The position numbers were made by a program, and so were the translations under genes. Under the pieces are notes generated by a model. That model was not told the origin of the DNA. It worked only from the letters and a program-made list of their open reading frames with translations, and made no database searches. Source: a virus. From it: a stretch of 64,000 bases of DNA. Shown in pieces: positions 1 through 64,000 of this stretch; within the stretch, counting starts at the first letter, position 1, and each line of letters starts with the position of its first letter. The stretch spans positions 31,736 to 95,735 of IMG/VR virus record IMGVR_UViG_3300044611_001070. One strand, given 5' to 3'.

Positions 1-1
1 C

Positions 2-1291
2 AAACGAGTTATTACACCAAACGATGTAAAACCATTCTTTGAATTATTCTTACCTGAAAAAAATGTTTTAGGTATAACAAGTGTCCTTTTAAAAGATGGG
101 ACTCAATTTAATACAATTCCAAATCCACAGGACTTTTTAGGGTTAAGCGATAGATGGTATGAAGTTAAGGCACTTGCTGAAGACAGAGTATTCATTGAAG
201 ATCCAACTAAAGTTTCTGATCAACCTGGCACTAAGGTTGGTAAATATATTTTAACTAACACTAAATTTACATCTGAGTATACACCTGAAGGTTATTTAAA
301 AATGACATTTGGTGGTGGTAATGTTTCTGCTGAAGAACAACTTAGAGATTTTGCAAGATCAGGTAAAGGATTTGATTTAAATAAATATTCTAACAATTTA
401 GCTTTAGGTGCGGCTCTTAAGTCAAACTCAACATTGTTTATACAATATAGAGTTGGTGGTGGACAAGCAACTAATTTAGGTGTTAATGTAATCAATCAAA
501 TTGGTACTGTTTCATTCTTTGTTAATGGTCCATCGGAAAGTATTAACAGATCTGTTATTAATACATTGAAATGTAATAACGTTACTGCGGCGATTGGAGG
601 GGCAAACGCACCAACACTTGAAGAAGTAAGAAATATGGTATCATATAACTTCTCAGCACAAAACAGAGCGGTTACAATAAATGATTACGAATCAATTATT
701 AGAACAATGCCATCTCAGTTCGGAGCACCAGCAAAAGTTGCAATTACTGAAGAGAATAATATGATAAAGATAAAAATGTTATCTTACGACACAAGTGGTA
801 ATTTAACTGATACGGTTTCTAATACATTAAAAACTAATGTTGCAAACTACCTATCAAATTATAGGATGATTAATGATTACATTTCAATAGAAAGTGCAAA
901 CCCAATTGATTTGGCGGTTAATGTTGATGTTGTGTTAGACGCTAGTCAAAATCAAGGTGCGGTTGTATCTAAAATCATTGATATTATCACAACATACTTT
1001 AGTCCTACAACAAGACAATTAGGTCAAAATGTTGTGGTATCTGAATTAAGAAGATTAATCCAAGCGGAAAATGGAATAATAAGTATTTCTGATATGGAAT
1101 TTTTTAATAAAGTTGGGGGGCAATACTCGTCAAATCAAACATCTCAAAAATATTCAGATCCGGCAACTAAACAAATTCAATTAATTGCAGATACAATTTT
1201 TGCTGAACCTACTCAAATATATCAAATTAGATTTCCTAACAAAGACATCAATGTTAGGGTCATCAATTTAAGTACGGTTAATTTTTCCTAA
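2..1291 (+). CDS. Baseplate wedge protein, gp6-like / baseplate J-like (5' partial)
   Basis: The frame is open from the left edge, so the N-terminus is missing; 429 residues are visible and the Met at 302 is internal. Around visible residues 210-230 it has a stretch reading YNFSAQNRAVTINDYE, the hallmark of gp6 / baseplate-J family proteins (an aromatic, AQNRAVT and a DYE motif). In T4, gp6 forms the ring that joins the wedges of the contractile-tail baseplate. The gene is followed after a 71-nt gap by a run of very large structural genes, in the T4 order gp6 then gp7. The family call is from motif memory; the identity as a baseplate component is fairly secure, the exact orthology less so. 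Confidence 0.72.
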   Translation, partial: KRVITPNDVKPFFELFLPEKNVLGITSVLLKDGTQFNTIPNPQDFLGLSDRWYEVKALAEDRVFIEDPTKVSDQPGTKVGKYILTNTKFTSEYTPEGYLKMTFGGGNVSAEEQLRDFARSGKGFDLNKYSNNLALGAALKSNSTLFIQYRVGGGQATNLGVNVINQIGTVSFFVNGPSESINRSVINTLKCNNVTAAIGGANAPTLEEVRNMVSYNFSAQNRAVTINDYESIIRTMPSQFGAPAKVAITEENNMIKIKMLSYDTSGNLTDTVSNTLKTNVANYLSNYRMINDYISIESANPIDLAVNVDVVLDASQNQGAVVSKIIDIITTYFSPTTRQLGQNVVVSELRRLIQAENGIISISDMEFFNKVGGQYSSNQTSQKYSDPATKQIQLIADTIFAEPTQIYQIRFPNKDINVRVINLSTVNFS

Positions 1292-1341
1292 TAATTTATT
1301 TTTTTTTAATTAGAACTATTTTTTGAAAATAGGAAATAAAC

Positions 1342-1348
1342 TATTTAT
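1342..1348 (+). promoter_or_regulatory. Late-promoter-like motif TATTTAT
   Basis: ACTATTTATC lies 14 nt before the ATG at 1363, in the gap after the gp6-like gene. It is one of the copies of a motif that recurs in front of genes on both strands. The promoter role is inferred. Confidence 0.5.
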
Positions 1349-1362
1349 CAAAAAAGACTTTA

Positions 1363-4300
1363 ATGCCAAAATCATATAGAATAAGGACTCAAGTAGGGGT
1401 TGACAAATACATCAATGTAAAATTAGACCAAGATTTTGATTTTTTAGAGATCCTATCTTTAAAAATAAATCAATCAGATCTTTATACAAAGGTGTGTTCT
1501 GACTATGGGGTTGTAGTTGGTAGAGTTCTTGTAAATGGTGGTTTTGGGTTACCAAACGCTAAAGTTTCTATATTCATACCTCTTGATCCTGAAGATGAAT
1601 TAAATCCCATAATATCTGAATTATACCCATATAAAACATTATCAGATAATAATGAGTTAGGGTATAGATACAATTTATTACCTCATGACCCATCATATAG
1701 TGTTCATGCCGCAACAGGGACATTTCCAAATAGGGAAGAAGTTTTAATAGATCAAACATATATTGAGGTTTATGACAAATATTACAAATATACCGTAAAA
1801 ACAAATGATAGTGGTGATTATATGATTTTTGGAGTCCCAATTGGGGCTCAAACCGTTTTTATGGATGTTGATTTATCGGATATTGGATGTTTTTCATTAA
1901 CACCACAAGATTTAATTAATGCGGGTCAAGCAACTCAAACACAAGTTAATGGATCAACATTTAAATCCTCATCAAATTTAAGTGAATTACCACAGATAAA
2001 AACAGTAAATAAAAACGTTGATATATCACCTCTTTGGGGTCAAGAAGACATTTGTCAAATAGGTATTACAAGAGTTGATTTTGATTTAACTAATGAAGCA
2101 AACGTAACAATTAATCCTACCGCTATTTTTATTGGGTCTCTTATTTCTACAACTAATGAAGATTCACTTAAAACAAATTGTAAACCAAAAAATAATACAG
2201 GAAATTTATGTGAATTAATTGCAGGACCTGGACAAATATTATCTATAAGACAAACAATATATCCTGATAAAAATAATTTACCAATTCTTGAACAATATAA
2301 ATTTGAGCAAGATGGAAAAATTATAGATGGTGACGGATCATTTTTAGCAAATGTACCAATGAATTTGGATTACATTATTACAAATGAATTTGGAGAACAA
2401 GTAATTTCAAATGACCCAACAAAAGGTATCCCAACAAAGGGAAAATATAGATTTAAATTTAAATGGAATAATGAAGGTGGGATACAAAATGATTTTCAAA
2501 GGGCAAATTTTTTAGTTCCAAATATTAAAGAACATGGTTGGAATACGAGTGGTACAGACCCGTTTGATCCAACCTCCGCAGTTTCGACAATATTTAATAC
2601 AACTGCTGGTAATATTACAAGTGATCCCTTACCTCCATTTACTGAAGGTGGGTTACTATTTAATGGGAAGACTAATTCCGATACTTTTACCGTTTATGTT
2701 AACGGACTACCATATTATGGAGATACTATGGTTATACCTGTTAATGTTGGTGATCTAATATCAATAGATTCAAATCCTGTTGATAATACACAACCACAAC
2801 AATTTGACTTCACATTCTTTCCACAAGGTTATTTTGATTTATTAAGATCATATAGTTTTAGTTTAGATTGGGATGATTACGTTGATCCTATATCCGCAAT
2901 CAATTGTGAGGATACATTCTATGAAATGAACTATAATAAAGTTTATACTACGGCAATGTTCCTTGATAGATACAAAAATGGGGTTGGAAGAGCAAAACAT
3001 TTAGGGATTAAAGAAATTGATAACAGAAGTTGTAAATCAACGGTAAATACATTTCCATCTAACGACATTATTAAAAATTTTGACGCCATATTTTTTATTT
3101 TTAATGTCTTTATGAGTATTTTGGCATATCCATTAATAGTATTATTATTTGTTGCTCACTTTATAGCATGGATGTGGCCCGTATTAAAGTACATATTAAT
3201 CGTTTTGGGAATATATTTCCTTTATGATGCAATATCGGAAATGATTGATTGGATTAACTCAACATTAGAGAATTTTGCGTTTTCAGTTCCAGGTGGACCT
3301 ATAGTTAATATAGGTTTGATTTTAAGAATTGTGGCAAAGTTTGTATCGTTTTTATTTAGAATAGGTTTATCAATAGCATTTATTGCTTTTACAGTAAAAT
3401 ACCTTCTTAAGATAAAAAATTTCCCAAGAATAGGTTTACCTATGATGTCTTATCCTGAATGTACAAGTTGTGATTGTGATTGCGGTCCAGCAACTTTAGA
3501 GGATGATATTGATCAAAATACAGTTAATGACGCAATTACCTCAGCACAATCAAATACTAACCAACAACAACTTGCTCAAAATAAAGGATTTTTAGCTCCG
3601 GTTAATATGCCAAGTGCGTATGATGTTCAACATCCTAATGCCCAAAACAATCCTATTGAGGATCAAGAAGACTCAAATGATGGTCCGTTTTCGGCGGGAG
3701 ATTGTCTTCCTGGTGCAACCGCCGCATGCATAAATTGTGATTTACCATCGTTAACTACTTCGGCAATGAAACAAGATATTACTGCTCAGGTTGCTGCAAG
3801 AGGGATTGCCGACTACAATAGACTTTTTTCTGGTTATGATATATTATCATCATCTACAGAACCTAATGACGTTAATAAAACAACAATATATAATCCTGAA
3901 TTTGCGTTGTATCATGCACCACAACCATTTCTATTTGCGGCTTGGGATAATAGTGGTAAAGACCCAAGAAGTTGGGCGTTTCCTATAACCGCAACTTTTC
4001 CTCAAAAATTAAATGAATTTAACACAAGAGATAAATATTTTGATTCTTATGGTGGTGCAAATAGAATAAAAAGTTTTGTTAACCCATCTTTAAATGGTAA
4101 TACTTTTTTTGAAGATCAAATAATAGTTCTTTTAGCTAATCCAGGAACTAAAGATCAAATGCAAGTTGGTAAACCAATTAGTTTTAATGACCCAACACAA
4201 TCCAATGGAAATGTTAATATTACGGGAGCTACATTAAATGAATTAGGTAATAACTCAATTACGGGTACAACAACAACAGGTCAAACATCAATATCCGTTA

Positions 4301-6804
4301 CTTATGCGAACCCTTTAAATATTAATGATACGTCTGGAAATACAATACCTTTTATAATTACCCAAACACCAATTTCAAACATTCCGTCATCAATTAGTGG
4401 TGATGAAGTTGTGGATCTTCAATACCCTACCGATGTGGAATATTATCAGATGATAACAGGTATGACCGTTTCTGAATTTCAGGCAATCTGTGGTAATAGT
4501 AGTAACTCTGGTACATTTCCTACAAGTTCATTTTTAAAACATAGAATCCAATTTATATATTGTTGTGAGGGTACTTATAATACTTATGATGCGGGACAAG
4601 CTTTAGATCAAATGACTAACTATGCTGATTTTGAAATTATAATTTTAAATAGGGGTGTTGATGTTCATACCGCAACACAAAAAATAAAATACGATTTATC
4701 AAGAATATTTGGTAAATCGTATGGTAATGTTATAACACCTGAGGGAGATTATTTTTTAAATGTCCCCATACAACCAACAGGATTAAAACCTGCTAGTCAT
4801 AACACCACAACAAACTCAACCACTAATCTTTATTTCCCATCATATAATTTTGATATAGGACCTGCGGATGGATCTAACCCTAATTATACTGCTTTTACCT
4901 CAAACTATCCTTATTATTATTTATCTACGGATGATCTTAGTGTTGCTGATTACCAACCAGTTAGTGTATGGCAATTTATTGGATCTTCTTCATTAACTAA
5001 TACTCCAAGAACGATATTACAATCAAGTAACTATACGATACCGGCTTTTTTACCATCGTACATTGGGGGTGGTACATTTTTAGGGAAAAAAAGTAATGCT
5101 GGTTACCTTAGTTGTGGTAGTGAAAGTCAAAATGCAAACACTCCTAATGATGGAAAAGAAGCTAAGGGTCAATTAGGTGATGTACCATCAAACCAATTAT
5201 CTGTGTTATATTCACCGGCATATTATAGATATACTACATTATCTGGTGTTAATTTTAATGATAAAACTAAAATGGTAATGAGAAGTGACCGATTACCAAC
5301 ATCTACAAAAACTGAAGATGGACTTACCGACTCAAAAACAGGTTATGCGGTACACCAAAATAATAATTTTACATTTTATACTTCCGATGGCACTCCAGGC
5401 ACATCAGGGTCAGGTATGTCACTTGAGATATCGGGAGAACAATATGATAGTCCTACACAAACTTTTGATTGTGATACTATGGTATCATTACAATGTTATC
5501 AGGGATCTGGTAATGATGTGTCTATTATACCTGCAGATCAATGTATTGTTCCAGAAGGTAGAGTTAAAAATGGGTGTTATTGTCTACTAAATAAAAAATA
5601 TTTAGTTGAATATGGTGAAGATGTGACATTATTTTTAGAGTGGAAAACAAGATTTACAATTACCTTTGCCGCTTGTCGTGGTGTATTTGCTCAAACATTT
5701 CAAAACAATTGGATAAATGGAGTTTTATATATGTTCTCATTTAATAAAACCACAACATATGCGGCCTTGTCTACTATACCAACATATAATTTTTGTGATG
5801 ATGTTATTGTTTTTAATGAATTAACTAATGGTTTCTATTATAGATCTTCACCATGGAAACAAAGTACACAAGAATTCATCGGGAAAAACAAACCTTTGGT
5901 TAATCCAAACTGGCCATCATCAATAGTTGATGGATATCCTGGATTAGGTTATAATGAAAAACAAATTCAATTTCCAACAACAATTGCTGATTTAGGACCT
6001 AGAGATGAGTTTATTACTGAGATATGTAATAGTTCAAATTTTAATGGTTATATGGTTGATCAAGTTAAATCTACTTCTTATCAAGACACATCAGATATAA
6101 TCCAAATTGGATTTTTATCTAGATTGTTAAATGATACATTTAGACAATCAATCTTACCTATTGCGGTAGGTGGTGGTAGTACCGAAGGTAAGGGTATTAT
6201 CCAATTCTTTAATAGCACTAGAGAGGCGGATAGAATAGATGGTGATTTTGCTCAAGCATTATCAATAAATTCTGAATGGAAAATTAACCCATTTATTTTT
6301 GAAAATTACCCTAATCCAAGCTCAATATATTTTGGTAATGATAACTCAGTGCCACCAAGACCTGTATTTGGAATATTCTTTGAAACCCCAACTGATGAAT
6401 ATAAATATAGAAGAAGGTTTACTCCTGGTATTGAAACATATAGTCAATCACCATTAATAGAAGATTACTATGGTTTTCCAAAAACACAAGATGTTCCTCA
6501 TTATAAATGGATGATAAATCCATCACCAAATATATTTGGGTCTGAAAATAATAATTGGAATACGTATTCACCTTTCTTTCATAAAGGGTATCAAAATTTA
6601 GATTTTAATATTGACCCATATTTTGGATCTTCAACCACTAAATTAGGTATCATAACTAATTTTGATAATGGTCAACCATTACCAACACCACAAGTCACAA
6701 ATAAAGTTTTAGTTGGAGCTCCATTCCATTTTTATTTTGGGTTAAATAATGGTAAAACTGCAATTGATAAGTTTGTTAAATTATACGTAAATGCCGAAGG
6801 ATAA
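1363..6804 (+). CDS. Very large virion structural protein with membrane-like segments (gp7 position)
   Basis: The protein has 1813 residues. The N-terminal part (about 49-75 and 143-172) looks like a carboxypeptidase-regulatory-type beta domain (GRVLVNGGFGLPNAKVSI, then NDSGDYMIFGVPIGA). Residues about 574-632 and 646-684 are strongly hydrophobic and would be predicted as several transmembrane helices. They are followed by a Cys cluster (CTSCDCDCG near 699). The remaining 1100 residues are rich in N, S, T, G and Y like other tail proteins. Its position directly after the gp6-like gene matches T4 gp7, a baseplate wedge protein, but no gp7 sequence match can be claimed. Hydrophobic helices in a baseplate protein are unusual. 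It is preceded by a TATTTAT motif and overlaps or abuts the next gene. Confidence 0.6.
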   Translation: MPKSYRIRTQVGVDKYINVKLDQDFDFLEILSLKINQSDLYTKVCSDYGVVVGRVLVNGGFGLPNAKVSIFIPLDPEDELNPIISELYPYKTLSDNNELGYRYNLLPHDPSYSVHAATGTFPNREEVLIDQTYIEVYDKYYKYTVKTNDSGDYMIFGVPIGAQTVFMDVDLSDIGCFSLTPQDLINAGQATQTQVNGSTFKSSSNLSELPQIKTVNKNVDISPLWGQEDICQIGITRVDFDLTNEANVTINPTAIFIGSLISTTNEDSLKTNCKPKNNTGNLCELIAGPGQILSIRQTIYPDKNNLPILEQYKFEQDGKIIDGDGSFLANVPMNLDYIITNEFGEQVISNDPTKGIPTKGKYRFKFKWNNEGGIQNDFQRANFLVPNIKEHGWNTSGTDPFDPTSAVSTIFNTTAGNITSDPLPPFTEGGLLFNGKTNSDTFTVYVNGLPYYGDTMVIPVNVGDLISIDSNPVDNTQPQQFDFTFFPQGYFDLLRSYSFSLDWDDYVDPISAINCEDTFYEMNYNKVYTTAMFLDRYKNGVGRAKHLGIKEIDNRSCKSTVNTFPSNDIIKNFDAIFFIFNVFMSILAYPLIVLLFVAHFIAWMWPVLKYILIVLGIYFLYDAISEMIDWINSTLENFAFSVPGGPIVNIGLILRIVAKFVSFLFRIGLSIAFIAFTVKYLLKIKNFPRIGLPMMSYPECTSCDCDCGPATLEDDIDQNTVNDAITSAQSNTNQQQLAQNKGFLAPVNMPSAYDVQHPNAQNNPIEDQEDSNDGPFSAGDCLPGATAACINCDLPSLTTSAMKQDITAQVAARGIADYNRLFSGYDILSSSTEPNDVNKTTIYNPEFALYHAPQPFLFAAWDNSGKDPRSWAFPITATFPQKLNEFNTRDKYFDSYGGANRIKSFVNPSLNGNTFFEDQIIVLLANPGTKDQMQVGKPISFNDPTQSNGNVNITGATLNELGNNSITGTTTTGQTSISVTYANPLNINDTSGNTIPFIITQTPISNIPSSISGDEVVDLQYPTDVEYYQMITGMTVSEFQAICGNSSNSGTFPTSSFLKHRIQFIYCCEGTYNTYDAGQALDQMTNYADFEIIILNRGVDVHTATQKIKYDLSRIFGKSYGNVITPEGDYFLNVPIQPTGLKPASHNTTTNSTTNLYFPSYNFDIGPADGSNPNYTAFTSNYPYYYLSTDDLSVADYQPVSVWQFIGSSSLTNTPRTILQSSNYTIPAFLPSYIGGGTFLGKKSNAGYLSCGSESQNANTPNDGKEAKGQLGDVPSNQLSVLYSPAYYRYTTLSGVNFNDKTKMVMRSDRLPTSTKTEDGLTDSKTGYAVHQNNNFTFYTSDGTPGTSGSGMSLEISGEQYDSPTQTFDCDTMVSLQCYQGSGNDVSIIPADQCIVPEGRVKNGCYCLLNKKYLVEYGEDVTLFLEWKTRFTITFAACRGVFAQTFQNNWINGVLYMFSFNKTTTYAALSTIPTYNFCDDVIVFNELTNGFYYRSSPWKQSTQEFIGKNKPLVNPNWPSSIVDGYPGLGYNEKQIQFPTTIADLGPRDEFITEICNSSNFNGYMVDQVKSTSYQDTSDIIQIGFLSRLLNDTFRQSILPIAVGGGSTEGKGIIQFFNSTREADRIDGDFAQALSINSEWKINPFIFENYPNPSSIYFGNDNSVPPRPVFGIFFETPTDEYKYRRRFTPGIETYSQSPLIEDYYGFPKTQDVPHYKWMINPSPNIFGSENNNWNTYSPFFHKGYQNLDFNIDPYFGSSTTKLGIITNFDNGQPLPTPQVTNKVLVGAPFHFYFGLNNGKTAIDKFVKLYVNAEG

Positions 6805-6805
6805 A

Positions 6806-8539
6806 ATGATAGACAACCCAACAAATATTGTATTAGGTAGTTTAAGATATAAAGGATCAAGTAATACCAATCTTTTTATTGATCTTCCATTGGAACAAAC
6901 TGAAAAAGAAATAGTTGAATTTGATAGAAACGTTGATTTAAGTTTACAACAGGTTTTTGATGATGAAAGACAATCATCAACAATTTTTAGACCTGTAACT
7001 AAATACACTTTTATATTTAAAAATGAATACACTGGATCAACAACCTATGTTCCATATAGAGATAATTTGTATTACACAAATGCGCTTAATAACGCAATAT
7101 TTTACGCCACAAATCCTAACACCCCTTGGGAAGGTTACCCCCAATATTCTGAATTTGATTTTATTAGAGTTGACAATAATGTGGTAGGATATACTCAACC
7201 ACCAAATAACCATGTAACATTTATAAATAAAAGTGCATCAACTTATAATTGGACTCATTATATGAGTTATGCGTATGGTAACGATTATACAAAACCATTA
7301 TTTGCAATTGATAGTGAAACTACCGCATCTTGGTTTTGGGCGGCATCTGATGGAATACCATTTACAATAACATCAGGTAGTGATGACAATGCTAATTATA
7401 TTACATTTAAATGTCCTATGAAACATGGGTTATTAACAGGAGAATTTGTTGAATTGCCATTTAATTATAATGGTGAAACTATTTTTCAAGTTAATGGACT
7501 TGGTGATGATGGGTTTGGTAGTGAAGAATATATTTTTAAAATTTATAATGTTGGTTTTACTGGTACCACGTTCCAAAATGGAACCTCAAGTACATTTAAA
7601 CGTATAATTAATAAAAGTAATAGTGGAGAAACAATGTCAGAATATTATGTTAGAAAACATAAAATTTTAACTAATTCAGAATGTGCTTTATTAATAAAGG
7701 CGGGATTTGAACAAAATATATTTGAATCAAAATCAAAATTTGAAAAAGATATTATAACTCCAAATAACACAAATAGGGTTTCAGTAAAAGAAGGTAATCA
7801 ATCATATACTTTATCGTTTAATTGTGATATTGATATTAAACCACTACGTGATAATCAAAATAGACCCATATCTGAATTGTATTTCACTACATTATGGAAA
7901 GGTTATTTTGGATGGACTAAAGGTATGAAACAAGGGTGGGAGTTTAATCAACCATTAGATAATAGTTTACCAAATTCTTGGTGGGATCAAGGTAATTTTC
8001 TTTCAAATACAAACATAACTCAAGGACAATATGATTCAAATACATTCCCACCTGTTGGCCCGTTTTATTATAATGAAGATTTAGTGACGGGAGATACAAT
8101 TGATGGGGATTTTTGTGAATGGAATGATTACGAACAAACGGAGAGGGTAATTTCAAAATATAATCATAAAATAATTTTTAATAATTTAAAATTTAATATT
8201 GAAACTGACGCTCAACCATCTAATCAATTTGGGTATTATTATTACCCCCATAGTCCAATTGTTATAAGTGAATATTCCGACTATATTGAAGAGGCCGACT
8301 CTAATTTAATATTAGATATTCCTGATTATGCATTTTATTCTAATTTATCAAATAGTTTCAGATGGAGAGACTTATATACTTATGGTTATATAGATAGTAA
8401 TGGTATTGGCGTTAACTATCCATTTATGAATGGTAAACATTATCCATATGTTAATACTATTTTTAGATTAACACCAGAAGGAATAGGAGTACAAAACATA
8501 AACGTTATTGCAGAACCTATAGTTGATGAGTGTGAATAA
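6806..8539 (+). CDS. Virion structural protein, unknown fold
   Basis: A 577-residue protein in the tail operon. The ATG at 6806 follows the previous stop (6802-6804) in the TAAAATG spacing seen again at 11468; an in-frame ATG at 6791 would overlap the upstream gene and is less likely. The composition is aromatic-rich (many Y, W, F, N), as in the neighbouring baseplate proteins, with no membrane segment. I do not recognise a family. Position suggests a baseplate wedge or peripheral tail component. Confidence 0.6.
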   Translation: MIDNPTNIVLGSLRYKGSSNTNLFIDLPLEQTEKEIVEFDRNVDLSLQQVFDDERQSSTIFRPVTKYTFIFKNEYTGSTTYVPYRDNLYYTNALNNAIFYATNPNTPWEGYPQYSEFDFIRVDNNVVGYTQPPNNHVTFINKSASTYNWTHYMSYAYGNDYTKPLFAIDSETTASWFWAASDGIPFTITSGSDDNANYITFKCPMKHGLLTGEFVELPFNYNGETIFQVNGLGDDGFGSEEYIFKIYNVGFTGTTFQNGTSSTFKRIINKSNSGETMSEYYVRKHKILTNSECALLIKAGFEQNIFESKSKFEKDIITPNNTNRVSVKEGNQSYTLSFNCDIDIKPLRDNQNRPISELYFTTLWKGYFGWTKGMKQGWEFNQPLDNSLPNSWWDQGNFLSNTNITQGQYDSNTFPPVGPFYYNEDLVTGDTIDGDFCEWNDYEQTERVISKYNHKIIFNNLKFNIETDAQPSNQFGYYYYPHSPIVISEYSDYIEEADSNLILDIPDYAFYSNLSNSFRWRDLYTYGYIDSNGIGVNYPFMNGKHYPYVNTIFRLTPEGIGVQNINVIAEPIVDECE

Positions 8540-9335
8540 AATTAAAATAATAAGACCAACCACAAATAATTATGTGGATATTCCCATTGAAATGAAATGG
8601 GATTTTGCGGGTCATGATGATAGTATTTTGGAATACCAAAAAGAGATGGTTAAGGAAATTATTGGATCACCAAATGACTTTGAGATTAGTCGTTTTTCAC
8701 ATAATTCTGATATTGATAGTAACACAGATATAAATTATGAATTTTATTTTTATGATAATGTATCACCAATAACTGCAACTACAGTTAATCAAACAAATTG
8801 GGGAATATCTTATATAAATGAAGGTTTTACAAATGAGGAGGTATACTATTATGGTAAACCTTTTACTAAATCATTCTTTAAAATGGATTTTTATGATACA
8901 ACAGATGAAAAAACCCAACAAATTTATTTCACAATAATATTGCCTGTACAACAAGGTGAATTTATGAGTGTAAGTTTAAACGCATTATTACCAAACGTAG
9001 ATATTAGAAAACCTAAATTCAAATTGGATTATATTGGAGATAAAGAAGGGTTTTTTATTTATTGGTTAAGGGAAAGAAACTTTTACGATATAAATAAATT
9101 TTATATGTCATCTAAATTTTTTGATGCAAAATTAGGCGTGTATGTTGTAATGACTAATACACCACAACCATTAATAACCCCAAATAAGTTTAATTTTTTA
9201 CCCCAAGACTATTTTTATTACAAAGTAAACTTAGATTATAATAACAAGACATATGAAGTGTCATCTACCTCAACAACATTAAGAGTTGGTGAGGCATTGA
9301 CACCAATAAAATGGTATGAATACGTAAACCCATAA
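8526..9335 (+). CDS. Virion structural protein, unknown
   Basis: A 269-residue protein. I take the ATG at 8526; the frame also has a TTG immediately before it. It overlaps the end of the preceding gene by 14 nt and its stop shares a base with the next ATG (TAATG at 9333-9337), so it is translationally linked to both. The sequence is acidic and aromatic, beta-rich in appearance, without recognisable motifs. Baseplate or tail role is inferred only from its place in the operon. Confidence 0.58.
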   Translation: MSVNKIKIIRPTTNNYVDIPIEMKWDFAGHDDSILEYQKEMVKEIIGSPNDFEISRFSHNSDIDSNTDINYEFYFYDNVSPITATTVNQTNWGISYINEGFTNEEVYYYGKPFTKSFFKMDFYDTTDEKTQQIYFTIILPVQQGEFMSVSLNALLPNVDIRKPKFKLDYIGDKEGFFIYWLRERNFYDINKFYMSSKFFDAKLGVYVVMTNTPQPLITPNKFNFLPQDYFYYKVNLDYNNKTYEVSSTSTTLRVGEALTPIKWYEYVNP

Positions 9336-10513
9336 TGGAAGAACAAAAATATTACTTTAAAATATCTCCTGAAAACATTTACGGGGATCTTAGATTGGTT
9401 CAGTACACCGGTGGTACCGATGTATATGATACTACAGATCCTTGTTGCCCTATATTAACGGGGGAAACAAGTGTAACTGGTGTTGATAACATTGGAGTTT
9501 ATACAGGTATGACTTATGTGTTGTCGGGTGGTACAAACGGTGATTCACTTTTAACGGGATTAACTATATCATTATTATTTACTGAAACCGCAGTTGATAT
9601 GGGGTATTATTCGGTTTTTGATGGTGCGGTTTTACAAAAAGATGTTATTAATAATTTCTTGTTTTCTGGAACAACAGGTAGTCCTTATACGTATTCTTTT
9701 TATAATACTTCGGACACCGAATTTATAAAATTCTTATCGTTAGTAACTTATGTTATTGATTGGGGTGATGGTTCACCACTAGCAACGATTACAAATACTT
9801 TACCAATTTCACATAACTACCCAACTTCAAATAGTGAATATACTGTAACTATGACGGCTAATTCACCATGGGGGATTTCAAAAATAACAAAAACAATTAC
9901 CACACCATTTGATAATGTGACCATCTCAAACCCTAATGGTACTGCAACATTTACACCGGCTGGTGGTAATTGGACAGGAACATCATTCAATTATGATTAC
10001 ATTTTTAGTGGAGATTCAAATACAGACATAAATGATTTCTTCAGTTACAATTATACAACCATACCATTTTTAATATCGGGATATACGGAATCAACTATAA
10101 ATGATTTAGCTCAATATGGACCAAAGGATAATCTTTATGGTGGTAAATTTAAGTTAGGTATTCAAATAACTGGAACTACAGGTAGTGTTGGTACTGTATG
10201 GGGGCCTGATCCAAATGGATTATATACCGCATATACAATAAATCAAATTGATTATTTTGATTATGAAGATTTTACACTTTTTATGGTGTATTCATCGGGA
10301 TTTACTCAAAATGATTTAATAATGACTGGATTAACTAAAAACGAAGCATTAATAAATGTTATTGATCAACCTGAAGTTCAAAGTAATGTTTTTATTGAAA
10401 GAGGTAAAAACTCTGCCTTAGAATATATTGAAAGGATAGGTGAGGTTGATAATGTTGGGGACTTAGAAAAATACGGGTATGGATTTTTTAATGTTAAAAA
10501 AGACCTTAGTTAA
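9335..10513 (+). CDS. Tail/baseplate protein with PKD-like domain
   Basis: A 392-residue protein. Residues about 143-185 carry the PKD-domain signature (VIDWGDGSPL ... ISHNYPTSNSEYTVTMTA): a DWGDG turn followed by the H-x-Y strand. PKD is an Ig-like beta-sandwich common in surface and adhesion proteins of Bacteroidota. The rest is Gly/Thr-rich. It starts at TAATG, overlapping the previous stop by one base. A structural, surface-exposed role in the tail is likely; the precise role is unknown. Confidence 0.6.
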   Translation: MEEQKYYFKISPENIYGDLRLVQYTGGTDVYDTTDPCCPILTGETSVTGVDNIGVYTGMTYVLSGGTNGDSLLTGLTISLLFTETAVDMGYYSVFDGAVLQKDVINNFLFSGTTGSPYTYSFYNTSDTEFIKFLSLVTYVIDWGDGSPLATITNTLPISHNYPTSNSEYTVTMTANSPWGISKITKTITTPFDNVTISNPNGTATFTPAGGNWTGTSFNYDYIFSGDSNTDINDFFSYNYTTIPFLISGYTESTINDLAQYGPKDNLYGGKFKLGIQITGTTGSVGTVWGPDPNGLYTAYTINQIDYFDYEDFTLFMVYSSGFTQNDLIMTGLTKNEALINVIDQPEVQSNVFIERGKNSALEYIERIGEVDNVGDLEKYGYGFFNVKKDLS

Positions 10514-10514
10514 G

Positions 10515-10521
10515 TATTTAT
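10515..10521 (+). promoter_or_regulatory. Late-promoter-like motif TATTTAT
   Basis: AAGTATTTATTAGGTAAGG begins just after the stop at 10513, 39 nt before the GTG at 10561. A similar string (AGTATTTACTAAGGTAAG) occurs at 44339-44356, upstream of the Hc1-like gene. Promoter role inferred. Confidence 0.4.
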
Positions 10522-10560
10522 TAGGTAAGGAAAAATAAACTAAATATAAATTAAATTCTT

Positions 10561-11466
10561 GTGGCTACAGGTAATTACGGAACAATAAGAAGTGCGGACG
10601 TTAGTCCTGATGACGTAGAGATCATCTTGAATTATACGCCATCAAGGGATGAAACAGATAACTTTGTTTTAACTAAATTAGATGCAAAATCTATTTTAAG
10701 ACCATATTTTCACAATGCAACAACTGGTGGTAATTCAGGTGTTGAAATTTTAGGTGGTTTATATAACTTAAAATTACCAGCTGATCAATTTAATAAATTG
10801 GGTATATATACATTGTATATTAGACCGGCAGAAATTAGAACTAAAATAACGGATTGTGGTGTTCTATCTTCATTACCTAATGTTAAAGGTATTGTTATTG
10901 ACTTAAATAATGTTCCATCACAATATAGAAATAAATTTGTTAATCAAGGTTTAATTGGTTTTAGAGTTGAATACTTAAATTCTGATGGAACTAAAATTCC
11001 TAATTTTTTTAGAATTATAACTTCATCATTTTATTGTGAACCTGTTATACAAAATTTAACAAATACATCACAAAAGGCTATTAGATATAGATATGTGGAA
11101 AGTACATCAAACTTACTTTTCTGTACACTTTCACCATCATCTTCTCCAACTAATAAACCAAGTGCCACACCATTTATTGGACAACCTGATCAGAATATTA
11201 TTATAACTAATACATTTTTTAATCCTATAACTACAGAAGTTGAAATCGTAGAACACGATATATCAACATTGGCAATTGCCCTTTATGGTAATCAAACCAA
11301 ATCTATTGATGATGGTATTTACACAATCTATGATAGCGCTAATAACATTTACAAACAATACAACTTATTTGAGGTACGTGATCAGTTTAATGAATTATTA
11401 TATGAGGTTAGACAAGATAGAAATAACAATATTGATTTTAGTAAAAGTTTTAACAACATAGTATAA
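10561..11466 (+). CDS. Virion structural protein, unknown
   Basis: A 301-residue protein with a GTG start (GTG GCT ACA GGT, giving MATGNYGTIR). No ATG is available near the N-terminus. The sequence looks beta-rich, has a short Ser/Pro/Thr linker around 193-206 (SPSSSPTNKP) and no membrane segment. It sits between baseplate-type genes, with one base separating its stop from the next ATG. No family is recognised; tail/baseplate function is inferred from context. Confidence 0.58.
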   Translation: MATGNYGTIRSADVSPDDVEIILNYTPSRDETDNFVLTKLDAKSILRPYFHNATTGGNSGVEILGGLYNLKLPADQFNKLGIYTLYIRPAEIRTKITDCGVLSSLPNVKGIVIDLNNVPSQYRNKFVNQGLIGFRVEYLNSDGTKIPNFFRIITSSFYCEPVIQNLTNTSQKAIRYRYVESTSNLLFCTLSPSSSPTNKPSATPFIGQPDQNIIITNTFFNPITTEVEIVEHDISTLAIALYGNQTKSIDDGIYTIYDSANNIYKQYNLFEVRDQFNELLYEVRQDRNNNIDFSKSFNNIV

Positions 11467-11467
11467 A

Positions 11468-14400
11468 ATGGCGGTAAAAAAATATACGTGTCCACCTCAG
11501 TCTCCAAGCGGTCAAGGGACATTTTCTGACAACTTAGTTGGTTTACAACTTGTTGATGGGGGAGGGTTTACACAAGCAAATTTTGAATTTACCACATCAA
11601 TTACCGAAAAACAAAATAGAAACTTTTCAATAGGGTCATTTTCAGAACCTATATCTTTAGATACGTTAAATATTGAAAGTGTTACCGAATCAAGAGTAAT
11701 ACAAGCGAATAACTTTAAAGTTTATCCTAATTTTGATTTATCTCAAGTTACTAACTTTACATTATATGGTTCTTTAGTTAAAAGAATCTCTACTTCTATT
11801 TTACATATTATTAATTTCTTTCCTGGTGCATTAGAAATTACATCAGTTTTACCAAATTATAGTACAAGTGAAACTGCAACAAACATTCTGTATGATTCGG
11901 TTGAGGATGAAACAACATTTGATGTCTATATAAGTTCTTTAAGAAACCCATTTGATATTGATTATAGTTCAAATGCCAATAGAAACTTTGAACTACTTGA
12001 AATTGAAGTTTCATCTTTAAGGAATTTTACGGTAAATTACCCAAAATATTCATTGTTTATAAATGGAGGTGAATATCCTTTTATATTCTATAGTCCTTCT
12101 AATAATACATCCACTACATTAAGTTTTGTTGTTAAAGGTAACCCATTCTCAGGTAATTCTATATCTTATGATTCGTTAGTTATTAGACCTAACGATATAT
12201 ACGTCAATAAAACATTCAATGAGGCAATGGATGAGGTTGAACAATTTTTGTTAAACAGGTCTATTACTCCGATATATACATCAACATTTACAGTTCCAAA
12301 AGAAAATGAAGATGGAACAATTTATTTAACAACCCAAGCAATCACATTTCCTAAAAATGGTCAATGGAATTTAGATATATCATCATTAGCGTTTGATAAC
12401 TATCTTACTACTTTAAATGAATTTGCCGCTAACTTAGATTTATATCGTACTAATTTAATATCACGTTTTTTAACAACAGGTGCTATTAAAGAATTTGATA
12501 CTCCTGATCAAAAAATAGAGAAAGTATTACAGATATATGGTAGGAGTTTTGATGAAACAAAAAAGTTTATATCGGCATTATCAAACATGAATAATGTTAA
12601 TTACAATATCAAAAATGATATACCGTCTCAGTTGTTAAAAAATTTAGCGATGACATTAGGGTGGGATCCAAATATCTCACCAATTACAAATGATCAATTG
12701 TTAGATTCTGTATTTAGCCCTGGAAGTAATAATTTTAGTGGTTTGTCGGTTGGTATGACACCTGAGGAACTTAACTACCAATATTATAGAAACTTAGTTT
12801 TAAATTCGGCATACCTTTTTAAATCTAAAGGTACAAGAAAATCTATTGAAATATTATTAAGATTAATTGGAGCTCCAGAAGCTTTAATTGAATTTAATGA
12901 ATATATCTACATTGCGGATCAAAAAATAAATATTGAGGAGTTTAATGGTCAATACGCTCAATTATCAGGGGGAACATATACTCAACAATTACCTGTTTTA
13001 GATACAACGGATGTATACTCAATACATGGGCAACAATTTACAGGATTTACAACAACAAGTATTATAAGTGATGTAAATGTTTACCCTGAAGATTATCCAA
13101 TAGATGAGTTTGGTTATCCAATGATGCCAACAACAAGTGATTCTTACTACTTCCAAATTGGAGGAGGTTGGTTTGAATCTACACCACAACATAGGATGCC
13201 GGAACAAGTAGATACTACGAATAGTGTTTTTACAGGTGCTAACCCTAATTACCAAACGACATTATTACCATTTAACTATGGTGAAGAATATCTACAAAGA
13301 TATAGAACTTTCCCTTATATGAATTTGGGTTATAAATTACGTAGAATAGTTGATAATAAGAAAAGTTGGACAGATACTCAAACTGGTTTAAGAACTAATT
13401 TTGATGGAAACTTCAACGCATATTATCCTGTTAATAGTGATAAATTAGTTATAAATGTTAAGAATGTTGACATATTTATGAATCCGGCTCAAGGGTTGGT
13501 TTATGATGTGTGGACTATGTCAAGACAATATAATTACCCAATACCTAATCAAGGGTTAAACTATGTTGAACCAACACGTTGTAATCCAACACCAAATACT
13601 CCATACCCGCAAAGGGGTGGAATTGATTGGACGGTAATCAGCCCAAAACCAAAAGAAAAAACATTTTTTGAATTTGCTCAAACTTTTTGGCATAATACAA
13701 TTAATGTTAGAAATAGACAATTTATTACCGATGGTAAGACAGGTGGGTACCCAACCCTTCAATCTATCTATTGGAAATACTTAGAATCAGGTCAGGCAAT
13801 TAATGTCCCTAACGATAATTTTACATATCAAACAATGATTGATTATGTTAATGGTTTGGGTACTTATTGGATAAAATTAATTGAACAAATGGTTCCTGCA
13901 ACCACAATATGGAATACAGGTACCAAATTAGAAAACTCAATTTTCCATAGACAAAAGTTTGTATGGAGAAGACAAATGGGTTGTCAACTTGTTCTTGTTC
14001 CATGTAAACCTTGTTATGCTATCGGACAATTAATACCTGTTGATTGCCCAAGACAAGCTATTGAATGTCCTATTTATCCTTGGGGATCTAGTCCAAATGT
14101 TAATTCATTTGGGGTTGTTTTAGGGGATGTTTTAACAACATATTTAAATGATAATGGTTATGATTTAAATAATGATTGTTTAATTAATAGTATAGCATCT
14201 GAATGGTATGTTGATGTAAGATTAAATGGTATTCAAATTGTGGATTACAAGTTCTTTGATGGTAATGGATATGCCGTTAGTGGAACAAGTTTCCCAACTC
14301 AAGTGAATTGGTTAAACGCCCTTTATGATTCACTACCACAAATGATTAATGAAGGTTTATCATATAATATTGACGAAACAACAAATATCGTTACTATATA

Positions 14401-14494
14401 TAATAATACTTGTAATACTTGTGAATTATTTAGTAACCAAAGTAATTTGGAATTAAATGTTGGGATAAATTTTCAAATAATATGTAATCAATAA
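11468..14494 (+). CDS. Baseplate/tail protein with phage tail protein I-like domain
   Basis: A 1008-residue protein. Residues about 380-485 resemble the P2 gpI / phage tail protein I domain: a helical segment ending in [12 protein letters not shown], then a [18 protein letters not shown] stretch and [17 protein letters not shown]. The KGT(R)[12 protein letters not shown] pattern is the family hallmark. gpI-type proteins form the baseplate periphery where fibres attach. The C-terminal half is aromatic-rich and contains a Cys-rich patch ([16 protein letters not shown] near 838). It shares a base with the next start (TAATG). The domain call is from motif memory. Confidence 0.6.
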
Positions 14495-17400
14495 TGGGTA
14501 TTATAAATATAAATCAATTTAATATAACAGGAGATTGTACAAATCAAGGGTTAGGTGTTGTAACTTTTACTGTAACTGGTGATAGTCCTGATTGGTTAGT
14601 TATTGAAAGTCCTACCGCTAACCTTAATTTACCCACATCTGGATTAACAACAACAATAATTGATGTAGGGCCACCAATAATATATAATAATGTCTATTAT
14701 TATTCAGGTTTAAGTGCGGGTAGTTATTTTTTACAAGTATATGACTCAACATATAGTAATTATGAGGTTGTAAATTTTAATATATCACCAGGAACCTGCG
14801 TATCAATTGAAACTACAAACACTACTTGTGGTTTTGATAACGGAGGCATAACCGCAACAACAGAATATTATTATGGTGGTGGTATGGGATCTACTTTTGC
14901 TTTATATGATATTGATAATAATTTTATTTCAAGTGGAAGTTCAACAAATACTGAATATGTTTTTCCTCCTGTTTCTGCTGGAACTTATTATGTTGTTGCG
15001 GATGATGGGGGTGGTTGTACAGGTAAATCCGCGTCTTGTATTGTAACAAACTCAATACCTTTTGATTATGGTTATTATGTTGTAAATGATGGAAGTTGTA
15101 TAAATAATGATGGTAGTGGTAAAATATTTTTAACAGGTTTATCTGATCCAAGTTTATACACAGTTAATTGGTTAACAAGTGTTAATGGACAAACTGGGAC
15201 AACGGTAACAGGTTTAACTGCAGGTTTATATAACGTACAAGTCACAAATAATGATGGTTGTACTCTAAGTAAAATAATAACTGTTACTGGTGTAGACCCA
15301 TTGGGTATTGGTGGTTTTATGACATATCCACCAAGTTGTTTCACTAATGATGGTGAAATAAACATAATTGTAACAGGTGGAACCGCGCCATATTATATTG
15401 GATGTTCTAATGGTGATAGCGCAATAATATTTAATAATGAGTATACTTTTACAGGTTTATTTTCGGGGACATACAATTTTAACATAATAGATGCCGGAGT
15501 ATGTACTGTATCGGGAACAACGTCTATCAACACGGCTAATAGTTTTCAAGTATTAAGTATTAATACCACAAATTCAATTTGTAATAATAATTCGGGATCG
15601 GTAAATATTACTTTAATTGGGTCAGGATATTACACATATATTTTAACAGATTCATTAAATGATACAACAACTTTTGGACCTACTAATAATATAGTACAAG
15701 ATTTTGATACATTATCTTCAGGTGATTATGATTTGGTAATAACTGATGGTGTATGTACATATGAAACTACAATTACAATTGATAATACTGAACTATTTAC
15801 AATTTCGGCTATTACTCAAAATACTACTTGTGGGTTAAGTAATGGGTCAATACAATTATTAGCAAGTAGTGGTGGGACATTACCTTATAGTTATCAGATT
15901 ACAGGATTTCCACCATCCCCAATGTCAACATTTAATAATCTATCTCCTGGAAATTATACTGCCACAGTTACAGATCTTGCAGGTTGTAGTCAGACATTAG
16001 ATTTATATATTAACGATTCATATGGTGTATTATTTGACTTAGTTGTGACTCAACCAACATGCGGGAATAATGGTGAAATATCAACCTTAATATATGAGGG
16101 CAACCCAACATTTACCTATAATTGGAGTCCAAATGTTAATGGTCAAACTGGAACAACTGTAACATCATTAAGTGGTGGAACATATAGTTTGGAAATAATT
16201 GATTCAAGTGGATGTACAAGTACTGAAACCGTTGTTTTAAATGGGACTAATGTACAAGTAAGTTATCAAACATATAATATATGTAATGATAATTTCCAAA
16301 ATACAGGAATACTTGGTAAAAGAAGTATACAACAAATGTTTGCTGAAGGTTTTAGTGATTTAACATATGATGATACTGGATGTATTATTGTTAGTGCAAA
16401 TTTTATTGCCGACATTACTGTTGATGGAGAAAATACTCAACAATCATTCTACGTTTCTTCAGGATTAACTGATTATCCATCTGACTATGAGTGGGGTCAA
16501 GCAATTACTGAAACTTTAGAAAGTTATAGTGGTATAAGTAAAGTTGAAATTAATTACTCACTTAATCAAATTAAAATATATAATAAATGTGTTGAAATAG
16601 ATGGGTGTTTACCTGAAACCATTTATTATCTATCTGATGCAAATATTGTGATCAATTTAAAATTGGAATATAATATTTCTTGTTATCAATGTATTGTAAC
16701 ACCAACACCAACGCCAACACAAACTACAACACAAACATTAACGCCAACACAAACGCCAACACAAACGGTAACACAAACATTAACGCCAACACAAACATTA
16801 ACGCCAACACAAACATTAACACCAACACCAGGATTATCGCCAACACCAACTCCTACTCAAACATTAACTCAAACGTTAACACCAACTGAGACTCCAACTA
16901 ATACACCTACTCAAACACCAACAGAAACTCCTACATTAACACCAACTAATACCCCTACGTTAACTGTAACTAATACTCCTACTCAAACATTAACTCAAAC
17001 TTTAACTTCTACGCCAACTGAAACCCCTACTCAAACGCCAACTGAAACCCCTACTTCAACACCTACATTAACGCCAACTGAGACCCCTACATTAACGCCA
17101 ACTGAGACGCCAACTAATACTCCTACATTAACTCAAACATTAACACCGACACCTACTCAAACATTAACTCAAACTGAGACCCCTACTTCAACACCTACTC
17201 AAACGCCAACAGAAACACCTACATTAACGCCAACAGAGACGCCAACTAATACTCCTACATTAACTCAAACATTAACACCAACTGAAAGTCCAACAAATAC
17301 TCCTACTCAAACACCAACTCCAACACCAACACCAACACAATTTAGTCAAATTAAATGTAATGAAGGAACTATACCAAAGGACGTCGTATACTCATATTAC

Positions 17401-17781
17401 TCATGTTGTTACCCTTACGGACAAATAAGTGGAACAACTGGAGGAAGTCCGATAACTGTATGTTATAACTCTTATTCTGCTACTACAAATGTTACCATAG
17501 TTTCACCTGAAGTAATATGTGATACATCAGGATTAACTAGTTGTTGTGAAATTCAATTGGGTTACAGTCTACTTATTCCATCCCCACCTTGTAATGTAGG
17601 TTCTTTAACGACATACTATATAAGTAGCTCTTGTCTTGCAACTAGTTGTGATTTGAGTGGTGCGTTTGCAATATACACAGATGAATATTGTACTATACTC
17701 GCAGATGACGGGACTTATTCAGATAATAGTAACTATGGTTCACAAAATAGTGGAGTTTTTACTTTTAATGGACCATGTTAA
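14494..17781 (+). CDS. Tail fibre/adhesin with SprB-type repeats and Thr/Pro repeat stalk
   Basis: A 1095-residue protein. Residues about 95-575 hold tandem beta repeats of the SprB type (C-x(3-5)-G-x-I ... GGTAPY ... GTYN ... D-x-GC), as in the Flavobacterium gliding adhesin SprB and gliding-associated C-terminal proteins. Residues about 735-949 are a low-complexity T-P-T-Q/T-E/T-N/L repeat. The last 145 residues are Cys-rich (for example [15 protein letters not shown]). This layout suits a long fibre: globular repeats, a stiff stalk and a disulphide-stabilised tip. A host-derived module recruited for receptor binding is the inference. Confidence 0.68.
16698..17340 (+). repeat. Degenerate tandem repeat encoding Thr-Pro-rich stalk
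   Basis: Degenerate short units of the kind acACCaAC(a/t)CaAAC(a)TTAAC are iterated for about 640 nt and keep the reading frame. The 18-mer TCCTACTCAAACATTAAC at 16851-16868 recurs in inverted orientation at 23786-23803 and 23822-23839 in the minus-strand tail-like gene. Confidence 0.85.
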
Positions 17782-17794
17782 AAATATAATTAAA

Positions 17795-17801
17795 TATTTA
17801 T
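17795..17801 (+). promoter_or_regulatory. Late-promoter-like motif TATTTAT
   Basis: AAATATTTATAATGG lies just after the stop at 17781. The adjacent ATG opens only a two-codon frame, so the likely target is the glycosyltransferase at 17877, 75 nt away. The intervening region is almost pure A/T. Weak case. Confidence 0.3.
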
Positions 17802-17876
17802 AATGGAGTAATTTCATTATCAAAACCTTATTAAAATAAAATTCACTTTTATATATTATATAATATATTTTAATAT

Positions 17877-18851
17877 ATGGAAAATATTCTTTTTGTAACC
17901 GCACAACCTGACGTACCTTATTTTCATTGGCAAGTAAAATTATATACACATAATTTTATTGAGAAAGGAATTAAACCTTGTCAGATCCATGTTATTTTTG
18001 GTTTACAAAAAAAACAACAACCATCAAAAGGAGCATTAGAATTATGTGATTATGGGTATAATGTTCATTTCTACGATGACGACAGAGATAAAAAATCTTA
18101 TATACCAAGTATTAAACCATATTTAATTTACCAATGGCTAAAAGAATATCCCGAAAACGGGAAGTTATTTTTTTTACACGATTCTGATATTATATTCAAT
18201 AGATTACCTGATTTTGATAAATTATTAAATGATAATATTTCTTATTTATCTGATACAATAGGGTATATTGGTTACAACTACATTAAAGATTGTTGTGATA
18301 GATATGAGAAACAACACCCATCATCAAACAAAGAACAATTATTTCAAGAAATGGCCGACATAATTGGAATTGATGTTGATTTAATTAAACAAAACCAAGA
18401 AAATTCGGGTGGAGGTCAATACCTAATCAAAAATACGGATCCACTATTATGGGCTAAGATTTATGATGATTGTACACCATTATATAACCAAATGTTAGAT
18501 TATCAAAAAAGATTTCCAATTAACCCTGGTCAAATACAATTTTGGACTGCAGAAATGTGGTCATTATTATGGAATATGTGGAATTCTGGATATAAGACAA
18601 AAATAACAAATGAATTTGATTTTTCTTGGGCAACTGATGATATTGATATTTATAATGAAAAACCAATATTACATATGGCAGGTGTAACTGATAATTTAAA
18701 AACTACAAAATTTTATAAGGGAGATTTTATAAACAGGAATCCGATTGAGGATTTAATAAATGATAATAATTTCTTTAATTATGTGGATAAAAATAGTTCC
18801 ACAATTAAATATATTGAAGTAATGAAGTCATTTTTGGAAAAAAATAAATAA
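17877..18851 (+). CDS. Putative glycosyltransferase (GT-A type, HPAT-like)
   Basis: A 324-residue soluble protein. Residues 99-107 read FLHDSDIIF, a hydrophobic strand ending in a D-x-D motif as in GT-A glycosyltransferases that bind a metal-nucleotide-sugar. The N-terminal YFHWQVKLYTHNFIEKG (15-31) resembles the start of plant-type peptidyl hydroxyproline/serine glycosyltransferases, and the conserved ILHMAG near 262 could supply the second metal-binding His. It lies between two Thr-rich SprB-repeat tail genes, so glycosylation of tail fibres is a reasonable guess; modification of host surface or phage DNA is not excluded. The fold call is moderate, the substrate speculative. Confidence 0.5.
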   Translation: MENILFVTAQPDVPYFHWQVKLYTHNFIEKGIKPCQIHVIFGLQKKQQPSKGALELCDYGYNVHFYDDDRDKKSYIPSIKPYLIYQWLKEYPENGKLFFLHDSDIIFNRLPDFDKLLNDNISYLSDTIGYIGYNYIKDCCDRYEKQHPSSNKEQLFQEMADIIGIDVDLIKQNQENSGGGQYLIKNTDPLLWAKIYDDCTPLYNQMLDYQKRFPINPGQIQFWTAEMWSLLWNMWNSGYKTKITNEFDFSWATDDIDIYNEKPILHMAGVTDNLKTTKFYKGDFINRNPIEDLINDNNFFNYVDKNSSTIKYIEVMKSFLEKNK

Positions 18852-18856
18852 CTGAT

Positions 18857-18863
18857 TATTTAT
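18857..18863 (+). promoter_or_regulatory. Late-promoter-like motif TATTTAT, 5 nt from ATG
   Basis: ATTATTTATTAGTAATGG: the motif ends 5 nt before the ATG at 18869. If the motif is a -10 element, the transcript would start at or next to the start codon. Confidence 0.5.
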
Positions 18864-18868
18864 TAGTA

Positions 18869-20188
18869 ATGGCAACTAAACCGATATCAATTAAACCTGC
18901 AAATGAATGTGAAGTATTAACTCTATTTCCAATGGTGTTAATATGTAATAATACAAATCCAAGTACATTAGAATCGTGTGATGGGTCAATTAGCCTTATG
19001 GTTAGTGGTGGTACACCACCATATGAAATTAATTGGGAACAAGGTGGATATGGACAAACAATAGATAATCTTACTTATGGTGATTATCCCGTAACTGTGG
19101 TTGATTCTTATGGTGATTTTACGGCAACTACAATATGTAGTTTAATTCCTGAGACAACAACAACTTCTACAAGTACCACAACAACAACTACTTTACCTGC
19201 TTATAGTGGTTTATGTATGAATATTATTGATACAATTGGAGCTAATTCTGAAATACATCAATTTTTATTTAATGGATATTTAAATGGTATGCCTACTTGG
19301 ATATCTGATGATAATTTATATAACATATATTGGAGTACAGGAACAACAAGCCAATGGTTAGTTGATGGATGGACTAATGGTATTATATATAATTCAAATA
19401 CATCTACACCTCCATTAACGGGATGGCAATTTTTAGGTGGGGATTGTTTAGGGTCATATATAATTACTGTATTGGAAGGAGATTGTGTAAATAATGTTAT
19501 AATAAATTTATCTATAAATGTTAATTCCCCAACCTGTGGTAATAATGGTAGTATTATTGTTACGGCAAATGGAGGATCACCAGCTTACCAATATTCAATT
19601 AATGGTGGAACAACTTATCAGTCTAGTCCAGTATTTACTAATCTATTACAAGGTATATATGTTGTTAAGGTTAAAGATTCAAATAATATAACAACAACAC
19701 AAACTGTTACATTATTAGCTCCACCTCCTAATCAAACATATCAATTAAAATTAACTTTAACTGGACCTAATTCATTTGATATAACTGTAAACCCAACATT
19801 ACCTAGTGGAGCTTATATTACTTTTGATTTAAAACATAATAGTGTATTTAAAGTGGCACCTTCACCAACCGCCGCTTTATATGATAATATAGTTACTGTT
19901 AATGTTAATGGTTCTCCAATAGCAACACCATCGCCTATGTTAAGTACAAGTACTACGTTTAATCCTTGTAATTCTGGATCAATATATAATAATACAAATG
20001 TCACTACTTGGAATACCTTATTATTTAATTCAACAACAATAATAAATGGTAGTTTTACAAATACTATAAACCCAATAACACCTTTAGTTACCTGTTATTC
20101 AGTTAACGGGACAACTAAATTATTTATGACAAATGTTATATTAAATAATTGTAATTGTTGTAATGTTACAATTATAAATCCATCATAA
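18869..20188 (+). CDS. Tail protein with SprB-type repeats and Thr/Ser linker
   Basis: A 439-residue protein. Two SprB-like repeats are visible: about 35-90 (CDGSISLMVSGGTPPYEINW ... YGDYPVTVVDSYGD) and about 212-280 (CGNNGSIIVTANGGSPAYQ ... GIYVVKVKDSNN). A run of Thr/Ser (about 93-107, mostly Thr) separates the first repeat from a middle domain. The C-terminus contains CNCC. It belongs with 14494-17781 as a second adhesin- or fibre-like protein, possibly a fibre partner. It carries its own TATTTAT motif. Confidence 0.62.
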   Translation: MATKPISIKPANECEVLTLFPMVLICNNTNPSTLESCDGSISLMVSGGTPPYEINWEQGGYGQTIDNLTYGDYPVTVVDSYGDFTATTICSLIPETTTTSTSTTTTTTLPAYSGLCMNIIDTIGANSEIHQFLFNGYLNGMPTWISDDNLYNIYWSTGTTSQWLVDGWTNGIIYNSNTSTPPLTGWQFLGGDCLGSYIITVLEGDCVNNVIINLSINVNSPTCGNNGSIIVTANGGSPAYQYSINGGTTYQSSPVFTNLLQGIYVVKVKDSNNITTTQTVTLLAPPPNQTYQLKLTLTGPNSFDITVNPTLPSGAYITFDLKHNSVFKVAPSPTAALYDNIVTVNVNGSPIATPSPMLSTSTTFNPCNSGSIYNNTNVTTWNTLLFNSTTIINGSFTNTINPITPLVTCYSVNGTTKLFMTNVILNNCNCCNVTIINPS

Positions 20189-20206
20189 TAAAATTGAGTA
20201 ATAAAC

Positions 20207-20213
20207 TATTTAT
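20207..20213 (+). promoter_or_regulatory. Late-promoter-like motif TATTTAT, 7 nt from ATG
   Basis: ATAAACTATTTATTGATTAA directly precedes the ATG at 20221. The ATAAACTATTTAT core is also seen at 1336-1348. Confidence 0.5.
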
Positions 20214-20220
20214 TGATTAA

Positions 20221-22734
20221 ATGAGTTATATATTAAAAAATACATCAGGGTTGGTTAGTACTAGAATTACTGACACCGGAAGGTTAAAATTATCACAAGG
20301 TAATTTTAATATATCCTATTTCCAAATTGGAGATAGTGAAGTGTCATATAATGAATTACCAAACACTTATAATCAATCAAATAGTGTTGTTTTAGAACCA
20401 AGTTTTAATAGTCAAAATAATGCTGGATCTCCTGAATCAAACAAACAAAATATTAAATACCCATATTATGTTGATGACAATAATATTAATACATATGGTA
20501 TACCATTTATGGATTCTGTTATTGAACCTGTTTATAATAGAGCCCCACTAAGAGGATTTTTCACAGGTAATACAACTGCATCAACAATTAATTATAGTGC
20601 ATTTACTGGGTCAAAATATGTTGTCACATCCAATTATATTGTTGATATGTCAACATTAGATGGGTCAAATCAAATAACAATTATTCAAGACATATGTGAC
20701 CCAACAAATACCAATAAACCTGGTGTTGGAGATTTTATTACAATATATTATGATGGTTTAGCAAAGTATGATTGTTCTTGTGTTAATTTACCGACACCAA
20801 CACCAACGGCAACAATAGGTACTACACCAACATTAACTAATACTCCCACTGTGTCAAATACTAATCTTGACCCGTGTGCGTCACCAACACCAACTCCAAC
20901 TCCATCGGCAACACCTTGTTTGACACCATCAAACAAACCTGTTTGTCCTATACCACCTGATCCATCATGTGTTAAACCTGTTCACTCATGTTTTCCTATC
21001 TTAACTTATAGAATTATTGATATTTGTGAGAACAATGTGACTTTGGATAGACCAACACCAAATTATATTGGTTTAAGTACGTATTGTTTTGGTAGAGTAT
21101 TGGTATATCCACCGAATATGACAACAATATATGATAGTATCACACCTAGACCACATTGGAATGATGATGTTATTAATTTTGAGTCAATTTGTGATATTGA
21201 TCAGTTTGATGTGAAAGTATGGAATATGAATATTCCGTGGACTGAAAGTCCTGCAGGATTAAGATCTACTGAGTATGAAGATTATACGTATTTTGGTTCT
21301 ATTGATTATATTGGTAGTAAAGAATATTTTGGATATAATTCTACATCAGGACAGACTGATACAAGTTATGTGTATTATTATAACTCATTTGATGAAATTG
21401 TTCAGGTTAAACCTGAGGAACAGAAGGCAATTGCAATTATACATTATACAAATCAAACTATAGATTTCTTCTATGGTGAGAAATTTGCGTTAGAACCGTA
21501 TAACAATTCAAACCCTGATGATACAACAGGACAAGCAAGAAACTTTAAATTACATATGCCAACATTAATGTGGCATAAAAATCCTGAGTGTTGTTATGGT
21601 CAAACATTTTGGGTTGATCCTCCGGGATTTGATGGAAAAGATTTATTCCAAGTTCAATATATTAAGTCAACTAAGAATACTGATATGAATCAACCTGGTA
21701 TTCGTTATTATCACTTGTGGGACACTAATGCAAATGCAGATGGATTACCAAGTAGAGTTGGTAAAGTATTCCCTGATAGTAAATTAATTATTATTGATGA
21801 TGAGGAAATTATTGCGGCGTTATCATACAAGTCAAATAGAAACTGGACGTTAACGGCACCACAGGTGTCTTTAATAACTCCTAACACTTGTGGTTTAACT
21901 ACCGCAACTACTGAAGGTATTTTAACAGGTAGTAGTGAAACTATGTTTGTTACTTATAGATTAAGTAATCCTTACAATTTTACTAATTCACTACATTCTA
22001 ACTATTATTCTAAAATAACTGGTAATAATAATGATTGTAATCCTGACACATCTAAAAATGTGGCGGTTAGATTTGGTGCCGAGTTTAAATGTTTAACACA
22101 ACCTGGATATAGTCCGATAACAACAACTACCACATATCCTTTATTAACAACGACTACAACTTATTTACCATTAACAACTACCACAACAACACATTGTCCA
22201 ATTACTTGTGATACACCTAATGGATTCTTTGCAACTAACTTCCAAGTAATAGCACAAAAAGTGGTAACAGGACAAAGACCTGATCCATCTAAATGGAAAG
22301 TTATTGACTACACTAGTTCGTTATCAACAACAACAATAAATGGGTATATAACTGAAGAAGGTTTAACTGGAACAACATTTGTTATTACTCCTGATCTTTA
22401 TAATAATGCACCATATTATAATCTTAATAATTTCATTCCATTAACACCACTTGGTACTACCACACCTAATCTTAATTTTGGTGATGAGTACTTTTTCTAC
22501 GGAGCATTTGAAAGTGATATACAGGCAACAATTTATGAGATGAGGTATAAAGTAAATTTAAGTTTTGCTGAATTTCAAACCACAACAAATCCTACATGGA
22601 AAAAAGGATCTAATTCTTATGTCACTGAGATTGCGTTACTTGATAGTAATAAAGATGTTATGGTTGTTTCTAAGATGCAATCACCTGTGTTAAGACAAGG
22701 TATACAACAGTTCGTAGTTAAGTTAGATTTGTAA
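20221..22734 (+). CDS. Large tail protein with Thr/Pro linkers
   Basis: An 837-residue protein whose N-terminus (MSYILKNTSGLVSTRITDTG ... NISYFQIGDSEVSYNELP) looks like the attachment domain of a fibre-type protein. A Thr-Pro linker at about 197-240 and a Thr-run linker (TTTTTY type) at about 631-659 divide it into three globular parts. Cys residues cluster after the first linker. It is the last plus-strand gene of the tail block. I do not recognise a named family; structural tail-fibre or adhesin role is inferred from linkers and position. Confidence 0.6.
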   Translation: MSYILKNTSGLVSTRITDTGRLKLSQGNFNISYFQIGDSEVSYNELPNTYNQSNSVVLEPSFNSQNNAGSPESNKQNIKYPYYVDDNNINTYGIPFMDSVIEPVYNRAPLRGFFTGNTTASTINYSAFTGSKYVVTSNYIVDMSTLDGSNQITIIQDICDPTNTNKPGVGDFITIYYDGLAKYDCSCVNLPTPTPTATIGTTPTLTNTPTVSNTNLDPCASPTPTPTPSATPCLTPSNKPVCPIPPDPSCVKPVHSCFPILTYRIIDICENNVTLDRPTPNYIGLSTYCFGRVLVYPPNMTTIYDSITPRPHWNDDVINFESICDIDQFDVKVWNMNIPWTESPAGLRSTEYEDYTYFGSIDYIGSKEYFGYNSTSGQTDTSYVYYYNSFDEIVQVKPEEQKAIAIIHYTNQTIDFFYGEKFALEPYNNSNPDDTTGQARNFKLHMPTLMWHKNPECCYGQTFWVDPPGFDGKDLFQVQYIKSTKNTDMNQPGIRYYHLWDTNANADGLPSRVGKVFPDSKLIIIDDEEIIAALSYKSNRNWTLTAPQVSLITPNTCGLTTATTEGILTGSSETMFVTYRLSNPYNFTNSLHSNYYSKITGNNNDCNPDTSKNVAVRFGAEFKCLTQPGYSPITTTTTYPLLTTTTTYLPLTTTTTTHCPITCDTPNGFFATNFQVIAQKVVTGQRPDPSKWKVIDYTSSLSTTTINGYITEEGLTGTTFVITPDLYNNAPYYNLNNFIPLTPLGTTTPNLNFGDEYFFYGAFESDIQATIYEMRYKVNLSFAEFQTTTNPTWKKGSNSYVTEIALLDSNKDVMVVSKMQSPVLRQGIQQFVVKLDL

Positions 22735-22786
22735 AAAACTTTAGTTTTAACATCTTACTATTATATTATAATAAAACAATCTTTTT

Positions 22787-23395
22787 ATGAGAACACCAAT
22801 GAAAAACTCACCTAAAGTATTGGGATTAGACATCTCAACTAAAACAATAGGGTGGGCACTTTTTGATATTAAAACACAAGATTTATTAGAATTAACTCAC
22901 GTATCTCCAAGACCTAAAAATAAAGATACTGATGAAAATAAGATGTTAGAATTAATATTAAAATCTGAAGTATTTAAAACTAAATTAGAGGATTATAAAA
23001 AATTAGGGATTGTAAGTGTTATTATTGAAGAACCATTATTAAACTCTAATAATGTTTATACAATCCAAACTTTATTAAGATTTAATACGTTAATATGTAA
23101 AACAATTTATGATGTTTTAGGTATCGTTCCTGAATTTATATCAACTTATAACTCAAGAAAATTTGCATTCCCTGAATTAGTTCAAGAAAACGATAAAAAG
23201 AAACACGTTTTATTTGGCGGACTTCCTAAGGACATTGATAAGAAAATGATCATATGGGAGTTGGTTGCAAAAAAAGAACCTCAGATCCAATGGCAATACA
23301 CAAGAAACAATACTTTAAAGAAAGAAAACTTTGACCAAACAGATGCTTATGCTTGTGTGTTAGGTTATATGAGAAGTAAGGAAATTTGGAATTAA
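22787..23395 (+). CDS. RuvC-like RNase H-fold resolvase/nuclease
   Basis: A 202-residue protein with the three acidic motifs of RuvC-type nucleases: VLGLDIST (Asp15), a strand ending in VIIEEPLL (Glu81/82), and DQTDAYACVLGY (Asp183/Asp186) at the C-terminus. Such enzymes cut branched DNA (Holliday junctions) and in phages serve recombination and packaging clean-up. The length fits RuvC (about 170-200). An alternative start at the Met5 codon (22799) is possible. A strong hairpin terminator follows 26 nt after the stop. Its place between the tail block and the inverted tail-like genes is unusual for a recombination enzyme. Confidence 0.72.
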   Translation: MRTPMKNSPKVLGLDISTKTIGWALFDIKTQDLLELTHVSPRPKNKDTDENKMLELILKSEVFKTKLEDYKKLGIVSVIIEEPLLNSNNVYTIQTLLRFNTLICKTIYDVLGIVPEFISTYNSRKFAFPELVQENDKKKHVLFGGLPKDIDKKMIIWELVAKKEPQIQWQYTRNNTLKKENFDQTDAYACVLGYMRSKEIWN

Positions 23396-23421
23396 TATCG
23401 TTTAATTTACCGATAATTTAG

Positions 23422-23452
23422 AATATCGTCTTTTTAGACGATATTTTTTTTG
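23422..23452 (+). terminator. Intrinsic terminator after RuvC-like gene
   Basis: A 10-bp perfect stem AATATCGTCT / AGACGATATT with a TTTT loop is followed by a run of T. It separates the plus-strand block from the convergent minus-strand genes. Confidence 0.85.
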
Positions 23453-23475
23453 TCTTATATTTTTAACCACAAATA

Positions 23476-25176
23476 CTATCCACTACATGGATATACTGCA
23501 ATACATGCCGCACAACTATTTGTACCTACAAAAATAACTCCGGCACCAACGGGTGATCCAACAGATGTAGAAACTGTAGTCCAACAATTATTATTGTAAA
23601 CTACTCTTTGACCCGCAATAGTTCCTGAAGGTAATATTAAAATAATATCCGGACTAGCCAAACAACAATCAGAAACTAACCATTTATCTCCACCTGTTTG
23701 AGTTAATGTTTGGGTAGGAGTAGGAGTTAAAGTTTTTGTTGGGGTTGGTGTTAATGTTTTTGTTGGGGTTGGTGTTAATGTTTGTGTTAATGTTTGAGTA
23801 GGAGTTTGTGTTAATGTTTGTGTTAATGTTTGAGTAGGAGTTTGTGTTAATGTTTGTGTGGGGGTAGATGTTAATGTTTGAGTAGGGGTAGGAGTTAATG
23901 TTTGCGTAGGGGTAGATGTTAATGTTTGTGTTAACGTTGGAGTTGGAGTTAACGTTGGTGTTGGTGTTGACGTTTTTGTTGGTGTAAGTGTTGGTGTGGA
24001 CGTTAGTGTTGGTGTAGGAGTTAATGTTTGAGTAGGGGTAAGTGTTGGTGTCGGTGTAGGAATAATACATTCAGAACACGAACCTTCTGATTCAAGACCT
24101 AAAATATCTGTTAAAACTATAGTAGAAATTCCGGCAATATTATCAACAAAACCATCATAAATTATACAAGTTGATATACCATCAACAAATGATTGGTATA
24201 CATATCCTTCATCTGGTGTATTACCTAAAGGATCTAAAACAACATCTGTTGTGTAATATAAAAATCCTGTGTAACATTCTTTAAATCTTTTACTACCTGA
24301 ACATTTAATATATTCATCAAATGTGTTAAACACAACAGATCCATCAAAATTACAATTATATTGTGGTGATATAGTCGGTGTTGGTGTTGGTGTTTTTGTT
24401 GGTGTTGGTGTTGGTGTTAAAAAACTTACAACTACTGAAATTCCTACACCTCCACAAATTTCAGTTGCGGTTGGTGTTGGAGTTGGTGTTGGATCTGGTG
24501 TATTTGTAAGTGTTGGAGTAGGAGTTAAAGGTAACTCACAATCAAACGCAACCTCAAAAGATATTGGTTGACAATATTGTGTTGTTGTTGGTGTTGGAGT
24601 GGGACAAGCCCCATAGTTAAAAAAACTATTACATAAATTAGGGCAATGGTCAAAACAAGGAGACGCTCCAAATAATAAACAATCACCACCTAACGAATTT
24701 GATAAACACCAAGAATTTTCCGATGAAGAAAAAAATATGTAATATCCGTTATTTCCTGACCAATAATTATTAGAATTATATGTCCCCCCACTATAATAGT
24801 TATCATAATATGGTTCAACATCTACACAATAAGATATTGAGCATGATGAAGGTGTCAATGTTGGTGTTGACGTTAATGTTGGTGTTGGTGTTAATGTTGG
24901 AGTTGCCGTTGGTGTACATTCAGGACAATCACAACATACAATTTCCACGATACCACCTTTACTTGCATCATAATAATAGATATTATTACCATCACTAAAA
25001 TATATATCCGCTGGAAAAGTGGTACCAGTACAAAATGGATCATAATATAGATCCCCACTTAATAGGTCTAAACTATCGCCATAAATTGCGGTGGGGTACG
25101 GGACAGGATGTGATGGTTCACATATATCATCTATACTATTACTTAACTTAAAAGAACCTAAAAGATTACACGCCAT
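23476..25176 (-). CDS. Tail fibre/adhesin-like protein with Thr/Pro repeats
   Basis: A 566-residue protein on the minus strand. Several Cys-rich globular segments (about 1-85, 105-200, 290-370, 495-566) are joined by T-P-T-P/T-Q-T-L linkers, the longest at about 372-495. This is the same stalk chemistry as the plus-strand gene at 14494, so it is probably a fibre or decoration protein. It starts at the TAATG that ends the upstream 73-residue gene, so the two form a translationally coupled pair. The orientation, opposite to all other tail genes here, is notable. Confidence 0.6.
   Translation of the reverse strand: MACNLLGSFKLSNSIDDICEPSHPVPYPTAIYGDSLDLLSGDLYYDPFCTGTTFPADIYFSDGNNIYYYDASKGGIVEIVCCDCPECTPTATPTLTPTPTLTSTPTLTPSSCSISYCVDVEPYYDNYYSGGTYNSNNYWSGNNGYYIFFSSSENSWCLSNSLGGDCLLFGASPCFDHCPNLCNSFFNYGACPTPTPTTTQYCQPISFEVAFDCELPLTPTPTLTNTPDPTPTPTPTATEICGGVGISVVVSFLTPTPTPTKTPTPTPTISPQYNCNFDGSVVFNTFDEYIKCSGSKRFKECYTGFLYYTTDVVLDPLGNTPDEGYVYQSFVDGISTCIIYDGFVDNIAGISTIVLTDILGLESEGSCSECIIPTPTPTLTPTQTLTPTPTLTSTPTLTPTKTSTPTPTLTPTPTLTQTLTSTPTQTLTPTPTQTLTSTPTQTLTQTPTQTLTQTLTQTPTQTLTQTLTPTPTKTLTPTPTKTLTPTPTQTLTQTGGDKWLVSDCCLASPDIILILPSGTIAGQRVVYNNNCWTTVSTSVGSPVGAGVIFVGTNSCAACIAVYPCSG
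23700..24057 (-). repeat. Degenerate Thr/Pro-encoding tandem repeat, inverted relative to 16698-17340
   Basis: Units read on the plus strand as gTTAATGTTTG(a/t)GT(a)GG. GTTAATGTTTGAGTAGGA at 23786-23803 and 23822-23839 is the exact reverse complement of 16851-16868. The array is a potential substrate for slippage or inversion. Confidence 0.8.
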
Positions 25177-25397
25177 TATATATTAATATTTTCTATTATC
25201 ACACAATCGTTATCATCAATTACTTTAACCACAAAATTTGTTAATGAGGAAAAAATTGATGGAATTATAAAAGAATACGGTAAATTACCACTATTGATGG
25301 TTGATACATATATACAAGTTGTGTATCCTGTATCACATACGTAAACATCATATGATGGTATTCCGGTTATTGAAGTAATTGTAATTTGCGTACTCAT
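25176..25397 (-). CDS. Small tail-associated beta protein
   Basis: A 73-residue protein that resembles half of an SprB-like or fibronectin-like module (YDVYVCDTGYTTCIYV ... NFVVKVIDDNDC). It is the first gene of the two-gene minus-strand unit, overlapping the next start by one base. An ATATTTATAC motif lies 18 nt upstream of its ATG on the minus strand. It may be a small fibre partner or chaperone; unrecognised family. Confidence 0.5.
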   Translation of the reverse strand: MSTQITITSITGIPSYDVYVCDTGYTTCIYVSTINSGNLPYSFIIPSIFSSLTNFVVKVIDDNDCVIIENINI

Positions 25398-25415
25398 ATA
25401 TTTTTATTCTATTGT

Positions 25416-25422
25416 ATAAATA
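25416..25422 (-). promoter_or_regulatory. Late-promoter-like motif TATTTAT (minus strand)
   Basis: The plus strand reads ATAAATA; on the minus strand TATTTAT lies 18 nt before the ATG of the 73-residue gene. It also argues that the primase on the plus strand starts at 25484 rather than at the TTG at 25412. Confidence 0.45.
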
Positions 25423-25483
25423 TAGTGGGAATGAAAAACTTGTGAAGTTGATTAACCGAATTAATTTACCTATATTACTAAAG

Positions 25484-26383
25484 ATGGAAGAAAATGATGC
25501 GATTGTTGAATTATTGGAGGACCTTTTGGGTGACCACGGACTTCACTACCCCAATAAGGGTCAGATATCTTTCAATTGCCCTGTCTGTGATGATGATAGG
25601 AATAAACATAATTTAGAAATAAATTACGTAAATAATGTGTACAAATGTTGGTCTTGTGGTGATGTGGATGGAACTCACGGATCTTTGGGAAAACTTTTTG
25701 ATAAGTACGGAAACAAGAAATTAAAGAAACTATATAATGTCTTAAAACCTGAGACGGTACAACCAAGACAAAAAAGAACAAAAAAATTAACACTTCCTGA
25801 AGGGTTCACGTTATTTACGGAGTCAAGTCCGGTATATCCAGTAAGAAGACAAGCATATAATTATTTAAAAAGTAGGGGAATAACAGATGAAATCATTAAG
25901 AAATATAATATTGGCTTTTGTGATCGTGGTAGTCATACAGGTCGTATTGTTGTACCATCATATGATGGTAAAGGAGAGTTAAATTATTATGTTGCCCGTA
26001 GTTGGGACACAAAAAGTAAATTTAAATATAAGAACCCTGAGGCAGAGAAAGACATAATAATCTTCAATGAAAGATTAATAGATTGGGATAAAGACATTTA
26101 TTTAGTTGAGGGAGTATTTGATGGATTCTTCTTGGATAATTCAATTCCAATGTTAGGTAAACATATGTCGGAACTTTTATTTGAAAAAATATATATGAAA
26201 TCTAAGGGGAATGTGATAATTGCTCTCGACGGTGATGCTTGGGATAACTCAATAAAACTATATCGTGAACTTAATGGTGGTGAGTTATATGAACGAATTA
26301 AGATTGTTCATTTACCTATGGACCAAGATGTATGTGATTTAAGAGGAAATATAAACGAATACTTCGTAAAATTAAAAGATTAA
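25484..26383 (+). CDS. DNA primase, DnaG-type (zinc-binding and Toprim domains)
   Basis: I choose the ATG at 25484 (299 residues); an upstream TTG-started extension reaches 25412 but runs into the promoter-like site of the divergent gene. A zinc-binding domain is clear: C32-PVC35 ... C55-WSC58. The Toprim domain shows DIYLVEGVFDGFF (conserved Glu) and VIIALDGDAWDNS (DxD). The protein makes RNA primers at the phage fork. There is no helicase domain fused, so a separate helicase must exist elsewhere. It shares one base with the next start (TAATG). Confidence 0.8.
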   Translation: MEENDAIVELLEDLLGDHGLHYPNKGQISFNCPVCDDDRNKHNLEINYVNNVYKCWSCGDVDGTHGSLGKLFDKYGNKKLKKLYNVLKPETVQPRQKRTKKLTLPEGFTLFTESSPVYPVRRQAYNYLKSRGITDEIIKKYNIGFCDRGSHTGRIVVPSYDGKGELNYYVARSWDTKSKFKYKNPEAEKDIIIFNERLIDWDKDIYLVEGVFDGFFLDNSIPMLGKHMSELLFEKIYMKSKGNVIIALDGDAWDNSIKLYRELNGGELYERIKIVHLPMDQDVCDLRGNINEYFVKLKD

Positions 26384-27237
26384 TGGATTTAAAAAAAATA
26401 TCTGAAGAGATCAGAGAAATCATATCAGAAAAACAAAAAGAGTTTCAATTAACATTTGAAGAGGACGCTCATAAATATACCATGTTAGACATAAATGGTA
26501 AATTAAGAGATGATTTTCCTTCTGTTTCTAAATTGATGAAATATTTCTATACGGAATTTGATTCTGAAGGAATTTCATTTAGAAAGGCGAATGGTGATCC
26601 TTATGAGCAACAACGATTGTTGGAGGAATGGGCTGCCGCTGGAACATATTCCACAAATATGGGTTCTCGTGTTCACTTCATATTAGAAAAACATACATTA
26701 GAAGAATTTGGTATTGGTAAAGAAGTAAGACAACCAATTTATGAATGTGATGCAGAACAGATAGTAAAAGGAGATACTATGGTTGTTGCTGGTAAACGAT
26801 ACATTGATTTACTTAAAGAACGTAATTGTATTTTACTTGATACGGAGATGGTTTTAGGTCACCCTGAATTAGGGTACACAGGACAACCCGATAAGGTATG
26901 GTTGATTATTGGTGTTAATGGTGATCTTGGTATTTTGATTACGGATTGGAAGACAAACAAACCTAAAAACTTTGAAAAGAATAATTACACAAAACCAATG
27001 AAAAGACCATTTGAGGATTTACCTGATAACGCTCTTGGTCACTATAACACACAATTACCATTCTATGGTAAACTATTATTAAAAATGTTGGAAGGGACAA
27101 AATATGAGAACATTAAATTGATGGGATGTATTGTTGTGTTATTAACTGAAGAAAGAGAATTTGTTGAACATAGAGTTGCAAAGAAAACAATTAACACAAT
27201 TCTTGAAATGGATATGAAAAAGTATTTGACAAAATAA
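26383..27237 (+). CDS. PD-(D/E)XK nuclease (RecB/Cas4-like exonuclease fold)
   Basis: A 284-residue protein. Core motif: TEMVLG (Glu155), GQPDKVW (Asp170), ITDWKTNK (Asp188, Lys190) and a later Q-LPFY helix (QLPFYGKLLLK), the order found in RecB-type PD-(D/E)XK nucleases. It is coupled to the primase by a one-base overlap, so it is probably used in phage DNA replication, recombination or host DNA breakdown. Whether it is an exo- or endonuclease cannot be told from sequence alone. Confidence 0.72.
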   Translation: MDLKKISEEIREIISEKQKEFQLTFEEDAHKYTMLDINGKLRDDFPSVSKLMKYFYTEFDSEGISFRKANGDPYEQQRLLEEWAAAGTYSTNMGSRVHFILEKHTLEEFGIGKEVRQPIYECDAEQIVKGDTMVVAGKRYIDLLKERNCILLDTEMVLGHPELGYTGQPDKVWLIIGVNGDLGILITDWKTNKPKNFEKNNYTKPMKRPFEDLPDNALGHYNTQLPFYGKLLLKMLEGTKYENIKLMGCIVVLLTEEREFVEHRVAKKTINTILEMDMKKYLTK

Positions 27238-27247
27238 ATAAATTAAA
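27234..27247 (+). promoter_or_regulatory. Recurrent intergenic element ATAAATAAATTAAA
   Basis: The element starts within the stop region of the nuclease gene and lies 12 nt before the micro-gene at 27260. Related copies lie at 28254-28268 and 28606-28617. It may be a middle-type promoter element or a simple AT-rich junction. Confidence 0.3.
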
Positions 27248-27259
27248 CTATATTATAGT

Positions 27260-27349
27260 ATGGAATCTACAATAACACCAATTTGGTACACCAACACTAG
27301 TTGGGACACCGAAACAATTAAAATAAACGTAAATTATATTATAAAATGA
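27260..27349 (+). CDS. Micro-gene, 29 residues
   Basis: ATG at 27260 opens a 29-codon frame (MESTITPIWYTNTSWDTETI ...) that ends in TGA overlapping the next ATG (ATGA at 27346-27349). The overlap and the intergenic element 12 nt upstream support it as a real small gene. Function unknown. Confidence 0.45.
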   Translation: MESTITPIWYTNTSWDTETIKINVNYIIK

Positions 27350-27564
27350 TTGATGATAATATCATAAGACCCAAGATTAATCTTAGGGAACAACCAACTA
27401 TCCTTTGCGAGGAGTGTGGATCAAAATTCTTCAAAGAAGTAACTATGTTGAAGAAAGTACCTAAATTGTTAACAGGAAGCCCGGAAGATACAATTGTACC
27501 ATTCCCAACTTATATGTGTAATAGTTGTGGATTTGTGAATGAAGAATTCTTAATTTTTGAATAA
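27346..27564 (+). CDS. Small zinc-ribbon protein
   Basis: A 72-residue protein with two CxxC pairs, CEECGSKFF near 24-32 and CNSCGF near 61-66, typical of a zinc ribbon. Its stop overlaps the next ATG (TAATG). Possibly a nucleic-acid or protein-binding adaptor; no family assigned. Confidence 0.6.
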   Translation: MIDDNIIRPKINLREQPTILCEECGSKFFKEVTMLKKVPKLLTGSPEDTIVPFPTYMCNSCGFVNEEFLIFE

Positions 27565-27710
27565 TGGATATTGGTAAAATGACAATAACTGAAGCTTACC
27601 CACATCTTAATAGTGTGGCATTATCATATGGTTTAAAATTAAACAGAGCAAAAGATTTTAAATTTGCAAGAATTATTTTAGTAAATCTTTATAATAGAGA
27701 ATTGATATGA
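27564..27710 (+). CDS. Small unknown protein, 48 residues
   Basis: The frame begins at the TAATG overlap with the zinc-ribbon gene and ends with an ATGA overlap at 27707-27710. It is basic (MDIGKMTITEAYPHLNS ... RAKDFKFARIILVNLYNREL). Coupling on both sides supports reality. Function unknown. Confidence 0.5.
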   Translation: MDIGKMTITEAYPHLNSVALSYGLKLNRAKDFKFARIILVNLYNRELI

Positions 27711-27922
27711 CACATAAAGAATTTTATATTTGGTTAGAAGGTTACTTGTATGGTAAACTTGAAAATAAACACATAGAAATTACGCCTATTGTAGAAAAAA
27801 TGGGTCAAGTAAAAGATAATGAATTTAAAAGTAATATGTTACCTTTTCAAAATATACCTATTCCTGTAAATCCATTCCCAATAGAAGATGATTTGGGATA
27901 TCCACCAAAAATAGTAATGTAA
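27707..27922 (+). CDS. Small unknown protein, 71 residues
   Basis: The N-terminus, MTHKEFYIWLEGYLYGKLE, resembles short phage proteins seen beside replication genes. The C-terminal half is Pro-rich (FQNIPIPVNPFPIEDDLGYPP), which suggests a disordered tail. Coupled upstream through ATGA. Function unknown. Confidence 0.5.
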   Translation: MTHKEFYIWLEGYLYGKLENKHIEITPIVEKMGQVKDNEFKSNMLPFQNIPIPVNPFPIEDDLGYPPKIVM

Positions 27923-27924
27923 TT

Positions 27925-28257
27925 ATGATTGAAGATATTAAAGTTATACACCTTAAGAGTAACGCACAACAACTTGAAACATGGATTGCCATGTTAAATG
28001 GTGAAATTATAGGTCACATATATATGGAACGAGAAGAGAGTAATAAAATAAAATTCTTAGATGCTTGGGTACATGAGGAACATAGACTAAAAGGTGTTTT
28101 TAGAATGTTGTGGGATACTAGGTGGGAATATGTTAAAACTCGTTATAGTGGATATACAGTATATGCTTGGTGTAAACCAAGTTCATTACCATTATTAATT
28201 GAAAAAGGATTCACTGAAGGTGAGACATCAACTTATGTTGAAAAAACAATAACATAA
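27925..28257 (+). CDS. GNAT-family acetyltransferase-like protein
   Basis: A 110-residue protein with the GNAT core: a strand EIIGHIYMERE, then FLDAWVHEEHRLKGVFRMLW in place of the acetyl-CoA loop, and a C-terminal LPLLIEKGFTEGE, matching the usual (Y/L)-x-K-x-GF ending. It is short for GNAT (usually 140-170), lacking the first helices, and the Q/RxxGxG/A loop is degenerate (HRLKGV). It could acetylate a host protein or a nucleic-acid base; the target is unknown. Confidence 0.55.
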   Translation: MIEDIKVIHLKSNAQQLETWIAMLNGEIIGHIYMEREESNKIKFLDAWVHEEHRLKGVFRMLWDTRWEYVKTRYSGYTVYAWCKPSSLPLLIEKGFTEGETSTYVEKTIT

Positions 28258-28268
28258 ATAAATTAAAA
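28254..28268 (+). promoter_or_regulatory. Recurrent intergenic element ATAAATAAATTAAAA
   Basis: Overlaps the stop of the GNAT-like gene and ends 2 nt before the ATG at 28271. Same sequence as at 27234. Confidence 0.3.
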
Positions 28269-28270
28269 CT

Positions 28271-28606
28271 ATGAAAAACTTATTAACCATCATTATTAGT
28301 ACATCAATTCTTATTGGTATATTTGCATCCATTATTAATAATAGAGCGAATACCAAATTCAGTGGAGTAATAAAAGATAAAGAAAGAATAATTGACAGTC
28401 TTAAAAAAAATCCTCATATAGACACTCTATGGTTATCATTACCTGAAGACTCCATCAAGGTTCAAATAGAAAAACAATTAAAAAAAATTCAATCTCAAAG
28501 GGATAGAAATCGGGCGTTGAAAGAATATATTATTTTATTAGAAAATGAAAACCAATTTTTAGGTAGTGTTCTTGCAGAAAAAGAATTAAAAGACGGTATC
28601 AAATAA
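28271..28606 (+). CDS. Membrane-anchored coiled-coil protein
   Basis: A 111-residue protein with one N-terminal transmembrane segment (about 3-22, LLTIIISTSILIGIFAS) followed by a charged helical region (about 60-105) likely to form a coiled coil. This N-in, C-out layout fits inner-membrane spanins, but no outer-membrane partner is next to it and it lies among replication-region genes. Unassigned. Confidence 0.5.
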   Translation: MKNLLTIIISTSILIGIFASIINNRANTKFSGVIKDKERIIDSLKKNPHIDTLWLSLPEDSIKVQIEKQLKKIQSQRDRNRALKEYIILLENENQFLGSVLAEKELKDGIK

Positions 28607-28617
28607 TAAATAAATTA
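28606..28617 (+). promoter_or_regulatory. Recurrent intergenic element ATAAATAAATTA
   Basis: A third copy of the element, overlapping the stop of the preceding gene and lying 15 nt before the ATG at 28633. Confidence 0.28.
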
Positions 28618-28632
28618 CTAAAAACATAAAAA

Positions 28633-28848
28633 ATGAAAAGATATCCCGCATTATTCATTAAATGGTTGGCTAACCGTTTTGGATACAAAATAGGAATGAT
28701 TAAAATTGATGGTAATAAGAAACGTGGTAAAAGAGAAACTTTCGTACCTCACACAAGAATTGAGGGTGATTTAGAGATATTGAGATATTTGGATATCTCA
28801 GGATACCTCTTTAAAAAAGAACCATTTAATAGAAGTAAAAATGATTGA
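28633..28848 (+). CDS. Small basic unknown protein
   Basis: A 71-residue, strongly basic protein (MKRYPALFIKWLANRFGYK ... GNKKRGKRET) with no membrane segment. The next micro-gene starts inside its last codons. Possibly a nucleic-acid binder; unrecognised. Confidence 0.5.
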   Translation: MKRYPALFIKWLANRFGYKIGMIKIDGNKKRGKRETFVPHTRIEGDLEILRYLDISGYLFKKEPFNRSKND

Positions 28849-28942
28849 TATGTTATATAGATTAAGATACAAATTATTAAAATATGTGTTGTATAATCAA
28901 CGTAAGATTAATAAAACAACAAAGATTACCCTAAACGATTAA
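28841..28942 (+). CDS. Micro-gene, 33 residues, basic
   Basis: The frame starts 8 nt before the end of the upstream gene and encodes a Lys/Arg/Tyr-rich peptide (MIDMLYRLRYKLLKYVLYNQ ...). It fits the overlap pattern of the block, but nothing else supports it. Confidence 0.35.
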   Translation: MIDMLYRLRYKLLKYVLYNQRKINKTTKITLND

Positions 28943-28954
28943 ACTTAATTTAAA

Positions 28955-29836
28955 TTGGAAAATTATTTAGAGGTGGGACAAACACCACTTATCCCTATTG
29001 ATATTGATGGAGTTATTATTTGGGGTAAGGCAGAATTTATGAACCCATCAGGATCTGTTAAAGACAGACCAATCAAAAACATTTTAACACGAGCGGTAGA
29101 GAATGGTTTATTATCCAAAGGAGGTACCGTTGTTGAAGCAACTAGTGGAAACGCAGGTATTTCATTTGCTATGTATTGTGCCGAAATGGGGTTTAAATGT
29201 GTTATTGTAATGCCATCTAACATGAGTGAAGAACGTAAAAAAATGTTACGTCTATATGGTGCGGAACTTATTGAAGTTGGACCTGGTGATTTTGATTCTG
29301 CAATTAAATTAAGAGATGAGTTGGCAGAAAAAAATGGATGGTTTAATGGAAATCAATTTGCATCGCCTTGGAATATAGAGGCTCATAAAGAAGGGACAGG
29401 TGTTGAACTAATGTATCAGGCAATTAGTAATAAAATTAGACCATCTGCATTTGTATTAGGAACTGGTACTGGTGGAACACTAATGGGAGCGGGAGAAACA
29501 CTTAAAAATTTTTATTATGATATGGAAATTGTTGCGGTTGAACCTTCAGAGTCACCAGTAATGAGTGGAGGAGAATCAGGATTACATGGGATTCAGGGGA
29601 TCGGAGACGGTTCTAAGTTTATGGTTGATTTAGATTTTGTTGACCACATTATTACAATATCAACAGAAGAGGCGACTCAAATGAGTCGTAGATTATCTAA
29701 AGATTATGGAATTTTTGTTGGAATTTCTGCGGGAGCAAATGTTTTGGCTTCAGTTAAATACGGACAAAAGTTTGATAAGACAAACATTTTCACTATACTT
29801 TGTGATAGAGGAGACCGATACCTTTCAATATTATGA
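28955..29836 (+). CDS. Cysteine synthase-like PLP enzyme (O-acetylserine sulfhydrylase family)
   Basis: A 293-residue protein. PLP-fold II signatures: NPSGSVKDRP with the Schiff-base Lys36, TSGNAGI (63-69, substrate loop), GTGTGGTLMG (phosphate-binding, about 165-174) and a C-terminal CDRGDRYLS. This is the CysK/CysM pattern; related PLP enzymes (for example cystathionine beta-synthase core) share it. The start must be TTG at 28955 because the first downstream ATG (29039) would remove the conserved LEVGQTPL strand. It ends in ATGA with the gp47-like gene. A cysteine-synthesis gene in a phage is unusual; it may support sulphur or redox metabolism. Confidence 0.78.
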   Translation: MENYLEVGQTPLIPIDIDGVIIWGKAEFMNPSGSVKDRPIKNILTRAVENGLLSKGGTVVEATSGNAGISFAMYCAEMGFKCVIVMPSNMSEERKKMLRLYGAELIEVGPGDFDSAIKLRDELAEKNGWFNGNQFASPWNIEAHKEGTGVELMYQAISNKIRPSAFVLGTGTGGTLMGAGETLKNFYYDMEIVAVEPSESPVMSGGESGLHGIQGIGDGSKFMVDLDFVDHIITISTEEATQMSRRLSKDYGIFVGISAGANVLASVKYGQKFDKTNIFTILCDRGDRYLSIL

Positions 29837-30612
29837 TTAAAACTTTAATACACTTTTCTGATTTACACATCCGTCTATTTAAAGACCACGATTTATACCG
29901 TTCAATATTGGAAACGGCAATTGAACAATGGAAAGAATTGTCTCCTGACCGTATTATATTTACGGGAGATTTAGTTCACTCTAAAAATCAAATGACACCT
30001 GAACTTATTGAATTCGTTGCTTGGATTTTAACTGAATGTTCATTAATTGCTAAAACAATTATTATACCAGGTAACCACGACTTTTTGGTAAACAACACCG
30101 AAAGAATGGATGCTCTTACTCCTATCATTAACTCTTTGAATAATGATAATATTGTATACTACAGAGATAGAGGTGTGTATGAGGATGATAACATTAGTTG
30201 GTGTGTTTATTCGCAGTATCAAGGAAATATTCCTCCTGATATTATTGAAGGTAAGGGTAGAAAAATTGGGTTATTTCACGGACCTATTTCAGGTTTAAAA
30301 ACAGATCTTGGATTTGAGTTTGGTGAAGAGGCGTATGATATTGAAAAGTTTGATGGGTTGGAAACCGTTTTATGTGGTGACATTCACAAACGAGCTGAGT
30401 TCCAAATTAAAGGGGGTAAAGGTTATATGATTGGATCAACCATTCAAAACAACATTGGTGAAAGTATAGGTAGACATGGATATGGTATATATGATGTTGA
30501 GACAAAGGAGTATAATTATACTGATTTACCTAATCCAAAACCATTTTTGAAGTTCTCCATTAAATCATTTGAAGATATTGAGAATGGAACAGAAAGACTC
30601 CAAAATATTTAA
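29833..30612 (+). CDS. Recombination nuclease SbcD/Mre11-like (T4 gp47-like)
   Basis: A 259-residue calcineurin-like metallophosphoesterase with the ordered metal motifs: HFSDLHIR (Asp10, His12), FTGDLVHSKN, IPGNHDF, LFHGPISG and LCGDIHKRAEF. With the SbcC/gp46-like ATPase at 31990 it forms the Mre11-Rad50-type complex that resects DNA ends for recombination-dependent replication. It is shorter than T4 gp47 (339) and lacks an extended C-terminal capping domain. It overlaps the cysteine synthase gene by 4 nt. Confidence 0.8.
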   Translation: MIKTLIHFSDLHIRLFKDHDLYRSILETAIEQWKELSPDRIIFTGDLVHSKNQMTPELIEFVAWILTECSLIAKTIIIPGNHDFLVNNTERMDALTPIINSLNNDNIVYYRDRGVYEDDNISWCVYSQYQGNIPPDIIEGKGRKIGLFHGPISGLKTDLGFEFGEEAYDIEKFDGLETVLCGDIHKRAEFQIKGGKGYMIGSTIQNNIGESIGRHGYGIYDVETKEYNYTDLPNPKPFLKFSIKSFEDIENGTERLQNI

Positions 30613-31282
30613 TAAAGAAACTCTCGGCAGCGTCGAGAGTTTTTGTAAACTCAATAATATTGAGGATAAGGAAGATTTCATCTACCTTTGTTTTAAACAA
30701 GGTTTTGACATTAAGAAGTTTGGTCTTTTGGGAGAAACACTTAATGAAAGTGAAAAACACTTAAAAACGGGTGGGATTGAAGAAAAACGGGTGGAAATTG
30801 AGGTAATCCGAGAAATACGGGTGGAAATACCGGTTGAAGTTATCAAAGAGGTTGAGAAAATAGTTGAGGTCATTAAAGAAGTGACTGTAGAAAAAGTGGT
30901 AATTAAAGAGGTTCCTGTGGATAGAGTGGTTGAGAAAATAATCTATACCACTGACAATATTCAAATAAACGAACTTGGCGGAAAAATTGCCAAGTTGGAA
31001 CAAGAACTTTCCACTAAAACCTCAGAAATGGAAAATATTTTCCAAAATAAAATGTCTAAAAAGGATGAAGAGTTAGACGAACTTAGACGAAAATTAGACG
31101 ACCCTGTAACAAATAATAAGTTAAATATGTTACAAAATACTTTACAGAATTTAAGAAATGACTTATCATTGAAGAACGATAAAATAAATGAATTAGAAAA
31201 AATAAACCAGGAACTACAAAAAACGGCAAATTTACAAAACGCCACTTATATGAAAGGTTCCAATTTAAATAGTAGAATATGA
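30569..31282 (+). CDS. Coiled-coil protein with Val/Glu/Lys repeat
   Basis: A 237-residue protein whose start overlaps the gp47-like gene; ATG at 30569 or 30584. Residues about 20-55 form a small helical domain (VESFCKLNNIEDKEDFIYLC). Residues about 72-125 contain V-E-V-I-K/R-E repeats (for example IPVEVIKEVEKIVEVIKEV), followed by a long coiled coil (about 135-225). Placed between gp47- and gp46-like genes, it could be an accessory of the recombination complex. The same VEKIVEVIKEV repeat appears in the membrane protein at 38391. A terminator-like hairpin lies within its first codons. Confidence 0.55.
   Translation: MKILRMEQKDSKIFNKETLGSVESFCKLNNIEDKEDFIYLCFKQGFDIKKFGLLGETLNESEKHLKTGGIEEKRVEIEVIREIRVEIPVEVIKEVEKIVEVIKEVTVEKVVIKEVPVDRVVEKIIYTTDNIQINELGGKIAKLEQELSTKTSEMENIFQNKMSKKDEELDELRRKLDDPVTNNKLNMLQNTLQNLRNDLSLKNDKINELEKINQELQKTANLQNATYMKGSNLNSRI
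30618..30645 (+). terminator. Terminator-like hairpin inside the start of the coiled-coil gene
   Basis: AAACTCTCG (30618-30626) pairs with CGAGAGTTT (30634-30642), followed by TTG. It lies 6 nt after the stop of the gp47-like gene but inside the next reading frame, so it may be an attenuator. Confidence 0.6.
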
Positions 31283-31632
31283 TACAATTAGTAATGTTTA
31301 TGATCGCGGCATATGGAATGACGACGATCTTAGTGTATGGATCCATTTTCAATGGATTAAGAGATAAAATTAAAATTGCAGGTGGAGATAAAGGTTATTT
31401 TTTAACTAGACCTACATTTAAATTTATATCAGATTTGATATCTTGTATATTATGTACGGGTACTTGGGTTGGATTTGTCTTATCCTTATTTTATTTTTCA
31501 CCGGCTCATGAATTTATTGGACTTAATAAGTTTTTATCCGTATTTTTTGATGGAATGTTGTCCGCAGGATCGGTATGGGCAATCAATAGTATAATTGAAT
31601 GGTTTGAAGAAAATAGACCAAGTAATAAATAA
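31279..31632 (+). CDS. Membrane protein, DUF1360-like
   Basis: A 117-residue protein with three hydrophobic stretches: about 2-26, 47-73 and 84-107. The central CILCTGTWVGF resembles the C-x-x-C-x(3)-W motif of DUF1360 membrane proteins. Overlaps the coiled-coil gene by 4 nt (ATGA). Function unknown, inner-membrane location expected. Confidence 0.5.
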   Translation: MIQLVMFMIAAYGMTTILVYGSIFNGLRDKIKIAGGDKGYFLTRPTFKFISDLISCILCTGTWVGFVLSLFYFSPAHEFIGLNKFLSVFFDGMLSAGSVWAINSIIEWFEENRPSNK

Positions 31633-31647
31633 AAACAAATATAAAAA

Positions 31648-31986
31648 ATGGGAAAAGCGGCAAAAACACACAGAGCAAAAGTGGCAAAAAGAAACAACAA
31701 ATTGGATCAAAAAAAATCAGGAATGCAAAAAGCGTTTGATAAGTTAATGGAAGAACAAATTCAAAAATTAAAAACCAACGAAGGTTTAAATGTAGGTTTA
31801 TCTGGTAGTACACTACCATTTGAAGTATTTGATAAAGATCATTTAGATTCAATTGTGGATTTCAAAGGAAGACATCCCGAATTAATCATGGGTAATGACG
31901 AGGTATTAAGAGAAGAATTCCCACTTAACATTGAAGGAGATGATATGCCTTTAGATGTTGACACAACAGAAGAAGAACAAAAATAA
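31648..31986 (+). CDS. Unknown protein with basic N-terminus and acidic C-terminus
   Basis: A 112-residue protein. The first 35 residues are Lys/Arg-rich (MGKAAKTHRAKVAKRNNK), the last 20 almost wholly acidic (GDDMPLDVDTTEEEQ). It lies directly before the SbcC-like gene. The charge split resembles small scaffold or nucleic-acid-associated proteins. Unrecognised. Confidence 0.5.
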   Translation: MGKAAKTHRAKVAKRNNKLDQKKSGMQKAFDKLMEEQIQKLKTNEGLNVGLSGSTLPFEVFDKDHLDSIVDFKGRHPELIMGNDEVLREEFPLNIEGDDMPLDVDTTEEEQK

Positions 31987-31989
31987 TGA

Positions 31990-34362
31990 ATGGACTTGTT
32001 CAACCCACCAAGATTATTTAATTACAACATAATGATAAAAGATTTAGACTTTTCAAAGTACGAAAATCCAACAATACAAGTTGTATGGGAAGACCTACAA
32101 GAAAATTTTACACAAGATAAGATTAAGAGTGTTAAACATTATTTCCAAAAGAAGTATAACACTACCAATGTGAATGTGTTAACAAAGGTTAAGAACGTTG
32201 AGTCAGATACAATGCAAAGTATTGATGTGTCTGTTAATGTAACTGATGTTAATTATCAACTTGATCTACTAAAGAAATTTTTAGAGTCTAAAGGGTATAC
32301 TAACTATACTGAAGATATCTTAGGTATTAACAGAATGGTTGAGAACCGAATGAAAGAGGATGAAACTGAAACAACACAATTCAAAAAGTGGTATATCAGA
32401 AACATTGAGTTTTCAAACTTCTTATCATATGGTGAGAATCAAAGAATGGATTTTGATAAATGCAACGGGGTTGTCGTTGTTGAATCAGATCCACCTAACT
32501 TTGGTGGGAAGACGGTTCTTTCTGTGGATTTGTTGTTGTTCTTATTCTTTAATGAGACAACAAAGACTACAAAGGCTGAAGAAATCTTTAACCGATTTAC
32601 CGATAAAGACTCGGTAGTTGTTAAAGGTGAGGTTACAATTGATGGGGAAGATTATATTATCCTTAGAAAGATTGAAAGAAAACTTTCTAAAAAAGGAGAA
32701 TGGAATGTGAAAACAGAATTGGACTTCTTCAAAAAAATGACCGATGGTAGTTTACTGAATTTCACGGGGGAACAAAGAAGGGAAACTGAGGCGTTCATTA
32801 AAAATTCCATTGGAACCAAAGAAGATTTCTTAATGACCATACTTACAACCGCAACTAATCTTGAGGAGTTATTGGAGTCAAAACCAACCGCAAGAGGACA
32901 GGTGTTGTCAAGATTTATGGGACTTGAGTTTTTAAAACGGAAAGAGGAAGTTGGTAAAGAGATTTATTCTGAATTTAATAAATCAAAGATGTCTAACATT
33001 TATAATTCGGAAGAATTAAAAGGTGATAACGGATCTTTAACAACAAAAATCGGTGAATTAAATGATCAAATTGATTTAATCAAATTGGAACTTAACGATA
33101 TTGATGATAAAATCGTTAAGGGAAAAGAGTATCGTGATGATATGTTGAAGAAGAAACACGGAGACATAGATAAAGAAATCAGTTTGATGAACCCGGTTAA
33201 GACTCAAGAAGAAATTGATGGTTTTGGTAAAGAAAAGACAACGTTCCAACAAAATTTAGACGAACTTAAAGTTGTTGAACCAAAAGAATTTTATCATGAG
33301 GATGATCACGATAAAATTAAAGAGGAATACAATGACGTGTTCAAATCTAAAATTGAACTTGAGACACAGATCAGAGAAATTGAGAAATTGAAGAGTTCTG
33401 TGAGTGATGGTATTAAATGTGAACATTGTGGAATTGAGTTAATGAACGCATCAATAACTCAACAAAAAATTGCCGAACTTGATGGTTATATTATACATAA
33501 AGACCAAAAAGAGGGGTTAATGCAGTTTTTAACAGGCAAAGAACAAGCTTTCGTTCAGTTAAAGAAAGACTTTGATGAGTATGAGAAAAACAAACTTATT
33601 AAGGAAAAATACGAATTGAGTATTGAAAGTTGTGATTTGAAGATTGGAGTTTTAAAAGGTAAGTTGGATCGTTGGGGTGATGTTCAGGATAAGATTAAAG
33701 AGAACACACAGATTGATTCAATGTTGATTAAGGCTGACTTAAGGCTGGATGAACTTGATCATCTTAAAAGACAAAAAAATGCAAACATTACAAACAATGA
33801 ATACCAAATCAAAACTTGTAATGAAAAGATTGAAAACAATGAAAAGTTAATTGTTAAGATCAAAGAGGAAGAGGAGAAGGAAAGAATATACAAAATCTAT
33901 ATGGAAGCCTTTGGTAAGAATGGATTATCAAAAATCATTATGAAAACAATGATGCCTTTGATTAACTCTGAGTTACAAAGATTGATGGAAGATAGTTGTT
34001 ACTTTAAATTATTAATTAATATAAATGACAAAAATGACGTTGAATTCTTAATGATTGATAATAGTACTGGTATTGAAAAATTAATGGTTTCAGGATCAGG
34101 ATATGAAAGAACAATTGCATCATTAGCATTACGATCGGTACTTAGTAAGGTATGTACTTTACCTAAACCAAACATCGTAGTTTTTGATGAGGTATTTGGA
34201 AAAATCAGTAATGATAATCTAGAAATGGTATCTGAGTTCTTCCAAAAAATTAAAGAATATTTTGATAAAGTGTTCCTTATTAGTCATAACCCAATGATTA
34301 GTCAATGGTCGGATACTATCGTTAAAATCAAAAAAGAAAATAATATATCAAAAGTTTTGTAG
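31990..34362 (+). CDS. Recombination ATPase SbcC/Rad50-like (T4 gp46-like)
   Basis: A 790-residue SMC-type ATPase. The Walker A region is about 167-176 (DPPNFGGKTV, Lys174), the zinc hook is KCEHCG near 480, flanked by two coiled-coil arms, and the C-terminus has the ABC signature SGSGYERTIASLALR and Walker B NIVVFDEVFG followed by a switch His (LISHNP). It partners the SbcD/gp47-like nuclease. Odd points: an N-terminal extension of about 130 residues before the ATPase core, and a Walker A in which the first Gly of GxxxxGKT is Pro. The internal Met at 32032 could be the real start. Confidence 0.8.
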   Translation: MDLFNPPRLFNYNIMIKDLDFSKYENPTIQVVWEDLQENFTQDKIKSVKHYFQKKYNTTNVNVLTKVKNVESDTMQSIDVSVNVTDVNYQLDLLKKFLESKGYTNYTEDILGINRMVENRMKEDETETTQFKKWYIRNIEFSNFLSYGENQRMDFDKCNGVVVVESDPPNFGGKTVLSVDLLLFLFFNETTKTTKAEEIFNRFTDKDSVVVKGEVTIDGEDYIILRKIERKLSKKGEWNVKTELDFFKKMTDGSLLNFTGEQRRETEAFIKNSIGTKEDFLMTILTTATNLEELLESKPTARGQVLSRFMGLEFLKRKEEVGKEIYSEFNKSKMSNIYNSEELKGDNGSLTTKIGELNDQIDLIKLELNDIDDKIVKGKEYRDDMLKKKHGDIDKEISLMNPVKTQEEIDGFGKEKTTFQQNLDELKVVEPKEFYHEDDHDKIKEEYNDVFKSKIELETQIREIEKLKSSVSDGIKCEHCGIELMNASITQQKIAELDGYIIHKDQKEGLMQFLTGKEQAFVQLKKDFDEYEKNKLIKEKYELSIESCDLKIGVLKGKLDRWGDVQDKIKENTQIDSMLIKADLRLDELDHLKRQKNANITNNEYQIKTCNEKIENNEKLIVKIKEEEEKERIYKIYMEAFGKNGLSKIIMKTMMPLINSELQRLMEDSCYFKLLININDKNDVEFLMIDNSTGIEKLMVSGSGYERTIASLALRSVLSKVCTLPKPNIVVFDEVFGKISNDNLEMVSEFFQKIKEYFDKVFLISHNPMISQWSDTIVKIKKENNISKVL

Positions 34363-34388
34363 TTAATTAGATTTTATTCGTATATTTG
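34357..34388 (+). promoter_or_regulatory. Bacteroidota-type promoter (TTG - 21 nt - TATATTTG)
   Basis: TATATTTG at 34381-34388 and TTG at 34357-34359. The 18-mer ATTTTATTCGTATATTTG is repeated identically at 35908-35925. The ATG at 34393 is only 4 nt downstream, so the leader is very short. Confidence 0.6.
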
Positions 34389-34392
34389 TTTT

Positions 34393-35088
34393 ATGAAAAA
34401 AGGAGCAACCCCCGCACAAATTTTTGGTATTATGTATGATTTAGTGGAGATGGGTTTTATAGTAAAAAACGACCATGACTTTAAAAACCTCGTAATTAAA
34501 AAATATAATGAAATATATTGCCAAACTTCAAAAGACACTATAATATCAAATATTAGAGAAGATGCTATGGTTGAATTTCAGGAAGAAAGATTTATTTGTA
34601 AGTTACCTCAAGATAATAATAAAGTTGATTTAATTTCAGTTAAAATTATTGACAATATTGTATCAATAATCGTTTCACAACAAAAAGGCAATAACGCATC
34701 TTTTAATTCAACATCACTTTCTAAAACACTTGAAAAGTTATCTGAATTTATCACTGAAAATAAAGTAAAAAAATACTTTTATTTGTTACCTGACGAATTA
34801 AATCCAACAGTTAATGGTATGGATTATAATGTTGAGGTAATTATCGGTATGTTTTCTGCAGTTGGAGAGACAACCAAAACTAAAAACGGTATAAACATTA
34901 GATTTACTTCAAACGATGAATATTTACGACTTATGGGTATTATTAGTAATGACATTATTTGTTTAGATTATTGGGTTGTAAGTAAATTTAAAAATTTAAA
35001 TCACGAATATAAAGCAATTGATAATTGTTGTAATTTTGATTATATTTATGATAGATGCATTCAAAAATTACTAACTAATGGAAATTAA
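34393..35088 (+). CDS. Unknown protein coupled to DNA methyltransferase
   Basis: A 231-residue soluble protein. Its last 11 nt overlap the methyltransferase gene at 35078, and the pair has its own host-like promoter. Residues about 78-100 (VDLISVKIIDNIVSIIVSQQKG) could be a PD-(D/E/Q)xK-like core, which would make the pair restriction-modification-like, but the motif is weak and no specificity can be inferred. Otherwise unrecognised. Confidence 0.5.
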   Translation: MKKGATPAQIFGIMYDLVEMGFIVKNDHDFKNLVIKKYNEIYCQTSKDTIISNIREDAMVEFQEERFICKLPQDNNKVDLISVKIIDNIVSIIVSQQKGNNASFNSTSLSKTLEKLSEFITENKVKKYFYLLPDELNPTVNGMDYNVEVIIGMFSAVGETTKTKNGINIRFTSNDEYLRLMGIISNDIICLDYWVVSKFKNLNHEYKAIDNCCNFDYIYDRCIQKLLTNGN

Positions 35089-35896
35089 TAAAACATATAA
35101 TGAAGATTGTTTAATCACTATGGGTAATATGGTAAACAATTTTATTGACTTAACAATAACCTCACCTCCCTACGATGAAATAAGAAATTATAATAAAGGT
35201 GTTGGTAAAATTACTGATAAATTAAATGGTTATTCATTTGCATTTGAAAACATAGCAAGAGAGTTATATAGAGTCACTAAAAAAGGTGGAGTTGTTGTAT
35301 GGGTTGTAAATGATAGTATTATTAACGGATCTGAAAGCTTAAACTCATTTAGACAAGCTCTTTATTTCAAAGAGATTGGATTTAAAGTACACGACACTAT
35401 GATTTATCGAAAACTTAACCCAATGCCAAATGCTGGGACAAGATATCAACAGATGTTTGAATATATGTTTATTTTAACTAAAGGAAAACCTAAAACAACT
35501 AATATAAGTTTAAGGGAAAGAAGTAATAAATGTAATGATAAGAGGGTATATAGAAAAAAGAAATTCTCAAGAGATCAAGATGGTAATTTTAACGAAAATG
35601 ATTATTTTGTAAAAGAAATGGTTCCGGATTATAATATATGGGATTTTTATGTTGGTGGTGGTAATACATCAAATGATAAAGTGGCGTTTAATCATCCTGC
35701 AATATTTCCTGAAGAATTAGTTAAAAGACACATTGAAAGTTGGTCTAACGAAGGTGATTTAGTGTATGACCCATTTATGGGGTCAGGAACCACATCTAAG
35801 ATGTCGATCCTATTTAATAGGAATTATGTTGGTTCGGAACTATCTGAGGAATATTGTAAAATAGAAGAAGAAAGAATAAAAGATTTAAAAAAATAG
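35078..35896 (+). CDS. DNA methyltransferase, SPPY type (beta class)
   Basis: A 272-residue protein. TSPPYDEIRNY (catalytic motif IV, SPPY at 29-32) precedes DPFMGSGTTSKMS (motif I, about 229-241), the motif order of beta-class amino-methyltransferases. SPPY is used by both N4-cytosine and some N6-adenine enzymes, so the base is uncertain. It overlaps the unknown gene at 34393. Protection from host restriction or marking of phage DNA is the likely role. Confidence 0.75.
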   Translation: MEINKTYNEDCLITMGNMVNNFIDLTITSPPYDEIRNYNKGVGKITDKLNGYSFAFENIARELYRVTKKGGVVVWVVNDSIINGSESLNSFRQALYFKEIGFKVHDTMIYRKLNPMPNAGTRYQQMFEYMFILTKGKPKTTNISLRERSNKCNDKRVYRKKKFSRDQDGNFNENDYFVKEMVPDYNIWDFYVGGGNTSNDKVAFNHPAIFPEELVKRHIESWSNEGDLVYDPFMGSGTTSKMSILFNRNYVGSELSEEYCKIEEERIKDLKK

Positions 35897-35917
35897 TGTA
35901 AATCCCAATTTTATTCG

Positions 35918-35925
35918 TATATTTG
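35918..35925 (+). promoter_or_regulatory. Bacteroidota-type -7 element TATATTTG
   Basis: ATTTTATTCGTATATTTG at 35908-35925 is identical to the copy before 34393. No clear TTG at the -33 position. The ATG at 35948 is 22 nt downstream. Confidence 0.55.
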
Positions 35926-35947
35926 TAAAAACAATTAAAAAACACAT

Positions 35948-36472
35948 ATGAATTACTTACTTTTTGTATATCACACCGAAGATATGGAAACCCCCGATGA
36001 AACAACCGCAAACATTGGGGCTGAGTTATCAAAAATTATGTCATCAAATCAGATTAAGTATATGTTTGGAGATAGACACTCAATCTACCACTTTGCTAGC
36101 GATTTTTCAATAGAAGAGATTGATGATTTTTTATGTTTAGTGTCTAATGAATTTGAAAACTTTAATTATTTTCTAACACAAAAGACTAAAAATGTATCAT
36201 CTAACTTTGATGAAGACAACGTATTACATTTACTTACGTTAAGAAATACCAATAAGAAAAAACAAACTCCACTTAGACCTTTTGAATTTAAATTGGATTT
36301 TGGTGGCGATGAGTTTGATCGTATGTCAGAAACCATTATGGGTTTACTACCTAAAAAAAGATGTGATTTAACAATTGACGAACTTTTAGATAAGATCAGC
36401 GACAAGGGAATCAATTCATTGACTGAAGAAGAAAAAAACAAATTAGACGAATATTCAAAAACAATTAATTAA
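35948..36472 (+). CDS. Unknown protein with Bacteroidota-type C-terminal helix motif
   Basis: A 174-residue protein. The C-terminus (ELLDKISDKGINSLTEEEKN ...) resembles the short helical LLDKIS-x-G-x-x-SLT-x-EE motif found at the ends of several Bacteroidota proteins. The N-terminal 80 residues are an alpha/beta-like unit (MNYLLFVYHTEDMETPDE). First gene of a unit with the sigma factor, 4 nt upstream of it, under a TATATTTG element. Function unknown; a sigma-factor-related regulator is conceivable. Confidence 0.5.
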   Translation: MNYLLFVYHTEDMETPDETTANIGAELSKIMSSNQIKYMFGDRHSIYHFASDFSIEEIDDFLCLVSNEFENFNYFLTQKTKNVSSNFDEDNVLHLLTLRNTNKKKQTPLRPFEFKLDFGGDEFDRMSETIMGLLPKKRCDLTIDELLDKISDKGINSLTEEEKNKLDEYSKTIN

Positions 36473-36476
36473 ACAT

Positions 36477-37277
36477 ATGAAAGACAAAAATTTAGGGATT
36501 CCGATTAACCAAGAAGAGATTCAACATTATCTAAAAGATATTCGTAGAATTAAAGTAATGACACCTGACAGAGAAAAAGAACTGGCGGTTAAGATGAAGT
36601 CTGATGACACACCTAAACGTGAGAGAGAAAAAATTGAATCTGAGTTATTAGTTGGTAATTTACGTTTTGTAATTACGGTGGCCAAACAATATCAGAATCA
36701 AGGTTTGGATTTATCTGATCTAATTGCTGAAGGTAATTTGGGTTTGATGAAAGCGATTAAAAACTTTGATTGGCATAAAGATCTACGTTTTATATCATAC
36801 GCAGTTTGGTGGGTTAAACAATCTATCATCCAGTCGTTGAATGATAACGCAAGAACGATCAGACTTCCAGTTAATGTTGTTCAGGACCTACATAAGGCTA
36901 AGAAAGAAATTGCGATTACAGGTAAAGAATTAGAATTAAAGTTTTCATCATTACCGTCTATGATTGATTTGGATATGACAATTAATGATGAAGGTGACAC
37001 ATTGGTTGATATGATTGCTAATCCTAACGCACTTGCTCCTGATGCGGGATTCAACACTAAAGATATGTTAAAGAACAAATTAATATCTTTATTAAATGTG
37101 TTAGATGAAAGAGAAAAAGTGATAATTGAGGATTATTTTGGATTAAGTGGGACACCAAGAACACTTGAAGACATTGGTGGAGATTTTGGTTTAACTAAAG
37201 AACGAGTTAGACAGATTAAGGAAAGAGCCCTTAGAAGATTGAGAAATGAAAGTTCAGAACTATTTGATTACTTATAA
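36477..37277 (+). CDS. Sigma-70 family RNA polymerase sigma factor, RpoD-like
   Basis: A 266-residue protein with regions 1.2 to 4: EEIQHYLKDIRRIKVMTPDRE (1.2), LLVGNLRFVITVAKQYQNQG and DLIAEGNLGLMKAI (2.1-2.2), RFISYAVWWVKQSIIQSLND followed by ARTIRLP (2.3-3.0), and TLEDIGGDFGLTKERVRQIK (4.2 helix-turn-helix). It resembles the small primary sigma of Bacteroidota rather than an ECF or T4 gp55. Region 2.4 residues that read the -10 are conserved. It lacks region 1.1. It probably redirects host RNA polymerase to phage promoters, such as the TATTTAT class, or keeps host-type promoters active. Confidence 0.85.
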   Translation: MKDKNLGIPINQEEIQHYLKDIRRIKVMTPDREKELAVKMKSDDTPKREREKIESELLVGNLRFVITVAKQYQNQGLDLSDLIAEGNLGLMKAIKNFDWHKDLRFISYAVWWVKQSIIQSLNDNARTIRLPVNVVQDLHKAKKEIAITGKELELKFSSLPSMIDLDMTINDEGDTLVDMIANPNALAPDAGFNTKDMLKNKLISLLNVLDEREKVIIEDYFGLSGTPRTLEDIGGDFGLTKERVRQIKERALRRLRNESSELFDYL

Positions 37278-37292
37278 AAAAAATAAAAAAAC

Positions 37293-37739
37293 ATGGGAAG
37301 TGTAATTGATTATATTGAATGTCCAAATTGTAAACAAGAAGCGTTTAGTGACTTCTATTACAAAACAGGTGAAGATTATATAAATTGTAGTAATTGTGGG
37401 TACCATTATGCTCAAACATTAAAAAGAGATGAGGATGGGAAATTTGTAACCAAAGATGGTACTGATAATTATAACTTTGATAATCTTATCATGGAAGTTT
37501 CGGAACTTAAAAACCCGTTTGGTTCGTATCGTTTAAAAGTTTATCAGTCACCGGCAACTCAAGTTGGGTCATTTGAAACTGAGGAACAATATAACGAGTT
37601 TAAGTTGAATCTTAATGAGGATGTTGAAATTGAATTCTGTTCTGTGTCAAGATTTGTTGATGGAGAAATCAAAGTTGAAATGATAATTGATAATGGACCT
37701 AAGGTTGATTCTCAAGGATTTACAATTGAGGATCGTTAA
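37293..37739 (+). CDS. Zinc-ribbon protein, unknown
   Basis: A 148-residue protein. N-terminal CPNCKQEAFSDFYY ... INCSNCGYHY is a zinc ribbon (about 10-40). The rest is acidic and beta-like. It follows the sigma gene by 15 nt and is probably in the same transcript. A transcription-related role is only suggested by neighbourhood. Confidence 0.55.
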   Translation: MGSVIDYIECPNCKQEAFSDFYYKTGEDYINCSNCGYHYAQTLKRDEDGKFVTKDGTDNYNFDNLIMEVSELKNPFGSYRLKVYQSPATQVGSFETEEQYNEFKLNLNEDVEIEFCSVSRFVDGEIKVEMIIDNGPKVDSQGFTIEDR

Positions 37740-37751
37740 TTTAAAAAAGAT

Positions 37752-37782
37752 TTGGCAGATTGAAATAAAATACTTATATTTG
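37752..37782 (+). promoter_or_regulatory. Bacteroidota-type promoter for small RNA (TTG - 20 nt - TATATTTG)
   Basis: TTTGGCAGA (37751-37759) with TTG at 37752-37754 and TATATTTG at 37775-37782. The TTTGGCAGA block is repeated in the minus-strand promoter near 48063. Confidence 0.65.
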
Positions 37783-37787
37783 TAAGA

Positions 37788-37925
37788 CAAACGAAAAGGG
37801 TTGAACCGAGATTACCCTTACAACTCGGCGGAATGAGACACGATGTTCTCTGGGTGAAAATCCTCAATCTTACTCGTGATGTAAGATGAAATTACACTCC
37901 CCCATTGGTACCAGTGGGGGTTTAT
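37788..37925 (+). ncRNA. Putative structured small RNA with 5' pseudoknot
   Basis: About 135 nt between a host-like promoter and a terminator, markedly richer in G+C than the flanking genes and with no sensible reading frame. By eye it folds as follows: AAGGGT (37796-37801) with ACCCTT (37814-37819); CCGAG in that loop (37806-37810) with CTCGG (37824-37828), forming an H-type pseudoknot; GAGACA (37835-37840) with TGTTCTC (37844-37850), one bulge; ATCTTAC (37867-37873) with GTAAGAT (37881-37887); then the terminator. I do not recognise an RNA family. Confidence 0.6.
37899..37924 (+). terminator. Terminator of small RNA, shared with convergent gene
   Basis: CCCCCA (37899-37904) pairs with TGGGGG (37915-37920), followed by TTTATTTT. 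The stop codon of the minus-strand gene is at 37922-37924, so both transcripts end here. Confidence 0.75.
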
Positions 37926-38341
37926 TTTGCGGTAATAACTAGTTGACCTCTACCGACATAAAAATCAGACTTCCGCATAACAGTTTTAATAATAAGATTA
38001 AATTCGTAAGGATTAACTTCTTGTATTAGAATTGGAATATTAAGAAGGTTTGATTCATCTTTAATTACAAACTCAACACCATCATATAACTCACCAATGA
38101 CAATATATTGTACTATATCGTCCTTTACCTTAGATACTGATTTTAATATATCATAATCTCTAATAGCATCACCACCTTCTGAAAAATGTCTAGATTTTTG
38201 TGATTCTGCGTGGGACTTCATTCCAGGTACCTTTCCACGTTGGTATCTTAAATTCATGGTGACAGTAAGGTTTGCTTTGATCTCAGCAATCTTCTTTTCT
38301 AAGATTAAAATTTTACGTATTGATTCTCTAAGTAATGACAT
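37922..38341 (-). CDS. Unknown protein with CTS-like N-terminus
   Basis: A 139-residue protein. The N-terminus MSLLRESIRKILILEKK is a short hydrophobic/basic helix containing I-L-E, a possible T4-type prohead protease site. The rest is a beta-rich domain ending VGRGQLVITAK. The upstream minus-strand TATTTAT motif lies 6 nt before the ATG. Function unknown; head-packaged protein is a hypothesis. Confidence 0.55.
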   Translation of the reverse strand: MSLLRESIRKILILEKKIAEIKANLTVTMNLRYQRGKVPGMKSHAESQKSRHFSEGGDAIRDYDILKSVSKVKDDIVQYIVIGELYDGVEFVIKDESNLLNIPILIQEVNPYEFNLIIKTVMRKSDFYVGRGQLVITAK

Positions 38342-38347
38342 AATTAT

Positions 38348-38354
38348 ATAAATA
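38348..38354 (-). promoter_or_regulatory. Late-promoter-like motif TATTTAT (minus), 6 nt from ATG
   Basis: The minus strand reads GGTATTTATATAATTATG, ending in the start codon at 38341. Confidence 0.5.
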
Positions 38355-38365
38355 CCTTATATTGA

Positions 38366-38372
38366 TATTTAT
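38366..38372 (+). promoter_or_regulatory. Late-promoter-like motif TATTTAT (plus)
   Basis: GATATTTATAAATAC lies 18 nt before the ATG at 38391, back to back with the minus-strand copy at 38348. Confidence 0.45.
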
Positions 38373-38390
38373 AAATACAAAACAATTACT

Positions 38391-39605
38391 ATGAAAGAAA
38401 AATTTTTACCTTGGTTTTTATTATTTTGTGCTCTTGGTCTATCAGGAACTGCCGCTTATTATAGTGTGGTTGGATTATCAGTGGTATTTGTTGGTGTTGC
38501 GTTACCTGTAATCATTATGGGATCTTTTCTTGAGGTATCTAAGATTGCAATTGCCACATACTTACACGACAAGTGGAAAGAAACATACGGAGTCTTAAAG
38601 ATATACCTTACAATCGCTCTAATAACTTTATCTCTTATTACTTCACTTGGTATCTATGGTTTATTAAGTACTGGGTTTCAGGGAAATATTTCAAAACTTG
38701 AGATTAATCAAAAAAAGATTGCAAATGTTGAAGTAAAGAAAACAAGATTTATTGAAATAAAAAACGAACAACAGAAAGAAAAAGATATATTAGATAAGGA
38801 CATTTCAAAGTTAAGAGATGGATTATCAACCAATACCACAACACAATCTGTAGATAGAAAAACAGGTCAACTTATTACAAGAGCAAATAATGCTAACCGT
38901 AAATCATTTGAGGATCAATTAAAACTTACCACAGAAAATAGAGATAAGGTATCCACTCGTATTGATGCTATGAATGATAGTATAACTAAATTAGATATTG
39001 AAATACTTAATATGGAATCTGCTGAGTTGGAAGGTAGTGAGTTAGGATCTATTAAATACATTAGTGAGATTTCAGGTTGGGATATTAAACAAGTTGCAAA
39101 CCTTTTCATTTTACTTTTAATTTTTGTATTTGATCCATTAGCAATTACATTAGTTATTGCGACTAACCAAGCATTTAAAAAAAATAAAAAAGAAAGTAGT
39201 ACCATACATGATACCATACATGATACCATACATGATACCATACATGATGAGGTTGAAGTTCCTGAAAGTTACTTTCATAATTATACCCCCCAAGTTACCC
39301 CCCAAGTTGCCCCCCAAGTCACCCCCCAAGTTGAACCAATTGTGGTTGAAAAAATTGTTGAGGTTATTAAGGAAGTAGAAAAAATTGTTGAGGTACCTGT
39401 TGAGGTTATTAAAGAAGTAGAAAAAATTGTTGAGGTAATAAAAATTGTTGAAGCTCCGATAATACAAAGAGAATCTTTAATTATTGGTGAAGAAAAAAGT
39501 TGGGAACCTGAGATAATTGAAAGTAATGTTACCGTTGGTGAGTCAACAACTACAACAACAACTGATGGTGTTAAAAGGTTGGTTTATAAAAAGAATGATG
39601 AGTGA
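38391..39605 (+). CDS. Multi-pass membrane protein with coiled coil and VEKIVEV repeats
   Basis: A 404-residue protein. Hydrophobic segments at about 5-25, 28-52 and 68-95, then a periplasmic-type coiled coil (about 100-215), a further segment (about 230-255, LFILLLIFVFDPLAITLVIA), and a cytoplasmic-type tail with TIHD x4, TPQV-type x4 and VEKIVEVIKEVEKIVEVPVE repeats. A size and layout like this occur in Bacteroidota phages, but I cannot name a family. It directly precedes the amidase, so involvement in lysis or in a membrane-bound phage assembly is possible. Confidence 0.55.
   Translation: MKEKFLPWFLLFCALGLSGTAAYYSVVGLSVVFVGVALPVIIMGSFLEVSKIAIATYLHDKWKETYGVLKIYLTIALITLSLITSLGIYGLLSTGFQGNISKLEINQKKIANVEVKKTRFIEIKNEQQKEKDILDKDISKLRDGLSTNTTTQSVDRKTGQLITRANNANRKSFEDQLKLTTENRDKVSTRIDAMNDSITKLDIEILNMESAELEGSELGSIKYISEISGWDIKQVANLFILLLIFVFDPLAITLVIATNQAFKKNKKESSTIHDTIHDTIHDTIHDEVEVPESYFHNYTPQVTPQVAPQVTPQVEPIVVEKIVEVIKEVEKIVEVPVEVIKEVEKIVEVIKIVEAPIIQRESLIIGEEKSWEPEIIESNVTVGESTTTTTTDGVKRLVYKKNDE
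39201..39248 (+). repeat. Four perfect 12-nt tandem repeats
   Basis: ACCATACATGAT is repeated four times in frame, encoding TIHD units. Confidence 0.9.
39285..39332 (+). repeat. Four 12-nt repeats with C6 runs
   Basis: Units ACCCCCCAAGTT (third unit GCCCCCCAAGTC), encoding TPQV/APQV. Each contains a run of six C, prone to slippage. Confidence 0.88.
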
Positions 39606-40200
39606 TGAAAACATTATAAAATTCGGTGACTTCAACTATGAAGGTGAGGAAAAAAATAAAAGTCAAATTATTTTATCGCACACCTCAAGGGAGGTAAAAG
39701 ATTATATTAATAGTTTAAAATATAGATACGGTAAGAAATATAATAAAGTTCCTAATTATATAATCACTCGTGATGGTAAGATAATAGAACTATTGGAACC
39801 AAAAAAATACTCCAAATATATAAATGATGAGAACATATCCAAGAAATCAATAACAGTTTCTTTAGAAAATTTAGGTTGGTTGGAAAAAGAACCATTAAAA
39901 AATAGATACATTAACTGGATTGGCAATATTTATAATGGAAAGACTTTTGAACGTAAGTGGAGGGATTACTTTTTATGGCAACCATATACCGAAGTTCAAA
40001 TTGATAGTACCATACTAATATGTAAAAAACTAATGGAAGATTTTAACATTAGTAAAAAATGTGTGGGACATAACACTAAAGTAAATGGTGTTAATCAATT
40101 TGATGGTATTGTTACCAGAAGCAATTACACCACAGATGTTACGGATCTAAGTCCGGCATTTGATTTTGATTATTTTAAAAAAAATATAGAAGATGAATAG
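39595..40200 (+). CDS. N-acetylmuramoyl-L-alanine amidase-like endolysin
   Basis: About 200 residues from the ATG at 39595 (or 39598); an in-frame ATG at 39517 overlaps the upstream gene and is unlikely. Amidase_2 landmarks: LSHTSREVKDYI (first zinc His), PNYIITRDGKIIELL, SITVSLENLGWL, KCVGHNTKVNG (second His) and DLSPAFDFDYF (conserved Asp-x-SPAFD end). It would cleave the bond between MurNAc and the stem peptide. No signal peptide or membrane anchor is seen, so release by a holin or spanin system is expected. Confidence 0.7.
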   Translation: MMSDENIIKFGDFNYEGEEKNKSQIILSHTSREVKDYINSLKYRYGKKYNKVPNYIITRDGKIIELLEPKKYSKYINDENISKKSITVSLENLGWLEKEPLKNRYINWIGNIYNGKTFERKWRDYFLWQPYTEVQIDSTILICKKLMEDFNISKKCVGHNTKVNGVNQFDGIVTRSNYTTDVTDLSPAFDFDYFKKNIEDE

Positions 40201-40792
40201 ACACGATGAAATAAAAAATTTAATAGAGGCATCTAAAAAATTATTAAATAAAAATTTAATTACTGAGGATATTAATCATATCAGAAAAAATCACGGATTA
40301 ATATTGGAACAAGGTGAGGAAGTACCAACCGAAGATCAACCTAAAGAATATGAGACTGCGGAACCTGAGGAAACTGATGGTAATAAAGAAGATGATGTTG
40401 TAAAAACTGACAAGTCAAAGGGTTATAGAATATCTGGTGGTATTATTGTTATTCATGGTAAAGATAAATCTGACTTACAATTAACTACTGACGATAAGAA
40501 GGCGTTCCAAGAAACTATGGATGATTTTGTTAGTGAGGTATCTGAAATTGTAGACTTTAATAAATTAAACTTATACTCAAACAATGTTGAGTGGTCAGGT
40601 AAGATTACTGAATTGGATGTTGAGTTTTTCTATTCAATTGGAGAAACAAATGGTATATACATAAACGGTACGATGACTAAGATTGATGACGATTATTTGG
40701 AATTTTTAAATAAGTTAAAACAATATTATGAGAAATTCAAATCTAAATGGTCTAGAGTTATTGCCGCAAGAAAAAAAACACCTGAATCATGA
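40193..40792 (+). CDS. Unknown acidic protein with CTS-like N-terminus
   Basis: A 199-residue protein. The N-terminus has three (L/I)-x-E motifs, LIEAS (10-14), LITED (22-26) and LILEQ (36-40), the first being the classical L-x-E-A of T4 prohead protease sites. A disordered acidic region follows (about 40-75), then an alpha/beta region with IHGKDKSDLQLTTDD. It overlaps the amidase gene by 8 nt and precedes a membrane protein by an ATGA overlap. Function unknown. Confidence 0.5.
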   Translation: MNRHDEIKNLIEASKKLLNKNLITEDINHIRKNHGLILEQGEEVPTEDQPKEYETAEPEETDGNKEDDVVKTDKSKGYRISGGIIVIHGKDKSDLQLTTDDKKAFQETMDDFVSEVSEIVDFNKLNLYSNNVEWSGKITELDVEFFYSIGETNGIYINGTMTKIDDDYLEFLNKLKQYYEKFKSKWSRVIAARKKTPES

Positions 40793-41142
40793 GAAAGTTT
40801 ATAAGTGATAATTTCAAGTACATTTTAATTGTTGTTGGAGTGGTGGTATTATACGTATTACTATTGGATCTAATGAAATCATCAAATGGTATGACTAAAG
40901 AAGATCTAAAGAAAATAGAACAAATAGATAAAGACATTAATTTGTTGATTGAAAGTCAAAAGAAATTAGACGAATCAATTAATGAGTATAAAAAAGAAAT
41001 TGAGAAAATTGATTCAACAATATCTAACATCAAAGTTAAAAAGGAAGTAGTAAATAATTACTACGAACAAAAAGGGAAAGAGATTAAAGATGCTGACGTT
41101 ACACAAGTTGATAGTTTATTAAGATTAAGATATAAATTTTAA
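40789..41142 (+). CDS. Membrane-anchored coiled-coil protein (spanin-like layout)
   Basis: A 117-residue protein with an N-terminal transmembrane segment (about 9-27, FKYILIVVGVVVLYVLLLDL) and a long coiled coil (about 35-90). This layout matches inner-membrane spanins. Being two genes after the amidase and directly before a signal-peptide protein, it may be the inner partner of a lysis pair; no outer lipoprotein with a lipobox is evident. Confidence 0.5.
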   Translation: MRKFISDNFKYILIVVGVVVLYVLLLDLMKSSNGMTKEDLKKIEQIDKDINLLIESQKKLDESINEYKKEIEKIDSTISNIKVKKEVVNNYYEQKGKEIKDADVTQVDSLLRLRYKF

Positions 41143-41144
41143 AT

Positions 41145-41555
41145 ATGAAAAAGATATTATATGTATTATTTCTTTTGGTGTCATTGACATCATTTGGTCA
41201 AATTAAAAAAGTTGACACAACTAAAATATGTTTACCTTATAGTGTTGGTAAACAAATTATGTTGGATCTAAATAGATTAGATTCCACAACGGCAATACTT
41301 AAATTAACTGAAACTGAAGTTATTGAATTAAATAAAAAAATAGGTGCTCAACAAGGAATTATTGGGAATTTAGAAGATAAAGTTAAGATGAGTGATACAA
41401 TAATTCAAAAAACAAATGAGAAATTTGATATCGTTGATAAAATAAATAAAAATTTAGTTACCGATAACAAAAAATTAAGAAGAAAGAATGTAATTATAGA
41501 AATAGTCTCAGGCATTTTAATTGGAGTATTAACCTATCAAGTAGTAACACAATAA
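41145..41555 (+). CDS. Exported coiled-coil protein with C-terminal membrane segment
   Basis: A 136-residue protein. It begins with a Bacteroidota-type signal peptide (MKKILYVLFLLVSLTSFGQ, cleavage expected after SFG or at Q). A coiled coil follows (about 45-112) and a C-terminal hydrophobic segment (about 116-133, IIEIVSGILIGVLTYQVV). It could be the periplasmic partner of the preceding coiled-coil protein in lysis. Starts 2 nt after it and shares a base with the next gene (TAATG). Confidence 0.5.
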   Translation: MKKILYVLFLLVSLTSFGQIKKVDTTKICLPYSVGKQIMLDLNRLDSTTAILKLTETEVIELNKKIGAQQGIIGNLEDKVKMSDTIIQKTNEKFDIVDKINKNLVTDNKKLRRKNVIIEIVSGILIGVLTYQVVTQ

Positions 41556-41800
41556 TGGCATTATCACAAACAGATAAAAAAGAAATTGAAACTTTAATTA
41601 AAAAAGAAATGAAAGATTTCTTGGGATCTACTACTGCCAAACAATTTGAAGATAAATTAATTGAAAAAGTCTCTAAAGACATAAAAAGAGGTAAACTAGA
41701 AGGTGATATTAAAGATATCGTTGTGAAATCATTCAGAGAATTTTTTACAATGATGTTCCATCAAAGAAGTTTCTGGGAATCTAAATTTAGAAGTTCATAA
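41555..41800 (+). CDS. Small charged helical protein
   Basis: An 81-residue, Lys/Glu-rich protein (MALSQTDKKEIETLIKKEMK ... REFFTMMFHQRSFWESKF). The C-terminal FFTMMFHQRSFWESK motif is familiar in phage small proteins near lysis or head genes, with no assigned function. Coupled to both neighbours by TAATG overlaps. Confidence 0.5.
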   Translation: MALSQTDKKEIETLIKKEMKDFLGSTTAKQFEDKLIEKVSKDIKRGKLEGDIKDIVVKSFREFFTMMFHQRSFWESKFRSS

Positions 41801-42579
41801 TGGATGAGATAACTGCAAAAATTAAAGATATGATATCTAGCGAAACTTCGGGTAATCCTGATGCTAGATCAAATGCTTTGAAAGGTCTTAGAGATGTTAA
41901 AGAAAATGATGAGGGGGAAAAAAGAAATGCTCCACAAGATTATTTAAAAGACCCTAATGGATTAAAATTGGTTTTTGAATTAGCAAAACAAAAAAAAACT
42001 AATAAGACAACAATAAGACGAGAAATTAAAAAATTATTAAAAAACCCCGAAGAAATTAATGACTTCTTAAATTCAATACTATCATTTGTTAAATCAAAAA
42101 AAGTTAATGATAAGGAAGAAACAAAAGAAATGACAGGGTCAGGTAGTGCGGGTGGTTATTCTGCTCCGTTATTTGGTCGTGAAATGAAAGAAAGTGTATG
42201 TAAGATTTGTGGTATGAAAAATTGTAAATGTCAAGACAAAAAACATTCTAACAGATCAAGTAGAAGAGAAACAAAAGAGGCCACAGGATCGGCATCATCG
42301 GGTCAATACTCAGGACCCTCGATATGGGCAAAATCAACCAACAAAAAAGATTGGGGAACAAAACGTAAAACACAAATACCTGGAGGTAAGTTTGTTCAAG
42401 TTAAGAAAAAGTGTAAAAAGTTTCCTTACTGTAATCAGGGGGATATTAACGCACTTAGAATCTTTGAAAACGAAACTCTTTCAAAAGTAATAAACGATTT
42501 ATCAGATAGATACCAAATTCATGAAGATTTCATAAAAGAAATAATCTTCAATGAAATGTCAAAAAGGAATTTAATGTGA
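41800..42579 (+). CDS. Unknown protein with Cys-rich motif
   Basis: A 259-residue protein. The N-terminus (MDEITAKIKDMISSETSGNP) is amphipathic. The middle (about 125-185) has an ESVCKICGMKNCKCQDKKHS cluster that could bind zinc. GSGSAGGYSAPLFG and GSASSGQYSGPSI are near-repeats around it. The C-terminus is helical. Unrecognised; a structural or packaged protein is likely from neighbours. Confidence 0.5.
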   Translation: MDEITAKIKDMISSETSGNPDARSNALKGLRDVKENDEGEKRNAPQDYLKDPNGLKLVFELAKQKKTNKTTIRREIKKLLKNPEEINDFLNSILSFVKSKKVNDKEETKEMTGSGSAGGYSAPLFGREMKESVCKICGMKNCKCQDKKHSNRSSRRETKEATGSASSGQYSGPSIWAKSTNKKDWGTKRKTQIPGGKFVQVKKKCKKFPYCNQGDINALRIFENETLSKVINDLSDRYQIHEDFIKEIIFNEMSKRNLM

Positions 42580-42586
42580 TATTTAT
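42580..42586 (+). promoter_or_regulatory. Late-promoter-like motif TATTTAT
   Basis: GATATTTATTAAATAAAAAT lies 15 nt before the ATG at 42602, overlapping the stop (TGA) of the previous gene. Confidence 0.45.
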
Positions 42587-42601
42587 TAAATAAAAATAAC
42601 T

Positions 42602-43825
42602 ATGAACTATTATTTGAAAAATAAAATCCAAAAACTTATTAATGAAACTTTGGAGGACAAAGCGAATGAAGTAATGGAAAAATTAAAATTTAACAAACCT
42701 GGTAGCTCTTTTGATTATGTTGAAGAAGGAGAAATGTGCGAATCATGTGGCGGAGAAATGACAGAAGGTGAATGTATGGAATGTGGTAATATGTATGAAG
42801 GGGAAATGTGTGAATCATGTGGTGGGGAAATGACAGAAGGAGAAACGTGTGAATCATGTGGTTACAGTAACGAGTCAGAAGTAATGGAAAAATTACACGG
42901 AAACCAAAAAAGAATTGATAAGAACCATAATGGTAAAATTGATAGTGAGGATTTCAAAATGTTAAGAAAAGAAGAGGATACAGACATTGAGGAAGTAATG
43001 GAAAAATTATACGGAAATCAACGCAGATTAGATAAAAATAAAAATGGAAGATTAGATTCACAGGACTTCAAAATGTTAAGAAAAGACAAAAAAGAAGATG
43101 TAAATGAAAATGTGTTTTATGAATTAACAACTGCAGTAAATGGTAAAAGAGAAAAACTTTTATTTAATGAAAGTCAGTTTGAAGAAATGATTGAGAATAT
43201 TGTTTTAAAAGAAGAAGGTAAATTTAATAAAGGTAAGACACCGGCTGGATATGCTGAATATGAAAGATCTATTAAAACGTCAAAAAAAAATGAAGAAGGT
43301 TATATGAAAGATTTGGCCAAAAAAATGAAAGATTATTTAAAAGACGGATCTAAAGGTAAATATGAAATGTCACCAAAACATTTTCCAAAAGGAAATGGTG
43401 AATTAGAAGAAATGTCTAAAAAAGCTTATGTTGCTTCAGGAGCAATTGAGGATTATATTGATAACTTTACTGCTGCTGGTTTAGAAAACTTAGATTACGA
43501 TGAAATCCATCCTGATGAAGATTGGGTAACTGACAACGTAGTTGGGTCTTCAAGAACGGGTAATAATCCTGAATGGGCAAACGCAGTTGAGACACCAAAT
43601 AACGAGAAGAGAAATAAGATTAGAAAAGATAATTTATTAGCTAAAATTAAACGTAAGGCTTATAATAAATCACCTCAACCAATTGTTACTGATAAATCAG
43701 GTGAAAATGCGGGAGATAAAATTATGGCTAAGTTAGAATCTATTGATGAAAAGAAAAAACAAAAAATCAATGAGGATTTTACACGTATTATGGATTTAAT
43801 GTCTTATAAGAAAAACACTCAATAA
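42602..43825 (+). CDS. EF-hand and CxxC-repeat protein, possibly head-packaged
   Basis: A 407-residue protein. The N-terminus MNYYLKNKIQKLINETLED has a hydrophobic/basic stretch with I-N-E. Four CxxC pairs (46/49, 58/61, 70/73, 83/86), three of them CESCGG- or CESCGY-like, suggest two zinc ribbons. Two EF-hand/dockerin-type calcium loops follow, DKNHNGKIDSED (106-117) and DKNKNGRLDSQD (144-155), each preceded by EVMEKL(H/Y)GNQ. The C-terminal half is charged and helical. The internal near-repeats point to recent duplication. Function unknown; calcium-stabilised structural or packaged protein is a guess. Confidence 0.6.
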   Translation: MNYYLKNKIQKLINETLEDKANEVMEKLKFNKPGSSFDYVEEGEMCESCGGEMTEGECMECGNMYEGEMCESCGGEMTEGETCESCGYSNESEVMEKLHGNQKRIDKNHNGKIDSEDFKMLRKEEDTDIEEVMEKLYGNQRRLDKNKNGRLDSQDFKMLRKDKKEDVNENVFYELTTAVNGKREKLLFNESQFEEMIENIVLKEEGKFNKGKTPAGYAEYERSIKTSKKNEEGYMKDLAKKMKDYLKDGSKGKYEMSPKHFPKGNGELEEMSKKAYVASGAIEDYIDNFTAAGLENLDYDEIHPDEDWVTDNVVGSSRTGNNPEWANAVETPNNEKRNKIRKDNLLAKIKRKAYNKSPQPIVTDKSGENAGDKIMAKLESIDEKKKQKINEDFTRIMDLMSYKKNTQ

Positions 43826-43852
43826 TTTACAATTACATAATTAGGTATTATC

Positions 43853-43889
43853 ATTGTCCATAGGTATTAATCTATGGACAATTTTTTTA
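43853..43889 (+). terminator. Intrinsic terminator overlapping the next start codon
   Basis: ATTGTCCATAG (43853-43863) pairs with CTATGGACAAT (43872-43882), 11 bp, then TTTTTT. The ATG of the next gene (43874-43876) lies inside the 3' arm, so the hairpin could also hide that start. Confidence 0.75.
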
Positions 43890-44341
43890 ACTACATATCA
43901 AAACAATTAAAACAGGAGGATATTGAGATTTGGTTTAGCATCAACAATATCATTCCTGAGAAAATGGAATTATATTATGATTTCTCTATATCCATACATA
44001 AATTAATTTTAGAGACTTATCTTGGTGATGACGACGGTTTTAATGAAACCAAAGTATTGATGACCGAAGAAGATAAGAATAAACACTTTGATTGGTGTTG
44101 GGATAAAACAATAGATAGTTTTAATTTGGAAAACATAACTTTCAACAAAAGGGGAGATCATTATGATCACTTTCAATCATTTTTTTCTGAAATATATTAT
44201 AATCAAGTTGATAAAAAAATTAAAGATTCTATTAATGTTTTCTTTAGAGATGTGTTTGACTTAGAAAAACCATTTACCCAATCTGATTTAGATATGATAC
44301 TTAATATTTACAGGAGTTTGGATAAAAATTTGGTACTATAG
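43874..44341 (+). CDS. Unknown acidic protein whose start sits in a terminator hairpin
   Basis: A 155-residue protein beginning MDNFFNYISKQLKQEDIEIW. No other in-frame ATG lies before the conserved-looking core, so translation probably starts inside the hairpin. Rich in D, F and Y. Unrecognised. Either it is expressed by read-through, or from a promoter I cannot see. Confidence 0.5.
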   Translation: MDNFFNYISKQLKQEDIEIWFSINNIIPEKMELYYDFSISIHKLILETYLGDDDGFNETKVLMTEEDKNKHFDWCWDKTIDSFNLENITFNKRGDHYDHFQSFFSEIYYNQVDKKIKDSINVFFRDVFDLEKPFTQSDLDMILNIYRSLDKNLVL

Positions 44342-44405
44342 TATTTACTAAGGTAAGTTAGTGAGGTATAATTAAATTACATAAACAATAAAATACATTT
44401 AAAAA

Positions 44406-44579
44406 ATGGAAACGTTAGAACAAATTAAAACACTAGTTGAACTATTAAGTGCTGACACAACTAAGTTTTTTGCAGGAAATAAAAGTGCAGGAACAAGAGC
44501 AAGAAAAACATCTCAAGAATTAAAAGCATTATTGCAAACATTAAGAGGTGAAATCTTAGATTCTAAGAAAAATGACTAA
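44406..44579 (+). CDS. Histone H1-like protein, Hc1 family
   Basis: A 57-residue protein (METLEQIKTLVELLSADTTK ... GNKSAGTRARKTSQELKALL). The NK-(A/S)-AGTRARK-x(2)-ELK core is the signature of the small Hc1-type histone-like proteins of Bacteroidota and Chlamydiae. These bind DNA and help compact it; in a phage it may coat or pack the genome or alter host transcription. The Lys/Ala-rich C-terminal tail of the chlamydial homolog is absent. It overlaps the next gene by 8 nt. Short, so easily missed by automatic annotation. Confidence 0.7.
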   Translation: METLEQIKTLVELLSADTTKFFAGNKSAGTRARKTSQELKALLQTLRGEILDSKKND

Positions 44580-44766
44580 TATTGATACTTTATATCTTTT
44601 TATGTTCATTTTTTCAGCTCTCTCAGTATTTAGAGTTGTTGTAAAATTTATATTTTCCCTATTACAAACTTTACCTGAAAGATTGGTTATGAGTAATAGG
44701 GAAATATTATTCCAAGGCATTTCATTGTCTTATGTTATAACTTACACAATACAAAATTTTTTATGA
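44572..44766 (+). CDS. Small membrane protein
   Basis: A 64-residue protein with a transmembrane segment (about 6-28, LYLFMFIFSALSVFRVVVKF) and a second hydrophobic C-terminal stretch. It overlaps both neighbours (8 nt upstream, ATGA downstream). A holin-like role is possible from size but unproven. Confidence 0.5.
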   Translation: MTNIDTLYLFMFIFSALSVFRVVVKFIFSLLQTLPERLVMSNREILFQGISLSYVITYTIQNFL

Positions 44767-45191
44767 GTTTTTTTACCGAATTTAATACTTTATCACCATA
44801 CTTACAATCCGTAAGAAAGTTGAAAACATATCTTTCATTTGACATACATTTTCCTAACACATGGAAAATACCAAAAAAGTTTGTTGATGAAGAAACGTTA
44901 TTAGAAAATGAATCTACTGAAACAGGTAAAAGATTCTTTTCATTTGTTAGTACCTTTAATGAAGAAGAGGTTGAGAAGATTATTAACAATCTCAGAAACA
45001 TTATTAAATATAATAAAGAAAGAGAGGAAAAGGATAAACTGTTCCAAACCAAAGTTAATGAGTTAAAATCTATTTTTGAAAAACAAAATTTAGATAATCT
45101 ACAAGCATTAAAATTTGAAATTTCCGACGATCAAAAAATTGAATTAGAAGATGGAGAAGAAAATACAAACCCAGTTAGAAACTCAAATTGA
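44763..45191 (+). CDS. Unknown protein with C-terminal coiled coil
   Basis: A 142-residue protein. FFTEFNTLSPYLQSVRKLK at the start, a central acidic region, and a coiled coil (about 70-125). The C-terminus is overlapped by the next small gene by 41 nt. No family recognised. Confidence 0.5.
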   Translation: MSFFTEFNTLSPYLQSVRKLKTYLSFDIHFPNTWKIPKKFVDEETLLENESTETGKRFFSFVSTFNEEEVEKIINNLRNIIKYNKEREEKDKLFQTKVNELKSIFEKQNLDNLQALKFEISDDQKIELEDGEENTNPVRNSN

Positions 45192-45351
45192 GTGGTTAAA
45201 TAATGAATTGGAAAAAGATAAGATTGAAGTTGAAAGAAATAAAAGTAAATTTATCAATCAAATCAAACAATTAAAGAAAGAAGACATTGTAAAAGTCAAT
45301 GTTGAGAAAATGACATTATGGAAGAGAATAAAGAAAGTATTGTTGGGGTAA
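45151..45351 (+). CDS. Small coiled-coil protein
   Basis: A 66-residue, Lys/Glu-rich protein (MEKKIQTQLETQIEWLNNEL ... TLWKRIKKVLLG). The C-terminal WKRIKKVLL may be amphipathic or membrane-associated. Its stop shares a base with the next ATG (TAATG at 45349-45353). Unknown. Confidence 0.48.
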   Translation: MEKKIQTQLETQIEWLNNELEKDKIEVERNKSKFINQIKQLKKEDIVKVNVEKMTLWKRIKKVLLG

Positions 45352-45629
45352 TGGAAAAATTGGCAATGATTACAGATGCCACCCAATCTTTATTTCCCGA
45401 TGGTAAAACGGCAATAGTGTTTGAATTACCGGAAGTTGATTTTAAAGAAGTTCAAAAAAACTTTAGAGAAATTGATAGTAACTATACTAAATTTAAAATT
45501 GATCTTTCGGGTGTTGAGGTAATATTCATATTAGAAAATTCATATGAAGAAGAAAAACCTATTGAAGAACCAATTGTAATTAAAAAAGAAGGTTTCATTA
45601 AAAGATTAATAAAAAATTATTTAAAATAA
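45351..45629 (+). CDS. Small unknown protein with amphipathic C-terminus
   Basis: 92 residues from the ATG at 45351; the frame also runs back to 45318 inside the previous gene, but the TAATG coupling favours the later start. An alpha/beta-like core (KTAIVFELPEVDFKEVQ ... VEVIFILENSYEEE) is followed by a basic C-terminal helix (FIKRLIKNYLK). It mirrors the C-terminus of the preceding protein. Unknown. Confidence 0.5.
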   Translation: MEKLAMITDATQSLFPDGKTAIVFELPEVDFKEVQKNFREIDSNYTKFKIDLSGVEVIFILENSYEEEKPIEEPIVIKKEGFIKRLIKNYLK

Positions 45630-46265
45630 CTATCTTTTATATGTTGTGTAAGTCCTATACAACTTTGATTTAGGGATTCCCCCTTTTTCTAAAATATCAT
45701 AAATGTATTTCTTTTGTGACTTACTTGAGTCAGGAACCAATATACAATCCATTCTATTTTTATCCTGTAGAAATTTACCTAATACGTCAAGGAACCTACC
45801 AGATTCATTAACAGACTTCAAAGAGAAACAATTAAACTTATCGTCATTTTGAACTACAATTTTGTTGTTAATTTTAGATACAAGTTTCAACCCATCTTTA
45901 GGTAGATAATTTTTAACAAACTTATCAAATGAAATTTTAGATGAGGTTTGTATGTCGTAAATTAACTCCTCCACCAATAATTCAGAAACAGAAAGTATTG
46001 TGTAATCTCTATTATCCAACTCCACTTTTATTTGACGACCTAGTTCATCCTTAATAAAGTATGAATCAAAATTTTTAGAGTTCTTTTCAAGTAAACCAAT
46101 TTCAAATGAACAGGATTTACCATTTTCAAATAAGGTGTTGAATCTAATGTCTTTATTACCTACTATTTTACCATCGTAGAACTTTTTGGCGTTCTCGTAA
46201 GTCTTAAACGACTTTATTATTTTTTTTCTTTCTTTATTTTTGAATAGTACGATTAAATAGTTCAT
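45630..46265 (-). CDS. Unknown minus-strand protein
   Basis: About 211 residues from the ATG at 46265 (an in-frame GTG at 46277 would add four). Begins MNYLIVLFKNKERKKIIKSF, a basic mixed alpha/beta protein. The C-terminal part (KNRMDCILVPDSSKSQKKYIY...) is reminiscent of a small nucleotide- or DNA-binding fold, but I cannot assign it. Its stop abuts the convergent gene end at 45629 without spacing. No TATTTAT motif is seen before it. Confidence 0.5.
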   Translation of the reverse strand: MNYLIVLFKNKERKKIIKSFKTYENAKKFYDGKIVGNKDIRFNTLFENGKSCSFEIGLLEKNSKNFDSYFIKDELGRQIKVELDNRDYTILSVSELLVEELIYDIQTSSKISFDKFVKNYLPKDGLKLVSKINNKIVVQNDDKFNCFSLKSVNESGRFLDVLGKFLQDKNRMDCILVPDSSKSQKKYIYDILEKGGIPKSKLYRTYTTYKR

Positions 46266-46310
46266 AATATTGATCACTCTTTAATTAAGTATATTAAATT
46301 TTTTTTATAA

Positions 46311-47219
46311 ATGAATAATGATAACTATTATGAGGTTTTAGGTGTTGACGAAAAAGCAACACAAGAAGACATCAAGAAGGTATATAGAAACCTAGCAAAA
46401 GAAAATCATCCCGACAAAGGTGGTGATGAAGAAAAGTTTAAGAAGATTACTGAGGCATATGATACGATTGGAGACGCAAATAAACGAAGTCAATACGATA
46501 ATCAACGGAGTAACCCATTCGGTAGTAATTTTGCTGATATGTTTCATTCATTCAATCAACAACGACAAAGACAAGATACTCACACTAGTGTGATTACGGT
46601 AAACATAGGTGTGTTGGATTCATATTTAAGTAGGAACAAACAAATTACATACAAGAGAAAGACTAGTTGTAATGTTTGTAGTGGATCAGGAGGGGAGAAG
46701 AAGGTATGTACTACCTGTAATGGTGCTGGTAGTGTTATGAAACAAATGGGTACGGGTATGTTCATACAAGTTGTTAATATGATGTGTGAGACTTGTTCAG
46801 GTACCGGTAAAATAACTATAAACGCTTGTTATTCATGTAATGGATCGGAGACTAAAGATGAGATGAAAACATTGGATGTTAAAATACCTCATGGGTTAGA
46901 GGATGGTCAATTCATAAGAATGTCAAATGTGGGTGATTTTAAAAATGGTAGATTTGGGGATTTGGTAATAAGGGTTAATTTAGTGGAAGATAATGGTTTC
47001 TTTAAGAACGGACCACATTTAATTTATAACTCTTATTTAAACTATGAAGATATTATAAAGGAGGATATAAACATACCTCATCCTGATGGTGAATTAAATA
47101 TTAAATTACCTAAATTATTTGATTCCTCAAAACCTTTGAGGGTTAAAGGTAAAGGATTTAAGGTAGGTCAAATTGGGGATCTATTAATTAATCGGATTGT
47201 TAGGTTTGAAAGACCTTAA
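46311..47219 (+). CDS. dnaJ: DnaJ-type co-chaperone
   Basis: A 302-residue Hsp40. J-domain 1-65 with the HPD triplet (33-35, ENHPDKGG), a short linker, then a zinc domain with four C-x-x-C modules (CNVCSGSGG, CTTCNGAG, CETCSGTG, CYSCNGSE) and a C-terminal substrate-binding domain ending in LRVKGKGF ... GDLLI. It is shorter than bacterial DnaJ (about 370), missing the G/F-rich linker length and the final dimerisation part. It would recruit host DnaK to phage protein folding or assembly. A phage copy is rare but known. Confidence 0.85.
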   Translation: MNNDNYYEVLGVDEKATQEDIKKVYRNLAKENHPDKGGDEEKFKKITEAYDTIGDANKRSQYDNQRSNPFGSNFADMFHSFNQQRQRQDTHTSVITVNIGVLDSYLSRNKQITYKRKTSCNVCSGSGGEKKVCTTCNGAGSVMKQMGTGMFIQVVNMMCETCSGTGKITINACYSCNGSETKDEMKTLDVKIPHGLEDGQFIRMSNVGDFKNGRFGDLVIRVNLVEDNGFFKNGPHLIYNSYLNYEDIIKEDINIPHPDGELNIKLPKLFDSSKPLRVKGKGFKVGQIGDLLINRIVRFERP

Positions 47220-47374
47220 AATAAGGACATGATGTCTTTATATAGGGCTATTGCACCATATATTGATAGGGCAAACATAATACCACCAGTAATAAAAACA
47301 AATTTTTGTGTTTTACCTGTTGTTTGATTACACTTTTTACATCCTGTTACTTGTGTTGCTTCTTTCTTTTCCAT
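47216..47374 (-). CDS. Small membrane protein with CxxC
   Basis: A 52-residue protein (MEKKEATQVTGCKKCNQTTG ... FVFITGGIMFALSIYGAIAL). A CKKC motif precedes one transmembrane helix (about 25-45). Convergent with dnaJ, overlapping its last bases. Too short for many gene finders; the Cys pair and clear helix support it. Confidence 0.5.
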   Translation of the reverse strand: MEKKEATQVTGCKKCNQTTGKTQKFVFITGGIMFALSIYGAIALYKDIMSLF

Positions 47375-47377
47375 AAA

Positions 47378-47869
47378 TTATATTATATATAAAATAATAT
47401 CACCTTTTACAATTTTAGTAAAGTTATTATTTTTAAATTGTTCTTTTATTAGAGTATCTCCTGATTTAGTTATAATTATTGTTTTATCATTTTGACCAAT
47501 TGGTAAACTTTTTGGGTGACCAATTGATGTATTAATAGTTAAAAATAAATCACCATTTTTAGATTGGGTAACCCAAACATGGTAATCAACACCTATCATA
47601 TAGTCTTTAATTAAAATAGAATGATCTTTACCTTGTATTTTACCCGTAGAATTAAGTATGTTTATAGATACCTCAACAATAATGTCTAAAATGTCAATAA
47701 TTGATTCATTTATATCCTCAATTGATTGTCTACCATATGATGAATTACTTATCGCTATATTTGAATGGTCATTATAAAAAATGTCAACGTTTATACCACC
47801 AACATCATATCTGTCCAATAACTGTCTTCCCTCAAGGATAAGATTTTTTATCGTATTAAGTAATTTCAT
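47378..47869 (-). CDS. Unknown protein with CTS-like N-terminus
   Basis: 163 residues. I choose Met at 47869: a longer frame to 47896 would place the TATTTATAG promoter-like motif inside the coding sequence. The N-terminus MKLLNTIKNLILEGRQLLDR contains L-I-L-E-G, a textbook T4-type (L/I)-x-E-(A/G) prohead protease site. The rest is a beta-rich domain (NVDIFYNDHSNIAISNSSYG, VDYHVWVTQSKNGDLFLTIN). Function unknown; candidate head-packaged protein. Confidence 0.58.
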   Translation of the reverse strand: MKLLNTIKNLILEGRQLLDRYDVGGINVDIFYNDHSNIAISNSSYGRQSIEDINESIIDILDIIVEVSINILNSTGKIQGKDHSILIKDYMIGVDYHVWVTQSKNGDLFLTINTSIGHPKSLPIGQNDKTIIITKSGDTLIKEQFKNNNFTKIVKGDIILYII

Positions 47870-47875
47870 ACTACT

Positions 47876-47882
47876 ATAAATA
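47876..47882 (-). promoter_or_regulatory. Late-promoter-like motif TATTTAT (minus), 6 nt from ATG
   Basis: The minus strand reads ACTATTTATAGTAGTATG, ending in the start codon at 47869, and follows immediately after a terminator hairpin. Confidence 0.55.
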
Positions 47883-47884
47883 GT

Positions 47885-47919
47885 AAGACCCCCCAAAAAT
47901 GAGAGGTCTTAATTTTTTT
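47885..47919 (+). terminator. Hairpin terminator between putative small RNA and minus-strand gene
   Basis: AAGACCCC (47885-47892) pairs with GAGGTCTT (47903-47910), with one G-T pair. The T-run (AATTTTTTT) is on the plus strand; on the minus strand it is followed by ACTATTTATAG, so minus-strand termination is less certain. Confidence 0.6.
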
Positions 47920-48030
47920 CACCGATTAGGTTGAGGTAATTAACCCGTATAGACACACCCTACACCTGGCGTTCAGATTGTTAAATAGGAGTACTGACAT
48001 CCTTGTTTTCAGTAGTGTTACCCACATCAA
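47890..48030 (-). ncRNA. Putative small RNA or short-ORF transcript (minus strand)
   Basis: About 140 nt downstream of a good Bacteroidota-type promoter and ending near a hairpin. The region is richer in G+C than its neighbours. On the RNA, UACUG (48010-48014) can pair with CAGUA (47992-47996), and AGGA in that loop (48000-48003) with UCCU (47987-47990), a pseudoknot layout like the plus-strand RNA at 37788. Alternatively it encodes a 33-residue peptide starting at 48025, but its codon use (AGG, CTA, GCC, GGG) is unlike the phage. Confidence 0.42.
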
Positions 48031-48035
48031 CAATA

Positions 48036-48065
48036 CAAAGATAGTGTTTTTTTTGGTTCTGCCAA
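48036..48065 (-). promoter_or_regulatory. Bacteroidota-type promoter, minus strand (TTG - 19 nt - TATCTTTG)
   Basis: The plus strand reads CAAAGATA at 48036-48043 and CAA at 48063-48065. On the minus strand the -33 block is TTTTGGCAGA, as in the promoter at 37751. Confidence 0.62.
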
Positions 48066-48131
48066 AATATATGTATTTTTTTTTAAAAAACTTCCATTGA
48101 CTGATTACCATAAATATCTTATATTTTATCT

Positions 48132-48971
48132 ATGTTAAGTTATATCGGAGGTAAGAGTAAGATAGGAAAGTGGATAGTCCCTTTCTATGATAAAGATATG
48201 GAAACATATGTTGAAACATTCGGTGGGATGTTTTGGTGTTTCTTTAATATGGATCTAAGTCAGTTCCCAAATCTAAAGAAAGTTGTGTATAATGACTTCA
48301 ACCCACTTAACCATAATTTATTTGAATGTATTAAGAACCCTGAAAGATTATTGGAATCAATCAACGCAATCCCATGTCAACAATTTGGTGTGGAAATTAC
48401 ACCATCAATATATAAAGAACAATTTATCAGCTTTCAGGCTGAAATATTTGATGAAAATTTCAGGGTAGAACCTGGTAATTATGATGTTGCTGCTAAATAT
48501 GCGTATGTTTTAACACAAGTGTTCTCAGGATCTAAACCTGAAAAAAGTTCTTTCATTGACTTAAAAGGTAAGTACAAATCTAAATACTTAACATTCCGAG
48601 ATAAATTAATGAAACCTGATTGGGTTGAACATTTTTTAAGAATAAGTGATGTAGAGAATATGGATTTTGCTGAGGTGATTGAAAAGTATGATTCACCAAC
48701 AACTTACTTCTATGTGGATCCACCATATTGGAAGACTGAAAACTATTATTCTAATCATGATTTTGATAGGGAAGACCACGAAAGACTTTCAAAATCTTTA
48801 ATAAATATGGAAGGTAAATTCAGTTTATCGTACTATGATTTTGAATTATTACACGAATGGTTTCCTGAAGATCAGTACAAATGGGAGAAAAAAGAGTTTG
48901 CTAAAGCGGCAGCGGCAAAAAAGGGAACAAAACAAAACATGGGTGAGGAATTATTAATAATGAATTACTAA
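48132..48971 (+). CDS. DNA adenine methylase, Dam-like (D12 class)
   Basis: A 279-residue protein. MLSYIGGKSKIG (FxGGK-type SAM motif near the N-terminus) and TYFYVDPPYWKTENYY (DPPY, about 196-211) are the alpha-class order of Dam/D12 enzymes such as T4 Dam. It methylates adenine N6 at an unknown site. The last 30 residues are Ala/Lys-rich. No restriction partner is next to it, so it is probably an orphan protective methylase. Confidence 0.75.
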   Translation: MLSYIGGKSKIGKWIVPFYDKDMETYVETFGGMFWCFFNMDLSQFPNLKKVVYNDFNPLNHNLFECIKNPERLLESINAIPCQQFGVEITPSIYKEQFISFQAEIFDENFRVEPGNYDVAAKYAYVLTQVFSGSKPEKSSFIDLKGKYKSKYLTFRDKLMKPDWVEHFLRISDVENMDFAEVIEKYDSPTTYFYVDPPYWKTENYYSNHDFDREDHERLSKSLINMEGKFSLSYYDFELLHEWFPEDQYKWEKKEFAKAAAAKKGTKQNMGEELLIMNY

Positions 48972-48993
48972 TCATTTTTTTATACTATTGGAA

Positions 48994-49000
48994 TATTTAT
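48994..49000 (+). promoter_or_regulatory. Late-promoter-like motif TATTTAT
   Basis: GAATATTTATATTAAAAAC lies 14 nt before the ATG at 49015. Confidence 0.45.
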
Positions 49001-49014
49001 ATTAAAAACTTATT

Positions 49015-50904
49015 ATGGAATTAATTAAGGTATTAACATCTGTCATAAAAGAAAACACAAACGGTAAACGTATTGTAAGTGAGGCAATGTCTGAAAAAGT
49101 CATTAAATTTTTAATTGACAAATTTAAACCTACAACTAGAGATACTGAAGAACAAATTACGGCAGTTATTAACGCATTTGAGAAATATAAAAATGGGTTA
49201 CCTCAAGATCAAAGAGATATCACCAAATTAACTTATACTATTGTTAAGAACATTGTTTTATCAAAAGAGATTAAAAAACAAGAAAAAAGTATATTCAAAA
49301 AATATATGGAAGCCAATAAAGGTGCCGACAAAAATGCGGTTAAATTGGCATTACGTAAGTTTTACGAATTGTTTCCAATCCTACCTATAAATCAAAGAGA
49401 CGTTCTTAAAATGCCTTATTTGAAATTGGTTGAGTTTTTACAGAGTAAGTTTAATACTATGTTAACATCAGCGGCACTTAAGAAATTTAAAGATGATAAG
49501 GTTAATGTAACACCTGAACAATTAATTTATTATGTGTCAACATATTTGGATCTATATCATAGGTTACCTGCAAATTTACCACCATTGTTGTTTATGAGTT
49601 TTGATGAACTTGAACATACATTAGATGGTATGGGAGATTTAACTGATGACATTAAAGATACAAAAGATGATTATTCTGACATTGAAACAATATATGATGA
49701 TGATAACTTATTAATCTTCAAACCAAGTGGTAAGGAACAATGTATTAAATTGGCTAACGGAAGAAGTTGGTGTATATCTAAATCAGGTGGTGGTAATATG
49801 TATTACAATTATCGTTTGGGTAATAACTTAACAATTTATTATGTTATTGATAAAGATAAACCATTTGGTGACCTTAACTATTCAGTTGTCATATTAGTTG
49901 AGCCTTATGGCGGAAAACGAATTGCGGATGGTCAAAATATGTCAGGAGGTTATTCAGGTCATAGGAGAGAAGAATGGAGTACAATTGTAAGTAAAGTTCC
50001 AAAATTAAAAGGTAAAGAACATTTGTTTGTTGCGGATCCATTGAGTGCTGCTGAACAAAAAGTACTGAATGACTATAAAAATACTACCATCAATAAAGAT
50101 GCGATTAAAGAACTTGGTAGTGAACAAGCGGCCGAAATGTGGCTTGAGCTTTCAAGTCCTGATTTAACATATAGAAATAATGGTAATGAAATTTATCGTA
50201 ACTTTACCGAAAATCTTAAAAACAAATACTTAGGGTTGGGAATGGACTTGACTGCTGAAATGATCAATGATTCTGAACCTAGCGTTTTGAAATATTATGC
50301 GGCAAGAAAACTTCAAGGGTTGATGACAAAAAGTTTAGGTCAATTGAATGATGCCGATATTGCATTCATCAATAGTCCTATAATGAAAGAAAATAAGAAA
50401 AAATTAAGAGAAAAATTCTCAGGTCAATTAGCCGGAGTTAGTAGTAGTGGTTATGTTGGTCTTGAATATCCAAAAGATGATAACTCCAAGTATGTTGCAT
50501 TATTTGGGTTTGATGATTTCTTTCAACACATCCCAACTAATACAACTATGATCCAAATGGAAAATACAAGTAAAACTCCAATTGCCTTGGATATACCGGA
50601 AAGTATTGGTAAATTAACCGAATTAAAAACATTGATTATTGATAATATGGTTAAGTCAATCCCTGAAAGTATTGGAAATTGTACCAAATTAAAATTTATA
50701 AACTTACCTAATAACCCACAATTGGAAAGTATTCCTGAAGCGTTTGGTGAATTGTATTGTTTGAACTTCTTCTCAACGGAGCATTCAAATCCTAATATGA
50801 GAATACCCGCAAAATTAGAAGAATACATGACAGAAGATGAAGGGTTCTGGTTTATTAATTTCCCTCCTGAATTGAAGAAACATTGTGGACCTATAAGATC
50901 TTAA
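49015..50904 (+). CDS. Large protein with LRR C-terminus and CTS-like N-terminus
   Basis: A 629-residue protein. The N-terminus MELIKVLTSVIKENTN has I-K-E after a hydrophobic helix. Residues about 235-310 form a domain with LANGRSWCISKSGGGNMYY and YYVIDKDKPFGDLNYSVVIL, a pattern I have seen in large T4-like phage proteins but cannot name. Residues about 520-595 are leucine-rich repeats (IPESIGKLTELKTLIIDN ... IPESIGNCTKLKFINLPNN), the LRR type with IPE-(S/A)-IG steps. LRRs in phage proteins are uncommon. It might be a packaged effector that binds a host protein. Confidence 0.6.
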   Translation: MELIKVLTSVIKENTNGKRIVSEAMSEKVIKFLIDKFKPTTRDTEEQITAVINAFEKYKNGLPQDQRDITKLTYTIVKNIVLSKEIKKQEKSIFKKYMEANKGADKNAVKLALRKFYELFPILPINQRDVLKMPYLKLVEFLQSKFNTMLTSAALKKFKDDKVNVTPEQLIYYVSTYLDLYHRLPANLPPLLFMSFDELEHTLDGMGDLTDDIKDTKDDYSDIETIYDDDNLLIFKPSGKEQCIKLANGRSWCISKSGGGNMYYNYRLGNNLTIYYVIDKDKPFGDLNYSVVILVEPYGGKRIADGQNMSGGYSGHRREEWSTIVSKVPKLKGKEHLFVADPLSAAEQKVLNDYKNTTINKDAIKELGSEQAAEMWLELSSPDLTYRNNGNEIYRNFTENLKNKYLGLGMDLTAEMINDSEPSVLKYYAARKLQGLMTKSLGQLNDADIAFINSPIMKENKKKLREKFSGQLAGVSSSGYVGLEYPKDDNSKYVALFGFDDFFQHIPTNTTMIQMENTSKTPIALDIPESIGKLTELKTLIIDNMVKSIPESIGNCTKLKFINLPNNPQLESIPEAFGELYCLNFFSTEHSNPNMRIPAKLEEYMTEDEGFWFINFPPELKKHCGPIRS

Positions 50905-51200
50905 TGATGAACGTAGACATAGAAATTTATATTAGTCAACTAATAACCTTTTTTGAAAAAAATCCAGGTGATTTTATGGATCTTGTTGGTGAGGTACAAA
51001 AAGAAGAATTCTTTCAAAAGATGAAAGAAAAATCTATTGAGAACTATGAGAAAGGTGAAGACTTTGTATTAACCAAACAACAAATTATTGATGTTGTGGT
51101 TGATCTTAAATCACCTGAATTAAACCAAAAGTTAAGTTATACAAACAAAGTTAAAGGATTTATTCAAAAGACTAAGTTTGGGGATATCATACTTAATTGA
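50904..51200 (+). CDS. Unknown small acidic protein
   Basis: 98 residues from the ATG at 50904, which overlaps the preceding stop (TAATG). Helical and charged (MMNVDIEIYISQLITFFEKN ... KVKGFIQKTKFGDIILN). Unrecognised. Translationally coupled to the LRR gene. Confidence 0.5.
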   Translation: MMNVDIEIYISQLITFFEKNPGDFMDLVGEVQKEEFFQKMKEKSIENYEKGEDFVLTKQQIIDVVVDLKSPELNQKLSYTNKVKGFIQKTKFGDIILN

Positions 51201-51218
51201 TTTTTTTTATGTAAAGGC

Positions 51219-51248
51219 TTGTAGAATCCAAAAAATTGACTATCTTTG
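51219..51248 (+). promoter_or_regulatory. Bacteroidota-type promoter (TTG - 19 nt - TATCTTTG)
   Basis: TTG at 51219-51221 and TATCTTTG at 51241-51248; the ATG at 51274 is 25 nt downstream. Confidence 0.68.
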
Positions 51249-51273
51249 TAAGGTAATCTAAAAAACTAATTAT

Positions 51274-52029
51274 ATGATCTATACTCCAGAATTAATCAAG
51301 TCAACCGCACCATCAATCTTCGCAACATCTCCATCGTCAAAAATGACAAACAAGTATGAGTTTGTCCCTACAGACAAGATCATGGAGTTCTTTGATAGAG
51401 AAGGGTGGGAAATTTCATCTGTTAAACAAAATGGCACTGGTATCCACGCCCTACACGAAGTTAAGTTCCGTAATGGACAACTTCCATCGGTTGGTGATAC
51501 TTTGGTTGAAGCAATCATCAAAAACTCTCACAATGGTATGTCGGCATTCTCAATGAGTGCAGGTCTTCACAGATTGGTGTGTAGTAACGGATTAACGGTT
51601 CCTACGTCAGTAGCAGACCAATTCCGAATCCGACACAAAGATTTCCAACTTGACGATGTTAAAATGTTAACGGAAAGTTTCGCAAAGAAATTACCAATGA
51701 TTCAACACTCTGTTGGAAGAATGATGGAACGTCAACTTACTATGGATGAAAAAGTTGAGTTCGTTCAAAAAGCATCTAAACTTAGATGGGCAACAGGTTC
51801 AGTTCCTTCAACACTTGATTTAGCTAACTTGTTAACACCTAACCGTAACGAAGATGAAGGAGATGACCTTTGGAAAGTTTTCAACGTAGTACAAGAGAAA
51901 TTTGTACGAGGTGGTGTTGAGTACAGATCACAAAGTGGTCGTAAGACAGGGTTAAGAGGTTTGAAAAATATTATGGCGGTAAACGCAATAAATACAAAAC
52001 TTTGGGAGACCGCTGAGTCAATGATCTAA
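51274..52029 (+). CDS. DUF932 family protein (phage/plasmid-like)
   Basis: A 251-residue protein of the DUF932 / LGT-type phage-plasmid family: DKIMEFFDREGWEISSVKQN, LHEVKFRNGQLPSVGDTLV, ISNSHNG-like EAIIKNSHNGMSAFSMSAGL, HRLVCSNGLTV. The function of the family is unknown, although it is widespread on mobile elements. It has its own host-like promoter and a strong terminator 7 nt after the stop, so it is a monocistronic early-type gene. Codon use includes more CAC, GTC and ATC than its neighbours. Confidence 0.75.
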   Translation: MIYTPELIKSTAPSIFATSPSSKMTNKYEFVPTDKIMEFFDREGWEISSVKQNGTGIHALHEVKFRNGQLPSVGDTLVEAIIKNSHNGMSAFSMSAGLHRLVCSNGLTVPTSVADQFRIRHKDFQLDDVKMLTESFAKKLPMIQHSVGRMMERQLTMDEKVEFVQKASKLRWATGSVPSTLDLANLLTPNRNEDEGDDLWKVFNVVQEKFVRGGVEYRSQSGRKTGLRGLKNIMAVNAINTKLWETAESMI

Positions 52030-52036
52030 AAGAAAC

Positions 52037-52061
52037 GTGGGGTGAACAACCCCACTTTTTT
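52037..52061 (+). terminator. Intrinsic terminator after DUF932 gene
   Basis: GTGGGGT / ACCCCAC, 7 bp, loop GAACA, then TTTTTT. Confidence 0.88.
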
Positions 52062-52075
52062 AATTTATAGTCAAT

Positions 52076-52399
52076 ATGTTTAAACGTGAGAATGATTTTT
52101 TGGATATCTTAAAAGAAAGACATGATAAATTATATGGTATTATTAAAGTTAATAGTACTATAGGATTAACACCTAAGACATTAATAGAAAAGAAATTTGA
52201 AATTGAATACTTAGATAGTGTTGAGTTTGAATTTGAACTTAATCATTTAGAATCAATACTTAAACATAAATCTGGGTTTTACTTATATTTATCTAAAATG
52301 GAGGTCGCAGATATGTCGTATCAGATGAAAATTTATTACGATATGGATCAATTAAACGAAGTATCATTCTTCATTAAAAACTTATCAAAAATTAAATAA
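52076..52399 (+). CDS. Unknown protein
   Basis: A 107-residue acidic protein (MFKRENDFLDILKERHDKLY ... YYDMDQLNEVSFFIKNLSKI). No recognised motif. It starts 15 nt after the terminator and precedes thioredoxin by 2 nt, so it is in the redox-gene unit. Confidence 0.5.
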   Translation: MFKRENDFLDILKERHDKLYGIIKVNSTIGLTPKTLIEKKFEIEYLDSVEFEFELNHLESILKHKSGFYLYLSKMEVADMSYQMKIYYDMDQLNEVSFFIKNLSKIK

Positions 52400-52401
52400 A
52401 A

Positions 52402-52716
52402 ATGGAAATTAGTAGTGTAGATTTACAAGAAAAAATTAACTCAGGTAAAAAAGTTATTGTAGAATTCTGGGCCGAATGGTGTGGTCCGTGCAAAATGATG
52501 AAACCTTTATTTGAAAAAGTTTCATCTCAAAACACATCAAACGTTGAAATGTGTACAATGAATGTAGATTTAAATAGAGAATTTGGGGCATCATTGGGGA
52601 TAAGAAGTATCCCAACAATTAAAGTGTTCCAAAATGGTAACATCATTGATACTAAAGTTGGTATGATGAATGAGGGTCAAATAAACGGGATCCTAACAGA
52701 ATTAATCAATGGATAA
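52402..52716 (+). CDS. trx: Thioredoxin
   Basis: A 104-residue protein with EFWAEWCGPCKMMKP (active site WCGPC, about 28-32) and the cis-Pro loop SIPTIKVF near 72. Typical length for thioredoxin. It could supply electrons to a ribonucleotide reductase or support protein folding. It overlaps the glutaredoxin-like gene by 8 nt. Confidence 0.85.
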   Translation: MEISSVDLQEKINSGKKVIVEFWAEWCGPCKMMKPLFEKVSSQNTSNVEMCTMNVDLNREFGASLGIRSIPTIKVFQNGNIIDTKVGMMNEGQINGILTELING

Positions 52717-52996
52717 GTTAGCAATCATATTTTCAATGAAATCATGTGGTCATTGTAAAACACTTAAGGAAATGTTGGATAAAGAAGATATACCTTATAT
52801 TGATAGAGATATTGACGAACATAGCGATGAATACGATATGTTTGTTTCAATTACTAATAATGAATATGTTCCGGCATTTATGTTAATTGAGTCACCAGGA
52901 CAAGAAAATTCTAAAACTGAACTTTATGCTCCTGAAAGAGATTATGATGAACTTGATGAAGGTGTAAAAATCATCAAAGAGTTTTACGAAAGATAA
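52709..52996 (+). CDS. Glutaredoxin-like protein (CGHC)
   Basis: A 95-residue protein. SMKSCGHCKTLKEML holds the CGHC redox centre, with EYVPAFMLIE (cis-Pro after V) further on. The sequence between active sites is typical of glutaredoxin/NrdH-like proteins, though CGHC replaces CPYC. It overlaps thioredoxin, so the two are likely co-expressed redox partners. A bidirectional terminator follows. Confidence 0.7.
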   Translation: MDKLAIIFSMKSCGHCKTLKEMLDKEDIPYIDRDIDEHSDEYDMFVSITNNEYVPAFMLIESPGQENSKTELYAPERDYDELDEGVKIIKEFYER

Positions 52997-53000
52997 TATA

Positions 53001-53035
53001 AAACCCCATTCCTAATAAGAGTGGGGTTTCTTTTT
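53001..53035 (+). terminator. Bidirectional terminator between convergent genes
   Basis: AAACCCCA (53001-53008) pairs with TGGGGTTT (53022-53029), followed by CTTTTT on the plus strand and by TATATT on the minus strand. Confidence 0.8.
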
Positions 53036-53723
53036 AGAATATAATTACATCCTCTAATCTGTCCTGAACCAAGTATGGTTTTTCTCCCTCAGGATCCAAT
53101 ATATCTTGGGTAAGGTCATAAGACTCCATTCTATTGGAGAAGTCCTCTAAATCAAAGTCAAATACGTCTAAAATTAGTGATCTGATTGTTTGTGGGTTAT
53201 ACATTGATGTAGTCACAACTTTAATATCCGCCTCATCATCAACTTTAGGTAAGAAATGAATAAATATACTTTCTGACCCGATTGTTGATGAAATTTGGTT
53301 AAGTATATAATGTGAGTAGTAAACCATAGATCTACCTGTACGTAAACTATAACCATATGGAAACTCGGAACTAATTGAAATTTCATCAAATGATTTATTC
53401 TCCTTAACAAATACATTTTTATTTGTATCAACCCAACCTGTTTCAATTGGTAATATATCAACACCGTATTTGATTATATTAATAACGTTGAAATGTTCTA
53501 AACCTAACGATTTAAGAATCTCCTTATAGGTTTCATTGAATTCATTTTTTAACTCATCAATGTTAAGTTCTGTTTCGCTTGTGGTCTGACCATTAAGAAC
53601 CATGAATACCTCACAATCTGTGATTTGTATAATTGATTTTTCTTTTGGGTCAATTTTGGAAACGATGAAATCGGCAAATAAATTTACTATGCCTCGTCTT
53701 GAATTTTTATTGATTAATCTCAT
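53034..53723 (-). CDS. Unknown minus-strand protein
   Basis: A 229-residue protein (MRLINKNSRRGIVNLFADFI ...) with an acidic, mixed fold and no recognised motif. It is preceded on the minus strand by AACTATTTATATATTC, 38 nt from its ATG, in the gap after the next upstream gene, so it is probably transcribed alone. Confidence 0.5.
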   Translation of the reverse strand: MRLINKNSRRGIVNLFADFIVSKIDPKEKSIIQITDCEVFMVLNGQTTSETELNIDELKNEFNETYKEILKSLGLEHFNVINIIKYGVDILPIETGWVDTNKNVFVKENKSFDEISISSEFPYGYSLRTGRSMVYYSHYILNQISSTIGSESIFIHFLPKVDDEADIKVVTTSMYNPQTIRSLILDVFDFDLEDFSNRMESYDLTQDILDPEGEKPYLVQDRLEDVIIF

Positions 53724-53761
53724 ATCTTTTTTTGTAATGAATATGAGTTTTAAATGAATAT

Positions 53762-53768
53762 ATAAATA
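53762..53768 (-). promoter_or_regulatory. Late-promoter-like motif TATTTAT (minus)
   Basis: AACTATTTATATATTC on the minus strand lies 38 nt before the ATG at 53723. Like most copies it lies within an intergenic gap. Confidence 0.45.
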
Positions 53769-53774
53769 GTTTAG

Positions 53775-54869
53775 TTAAATATAGTCTCCGAATATATCAT
53801 TTATATCTTTGGTAACTAAACCGTAATCTGGGTAATCAGGTATTCTAAAGTCTAACCAATCATATTCACCATCATCCATTAGTTGTTTCATCATAGTTGT
53901 ATAACTACCCTCGTAATCTAATTTATCTTCATTATATTCACTACCCACACGACTGGAAAGAAATTTTTCCACATTACCTTGTAAGTCACGTATTTTAACA
54001 TATTGTACCCATTTAGTTGTTTCACCTATTTTGGTTTGTTCGTCAATTACTCTACCAACAAAGTGTATATCCAACTCTGACCAAATTAAACCATATATTT
54101 CACTTTGGTATGCCCCATTATATGCATTATTATGAATATTACTTAGTTCACTTTCTAATTCAGATAAATCATCATATAAAAGTTGTTTCATTGCTTCTTC
54201 ATTCTTAATCAATTCATCTAAATTTTCTTCTTTGATTATGAAATAACCTTCAGTTCCTTGTTCTTCAGATAAACCTTCAAAAAACTCTGAGTCATATTTT
54301 TCTAATGAAAACTCAACATTACCAATTTCTCTGAATATATAATTTCTTAATTTTATAACATTTTCAACATCTAATTCTTCAATTACATCTTCATAAACAT
54401 TATTGGTTGAATCATAAAAATCTTCATAGTAATCTTCACCTAATACGTGTTCTGCAACATCTTTTGCCGTAGTATCGCGACCACGATCATTAAATAGTTC
54501 GGCAAGTTCTTTAGAGTCTCTTAAGAATAGGTAATAACCATCTGATCTTCTTTCAACATCCCTTAGAATATTTTTAGTTAGCCATTCCAACCAAACTTCA
54601 GGATCCTGTTGTATTTTATGTAAAAGAAAATCATTCTCAAGAACTTCTGGTATAGATTTATATTCAAATTTATCTAAAATTTTTGTTTTAACTAAAAAAT
54701 CAAATGAGGGTACGTTATTATAAGGTATGTTGGATAAGTCTAACTCATCAATTAAACCTTTTCTAAGTATAAAACTTAAAAATACCTCAATCCTATTATT
54801 GAATATTTTGGATATACCATTCCAATTATTATTATTAAATTCTTCAATTAGTTCTTCAATATCATTCAT
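53775..54869 (-). CDS. Unknown acidic protein
   Basis: A 364-residue, strongly acidic protein (MNDIEELIEEFNNNNWNGIS ... ). It starts with an LIEE motif in a short helix and is helical in the middle (EEAMKQLLYDDLSELESELS). No family recognised. It has its own TATTTAT motif 5 nt before its ATG, so it is likely late and possibly leaderless. Confidence 0.55.
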   Translation of the reverse strand: MNDIEELIEEFNNNNWNGISKIFNNRIEVFLSFILRKGLIDELDLSNIPYNNVPSFDFLVKTKILDKFEYKSIPEVLENDFLLHKIQQDPEVWLEWLTKNILRDVERRSDGYYLFLRDSKELAELFNDRGRDTTAKDVAEHVLGEDYYEDFYDSTNNVYEDVIEELDVENVIKLRNYIFREIGNVEFSLEKYDSEFFEGLSEEQGTEGYFIIKEENLDELIKNEEAMKQLLYDDLSELESELSNIHNNAYNGAYQSEIYGLIWSELDIHFVGRVIDEQTKIGETTKWVQYVKIRDLQGNVEKFLSSRVGSEYNEDKLDYEGSYTTMMKQLMDDGEYDWLDFRIPDYPDYGLVTKDINDIFGDYI

Positions 54870-54874
54870 AACTT

Positions 54875-54881
54875 ATAAATA
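54875..54881 (-). promoter_or_regulatory. Late-promoter-like motif TATTTAT (minus), 5 nt from ATG
   Basis: The minus strand reads ATATTTATAAGTTATG, ending in the start codon at 54869. Confidence 0.55.
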
Positions 54882-54935
54882 TAAAAAAAGGTGGAAAATA
54901 CTTCCCACCTAAACTTTTTAACCAATAACCACCGA

Positions 54936-55076
54936 TTACTTTTTGTTGTAATACTTCTCAACAATTTTCTTTACCGACTCTTGAACCGTAGAATGATTCG
55001 TTGCTGGTTGTTTAGGAGCTTGTTGAGGTGCTTGTACATTTTGTTGATTCGCTTTATTTTTACATCCGCATCCCAT
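54936..55076 (-). CDS. Small Cys/Gln-rich protein, 46 residues
   Basis: Starts MGCGCKNKANQQNVQAPQQA, with CGC at the N-terminus, a Gln/Pro-rich middle and a basic C-terminal helix (SVKKIVEKYYNKK). The CGC start recalls small phage proteins that may bind metal. A minus-strand GATATTTATAATTAAAT motif is 29 nt upstream, and the reading frame is clean. Confidence 0.5.
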   Translation of the reverse strand: MGCGCKNKANQQNVQAPQQAPKQPATNHSTVQESVKKIVEKYYNKK

Positions 55077-55105
55077 AATATTTGTTTTAATAGGTTTATT
55101 TAATT

Positions 55106-55112
55106 ATAAATA
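55106..55112 (-). promoter_or_regulatory. Late-promoter-like motif TATTTAT (minus)
   Basis: GATATTTATAATTAAAT on the minus strand, 29 nt before the ATG at 55076 and divergent from the plus-strand copy at 55146. Confidence 0.45.
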
Positions 55113-55145
55113 TCAGAGAAGTATCATATTTTGTAAACCATTAAA

Positions 55146-55152
55146 TATTTAT
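55146..55152 (+). promoter_or_regulatory. Late-promoter-like motif TATTTAT, 6 nt from ATG
   Basis: AAATATTTATTGTAATATG ends in the start codon at 55159. Confidence 0.55.
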
Positions 55153-55158
55153 TGTAAT

Positions 55159-56694
55159 ATGAAAAAAGTTGTAAGGATTAACGAGAGTGATTTAATTGGA
55201 TTAATAAAGAATATTATTATTGAACAAGATGATAGTGTTGAGTATGAAGATTTTACACCCCAAGAATATATTGATTTACTAAAGTCTGTTAATTACAAAG
55301 CACAAGCGATTCCTAAGTTTCCTGATTTCAAGGGTAAAAAAATAAGAGTTAATGGTAGCTTATCTTTAATTGGTTTAAAACAAATAACTAATTTGGGTGA
55401 GTTAATTGTGACTGGTGATTTAAATGTTCGTTCCACAGGTATTGTAAGTCTTGAAGGTGTTACAGTTGGTGGTAGTTTAAGTTATTGGGACACACCATAT
55501 AGTAAAGAACTTGATAGAAGAAAAGAAATGGCTTTAAGGGCTGAAGCAAGACAAAGAAGAGAAGATGGTGAATGGGATCTAAATAATTCTAATATTGATA
55601 AAGAAGGTTTAATGGCAAACGCAGTTTTTGACTATATGGTTCAAGAAGGTGATATTGGATATTTAGATGGACCAGAACGTGAAGAATTAGAAGATTTAGA
55701 AAAAAGAATGGAAGAACTTGAGGAAAGAATAGATAACGAGGAAGATTCTGAAATTGTTGATGAATTGGAGATTGAACAAAATGATTTGCAATCCGAGATT
55801 GATGAACTTAAGGACAAAGATAATGATGTGTATGATTTAATACCTGAAAGTTCCCATTATGACTTACATACATTTAGGTCAATACATAATGATGCTAGTG
55901 GTTATGTTTATGCGGTTGGAACTGAAAATGAAGCGGATAGTTCTCTTAAAGAGTATTATGATGAATTGTTAAATGATTTAAGTAATTTTGATAAAAATAC
56001 TTTATCTTACCATATTGATGGTGACGAAGTTGCAGAATATTATGAAGACGCGGTTCGTGAATGGGTTATGGACGATCCTGAAAATTATGATGTTAGTAGG
56101 GAAACTAGTGTTAAACAAGATAAAGAAATTGAAAAATTACAAAACCAAAAAAGGTCACTTCAAACCGAAAAATATTTAATTTCAAGTGGAGCTAGATCTC
56201 CTCTTATAGAGGAAGATATTGAAGATTTAAAATACTTCAAATTTAATGATTATATGGATAATATTTTAATTGTTGAATGGTCTGAAAATAAATGGCAAAT
56301 TTACCAAAACGGTAAAAAAGTTGAGTCAGTAACTTATGAAGATGAAGATGAGGATGGTGAACATGAGTCGGATAATGAATCAAGGGTTGAAGAAATTGAA
56401 AGTGAAATAGAAGACATTGATGTTGAAATACAAGATATAAGAGACGACCCAGATGGTGATTTAAATGACGATGAGGTTGAAGAAGCCGTTGAGGATAGGT
56501 TAGGAGAAATTAGAGATGACCCAATGCGTTGGTTAGATCAAATGGGTGATGACTATAATAATTTTATAGATAGACAAAGTTTAATAAATGATTTAATAGA
56601 TGAGAATGATTATAGTGTAATAAGTAGTTACAACAATGAATATGATACCGTTTCAGTTAATGATTCAACTTTTGTTGTAATGAGAACTGACTAA
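55159..56694 (+). CDS. Large acidic coiled-coil protein with CTS-like N-terminus
   Basis: A 511-residue protein. The N-terminus MKKVVRINESDLIGLIKNII ends in IIEQ and is the R(L/I)-x-ESDL-x-x-(L/I)-(I/V)-K-x-(I/V)-I-x-E type I recall from many marine T4-like phage proteins. An apparent beta-helix-like segment follows (about 58-115, IRVNGSLSLIGLKQITNLGE ... GDLNVRSTGIVSLEGV), then long acidic coiled coils (about 170-230 and 400-445). Function unknown. Packaged structural protein is the hypothesis. Confidence 0.58.
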   Translation: MKKVVRINESDLIGLIKNIIIEQDDSVEYEDFTPQEYIDLLKSVNYKAQAIPKFPDFKGKKIRVNGSLSLIGLKQITNLGELIVTGDLNVRSTGIVSLEGVTVGGSLSYWDTPYSKELDRRKEMALRAEARQRREDGEWDLNNSNIDKEGLMANAVFDYMVQEGDIGYLDGPEREELEDLEKRMEELEERIDNEEDSEIVDELEIEQNDLQSEIDELKDKDNDVYDLIPESSHYDLHTFRSIHNDASGYVYAVGTENEADSSLKEYYDELLNDLSNFDKNTLSYHIDGDEVAEYYEDAVREWVMDDPENYDVSRETSVKQDKEIEKLQNQKRSLQTEKYLISSGARSPLIEEDIEDLKYFKFNDYMDNILIVEWSENKWQIYQNGKKVESVTYEDEDEDGEHESDNESRVEEIESEIEDIDVEIQDIRDDPDGDLNDDEVEEAVEDRLGEIRDDPMRWLDQMGDDYNNFIDRQSLINDLIDENDYSVISSYNNEYDTVSVNDSTFVVMRTD

Positions 56695-56735
56695 TACCTT
56701 TACAGAATACAATTATATTATTATGTTTATGGGTA

Positions 56736-57524
56736 ATGGCAAGAAATAAAAAAATAGAATTTGTAATGAACACCGATTGGATGTTTGAAAAGCCAATTGA
56801 TAGTGAACATAAGGAATATAAATTACTATCATATTTCCAACGTATGGGTGAAAAGTTAGATAACATGGAACTTTACCCTGGATTTATAGAATTATCATTA
56901 CATTTAGCAAACATACAAACACTTATCAGGGATAAGAAAATCATATATACAAACAAAAAATTTAATTCAGTTGATGACGAACTTTTAGTGAAAGATCTTA
57001 AAATTAAAAGTGTTCCTGAAATGTCAACTGATGAATATGAAGAATTCACAAAAATTTTACAATACACTGCACCAAGGATGACGGAATATTTCAATATTGC
57101 AAAATCTGTGTGGACATTAGTTTATGATAGTATTGAGGCAAAATACAGGAAGAATAAAAAAGAAATTTTATCTAACAAAGGTTTCTTCTTCCATTTGGAT
57201 AAGAGAGACAACAAGTATTATGTTTGGGAGTATGAAGTATCTCCGGCAGCAAAAAAATCACCAGAAAATAAGACAAATGTTAAATTAATTTATTGTGATG
57301 ATAAAAACAAATTGACAATACCAAAGATAATAACTACATTTTCTGAGACCGAAAACAAAACAAAGTTACCGGTGTTAGAAATGATTAGTAAAGGTGATTT
57401 CCCAATTGAAGAAACATTATTACCATTATTTAAAAGAAAAACAATAATGTTAATTAATCAAACGAGAAATTACAATATTGAACAAGAGGACAAGAAAAAA
57501 GAAAAAGAATTTTTAGAAGATTAA
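56736..57524 (+). CDS. Unknown protein, common in T4-like position
   Basis: A 262-residue protein (MARNKKIEFVMNTDWMFEKP ...), charged and helical with an alpha/beta middle (GFFFHLDKRDNKYYVWEYEV). No motif recognised. It is followed after 2 nt by a small gene and then glutamine synthetase. A replication or morphogenesis role cannot be told. Confidence 0.5.
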   Translation: MARNKKIEFVMNTDWMFEKPIDSEHKEYKLLSYFQRMGEKLDNMELYPGFIELSLHLANIQTLIRDKKIIYTNKKFNSVDDELLVKDLKIKSVPEMSTDEYEEFTKILQYTAPRMTEYFNIAKSVWTLVYDSIEAKYRKNKKEILSNKGFFFHLDKRDNKYYVWEYEVSPAAKKSPENKTNVKLIYCDDKNKLTIPKIITTFSETENKTKLPVLEMISKGDFPIEETLLPLFKRKTIMLINQTRNYNIEQEDKKKEKEFLED

Positions 57525-57526
57525 AA

Positions 57527-57709
57527 ATGGGTTTTAACAAAAGATTTTTAAAGAAAGAGAACATCCTTAACCACCTTACAGATATTATGAATTATTTAGA
57601 TGCCGACGCAGTATTGTGTACGGATGAATTTTCACGCAATGTCTACAGGATGTTTAATGAGGGAAAAAATGAGGAAGAAATAATAAAATACATAAATAAA
57701 AATAAATGA
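57527..57709 (+). CDS. Small unknown protein, 60 residues
   Basis: MGFNKRFLKKENILNHLTDI ... followed by an acidic helix (FNEGKNEEEIIKYINKNK). It ends in ATGA overlapping the glutamine synthetase start, so the two are translationally coupled. Unknown function. Confidence 0.5.
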   Translation: MGFNKRFLKKENILNHLTDIMNYLDADAVLCTDEFSRNVYRMFNEGKNEEEIIKYINKNK

Positions 57710-58824
57710 AAGTTAAGTTAGAATATGTGTGGATTGACGGATATATACCGGAGCCAAACCTTAGAAGTAAGATTAAAATTGTGGACTATGAGCAAATTAA
57801 AAATTGTTTAGTTCTAAATAATTTCCCTGAATGGAACTTTGATGGGTCATCAACATTACAAGCGGAAGGTAATAGTTCTGATTGTATTTTAATACCTGTT
57901 AGACATTATTTTTGTGATAATACAAACACAATTTACGTGTTATGTGAAGTAATGAACTCTGATGGTACACCACACGAAACTAATACAAGATCAAAACTAA
58001 TTGGAGATCAAGAAGATTTGTGGTTTGGGTTTGAACAAGAATATTTTATCTACGATAGAAATAACAAATGTATTTTAGGGCACAATGAAAACAACTTGGA
58101 ACCACAAGGTAAATATTATTGTGGTGTTGGTGAATATGTTGCAGGAAGAGATTTTGTTGAGGAACATATGGATATGTGTTTAAAATACGGAATTGATATT
58201 ACAGGGATCAACGCTGAGGTTGCATTAGGTCAATGGGAATACCAAGTATTTTCAAAAGGTAAATTAAAGGCGGGTGATGATTTGTGGATGACCAGGTACT
58301 TTTTATATAAAATCTCTGAAAAATATAATTATGGGGTTAATCTACATCCAAAACCAATTCAAAAAGGAGAATGGAACGGATCTGGACTTCATGCAAATTT
58401 CTCCACAGATAAAATGAGAAATGATGGTAACGAAAAATATTTTATGTCATTATTTAATGCGTTTGAAGTAAGACATGAGGCTCACATTAAAGCTTACGGG
58501 TCAGATAACAATCTTCGTTTAACTGGTAAATTTGAAACACAATCAATTGATAAATTTAGTTGGGGGGTTTCAGATCGTGGAGCATCAATTAGAATTCCAA
58601 GAGATACTGCAAAAAATTGGAAAGGTTATGTTGAGGATAGAAGACCTGGATCAAATGCTGACCCATACAAAATTATTAAAGAAATTGACATATCTTTAAA
58701 TACTACCGATCAAATCTACGATGTTAAAATAATGATGAGTAAGGATGTTGATATGGAAGGTCTTAATGAAAAATACGGAACAATTTCAAATGATGAATTA
58801 TTAAAAGAATATAGAGAAGAATAA
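57706..58824 (+). CDS. glnA: Glutamine synthetase, type II (eukaryote-like GSII)
   Basis: A 372-residue protein, the length of GSII (about 350-370) rather than GSI (about 470). Landmarks: LEYVWIDGY, WNFDGSST (43-50), FGFEQEYF (107-114, metal-binding Glu), INAEVALGQWEYQ (168-180), GEWNGSGLHANFST (221-234, ATP/ammonia site) and KFETQSIDKFSWGVSDRGAS, including the conserved Arg-rich end RIPR. It condenses glutamate and ammonia using ATP. Complete, with no lost catalytic motif visible. A phage-borne enzyme may sustain nucleotide synthesis under nitrogen limitation. It overlaps the gene upstream and shares a base with the next (TAATG). Confidence 0.88.
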   Translation: MKVKLEYVWIDGYIPEPNLRSKIKIVDYEQIKNCLVLNNFPEWNFDGSSTLQAEGNSSDCILIPVRHYFCDNTNTIYVLCEVMNSDGTPHETNTRSKLIGDQEDLWFGFEQEYFIYDRNNKCILGHNENNLEPQGKYYCGVGEYVAGRDFVEEHMDMCLKYGIDITGINAEVALGQWEYQVFSKGKLKAGDDLWMTRYFLYKISEKYNYGVNLHPKPIQKGEWNGSGLHANFSTDKMRNDGNEKYFMSLFNAFEVRHEAHIKAYGSDNNLRLTGKFETQSIDKFSWGVSDRGASIRIPRDTAKNWKGYVEDRRPGSNADPYKIIKEIDISLNTTDQIYDVKIMMSKDVDMEGLNEKYGTISNDELLKEYREE

Positions 58825-59090
58825 TGGAAAAAGAATGTGTATGTGGAGCTAACGTATTTTGTGAGTGTCCTCCACCAAAAGTAGAACAAGTTAATCATCC
58901 TAACCATTACGGAGGAGAGAATAATCTTTATGAGGCAATAAAAGTTATTGATGCTTGGGATTTAGGATTTAGTTTAGGAAATACGGTAAAGTATATTTCA
59001 AGAGCTGGAAAAAAAGATAAAGAGTTACAGGACCTTAAGAAAGCATTATGGTACTTGCAACATCATATAGAAACACTAGAGAAAAAATGA
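58824..59090 (+). CDS. DUF3310 family protein (phage nucleotide-kinase-like label)
   Basis: An 88-residue protein. NHPNHYGGENNLYEAIKVID ... GNTVKYISRAGKKDKELQDL ... ALWYLQHHIE is the DUF3310 signature, a small phage family of unknown activity. The N-terminus adds a Cys-rich segment (CVCGANVFCECPPPK). It starts by TAATG from glutamine synthetase and ends by ATGA into the dehydratase, so a three-gene coupled unit. Confidence 0.78.
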   Translation: MEKECVCGANVFCECPPPKVEQVNHPNHYGGENNLYEAIKVIDAWDLGFSLGNTVKYISRAGKKDKELQDLKKALWYLQHHIETLEKK

Positions 59091-60016
59091 AAATAGTAGT
59101 AACAGGAGGAGCGGGGTTTATAGGATCCGCATTTATAAATCACCTATTAGATAACTTTGAATGTGATGTTCTTTGTGTTGATAAACTAACATACGCTGGT
59201 CGTAGAATGAATATTAAACACAATGTTTCTTTTTTACAAAAAGACATTTGTGATGTAACGGCAGATGAACTTGGTGATTTTGATTACATGGTTCACTTTG
59301 CTGCTGAGTCTCACGTCGACAATTCAATTAAGAATGGGCTACCATTTGTTAGAACTAATGTTGAAGGAACATTTAATTTATTAGAGATATCAAGAAATAA
59401 TAAAAATATTAAAAAATTCATACACATTTCAACCGATGAGGTTTATGGGGATATGGATGAACATTTTTCAATTAATCATACGGCAACTGAAGATGATAGT
59501 TTAAAGTCTAGCTCATATTATTCCGCAACTAAAGCGGCATCTGATATGTTAGTTTTATCTGCTAATAGAACTTATGGTTTACCATATATCATCACAAGAA
59601 CTTGTAATAATTTTGGTGAACATCAGTTTGAGGAAAAATTCTTACCAACAATTGCAAGATCTATCGGTGAAGGTAAACCAATTCCAGTTTATGGTGACGG
59701 ATTACAAGTTAGAGAATGGATGTATGTTTATGATAATGTAAAAGTCATTTGTGATTTAATGTTTGACGATGAAATTGTAAACACCACTTATAATATTGGA
59801 ACAACTTTCAGAGTGACAAATTTGGACATTATTAAAAATATTTCTTATATTTTAAACAAAGAGGTTGATGTTAAATACGTTGAAGACAGATTAGGTCATG
59901 ATAGGAAATATGGTCTTAATTGTACAAAACTAAGAGAATATTATATAACTAAAAATGGTGAGATTCCTAAGTTTTTAAATTTATTTGATTACTTAGATAG
60001 ACAATATGGAAATTAA
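59087..60016 (+). CDS. dTDP-glucose 4,6-dehydratase-like (RmlB family, extended SDR)
   Basis: 309 residues from the ATG at 59087 (the frame runs to 59048 inside the previous gene). Rossmann TGGAGFIGSAF (6-16), the catalytic triad region FIHISTDEVYGD (T-D-E) and SSYYSATKAASDML (Y-x-x-x-K), and RTCNNFGEHQF are RmlB hallmarks. RmlB turns dTDP-glucose into the 4-keto-6-deoxy sugar. It is shorter than typical RmlB (about 340-360). No other sugar genes are nearby; it may feed the glycosyltransferase at 17877 or surface sugar modification. Confidence 0.75.
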   Translation: MKIVVTGGAGFIGSAFINHLLDNFECDVLCVDKLTYAGRRMNIKHNVSFLQKDICDVTADELGDFDYMVHFAAESHVDNSIKNGLPFVRTNVEGTFNLLEISRNNKNIKKFIHISTDEVYGDMDEHFSINHTATEDDSLKSSSYYSATKAASDMLVLSANRTYGLPYIITRTCNNFGEHQFEEKFLPTIARSIGEGKPIPVYGDGLQVREWMYVYDNVKVICDLMFDDEIVNTTYNIGTTFRVTNLDIIKNISYILNKEVDVKYVEDRLGHDRKYGLNCTKLREYYITKNGEIPKFLNLFDYLDRQYGN

Positions 60017-60326
60017 AAATAAAAAGGGACTTAATAAAGAGATTGGGATATTAGATGCGATCACAACTCCTGGTGAGTTAATCCGTGAAACACTTATTAA
60101 TTTTATGTGGGGATTTCTTGGAAATTCAATTGTGGTTTTTGTTACAAAAGAGTTGGACTTTTTGGTTTTAATCAACTACATTGCCTATTACATATTAATT
60201 TCTTATATTGTTAATAGGAAGAAATATGAAACTATGTTGGGTAAGTTTATTGTTTTACCGGGTTCGGCAGCAATAGGTGCCTTCACAGGATATAAACTAG
60301 CTCAAGCAATAACAAGTGTAATTTAA
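60006..60326 (+). CDS. Small membrane protein
   Basis: A 106-residue protein with three hydrophobic segments (about 34-56, FMWGFLGNSIVVFVTK; 50-68; 77-105, KFIVLPGSAAIGAFTGYKLA). It overlaps the RmlB-like gene by 11 nt. Function unknown; inner-membrane location. Confidence 0.5.
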   Translation: MEIKNKKGLNKEIGILDAITTPGELIRETLINFMWGFLGNSIVVFVTKELDFLVLINYIAYYILISYIVNRKKYETMLGKFIVLPGSAAIGAFTGYKLAQAITSVI

Positions 60327-60342
60327 ATAAATAAATAAAATA

Positions 60343-61194
60343 ATGATAGAAACAGGAAAAATTATAAGTGGGGATTGTATTGAAGTAATGAAAACATTAC
60401 CTGAAGGATCCGTTGATTTAATTTGTACATCGCCTCCATATGGAGTCGGTATTGATTATGATGTACACGACGACGATGTTGAATTTGATGAGTATTTAGT
60501 ATTTGCTAAGAACTGGTTAACTGAAGCGTATAACGTATTAAAAGATGATGGTCGTATTGCACTTAACATTCCTTATGAGATTAACAGACAAAAGAAAGGT
60601 GGGAGAATTTTCTTTGTTTCTGAGATGTATCAGTTAATGAAACAAATTGGATTTGGGTTCTTTGGTATCGTTGATCTTGAAGAAGAATCGCCACATAGAT
60701 CTAAGACAACGGCATGGGGTTCTTGGATGAGTCCATCAAGTCCGTATATTTATAATCCAAAGGAGTGTGTGATATTAGCATACAAAAAACACCACATTAA
60801 AAAGGTTAAAGGAGAACCTCAGTGGAAAGGAACACCTACTGAAATTGAACAGGAAGACGGGACATTAAAGAAAAAAATTGTATATGAAGAAAAAGATAAG
60901 AAAGAGTTTATGGAACTTGTATTTGGTCAGTGGAATTACTTTGCAGATACTAAATCACTCACCAAGGCAACTTTCTCAATGGACATACCGACCAAGGCTA
61001 TTAAGATACTATCCTACAAGAACGATGTAATATTAGATCCATTTGCTGGTTCAGGTACAACATTAGTGGCGGCTCAGATATTAGAACGTAGATGGTTAGG
61101 TATTGAGTTAAGTGAAAATTACAAACAAATTGCCGAAACAAGAATTAATTATTTCAAAGCTTTAGAACAAATAAAAGAACTCCCATTTAATTAA
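60343..61194 (+). CDS. DNA methyltransferase, SPPY type
   Basis: A 283-residue protein. TSPPYGVGIDYD (motif IV at 29-40) followed by a C-terminal DPFAGSGTTLVAAQILERRW (motif I), the beta-class order. SPPY is used in N4-cytosine and some N6-adenine methylases. It resembles MTases of type II restriction-modification systems, but no endonuclease is adjacent. Its stop codon is inside a perfect palindromic terminator (61181-61200). Confidence 0.78.
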   Translation: MIETGKIISGDCIEVMKTLPEGSVDLICTSPPYGVGIDYDVHDDDVEFDEYLVFAKNWLTEAYNVLKDDGRIALNIPYEINRQKKGGRIFFVSEMYQLMKQIGFGFFGIVDLEEESPHRSKTTAWGSWMSPSSPYIYNPKECVILAYKKHHIKKVKGEPQWKGTPTEIEQEDGTLKKKIVYEEKDKKEFMELVFGQWNYFADTKSLTKATFSMDIPTKAIKILSYKNDVILDPFAGSGTTLVAAQILERRWLGIELSENYKQIAETRINYFKALEQIKELPFN

Positions 61195-61207
61195 ATGGGA
61201 TTTTTTA
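61181..61207 (+). terminator. Terminator including the methyltransferase stop codon
   Basis: A 20-nt perfect palindrome, TCCCATTTAA / TTAAATGGGA, then TTTTTTA. The TAA at 61192-61194 lies inside it. Confidence 0.82.
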
Positions 61208-61218
61208 TTTTTACGTAG

Positions 61219-61239
61219 TATTTATAACAAATTATTTAT
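61219..61239 (+). promoter_or_regulatory. Two tandem late-promoter-like motifs
   Basis: TATTTAT at 61219-61225 and again at 61233-61239, the second one nucleotide from an ATG at 61241 that opens a 15-codon frame. Confidence 0.4.
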
Positions 61240-61240
61240 T

Positions 61241-61288
61241 ATGGAAGATGATTATGAATGGGGAGATCACACCATTTCTGAGTTTTAA
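61241..61288 (+). CDS. Tiny ORF, 15 residues
   Basis: MEDDYEWGDHTISEF, directly after the TATTTAT motif. Too short to judge; kept because of the promoter context. Confidence 0.2.
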   Translation: MEDDYEWGDHTISEF

Positions 61289-61321
61289 TTTATTATCTGC
61301 AAACTTTTTTTTGTTGAAAAC

Positions 61322-61328
61322 TATTTAT
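61322..61328 (+). promoter_or_regulatory. Late-promoter-like motif TATTTAT, 4 nt from ATG
   Basis: ACTATTTATAACTATG ends in the start codon at 61333. Confidence 0.58.
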
Positions 61329-61332
61329 AACT

Positions 61333-62889
61333 ATGAAGAAAAAGTTAATAACGGAATCAGGAATAAGAAACATCAGAGAATTATCTAAAAGATACCCTGA
61401 GGCTAAGATATATTTTCACCAAGATTTAGATGGTGTAACCACCGCTTTAGGTATGAAAAGTTACTTAGAACAAAACGGAATAAAGGTGGTAGATGCTGAG
61501 ATCATTCAATATGGTGATAAGGAATTTGCAATTAAGAAGTTGGATGCTGAGGGTGATGTTATGCCGGTGTTAGTTGACTTTGCTCACGGTAAACCAATGT
61601 TCATTATACATACTGACCACCACGACACACAAGCGGGAGTTGAGCAAGGTACCTCAACTAATTTTAAATCTTCAAGATCTAACGTTGAGACAATATCTCA
61701 AACCGTATCTCCAAGAGATATTTTTCCATCTGACGATATCACTTTGATATCTACGGTGGATTCAGCAAATTATGCTCAACATGATATTAGTCCTGAACAA
61801 GTAATGAACTATTTGTTTAAGGTAGATAAGGATCAATCACTACAAAAAAACAAAATGATAATGGGTATGGTTGCTAATAAATTATTATTGGCATTCAAAA
61901 ACAAACCAGGGTTCTTGGAAAATATTGTAATGAATGCAAATCCATCGTTATTAAGTATATTGTTAAACATCAGATCTCAGATCAAAGAAAAAAGTTATGC
62001 TGATGTTGGAGATTTAGAAAAAAACAAAGAGAGTTATGTTCAAACAATGAAAACTCACAAAAATGTTAAAGTTGATGATAAAATTATAGTTCAGTATGGT
62101 GGAGGTAGTATGATGAAACCAGGATCATATGATAGATACACACCATTCAGAAATAATCCTGATGCGGACTTCTTGGTGATTGCTTGGCCATTAGGATTGG
62201 TACAAGCGTCTTGTAATCCATTTAAGAAAGAAAGAGCACTTAAAGGTGTAAATTTAGGTGAGATCAAAGATGATGTCTTAAACAAGTGGAAATCACAATT
62301 ACAAGACAAGGACATTCCTTTATCAACAATAAAATGGATATCAGAATCAGGAAAAGGTTTTGGTGAACAATCAGTTGGTTTTACATTCAGAGATTTTAAC
62401 GCCTTATATGGTAAAGAATTTAAACAAATGGCAGATGGGGAGGATATACTTGGTGATGTTGAAGAAGCAATGAAAAAACCATTCAGTAATTTAACAGATA
62501 AAGAAATGAGAATGTTAGATTCTATTAGTGTAAACGCTTGGGATTTAATTCAATCTAATAGTGGGGGACATAAATGTATTACTAACATTTCTGGTTTAAG
62601 TTATTTAGGTAGATCTAAAAGACCACCTAAAGATAAATACAAATATAATGAAGAGTCAGATGATACACCTTATATTAAATTTACCAAGATGGTACAGAAT
62701 GAATTTGTTAGAGTTTTGAAAGAAAAAATTAATGAAGATAGTGGTAATAGATATGAACCAAATTTTGAGGTTGAAATGACCGAACACGCAAGGTCATTAG
62801 GAAATGCTAGAAAACAAGGTCAAGGATTAAGATTTTCAAGGTCGGCAGTAAAATCAAATCAAATGAGATTCAGACCAAATAATAGATAA
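61333..62889 (+). CDS. DHH-family phosphoesterase (RecJ-like) with short CTS-like N-terminus
   Basis: A 518-residue protein. MKKKLITESG at the start contains I-T-E. The DHH superfamily core is clear: FHQDLDGVTTALG (DxDG at 31-34), VLVDFAHG (82-86), IIHTDHHDTQAG (DHHD at 95-98). The middle has a long helical region and SVDSANYAQHDISPEQVM-type Asp motif (STVDSANY), followed by the region PSGSYDRY-like MKPGSYDRYTP and GGHKCITNISGLSY (about 410-424), which matches the GGH (DHHA1-type) substrate motif. DHH enzymes cleave phosphodiesters or nanoRNA/cyclic dinucleotides; the target is not known. Confidence 0.68.
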   Translation: MKKKLITESGIRNIRELSKRYPEAKIYFHQDLDGVTTALGMKSYLEQNGIKVVDAEIIQYGDKEFAIKKLDAEGDVMPVLVDFAHGKPMFIIHTDHHDTQAGVEQGTSTNFKSSRSNVETISQTVSPRDIFPSDDITLISTVDSANYAQHDISPEQVMNYLFKVDKDQSLQKNKMIMGMVANKLLLAFKNKPGFLENIVMNANPSLLSILLNIRSQIKEKSYADVGDLEKNKESYVQTMKTHKNVKVDDKIIVQYGGGSMMKPGSYDRYTPFRNNPDADFLVIAWPLGLVQASCNPFKKERALKGVNLGEIKDDVLNKWKSQLQDKDIPLSTIKWISESGKGFGEQSVGFTFRDFNALYGKEFKQMADGEDILGDVEEAMKKPFSNLTDKEMRMLDSISVNAWDLIQSNSGGHKCITNISGLSYLGRSKRPPKDKYKYNEESDDTPYIKFTKMVQNEFVRVLKEKINEDSGNRYEPNFEVEMTEHARSLGNARKQGQGLRFSRSAVKSNQMRFRPNNR

Positions 62890-62891
62890 TA

Positions 62892-63239
62892 TTAATCTTG
62901 TAACATTATGGTATCACCTTCGGTAATATCATACTTTATACAAGTACCACCTTTAAGTTCTAATATCATATCACCATTACCAGTATAACGATCACACTCA
63001 GGTGTATTACATGGTTTACAATTATTATGTATTTTGTTGATTTTATTATTTTTTATAAAAATTATATCTAAAGAGATGATACAGTCCTTCATCCAAAAAG
63101 AATGATTACTGTCCTTCATTATGAATAACATACCATCAAAACTTTTGTCAAATTTTTTACCCATCATACCTTTTTGTATGTCTTTAGTGGTTATTACACA
63201 TTTGACATTGAATAAATTATTATTTACTATTAACTCCAT
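62892..63239 (-). CDS. DUF192 family protein
   Basis: A 115-residue protein. NVKCVITTKDIQKGMMGKKF ... GMLFIMKDSNHSFWMKDCII ... SLDIIFI ... NGDMILELKGG is the DUF192 signature, including F-W-M-K-(N/D)-(T/C) and LD-(I/V)-IFI. The role of the family is unknown. A minus-strand TATTTAT lies 6 nt before its ATG. Confidence 0.75.
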   Translation of the reverse strand: MELIVNNNLFNVKCVITTKDIQKGMMGKKFDKSFDGMLFIMKDSNHSFWMKDCIISLDIIFIKNNKINKIHNNCKPCNTPECDRYTGNGDMILELKGGTCIKYDITEGDTIMLQD

Positions 63240-63245
63240 ATAGTT

Positions 63246-63252
63246 ATAAATA
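63246..63252 (-). promoter_or_regulatory. Late-promoter-like motif TATTTAT (minus), 6 nt from ATG
   Basis: The minus strand reads ATATATTTATAACTATATGG around the start codon at 63239. Confidence 0.52.
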
Positions 63253-63262
63253 TATTCTTATT

Positions 63263-63673
63263 ATGAAATCAAATAGAAGTTCAGGTGTAATATTAAAATT
63301 TGGTGATAAAGTTTTGTTATGTAAACGTGCTGACCACGAAACTTATTCAGGGGAATGGTTTATTCCAACAGGTCATTTAGAAAAAAATGAAACACCAAAA
63401 GATTGTGCTTATCGTGAATTTTATGAGGAAACAAATATTAAGATTGATCAGGATATAAGTTTGGTTGGATTCATAACAAAGAAAAATAAAAAAGGAGAAC
63501 CAAAGGGTTTAATTTATGTGTATTTATATGAATCTGATGAAAAAAAGATGCCAAACTTGGATAAGGCAGAAGATGGTCACGAACATTCAGATTGTGGGTT
63601 TTTTACGTTAGAAGACCTTCCTGTAGAAAAAAATGAGGAGTTATATAAGATTTTAACAAAAATTTTGTCTTAA
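63263..63673 (+). CDS. Nudix hydrolase
   Basis: A 136-residue protein with a full Nudix box (37-59, G-HLEKN-E-x7-REFYEETNI) in which the usual Gly near the end is Asn58. Nudix enzymes hydrolyse nucleoside-diphosphate-linked substrates such as oxidised dNTPs or mRNA caps. No TATTTAT is seen on the plus strand, so it may depend on another promoter. Divergent from the DUF192 gene. Confidence 0.8.
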   Translation: MKSNRSSGVILKFGDKVLLCKRADHETYSGEWFIPTGHLEKNETPKDCAYREFYEETNIKIDQDISLVGFITKKNKKGEPKGLIYVYLYESDEKKMPNLDKAEDGHEHSDCGFFTLEDLPVEKNEELYKILTKILS

Positions 63674-63686
63674 AAGTAAAAATTCA

Positions 63687-63715
63687 TTGACTTTTACTAA
63701 AGTATTGTATATTTA
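63687..63715 (+). promoter_or_regulatory. Probable promoter for small RNA (TTG - 18 nt - TATATTTA)
   Basis: TTG at 63687-63689 and TATATTTA at 63708-63715; the last base of the -7 element differs from TAnnTTTG. Confidence 0.4.
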
Positions 63716-63719
63716 TATT

Positions 63720-63812
63720 ACACAAAAACAACCAATACCCTTCCTTTCTATGAATTAATTGGTTTATCAATATTAATCCCATATTTTTTGAGAAAAAACT
63801 ATGGGATTTTTT
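63720..63812 (+). ncRNA. Putative small RNA between Nudix gene and 63858
   Basis: About 90 nt without a reading frame, bounded by a promoter-like site and a terminator. AACCAAT (63730-63736) can pair with ATTGGTT (63758-63764), leaving a 21-nt loop that contains a CCTTCCTTTCT tract. It may be a trans-acting RNA or an attenuated leader of the next gene. Confidence 0.45.
63775..63812 (+). terminator. Intrinsic terminator
   Basis: AATCCCATA (63775-63783) pairs with TATGGGATT (63800-63808), 9 bp, followed by TTTT. Confidence 0.85.
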
Positions 63813-63841
63813 GTGCGATGTCAATTTTATTTGTATATTTG
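63811..63841 (+). promoter_or_regulatory. Bacteroidota-type promoter (TTG - 20 nt - TATATTTG)
   Basis: TTG at 63811-63813 and TATATTTG at 63834-63841. The AATTTTATTTGTATATTTG context closely matches the promoters before 34393 and 35948. Confidence 0.62.
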
Positions 63842-63857
63842 TATAAATAAAAAACAT

Positions 63858-64000
63858 ATGGGAACTTACATTAACACATTCAAGAAAAAATTTAACAAGA
63901 AAGCAACCCTTGATGAACAAGAAATAATTGTTGGTCAGGCAACATTTTTATGTAGACAAGATTGGTTAGGTAATTACTCACCATCTGAGAATAGAGAAAT
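63858..64000 (+). CDS. Unknown protein, 3' partial
   Basis: The start ATG at 63858 follows a host-like promoter. 47 codons are visible (MGTYINTFKKKFNKKATLDEQEI...); the frame runs off the right edge. The N-terminus is basic, and VGQATFLCRQDWLGNYSP follows. No family can be assigned from the fragment. Confidence 0.55.
   Translation, partial: MGTYINTFKKKFNKKATLDEQEIIVGQATFLCRQDWLGNYSPSENRE

What the first reader, a model, noticed from the sequence alone, without database searches (positions are those of the whole stretch)
47885..48065. Second candidate small RNA, minus strand, sharing the same promoter block
The promoter TTTTGGCAGA - 19 nt - TATCTTTG is the near-twin of that at 37751. The 140-nt product can form a 5' pseudoknot of the same topology (UACUG:CAGUA with AGGA:UCCU), although with shorter stems. 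A pair of related regulatory RNAs is possible. A 33-codon frame also lies inside, so coding is not excluded.
Basis: partly seen in the sequence, partly recalled or inferred. Interest (0 to 1): 0.68.

Follow-up and report, generated by a model that had tools for sequence, protein, structure and literature searches.

The report
Paired phage pseudoknot RNA and protein
In a large virus that probably infects Bacteroidota bacteria, a small RNA folded into pseudoknot modules turns out to be a new RNA family that almost always sits beside one particular small protein gene and varies together with it, as if the RNA held that protein in check the way an antidote RNA restrains a toxin.

Summary
Window 48029-47885 (minus) is a promoter-to-terminator RNA gene with a Bacteroidota-type promoter. 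The conserved fold is AGGA:UCCU crossed with GUCAG:CUGAC, then a hairpin with a GGGUG-type loop, then a tail pseudoknot and terminator (84 compensatory cells, shuffles 25.3 +/- 5.8). The 57-nt pseudoknot+hairpin unit is tandemly duplicated in several related phages. The 33-codon frame is not conserved. Rfam has no match.

The surprise is a partner. All 19 distinct intact homologues of the 163-aa gene 47869-47378 that I found have this RNA beside them: upstream on the same strand in 14, convergent ~20 nt past the stop in 5. RNA and protein types co-vary (r=0.84; neighbouring Dam r about 0.2), and the RNA persists where the gene is deleted. The protein has no sequence family; its model weakly resembles the T4 RegB endoribonuclease.

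Best reading: a type III toxin-antitoxin-like RNA-protein pair, the RNA binding and restraining its protein. Pairing is well supported; the antitoxin role is inferred. The RNA at 37751 shares the architecture and lies convergent to another small gene.

The parts
48036..48067 (-). host-type (Bacteroidota sigma-ABfr-like) promoter TTTTGGCA..N..TATCTTTG driving the RNA; start of transcription predicted near 48029
   Evidence: the same promoter class stands before 24 of 25 family loci inspected; consensus from PMC7366714
47885..48029 (-). the small RNA gene as a whole (start of transcription predicted, not measured)
   Evidence: sequence; conserved in >20 contigs
47987..48003 (-). pseudoknot stem S1: AGGA 48003-48000 with UCCU 47990-47987
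   Evidence: variants AGGA/UCCU, GGGA/UCCC, and in diverged members AAGGGU/ACCCUU, UGAUUG/CAAUCA, AAAUGG/CCAUUU
47971..47998 (-). pseudoknot stem S2: GUCAG 47998-47994 with CUGAAC 47976-47971 (one bulged A here); A-rich loop 3 between
   Evidence: covaries: GUCAG/CUGAC, GUUAGG/CCUAAC, GUUGGG/CCCAAC
47947..47965 (-). hairpin P3: GUGUAG / CUAUAC with 7-nt loop GGUGUGU
   Evidence: all six pairs show compensatory changes over 23 distinct sequences, loop conserved
47909..47945 (-). tail pseudoknot: GGU 47945-47943 with ACC 47937-47935, UAAUU 47942-47938 with a complementary AAUUA just before the terminator, small hairpin P4 ACC 47931-47929 / GGU 47923-47921 in its loop
   Evidence: P4 covaries (AUU/AAU, ACC/GGU, AUC/GAU); the UUGAU..AUC helix is weaker (72% of cells paired)
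47885..47910 (-). intrinsic terminator hairpin AAGACCTCTC-ATTTTT-GGGGGGTCTT
   Evidence: terminator-like hairpins end the family copies inspected
47378..47869 (-). partner protein gene, 163 aa (MKLLNTIKNLILEG...), own TATTTATA motif just before the ATG
   Evidence: all 19 distinct intact homologues found lie beside this RNA
48132..48971 (+). divergent neighbour: D12-class DNA adenine methyltransferase (Dam), used as control for linked descent
   Evidence: Pfam PF02086, E 2e-17
37751..37930 (+). related RNA of the same architecture (promoter 37751-37782, RNA to about 37930)
37922..38341 (-). 139-aa gene (MSLLRESIRKILILE...) convergent with the 37751 RNA, the likely counterpart of the partner gene
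   Evidence: no profile similarity to the 47869-47378 family (probability 1%)

Best explanation
This is a two-component RNA-protein cassette of large phages. The RNA, transcribed on its own from a host-type promoter, folds into pseudoknot+hairpin modules and acts in trans by binding the ~160-aa protein encoded beside it, restraining it or masking its active site, as antitoxin RNAs of type III toxin-antitoxin systems do. Each RNA type fits its own protein subtype, and extra upstream modules of other types would extend protection to other subtypes. The protein, which has a weak RegB/RelE-like endoribonuclease model and an N-terminus resembling T4 capsid-targeting sequences, would be made from its own phage-type promoter and perhaps carried in the virion. 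Shown here: the conserved fold, tandem modules, independent promoter and terminator, near-constant pairing in two gene arrangements, co-variation. Inferred: direct binding, inhibition, RNase activity, timing, packaging.
For: Fold: 21 named pairs, 89% of cells paired, 84 double-change cells vs 25.3 +/- 5.8 in shuffles and at most 20 in slid controls. Pairing: a search with the protein alone brought in distant homologues that seemed to lack the RNA; the RNA model then found it in every contig with an intact homologue (E 1e-9 to 1e-13), directly adjacent and convergent, or, in G036/G039, upstream of a second intact copy. In total 19 of 19 distinct intact protein variants; the two arrangements exclude a mere 5' leader. 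Of 14 other related contigs or genomes scanned with both models, none has the protein, and only the two with the diverged RNA (G009, G023) give an RNA match better than E 0.1. Co-variation: protein vs last RNA unit r=0.84, with Dam controlled 0.84, permutation p=0.0002; L021 and L023 have identical Dam but proteins 49% and RNAs 77% identical. RNA kept where the gene is a stub (L128, L131). Tandem and mixed modules (L007, L034, L044, L082, L091). Pseudoknot with 1-2-nt loop 1 and A-rich loop 3, like CptI (PMC5086642). Fold: RegB of phage Ec_Makalu_003, probability 0.99, TM 0.43/0.49, E 0.04.
Against: No experiment. Adjacency alone makes RNA and protein co-inherit, and L007/L008 share an identical last unit with proteins only 62% identical. 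The RegB match is weak (TM <0.5, model pLDDT 75), no PDB fold or sequence match, no ToxN. RNA and protein seem to have separate promoters, unlike type III operons. L097/L099 pair the RNA with a different small protein. If the protein is packaged, an intracellular antitoxin is not obviously needed.
Confidence: 0.42

Rival explanations
1. RNA cofactor or cargo: the RNA is the protein's working partner (scaffold, guide, allosteric activator or co-packaged RNA) rather than its inhibitor; protein and RNA act together, perhaps after ejection from the virion.
For: Same pairing and co-variation data; N-terminus resembling T4 capsid targeting; T4 internal proteins are a diverse injected defence set (PMC3012670).
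Against: RNA is kept where the protein gene is deleted (L128, L131), which a mere cofactor would not explain; RNA and protein have promoters of different types, suggesting different timing.
Confidence: 0.18
2. Decoy for a host or defence protein: the modules mimic a host RNA or the antitoxin of a host system, as pseudo-ToxI of phage PhiTE does; the neighbouring protein is a separate anti-defence factor in the same variable spot.
For: Tandem, mixed modules; host-type promoter; cassette present or absent between Dam and the next gene; precedent PMC3475682.
Against: Does not predict that RNA type follows protein subtype, nor the RNA-protein adjacency in two different arrangements and at different sites; one exact unit pattern found no convincing bacterial copy in 84,980 species genomes.
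Confidence: 0.14
3. Trans-acting base-pairing small RNA that regulates phage or host mRNAs.
For: Own promoter and terminator; conserved unpaired stretches in the P3 loop and tail.
Against: Structure is kept while the sequence of stems and much of the loops changes; does not explain linkage with one protein family.
Confidence: 0.12
4. Cis-acting leader: an attenuator or riboswitch for the gene at 47869-47378.
For: In the window and 13 other loci the RNA and its terminator stand just before the gene.
Against: In five loci the RNA is convergent downstream of the gene; in L116/L117 it follows a gene; it persists where the gene is deleted; the gene has its own TATTTATA motif.
Confidence: 0.05
5. 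A short coding sequence (33 codons).
For: Open frame in window, L007, L008, L045, L062.
Against: Start or frame lost in most other members; changes follow base pairing, not codons.
Confidence: 0.02

Closest known systems
Type III toxin-antitoxin systems (ToxIN, CptIN, TenpIN, AbiQ)
   Same: Tandem pseudoknot RNA units, intrinsic terminator, then a small (~160-aa) protein gene; pseudoknot with very short loop 1 and A-rich long loop as in CptI; matched RNA and protein types.
   Different: Protein has no ToxN-family match; units of ~57 nt contain an extra hairpin; gene has its own promoter-like motif; convergent arrangement also occurs; found so far only in phage contigs.
AbiF/RCd22 of a Clostridioides difficile prophage (PMC12373285)
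   Same: Phage-encoded noncoding RNA with two motif copies beside a toxin gene, neutralising it by direct RNA-protein contact.
   Different: AbiF is a Cas13-related protein and its RNA motif (Rfam RF03085) is a hairpin; no Rfam match here.
Pseudo-ToxI RNA of phage PhiTE (PMC3475682)
   Same: Phage-encoded repeated pseudoknot RNA whose repeat number varies.
   Different: PhiTE RNA mimics a bacterial antitoxin and no partner protein in the phage is described.
T4 RegB endoribonuclease (RelE/YoeB-like fold; PMC3014915)
   Same: Best-named structural hit of the partner protein among viral models.
   Different: TM below 0.5, no sequence similarity, active-site residues not compared.
T4 internal proteins with capsid-targeting sequence (PMC3012670)
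   Same: Short N-terminal helix ending in xE, hypervariable small proteins.
   Different: Resemblance by eye only; packaging untested.

Membership tests
Type III toxin-antitoxin system | antitoxin RNA made of tandem pseudoknot repeats | tested here: met
   pseudoknot supported by covariation; two full units in L007, L034, L044, L082, L091, but only one full unit plus tail in the window copy
Type III toxin-antitoxin system | intrinsic terminator between RNA and toxin gene in one operon | tested here: inconclusive
   layout met in 14 loci; convergent in 5 loci, and the gene has its own promoter-like motif
Type III toxin-antitoxin system | toxin of the ToxN family | tested here: not met
   PF13958 finds nothing above cut-off in 18 records; no Pfam family on the partner proteins
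Type III toxin-antitoxin system | protein is toxic and neutralised by direct RNA binding | not testable with these tools
   needs expression and binding assays
RegB/RelE-like endoribonucleases | RegB/RelE fold | tested here: inconclusive
   viral library: RegB hit probability 0.99, TM 0.43/0.49, E 0.04; PDB: no match below E 0.2
any Rfam family | match at gathering score | tested here: not met
   best sub-threshold hits isrJ, MicX, Bacilli-1 are far below gathering
PhiTE-type antitoxin mimic | similar RNA present in bacterial genomes as antitoxin | tested here: inconclusive
   one exact unit pattern in 84,980 species genomes gave two hits that look like chance; diverged copies would be missed
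T4-type internal (capsid-targeted) proteins | capsid-targeting N-terminus and presence in virions | tested here: inconclusive
   N-terminal pattern seen in 4 of 70 window ORFs vs 8 of 325 internal Met sites, not decisive; no proteomics
riboswitch / attenuator | RNA in cis upstream of the gene it controls | tested here: not met
   convergent and gene-less copies

The most novel reading that the evidence does not exclude
Large phages carry hypervariable RNA-antitoxin/virion-toxin cassettes: a RegB-like endoribonuclease packaged in the virion and injected, with an early pseudoknot RNA that protects the phage's own transcripts; extra RNA modules give immunity to the injected toxins of rival phages, much as immunity genes accumulate against bacteriocins.
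Probability: 0.13. Interest if true: 0.93.

Novelty: new variant of a known kind. Interest (0 to 1): 0.74.

Why it matters
Type III-like RNA-protein pairs are known as bacterial or prophage defence modules. A covarying pseudoknot RNA family linked to an uncharacterised, fast-changing protein family in large phages would extend that principle to the phage side and give a clean, testable pair: two genes, each about 500 bp or less, with natural matched and mismatched variants. It also shows that RNA families absent from Rfam can be uncovered through their protein partners.

Tried and rejected
Coding of the 33-codon frame. Cis leader or riboswitch. ToxN-type toxin in these phages. Rfam families, tRNA/tmRNA. 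Close copies in bacterial genomes, plasmids or annotated phages (only chance-level hits). A profile link between the 37922-38341 protein and the partner family (none); link to the L084/L116 protein family only suggestive (E 0.003 for one comparison, probability 10%; BLASTP E 0.001 over 80 residues). I first thought the distant homologues lacked the RNA; one search overturned that. A second RNA model was built without structure and not used.

Full report
1. What is there. The window is part of a 95.7-kb virus contig. Its relatives are large phage contigs, and the Dam gene has homologues in two 634-642-kb uncultured phage genomes. On the minus strand, 48067-48036 is a promoter of the Bacteroidota type (TTTG about -33, TAnnTTTG at -7; PMC7366714), followed by a ~145-nt transcribed region ending in a terminator at 47910-47885. 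The host is inferred from the promoter only.

2. By itself this sequence gives no significant pseudoknot (108 of 300 shuffles do as well). Comparison decides the matter. Close copies were found between Dam and the next gene in many contigs, and an exact pattern of the unit found more. They share AGGA:UCCU and GUCAG:CUGAC, not UACUG:CAGUA. In five loci the 57-nt unit occurs twice in tandem, sometimes with two different unit types.

3. Covariation. On the first alignment of 11 sequences, 29 double-change cells against 11.0 +/- 2.5 in shuffles. A covariance model from these retrieved 24 loci; on that alignment (fitted to the model, so it leans towards it) 84 double-change cells against 25.3 +/- 5.8, and 6-20 in slid controls; all six P3 pairs, three of five S2 pairs and two of four S1 pairs change on both sides. 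The S1 count is lowered by a one-column misalignment in the GGGA members. Members too diverged to align still fold the same way within 55-63 nt: first RNA (37751), L116, L084.

4. Promoter and independence. 24 of 25 family loci inspected have the same promoter class within 5-86 nt of the unit, and the close form of the promoter was found only before this RNA (13 of 13 contigs, which mostly overlap those already known). L097/L099 and the 37751-type copies of L134/135/138/139 lie directly after a stop codon without it. The 37751-type RNA is almost identical across phages whose flanking protein is 81-83% identical.

5. The partner. The gene after the terminator encodes a ~160-aa protein of one family (30-83% identity) with invariant R47 and D89 and near-invariant T114, S115, H118, P119. 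A protein-only search found distant homologues at other sites. Apart from L156 and L146, none seemed to have the RNA upstream, but the RNA model found it in all of their contigs with an intact gene, 17-25 nt beyond the stop codon and convergent. Contigs with only a gene stub at the first site (G036, G037, G039) have the RNA ~9 kb away before a second, intact copy (checked in G036 and G039). Counting distinct variants, 14 upstream plus 5 convergent, 19 of 19. This count pools loci found by different routes; the unbiased part is the set brought in by the protein alone. Two loci keep the RNA with a deleted gene (L128, L131). One small contig (L165) has a stub and no RNA.

6. Co-variation. Over 13 loci the identity of the protein and of the last RNA unit correlate at 0.84; each correlates with Dam at only 0.20-0.25; partial correlation 0.84, p=0.0002. 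This shows the two move as one cassette. It does not by itself prove contact, since they are adjacent.

7. What the protein may be. No Pfam, PADLOC or PDB sequence match that means anything, and only scattered weak single-member PHROG hits. AlphaFold2 models reach pLDDT 73-75. Foldseek finds nothing in PDB below E 0.2. Among viral models the named hit is RegB site-specific RNA endonuclease (probability 0.99, TM 0.43/0.49, rmsd 3.7 over 105 columns, E 0.04). RegB shares its fold with the RelE and YoeB toxins (PMC3014915). I treat this as a lead.

8. Mechanism. Layout, tandem pseudoknots, matched types, and RNA persistence after gene loss fit an antitoxin-like RNA that binds the protein, as in type III systems (PMC5086642) and AbiF/RCd22 (PMC12373285). 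Binding, toxicity and RNase activity are inferred. The defining ToxN family was tested and not met, so I do not file it as a type III system; I say it works like one, with moderate confidence.

9. The first RNA (37751-37930) has the same architecture and is convergent with a 139-aa gene (37922-38341) that shows no detectable similarity to the partner family. L116/L117 and L084 carry diverged RNAs beside ~170-aa genes with similar N-termini. So the RNA architecture may serve several small-protein families.

10. Limits. Contigs are mostly fragments; the collections overlap; the start of transcription is predicted; the capsid-targeting reading of the N-terminus is a resemblance recalled from T4 and not tested beyond a weak pattern count.

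Noticed in passing
upstream of ATG at 1363, 18869, 20221, 47869(-), 49015, 53723(-), 54869(-), 61333, 63239(-): A TATTTAT(A) motif 8-25 nt before many start codons looks like a phage-type (late) promoter.
   Followed up: partly
L116 about 1610-1740; L117 corresponding: Directly after the diverged RNA and its terminator comes a second structured stretch with its own strong terminator (CCCATC..GATGGG, CGTTA..TAACG, GGGGGGAATTCGCTACTCCCCC); possibly another small RNA.
   Followed up: no
window 38341-37922(-), 42602, 47869(-), 49015: Several unrelated genes begin with a short hydrophobic helix ending in xE (MSLLRESIRKILILE, MELIKVLTSVIKE, MKLLNTIKNLILE), resembling T4 capsid-targeting sequences.
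   Followed up: partly
L165-L169, L128, L131: Stubs of the partner gene (conserved C-terminus NNFTKIVKGDIIIY) persist beside Dam or elsewhere, showing repeated internal deletion.
   Followed up: yes
L014-L019: Closely related phages (Dam up to 100% identical) have Dam followed directly by the next small gene, i.e. the RNA-protein cassette is absent.
   Followed up: partly
window 46311-47219, 36477-37277, 49015-50904: DnaJ homologue, phage sigma factor, and a leucine-rich-repeat protein with a capsid-targeting-like N-terminus.
   Followed up: no
L182 (RNA 802-901), L184 (RNA 877-976): A 59-codon frame runs through the whole RNA in these two relatives only, probably by chance.
   Followed up: no
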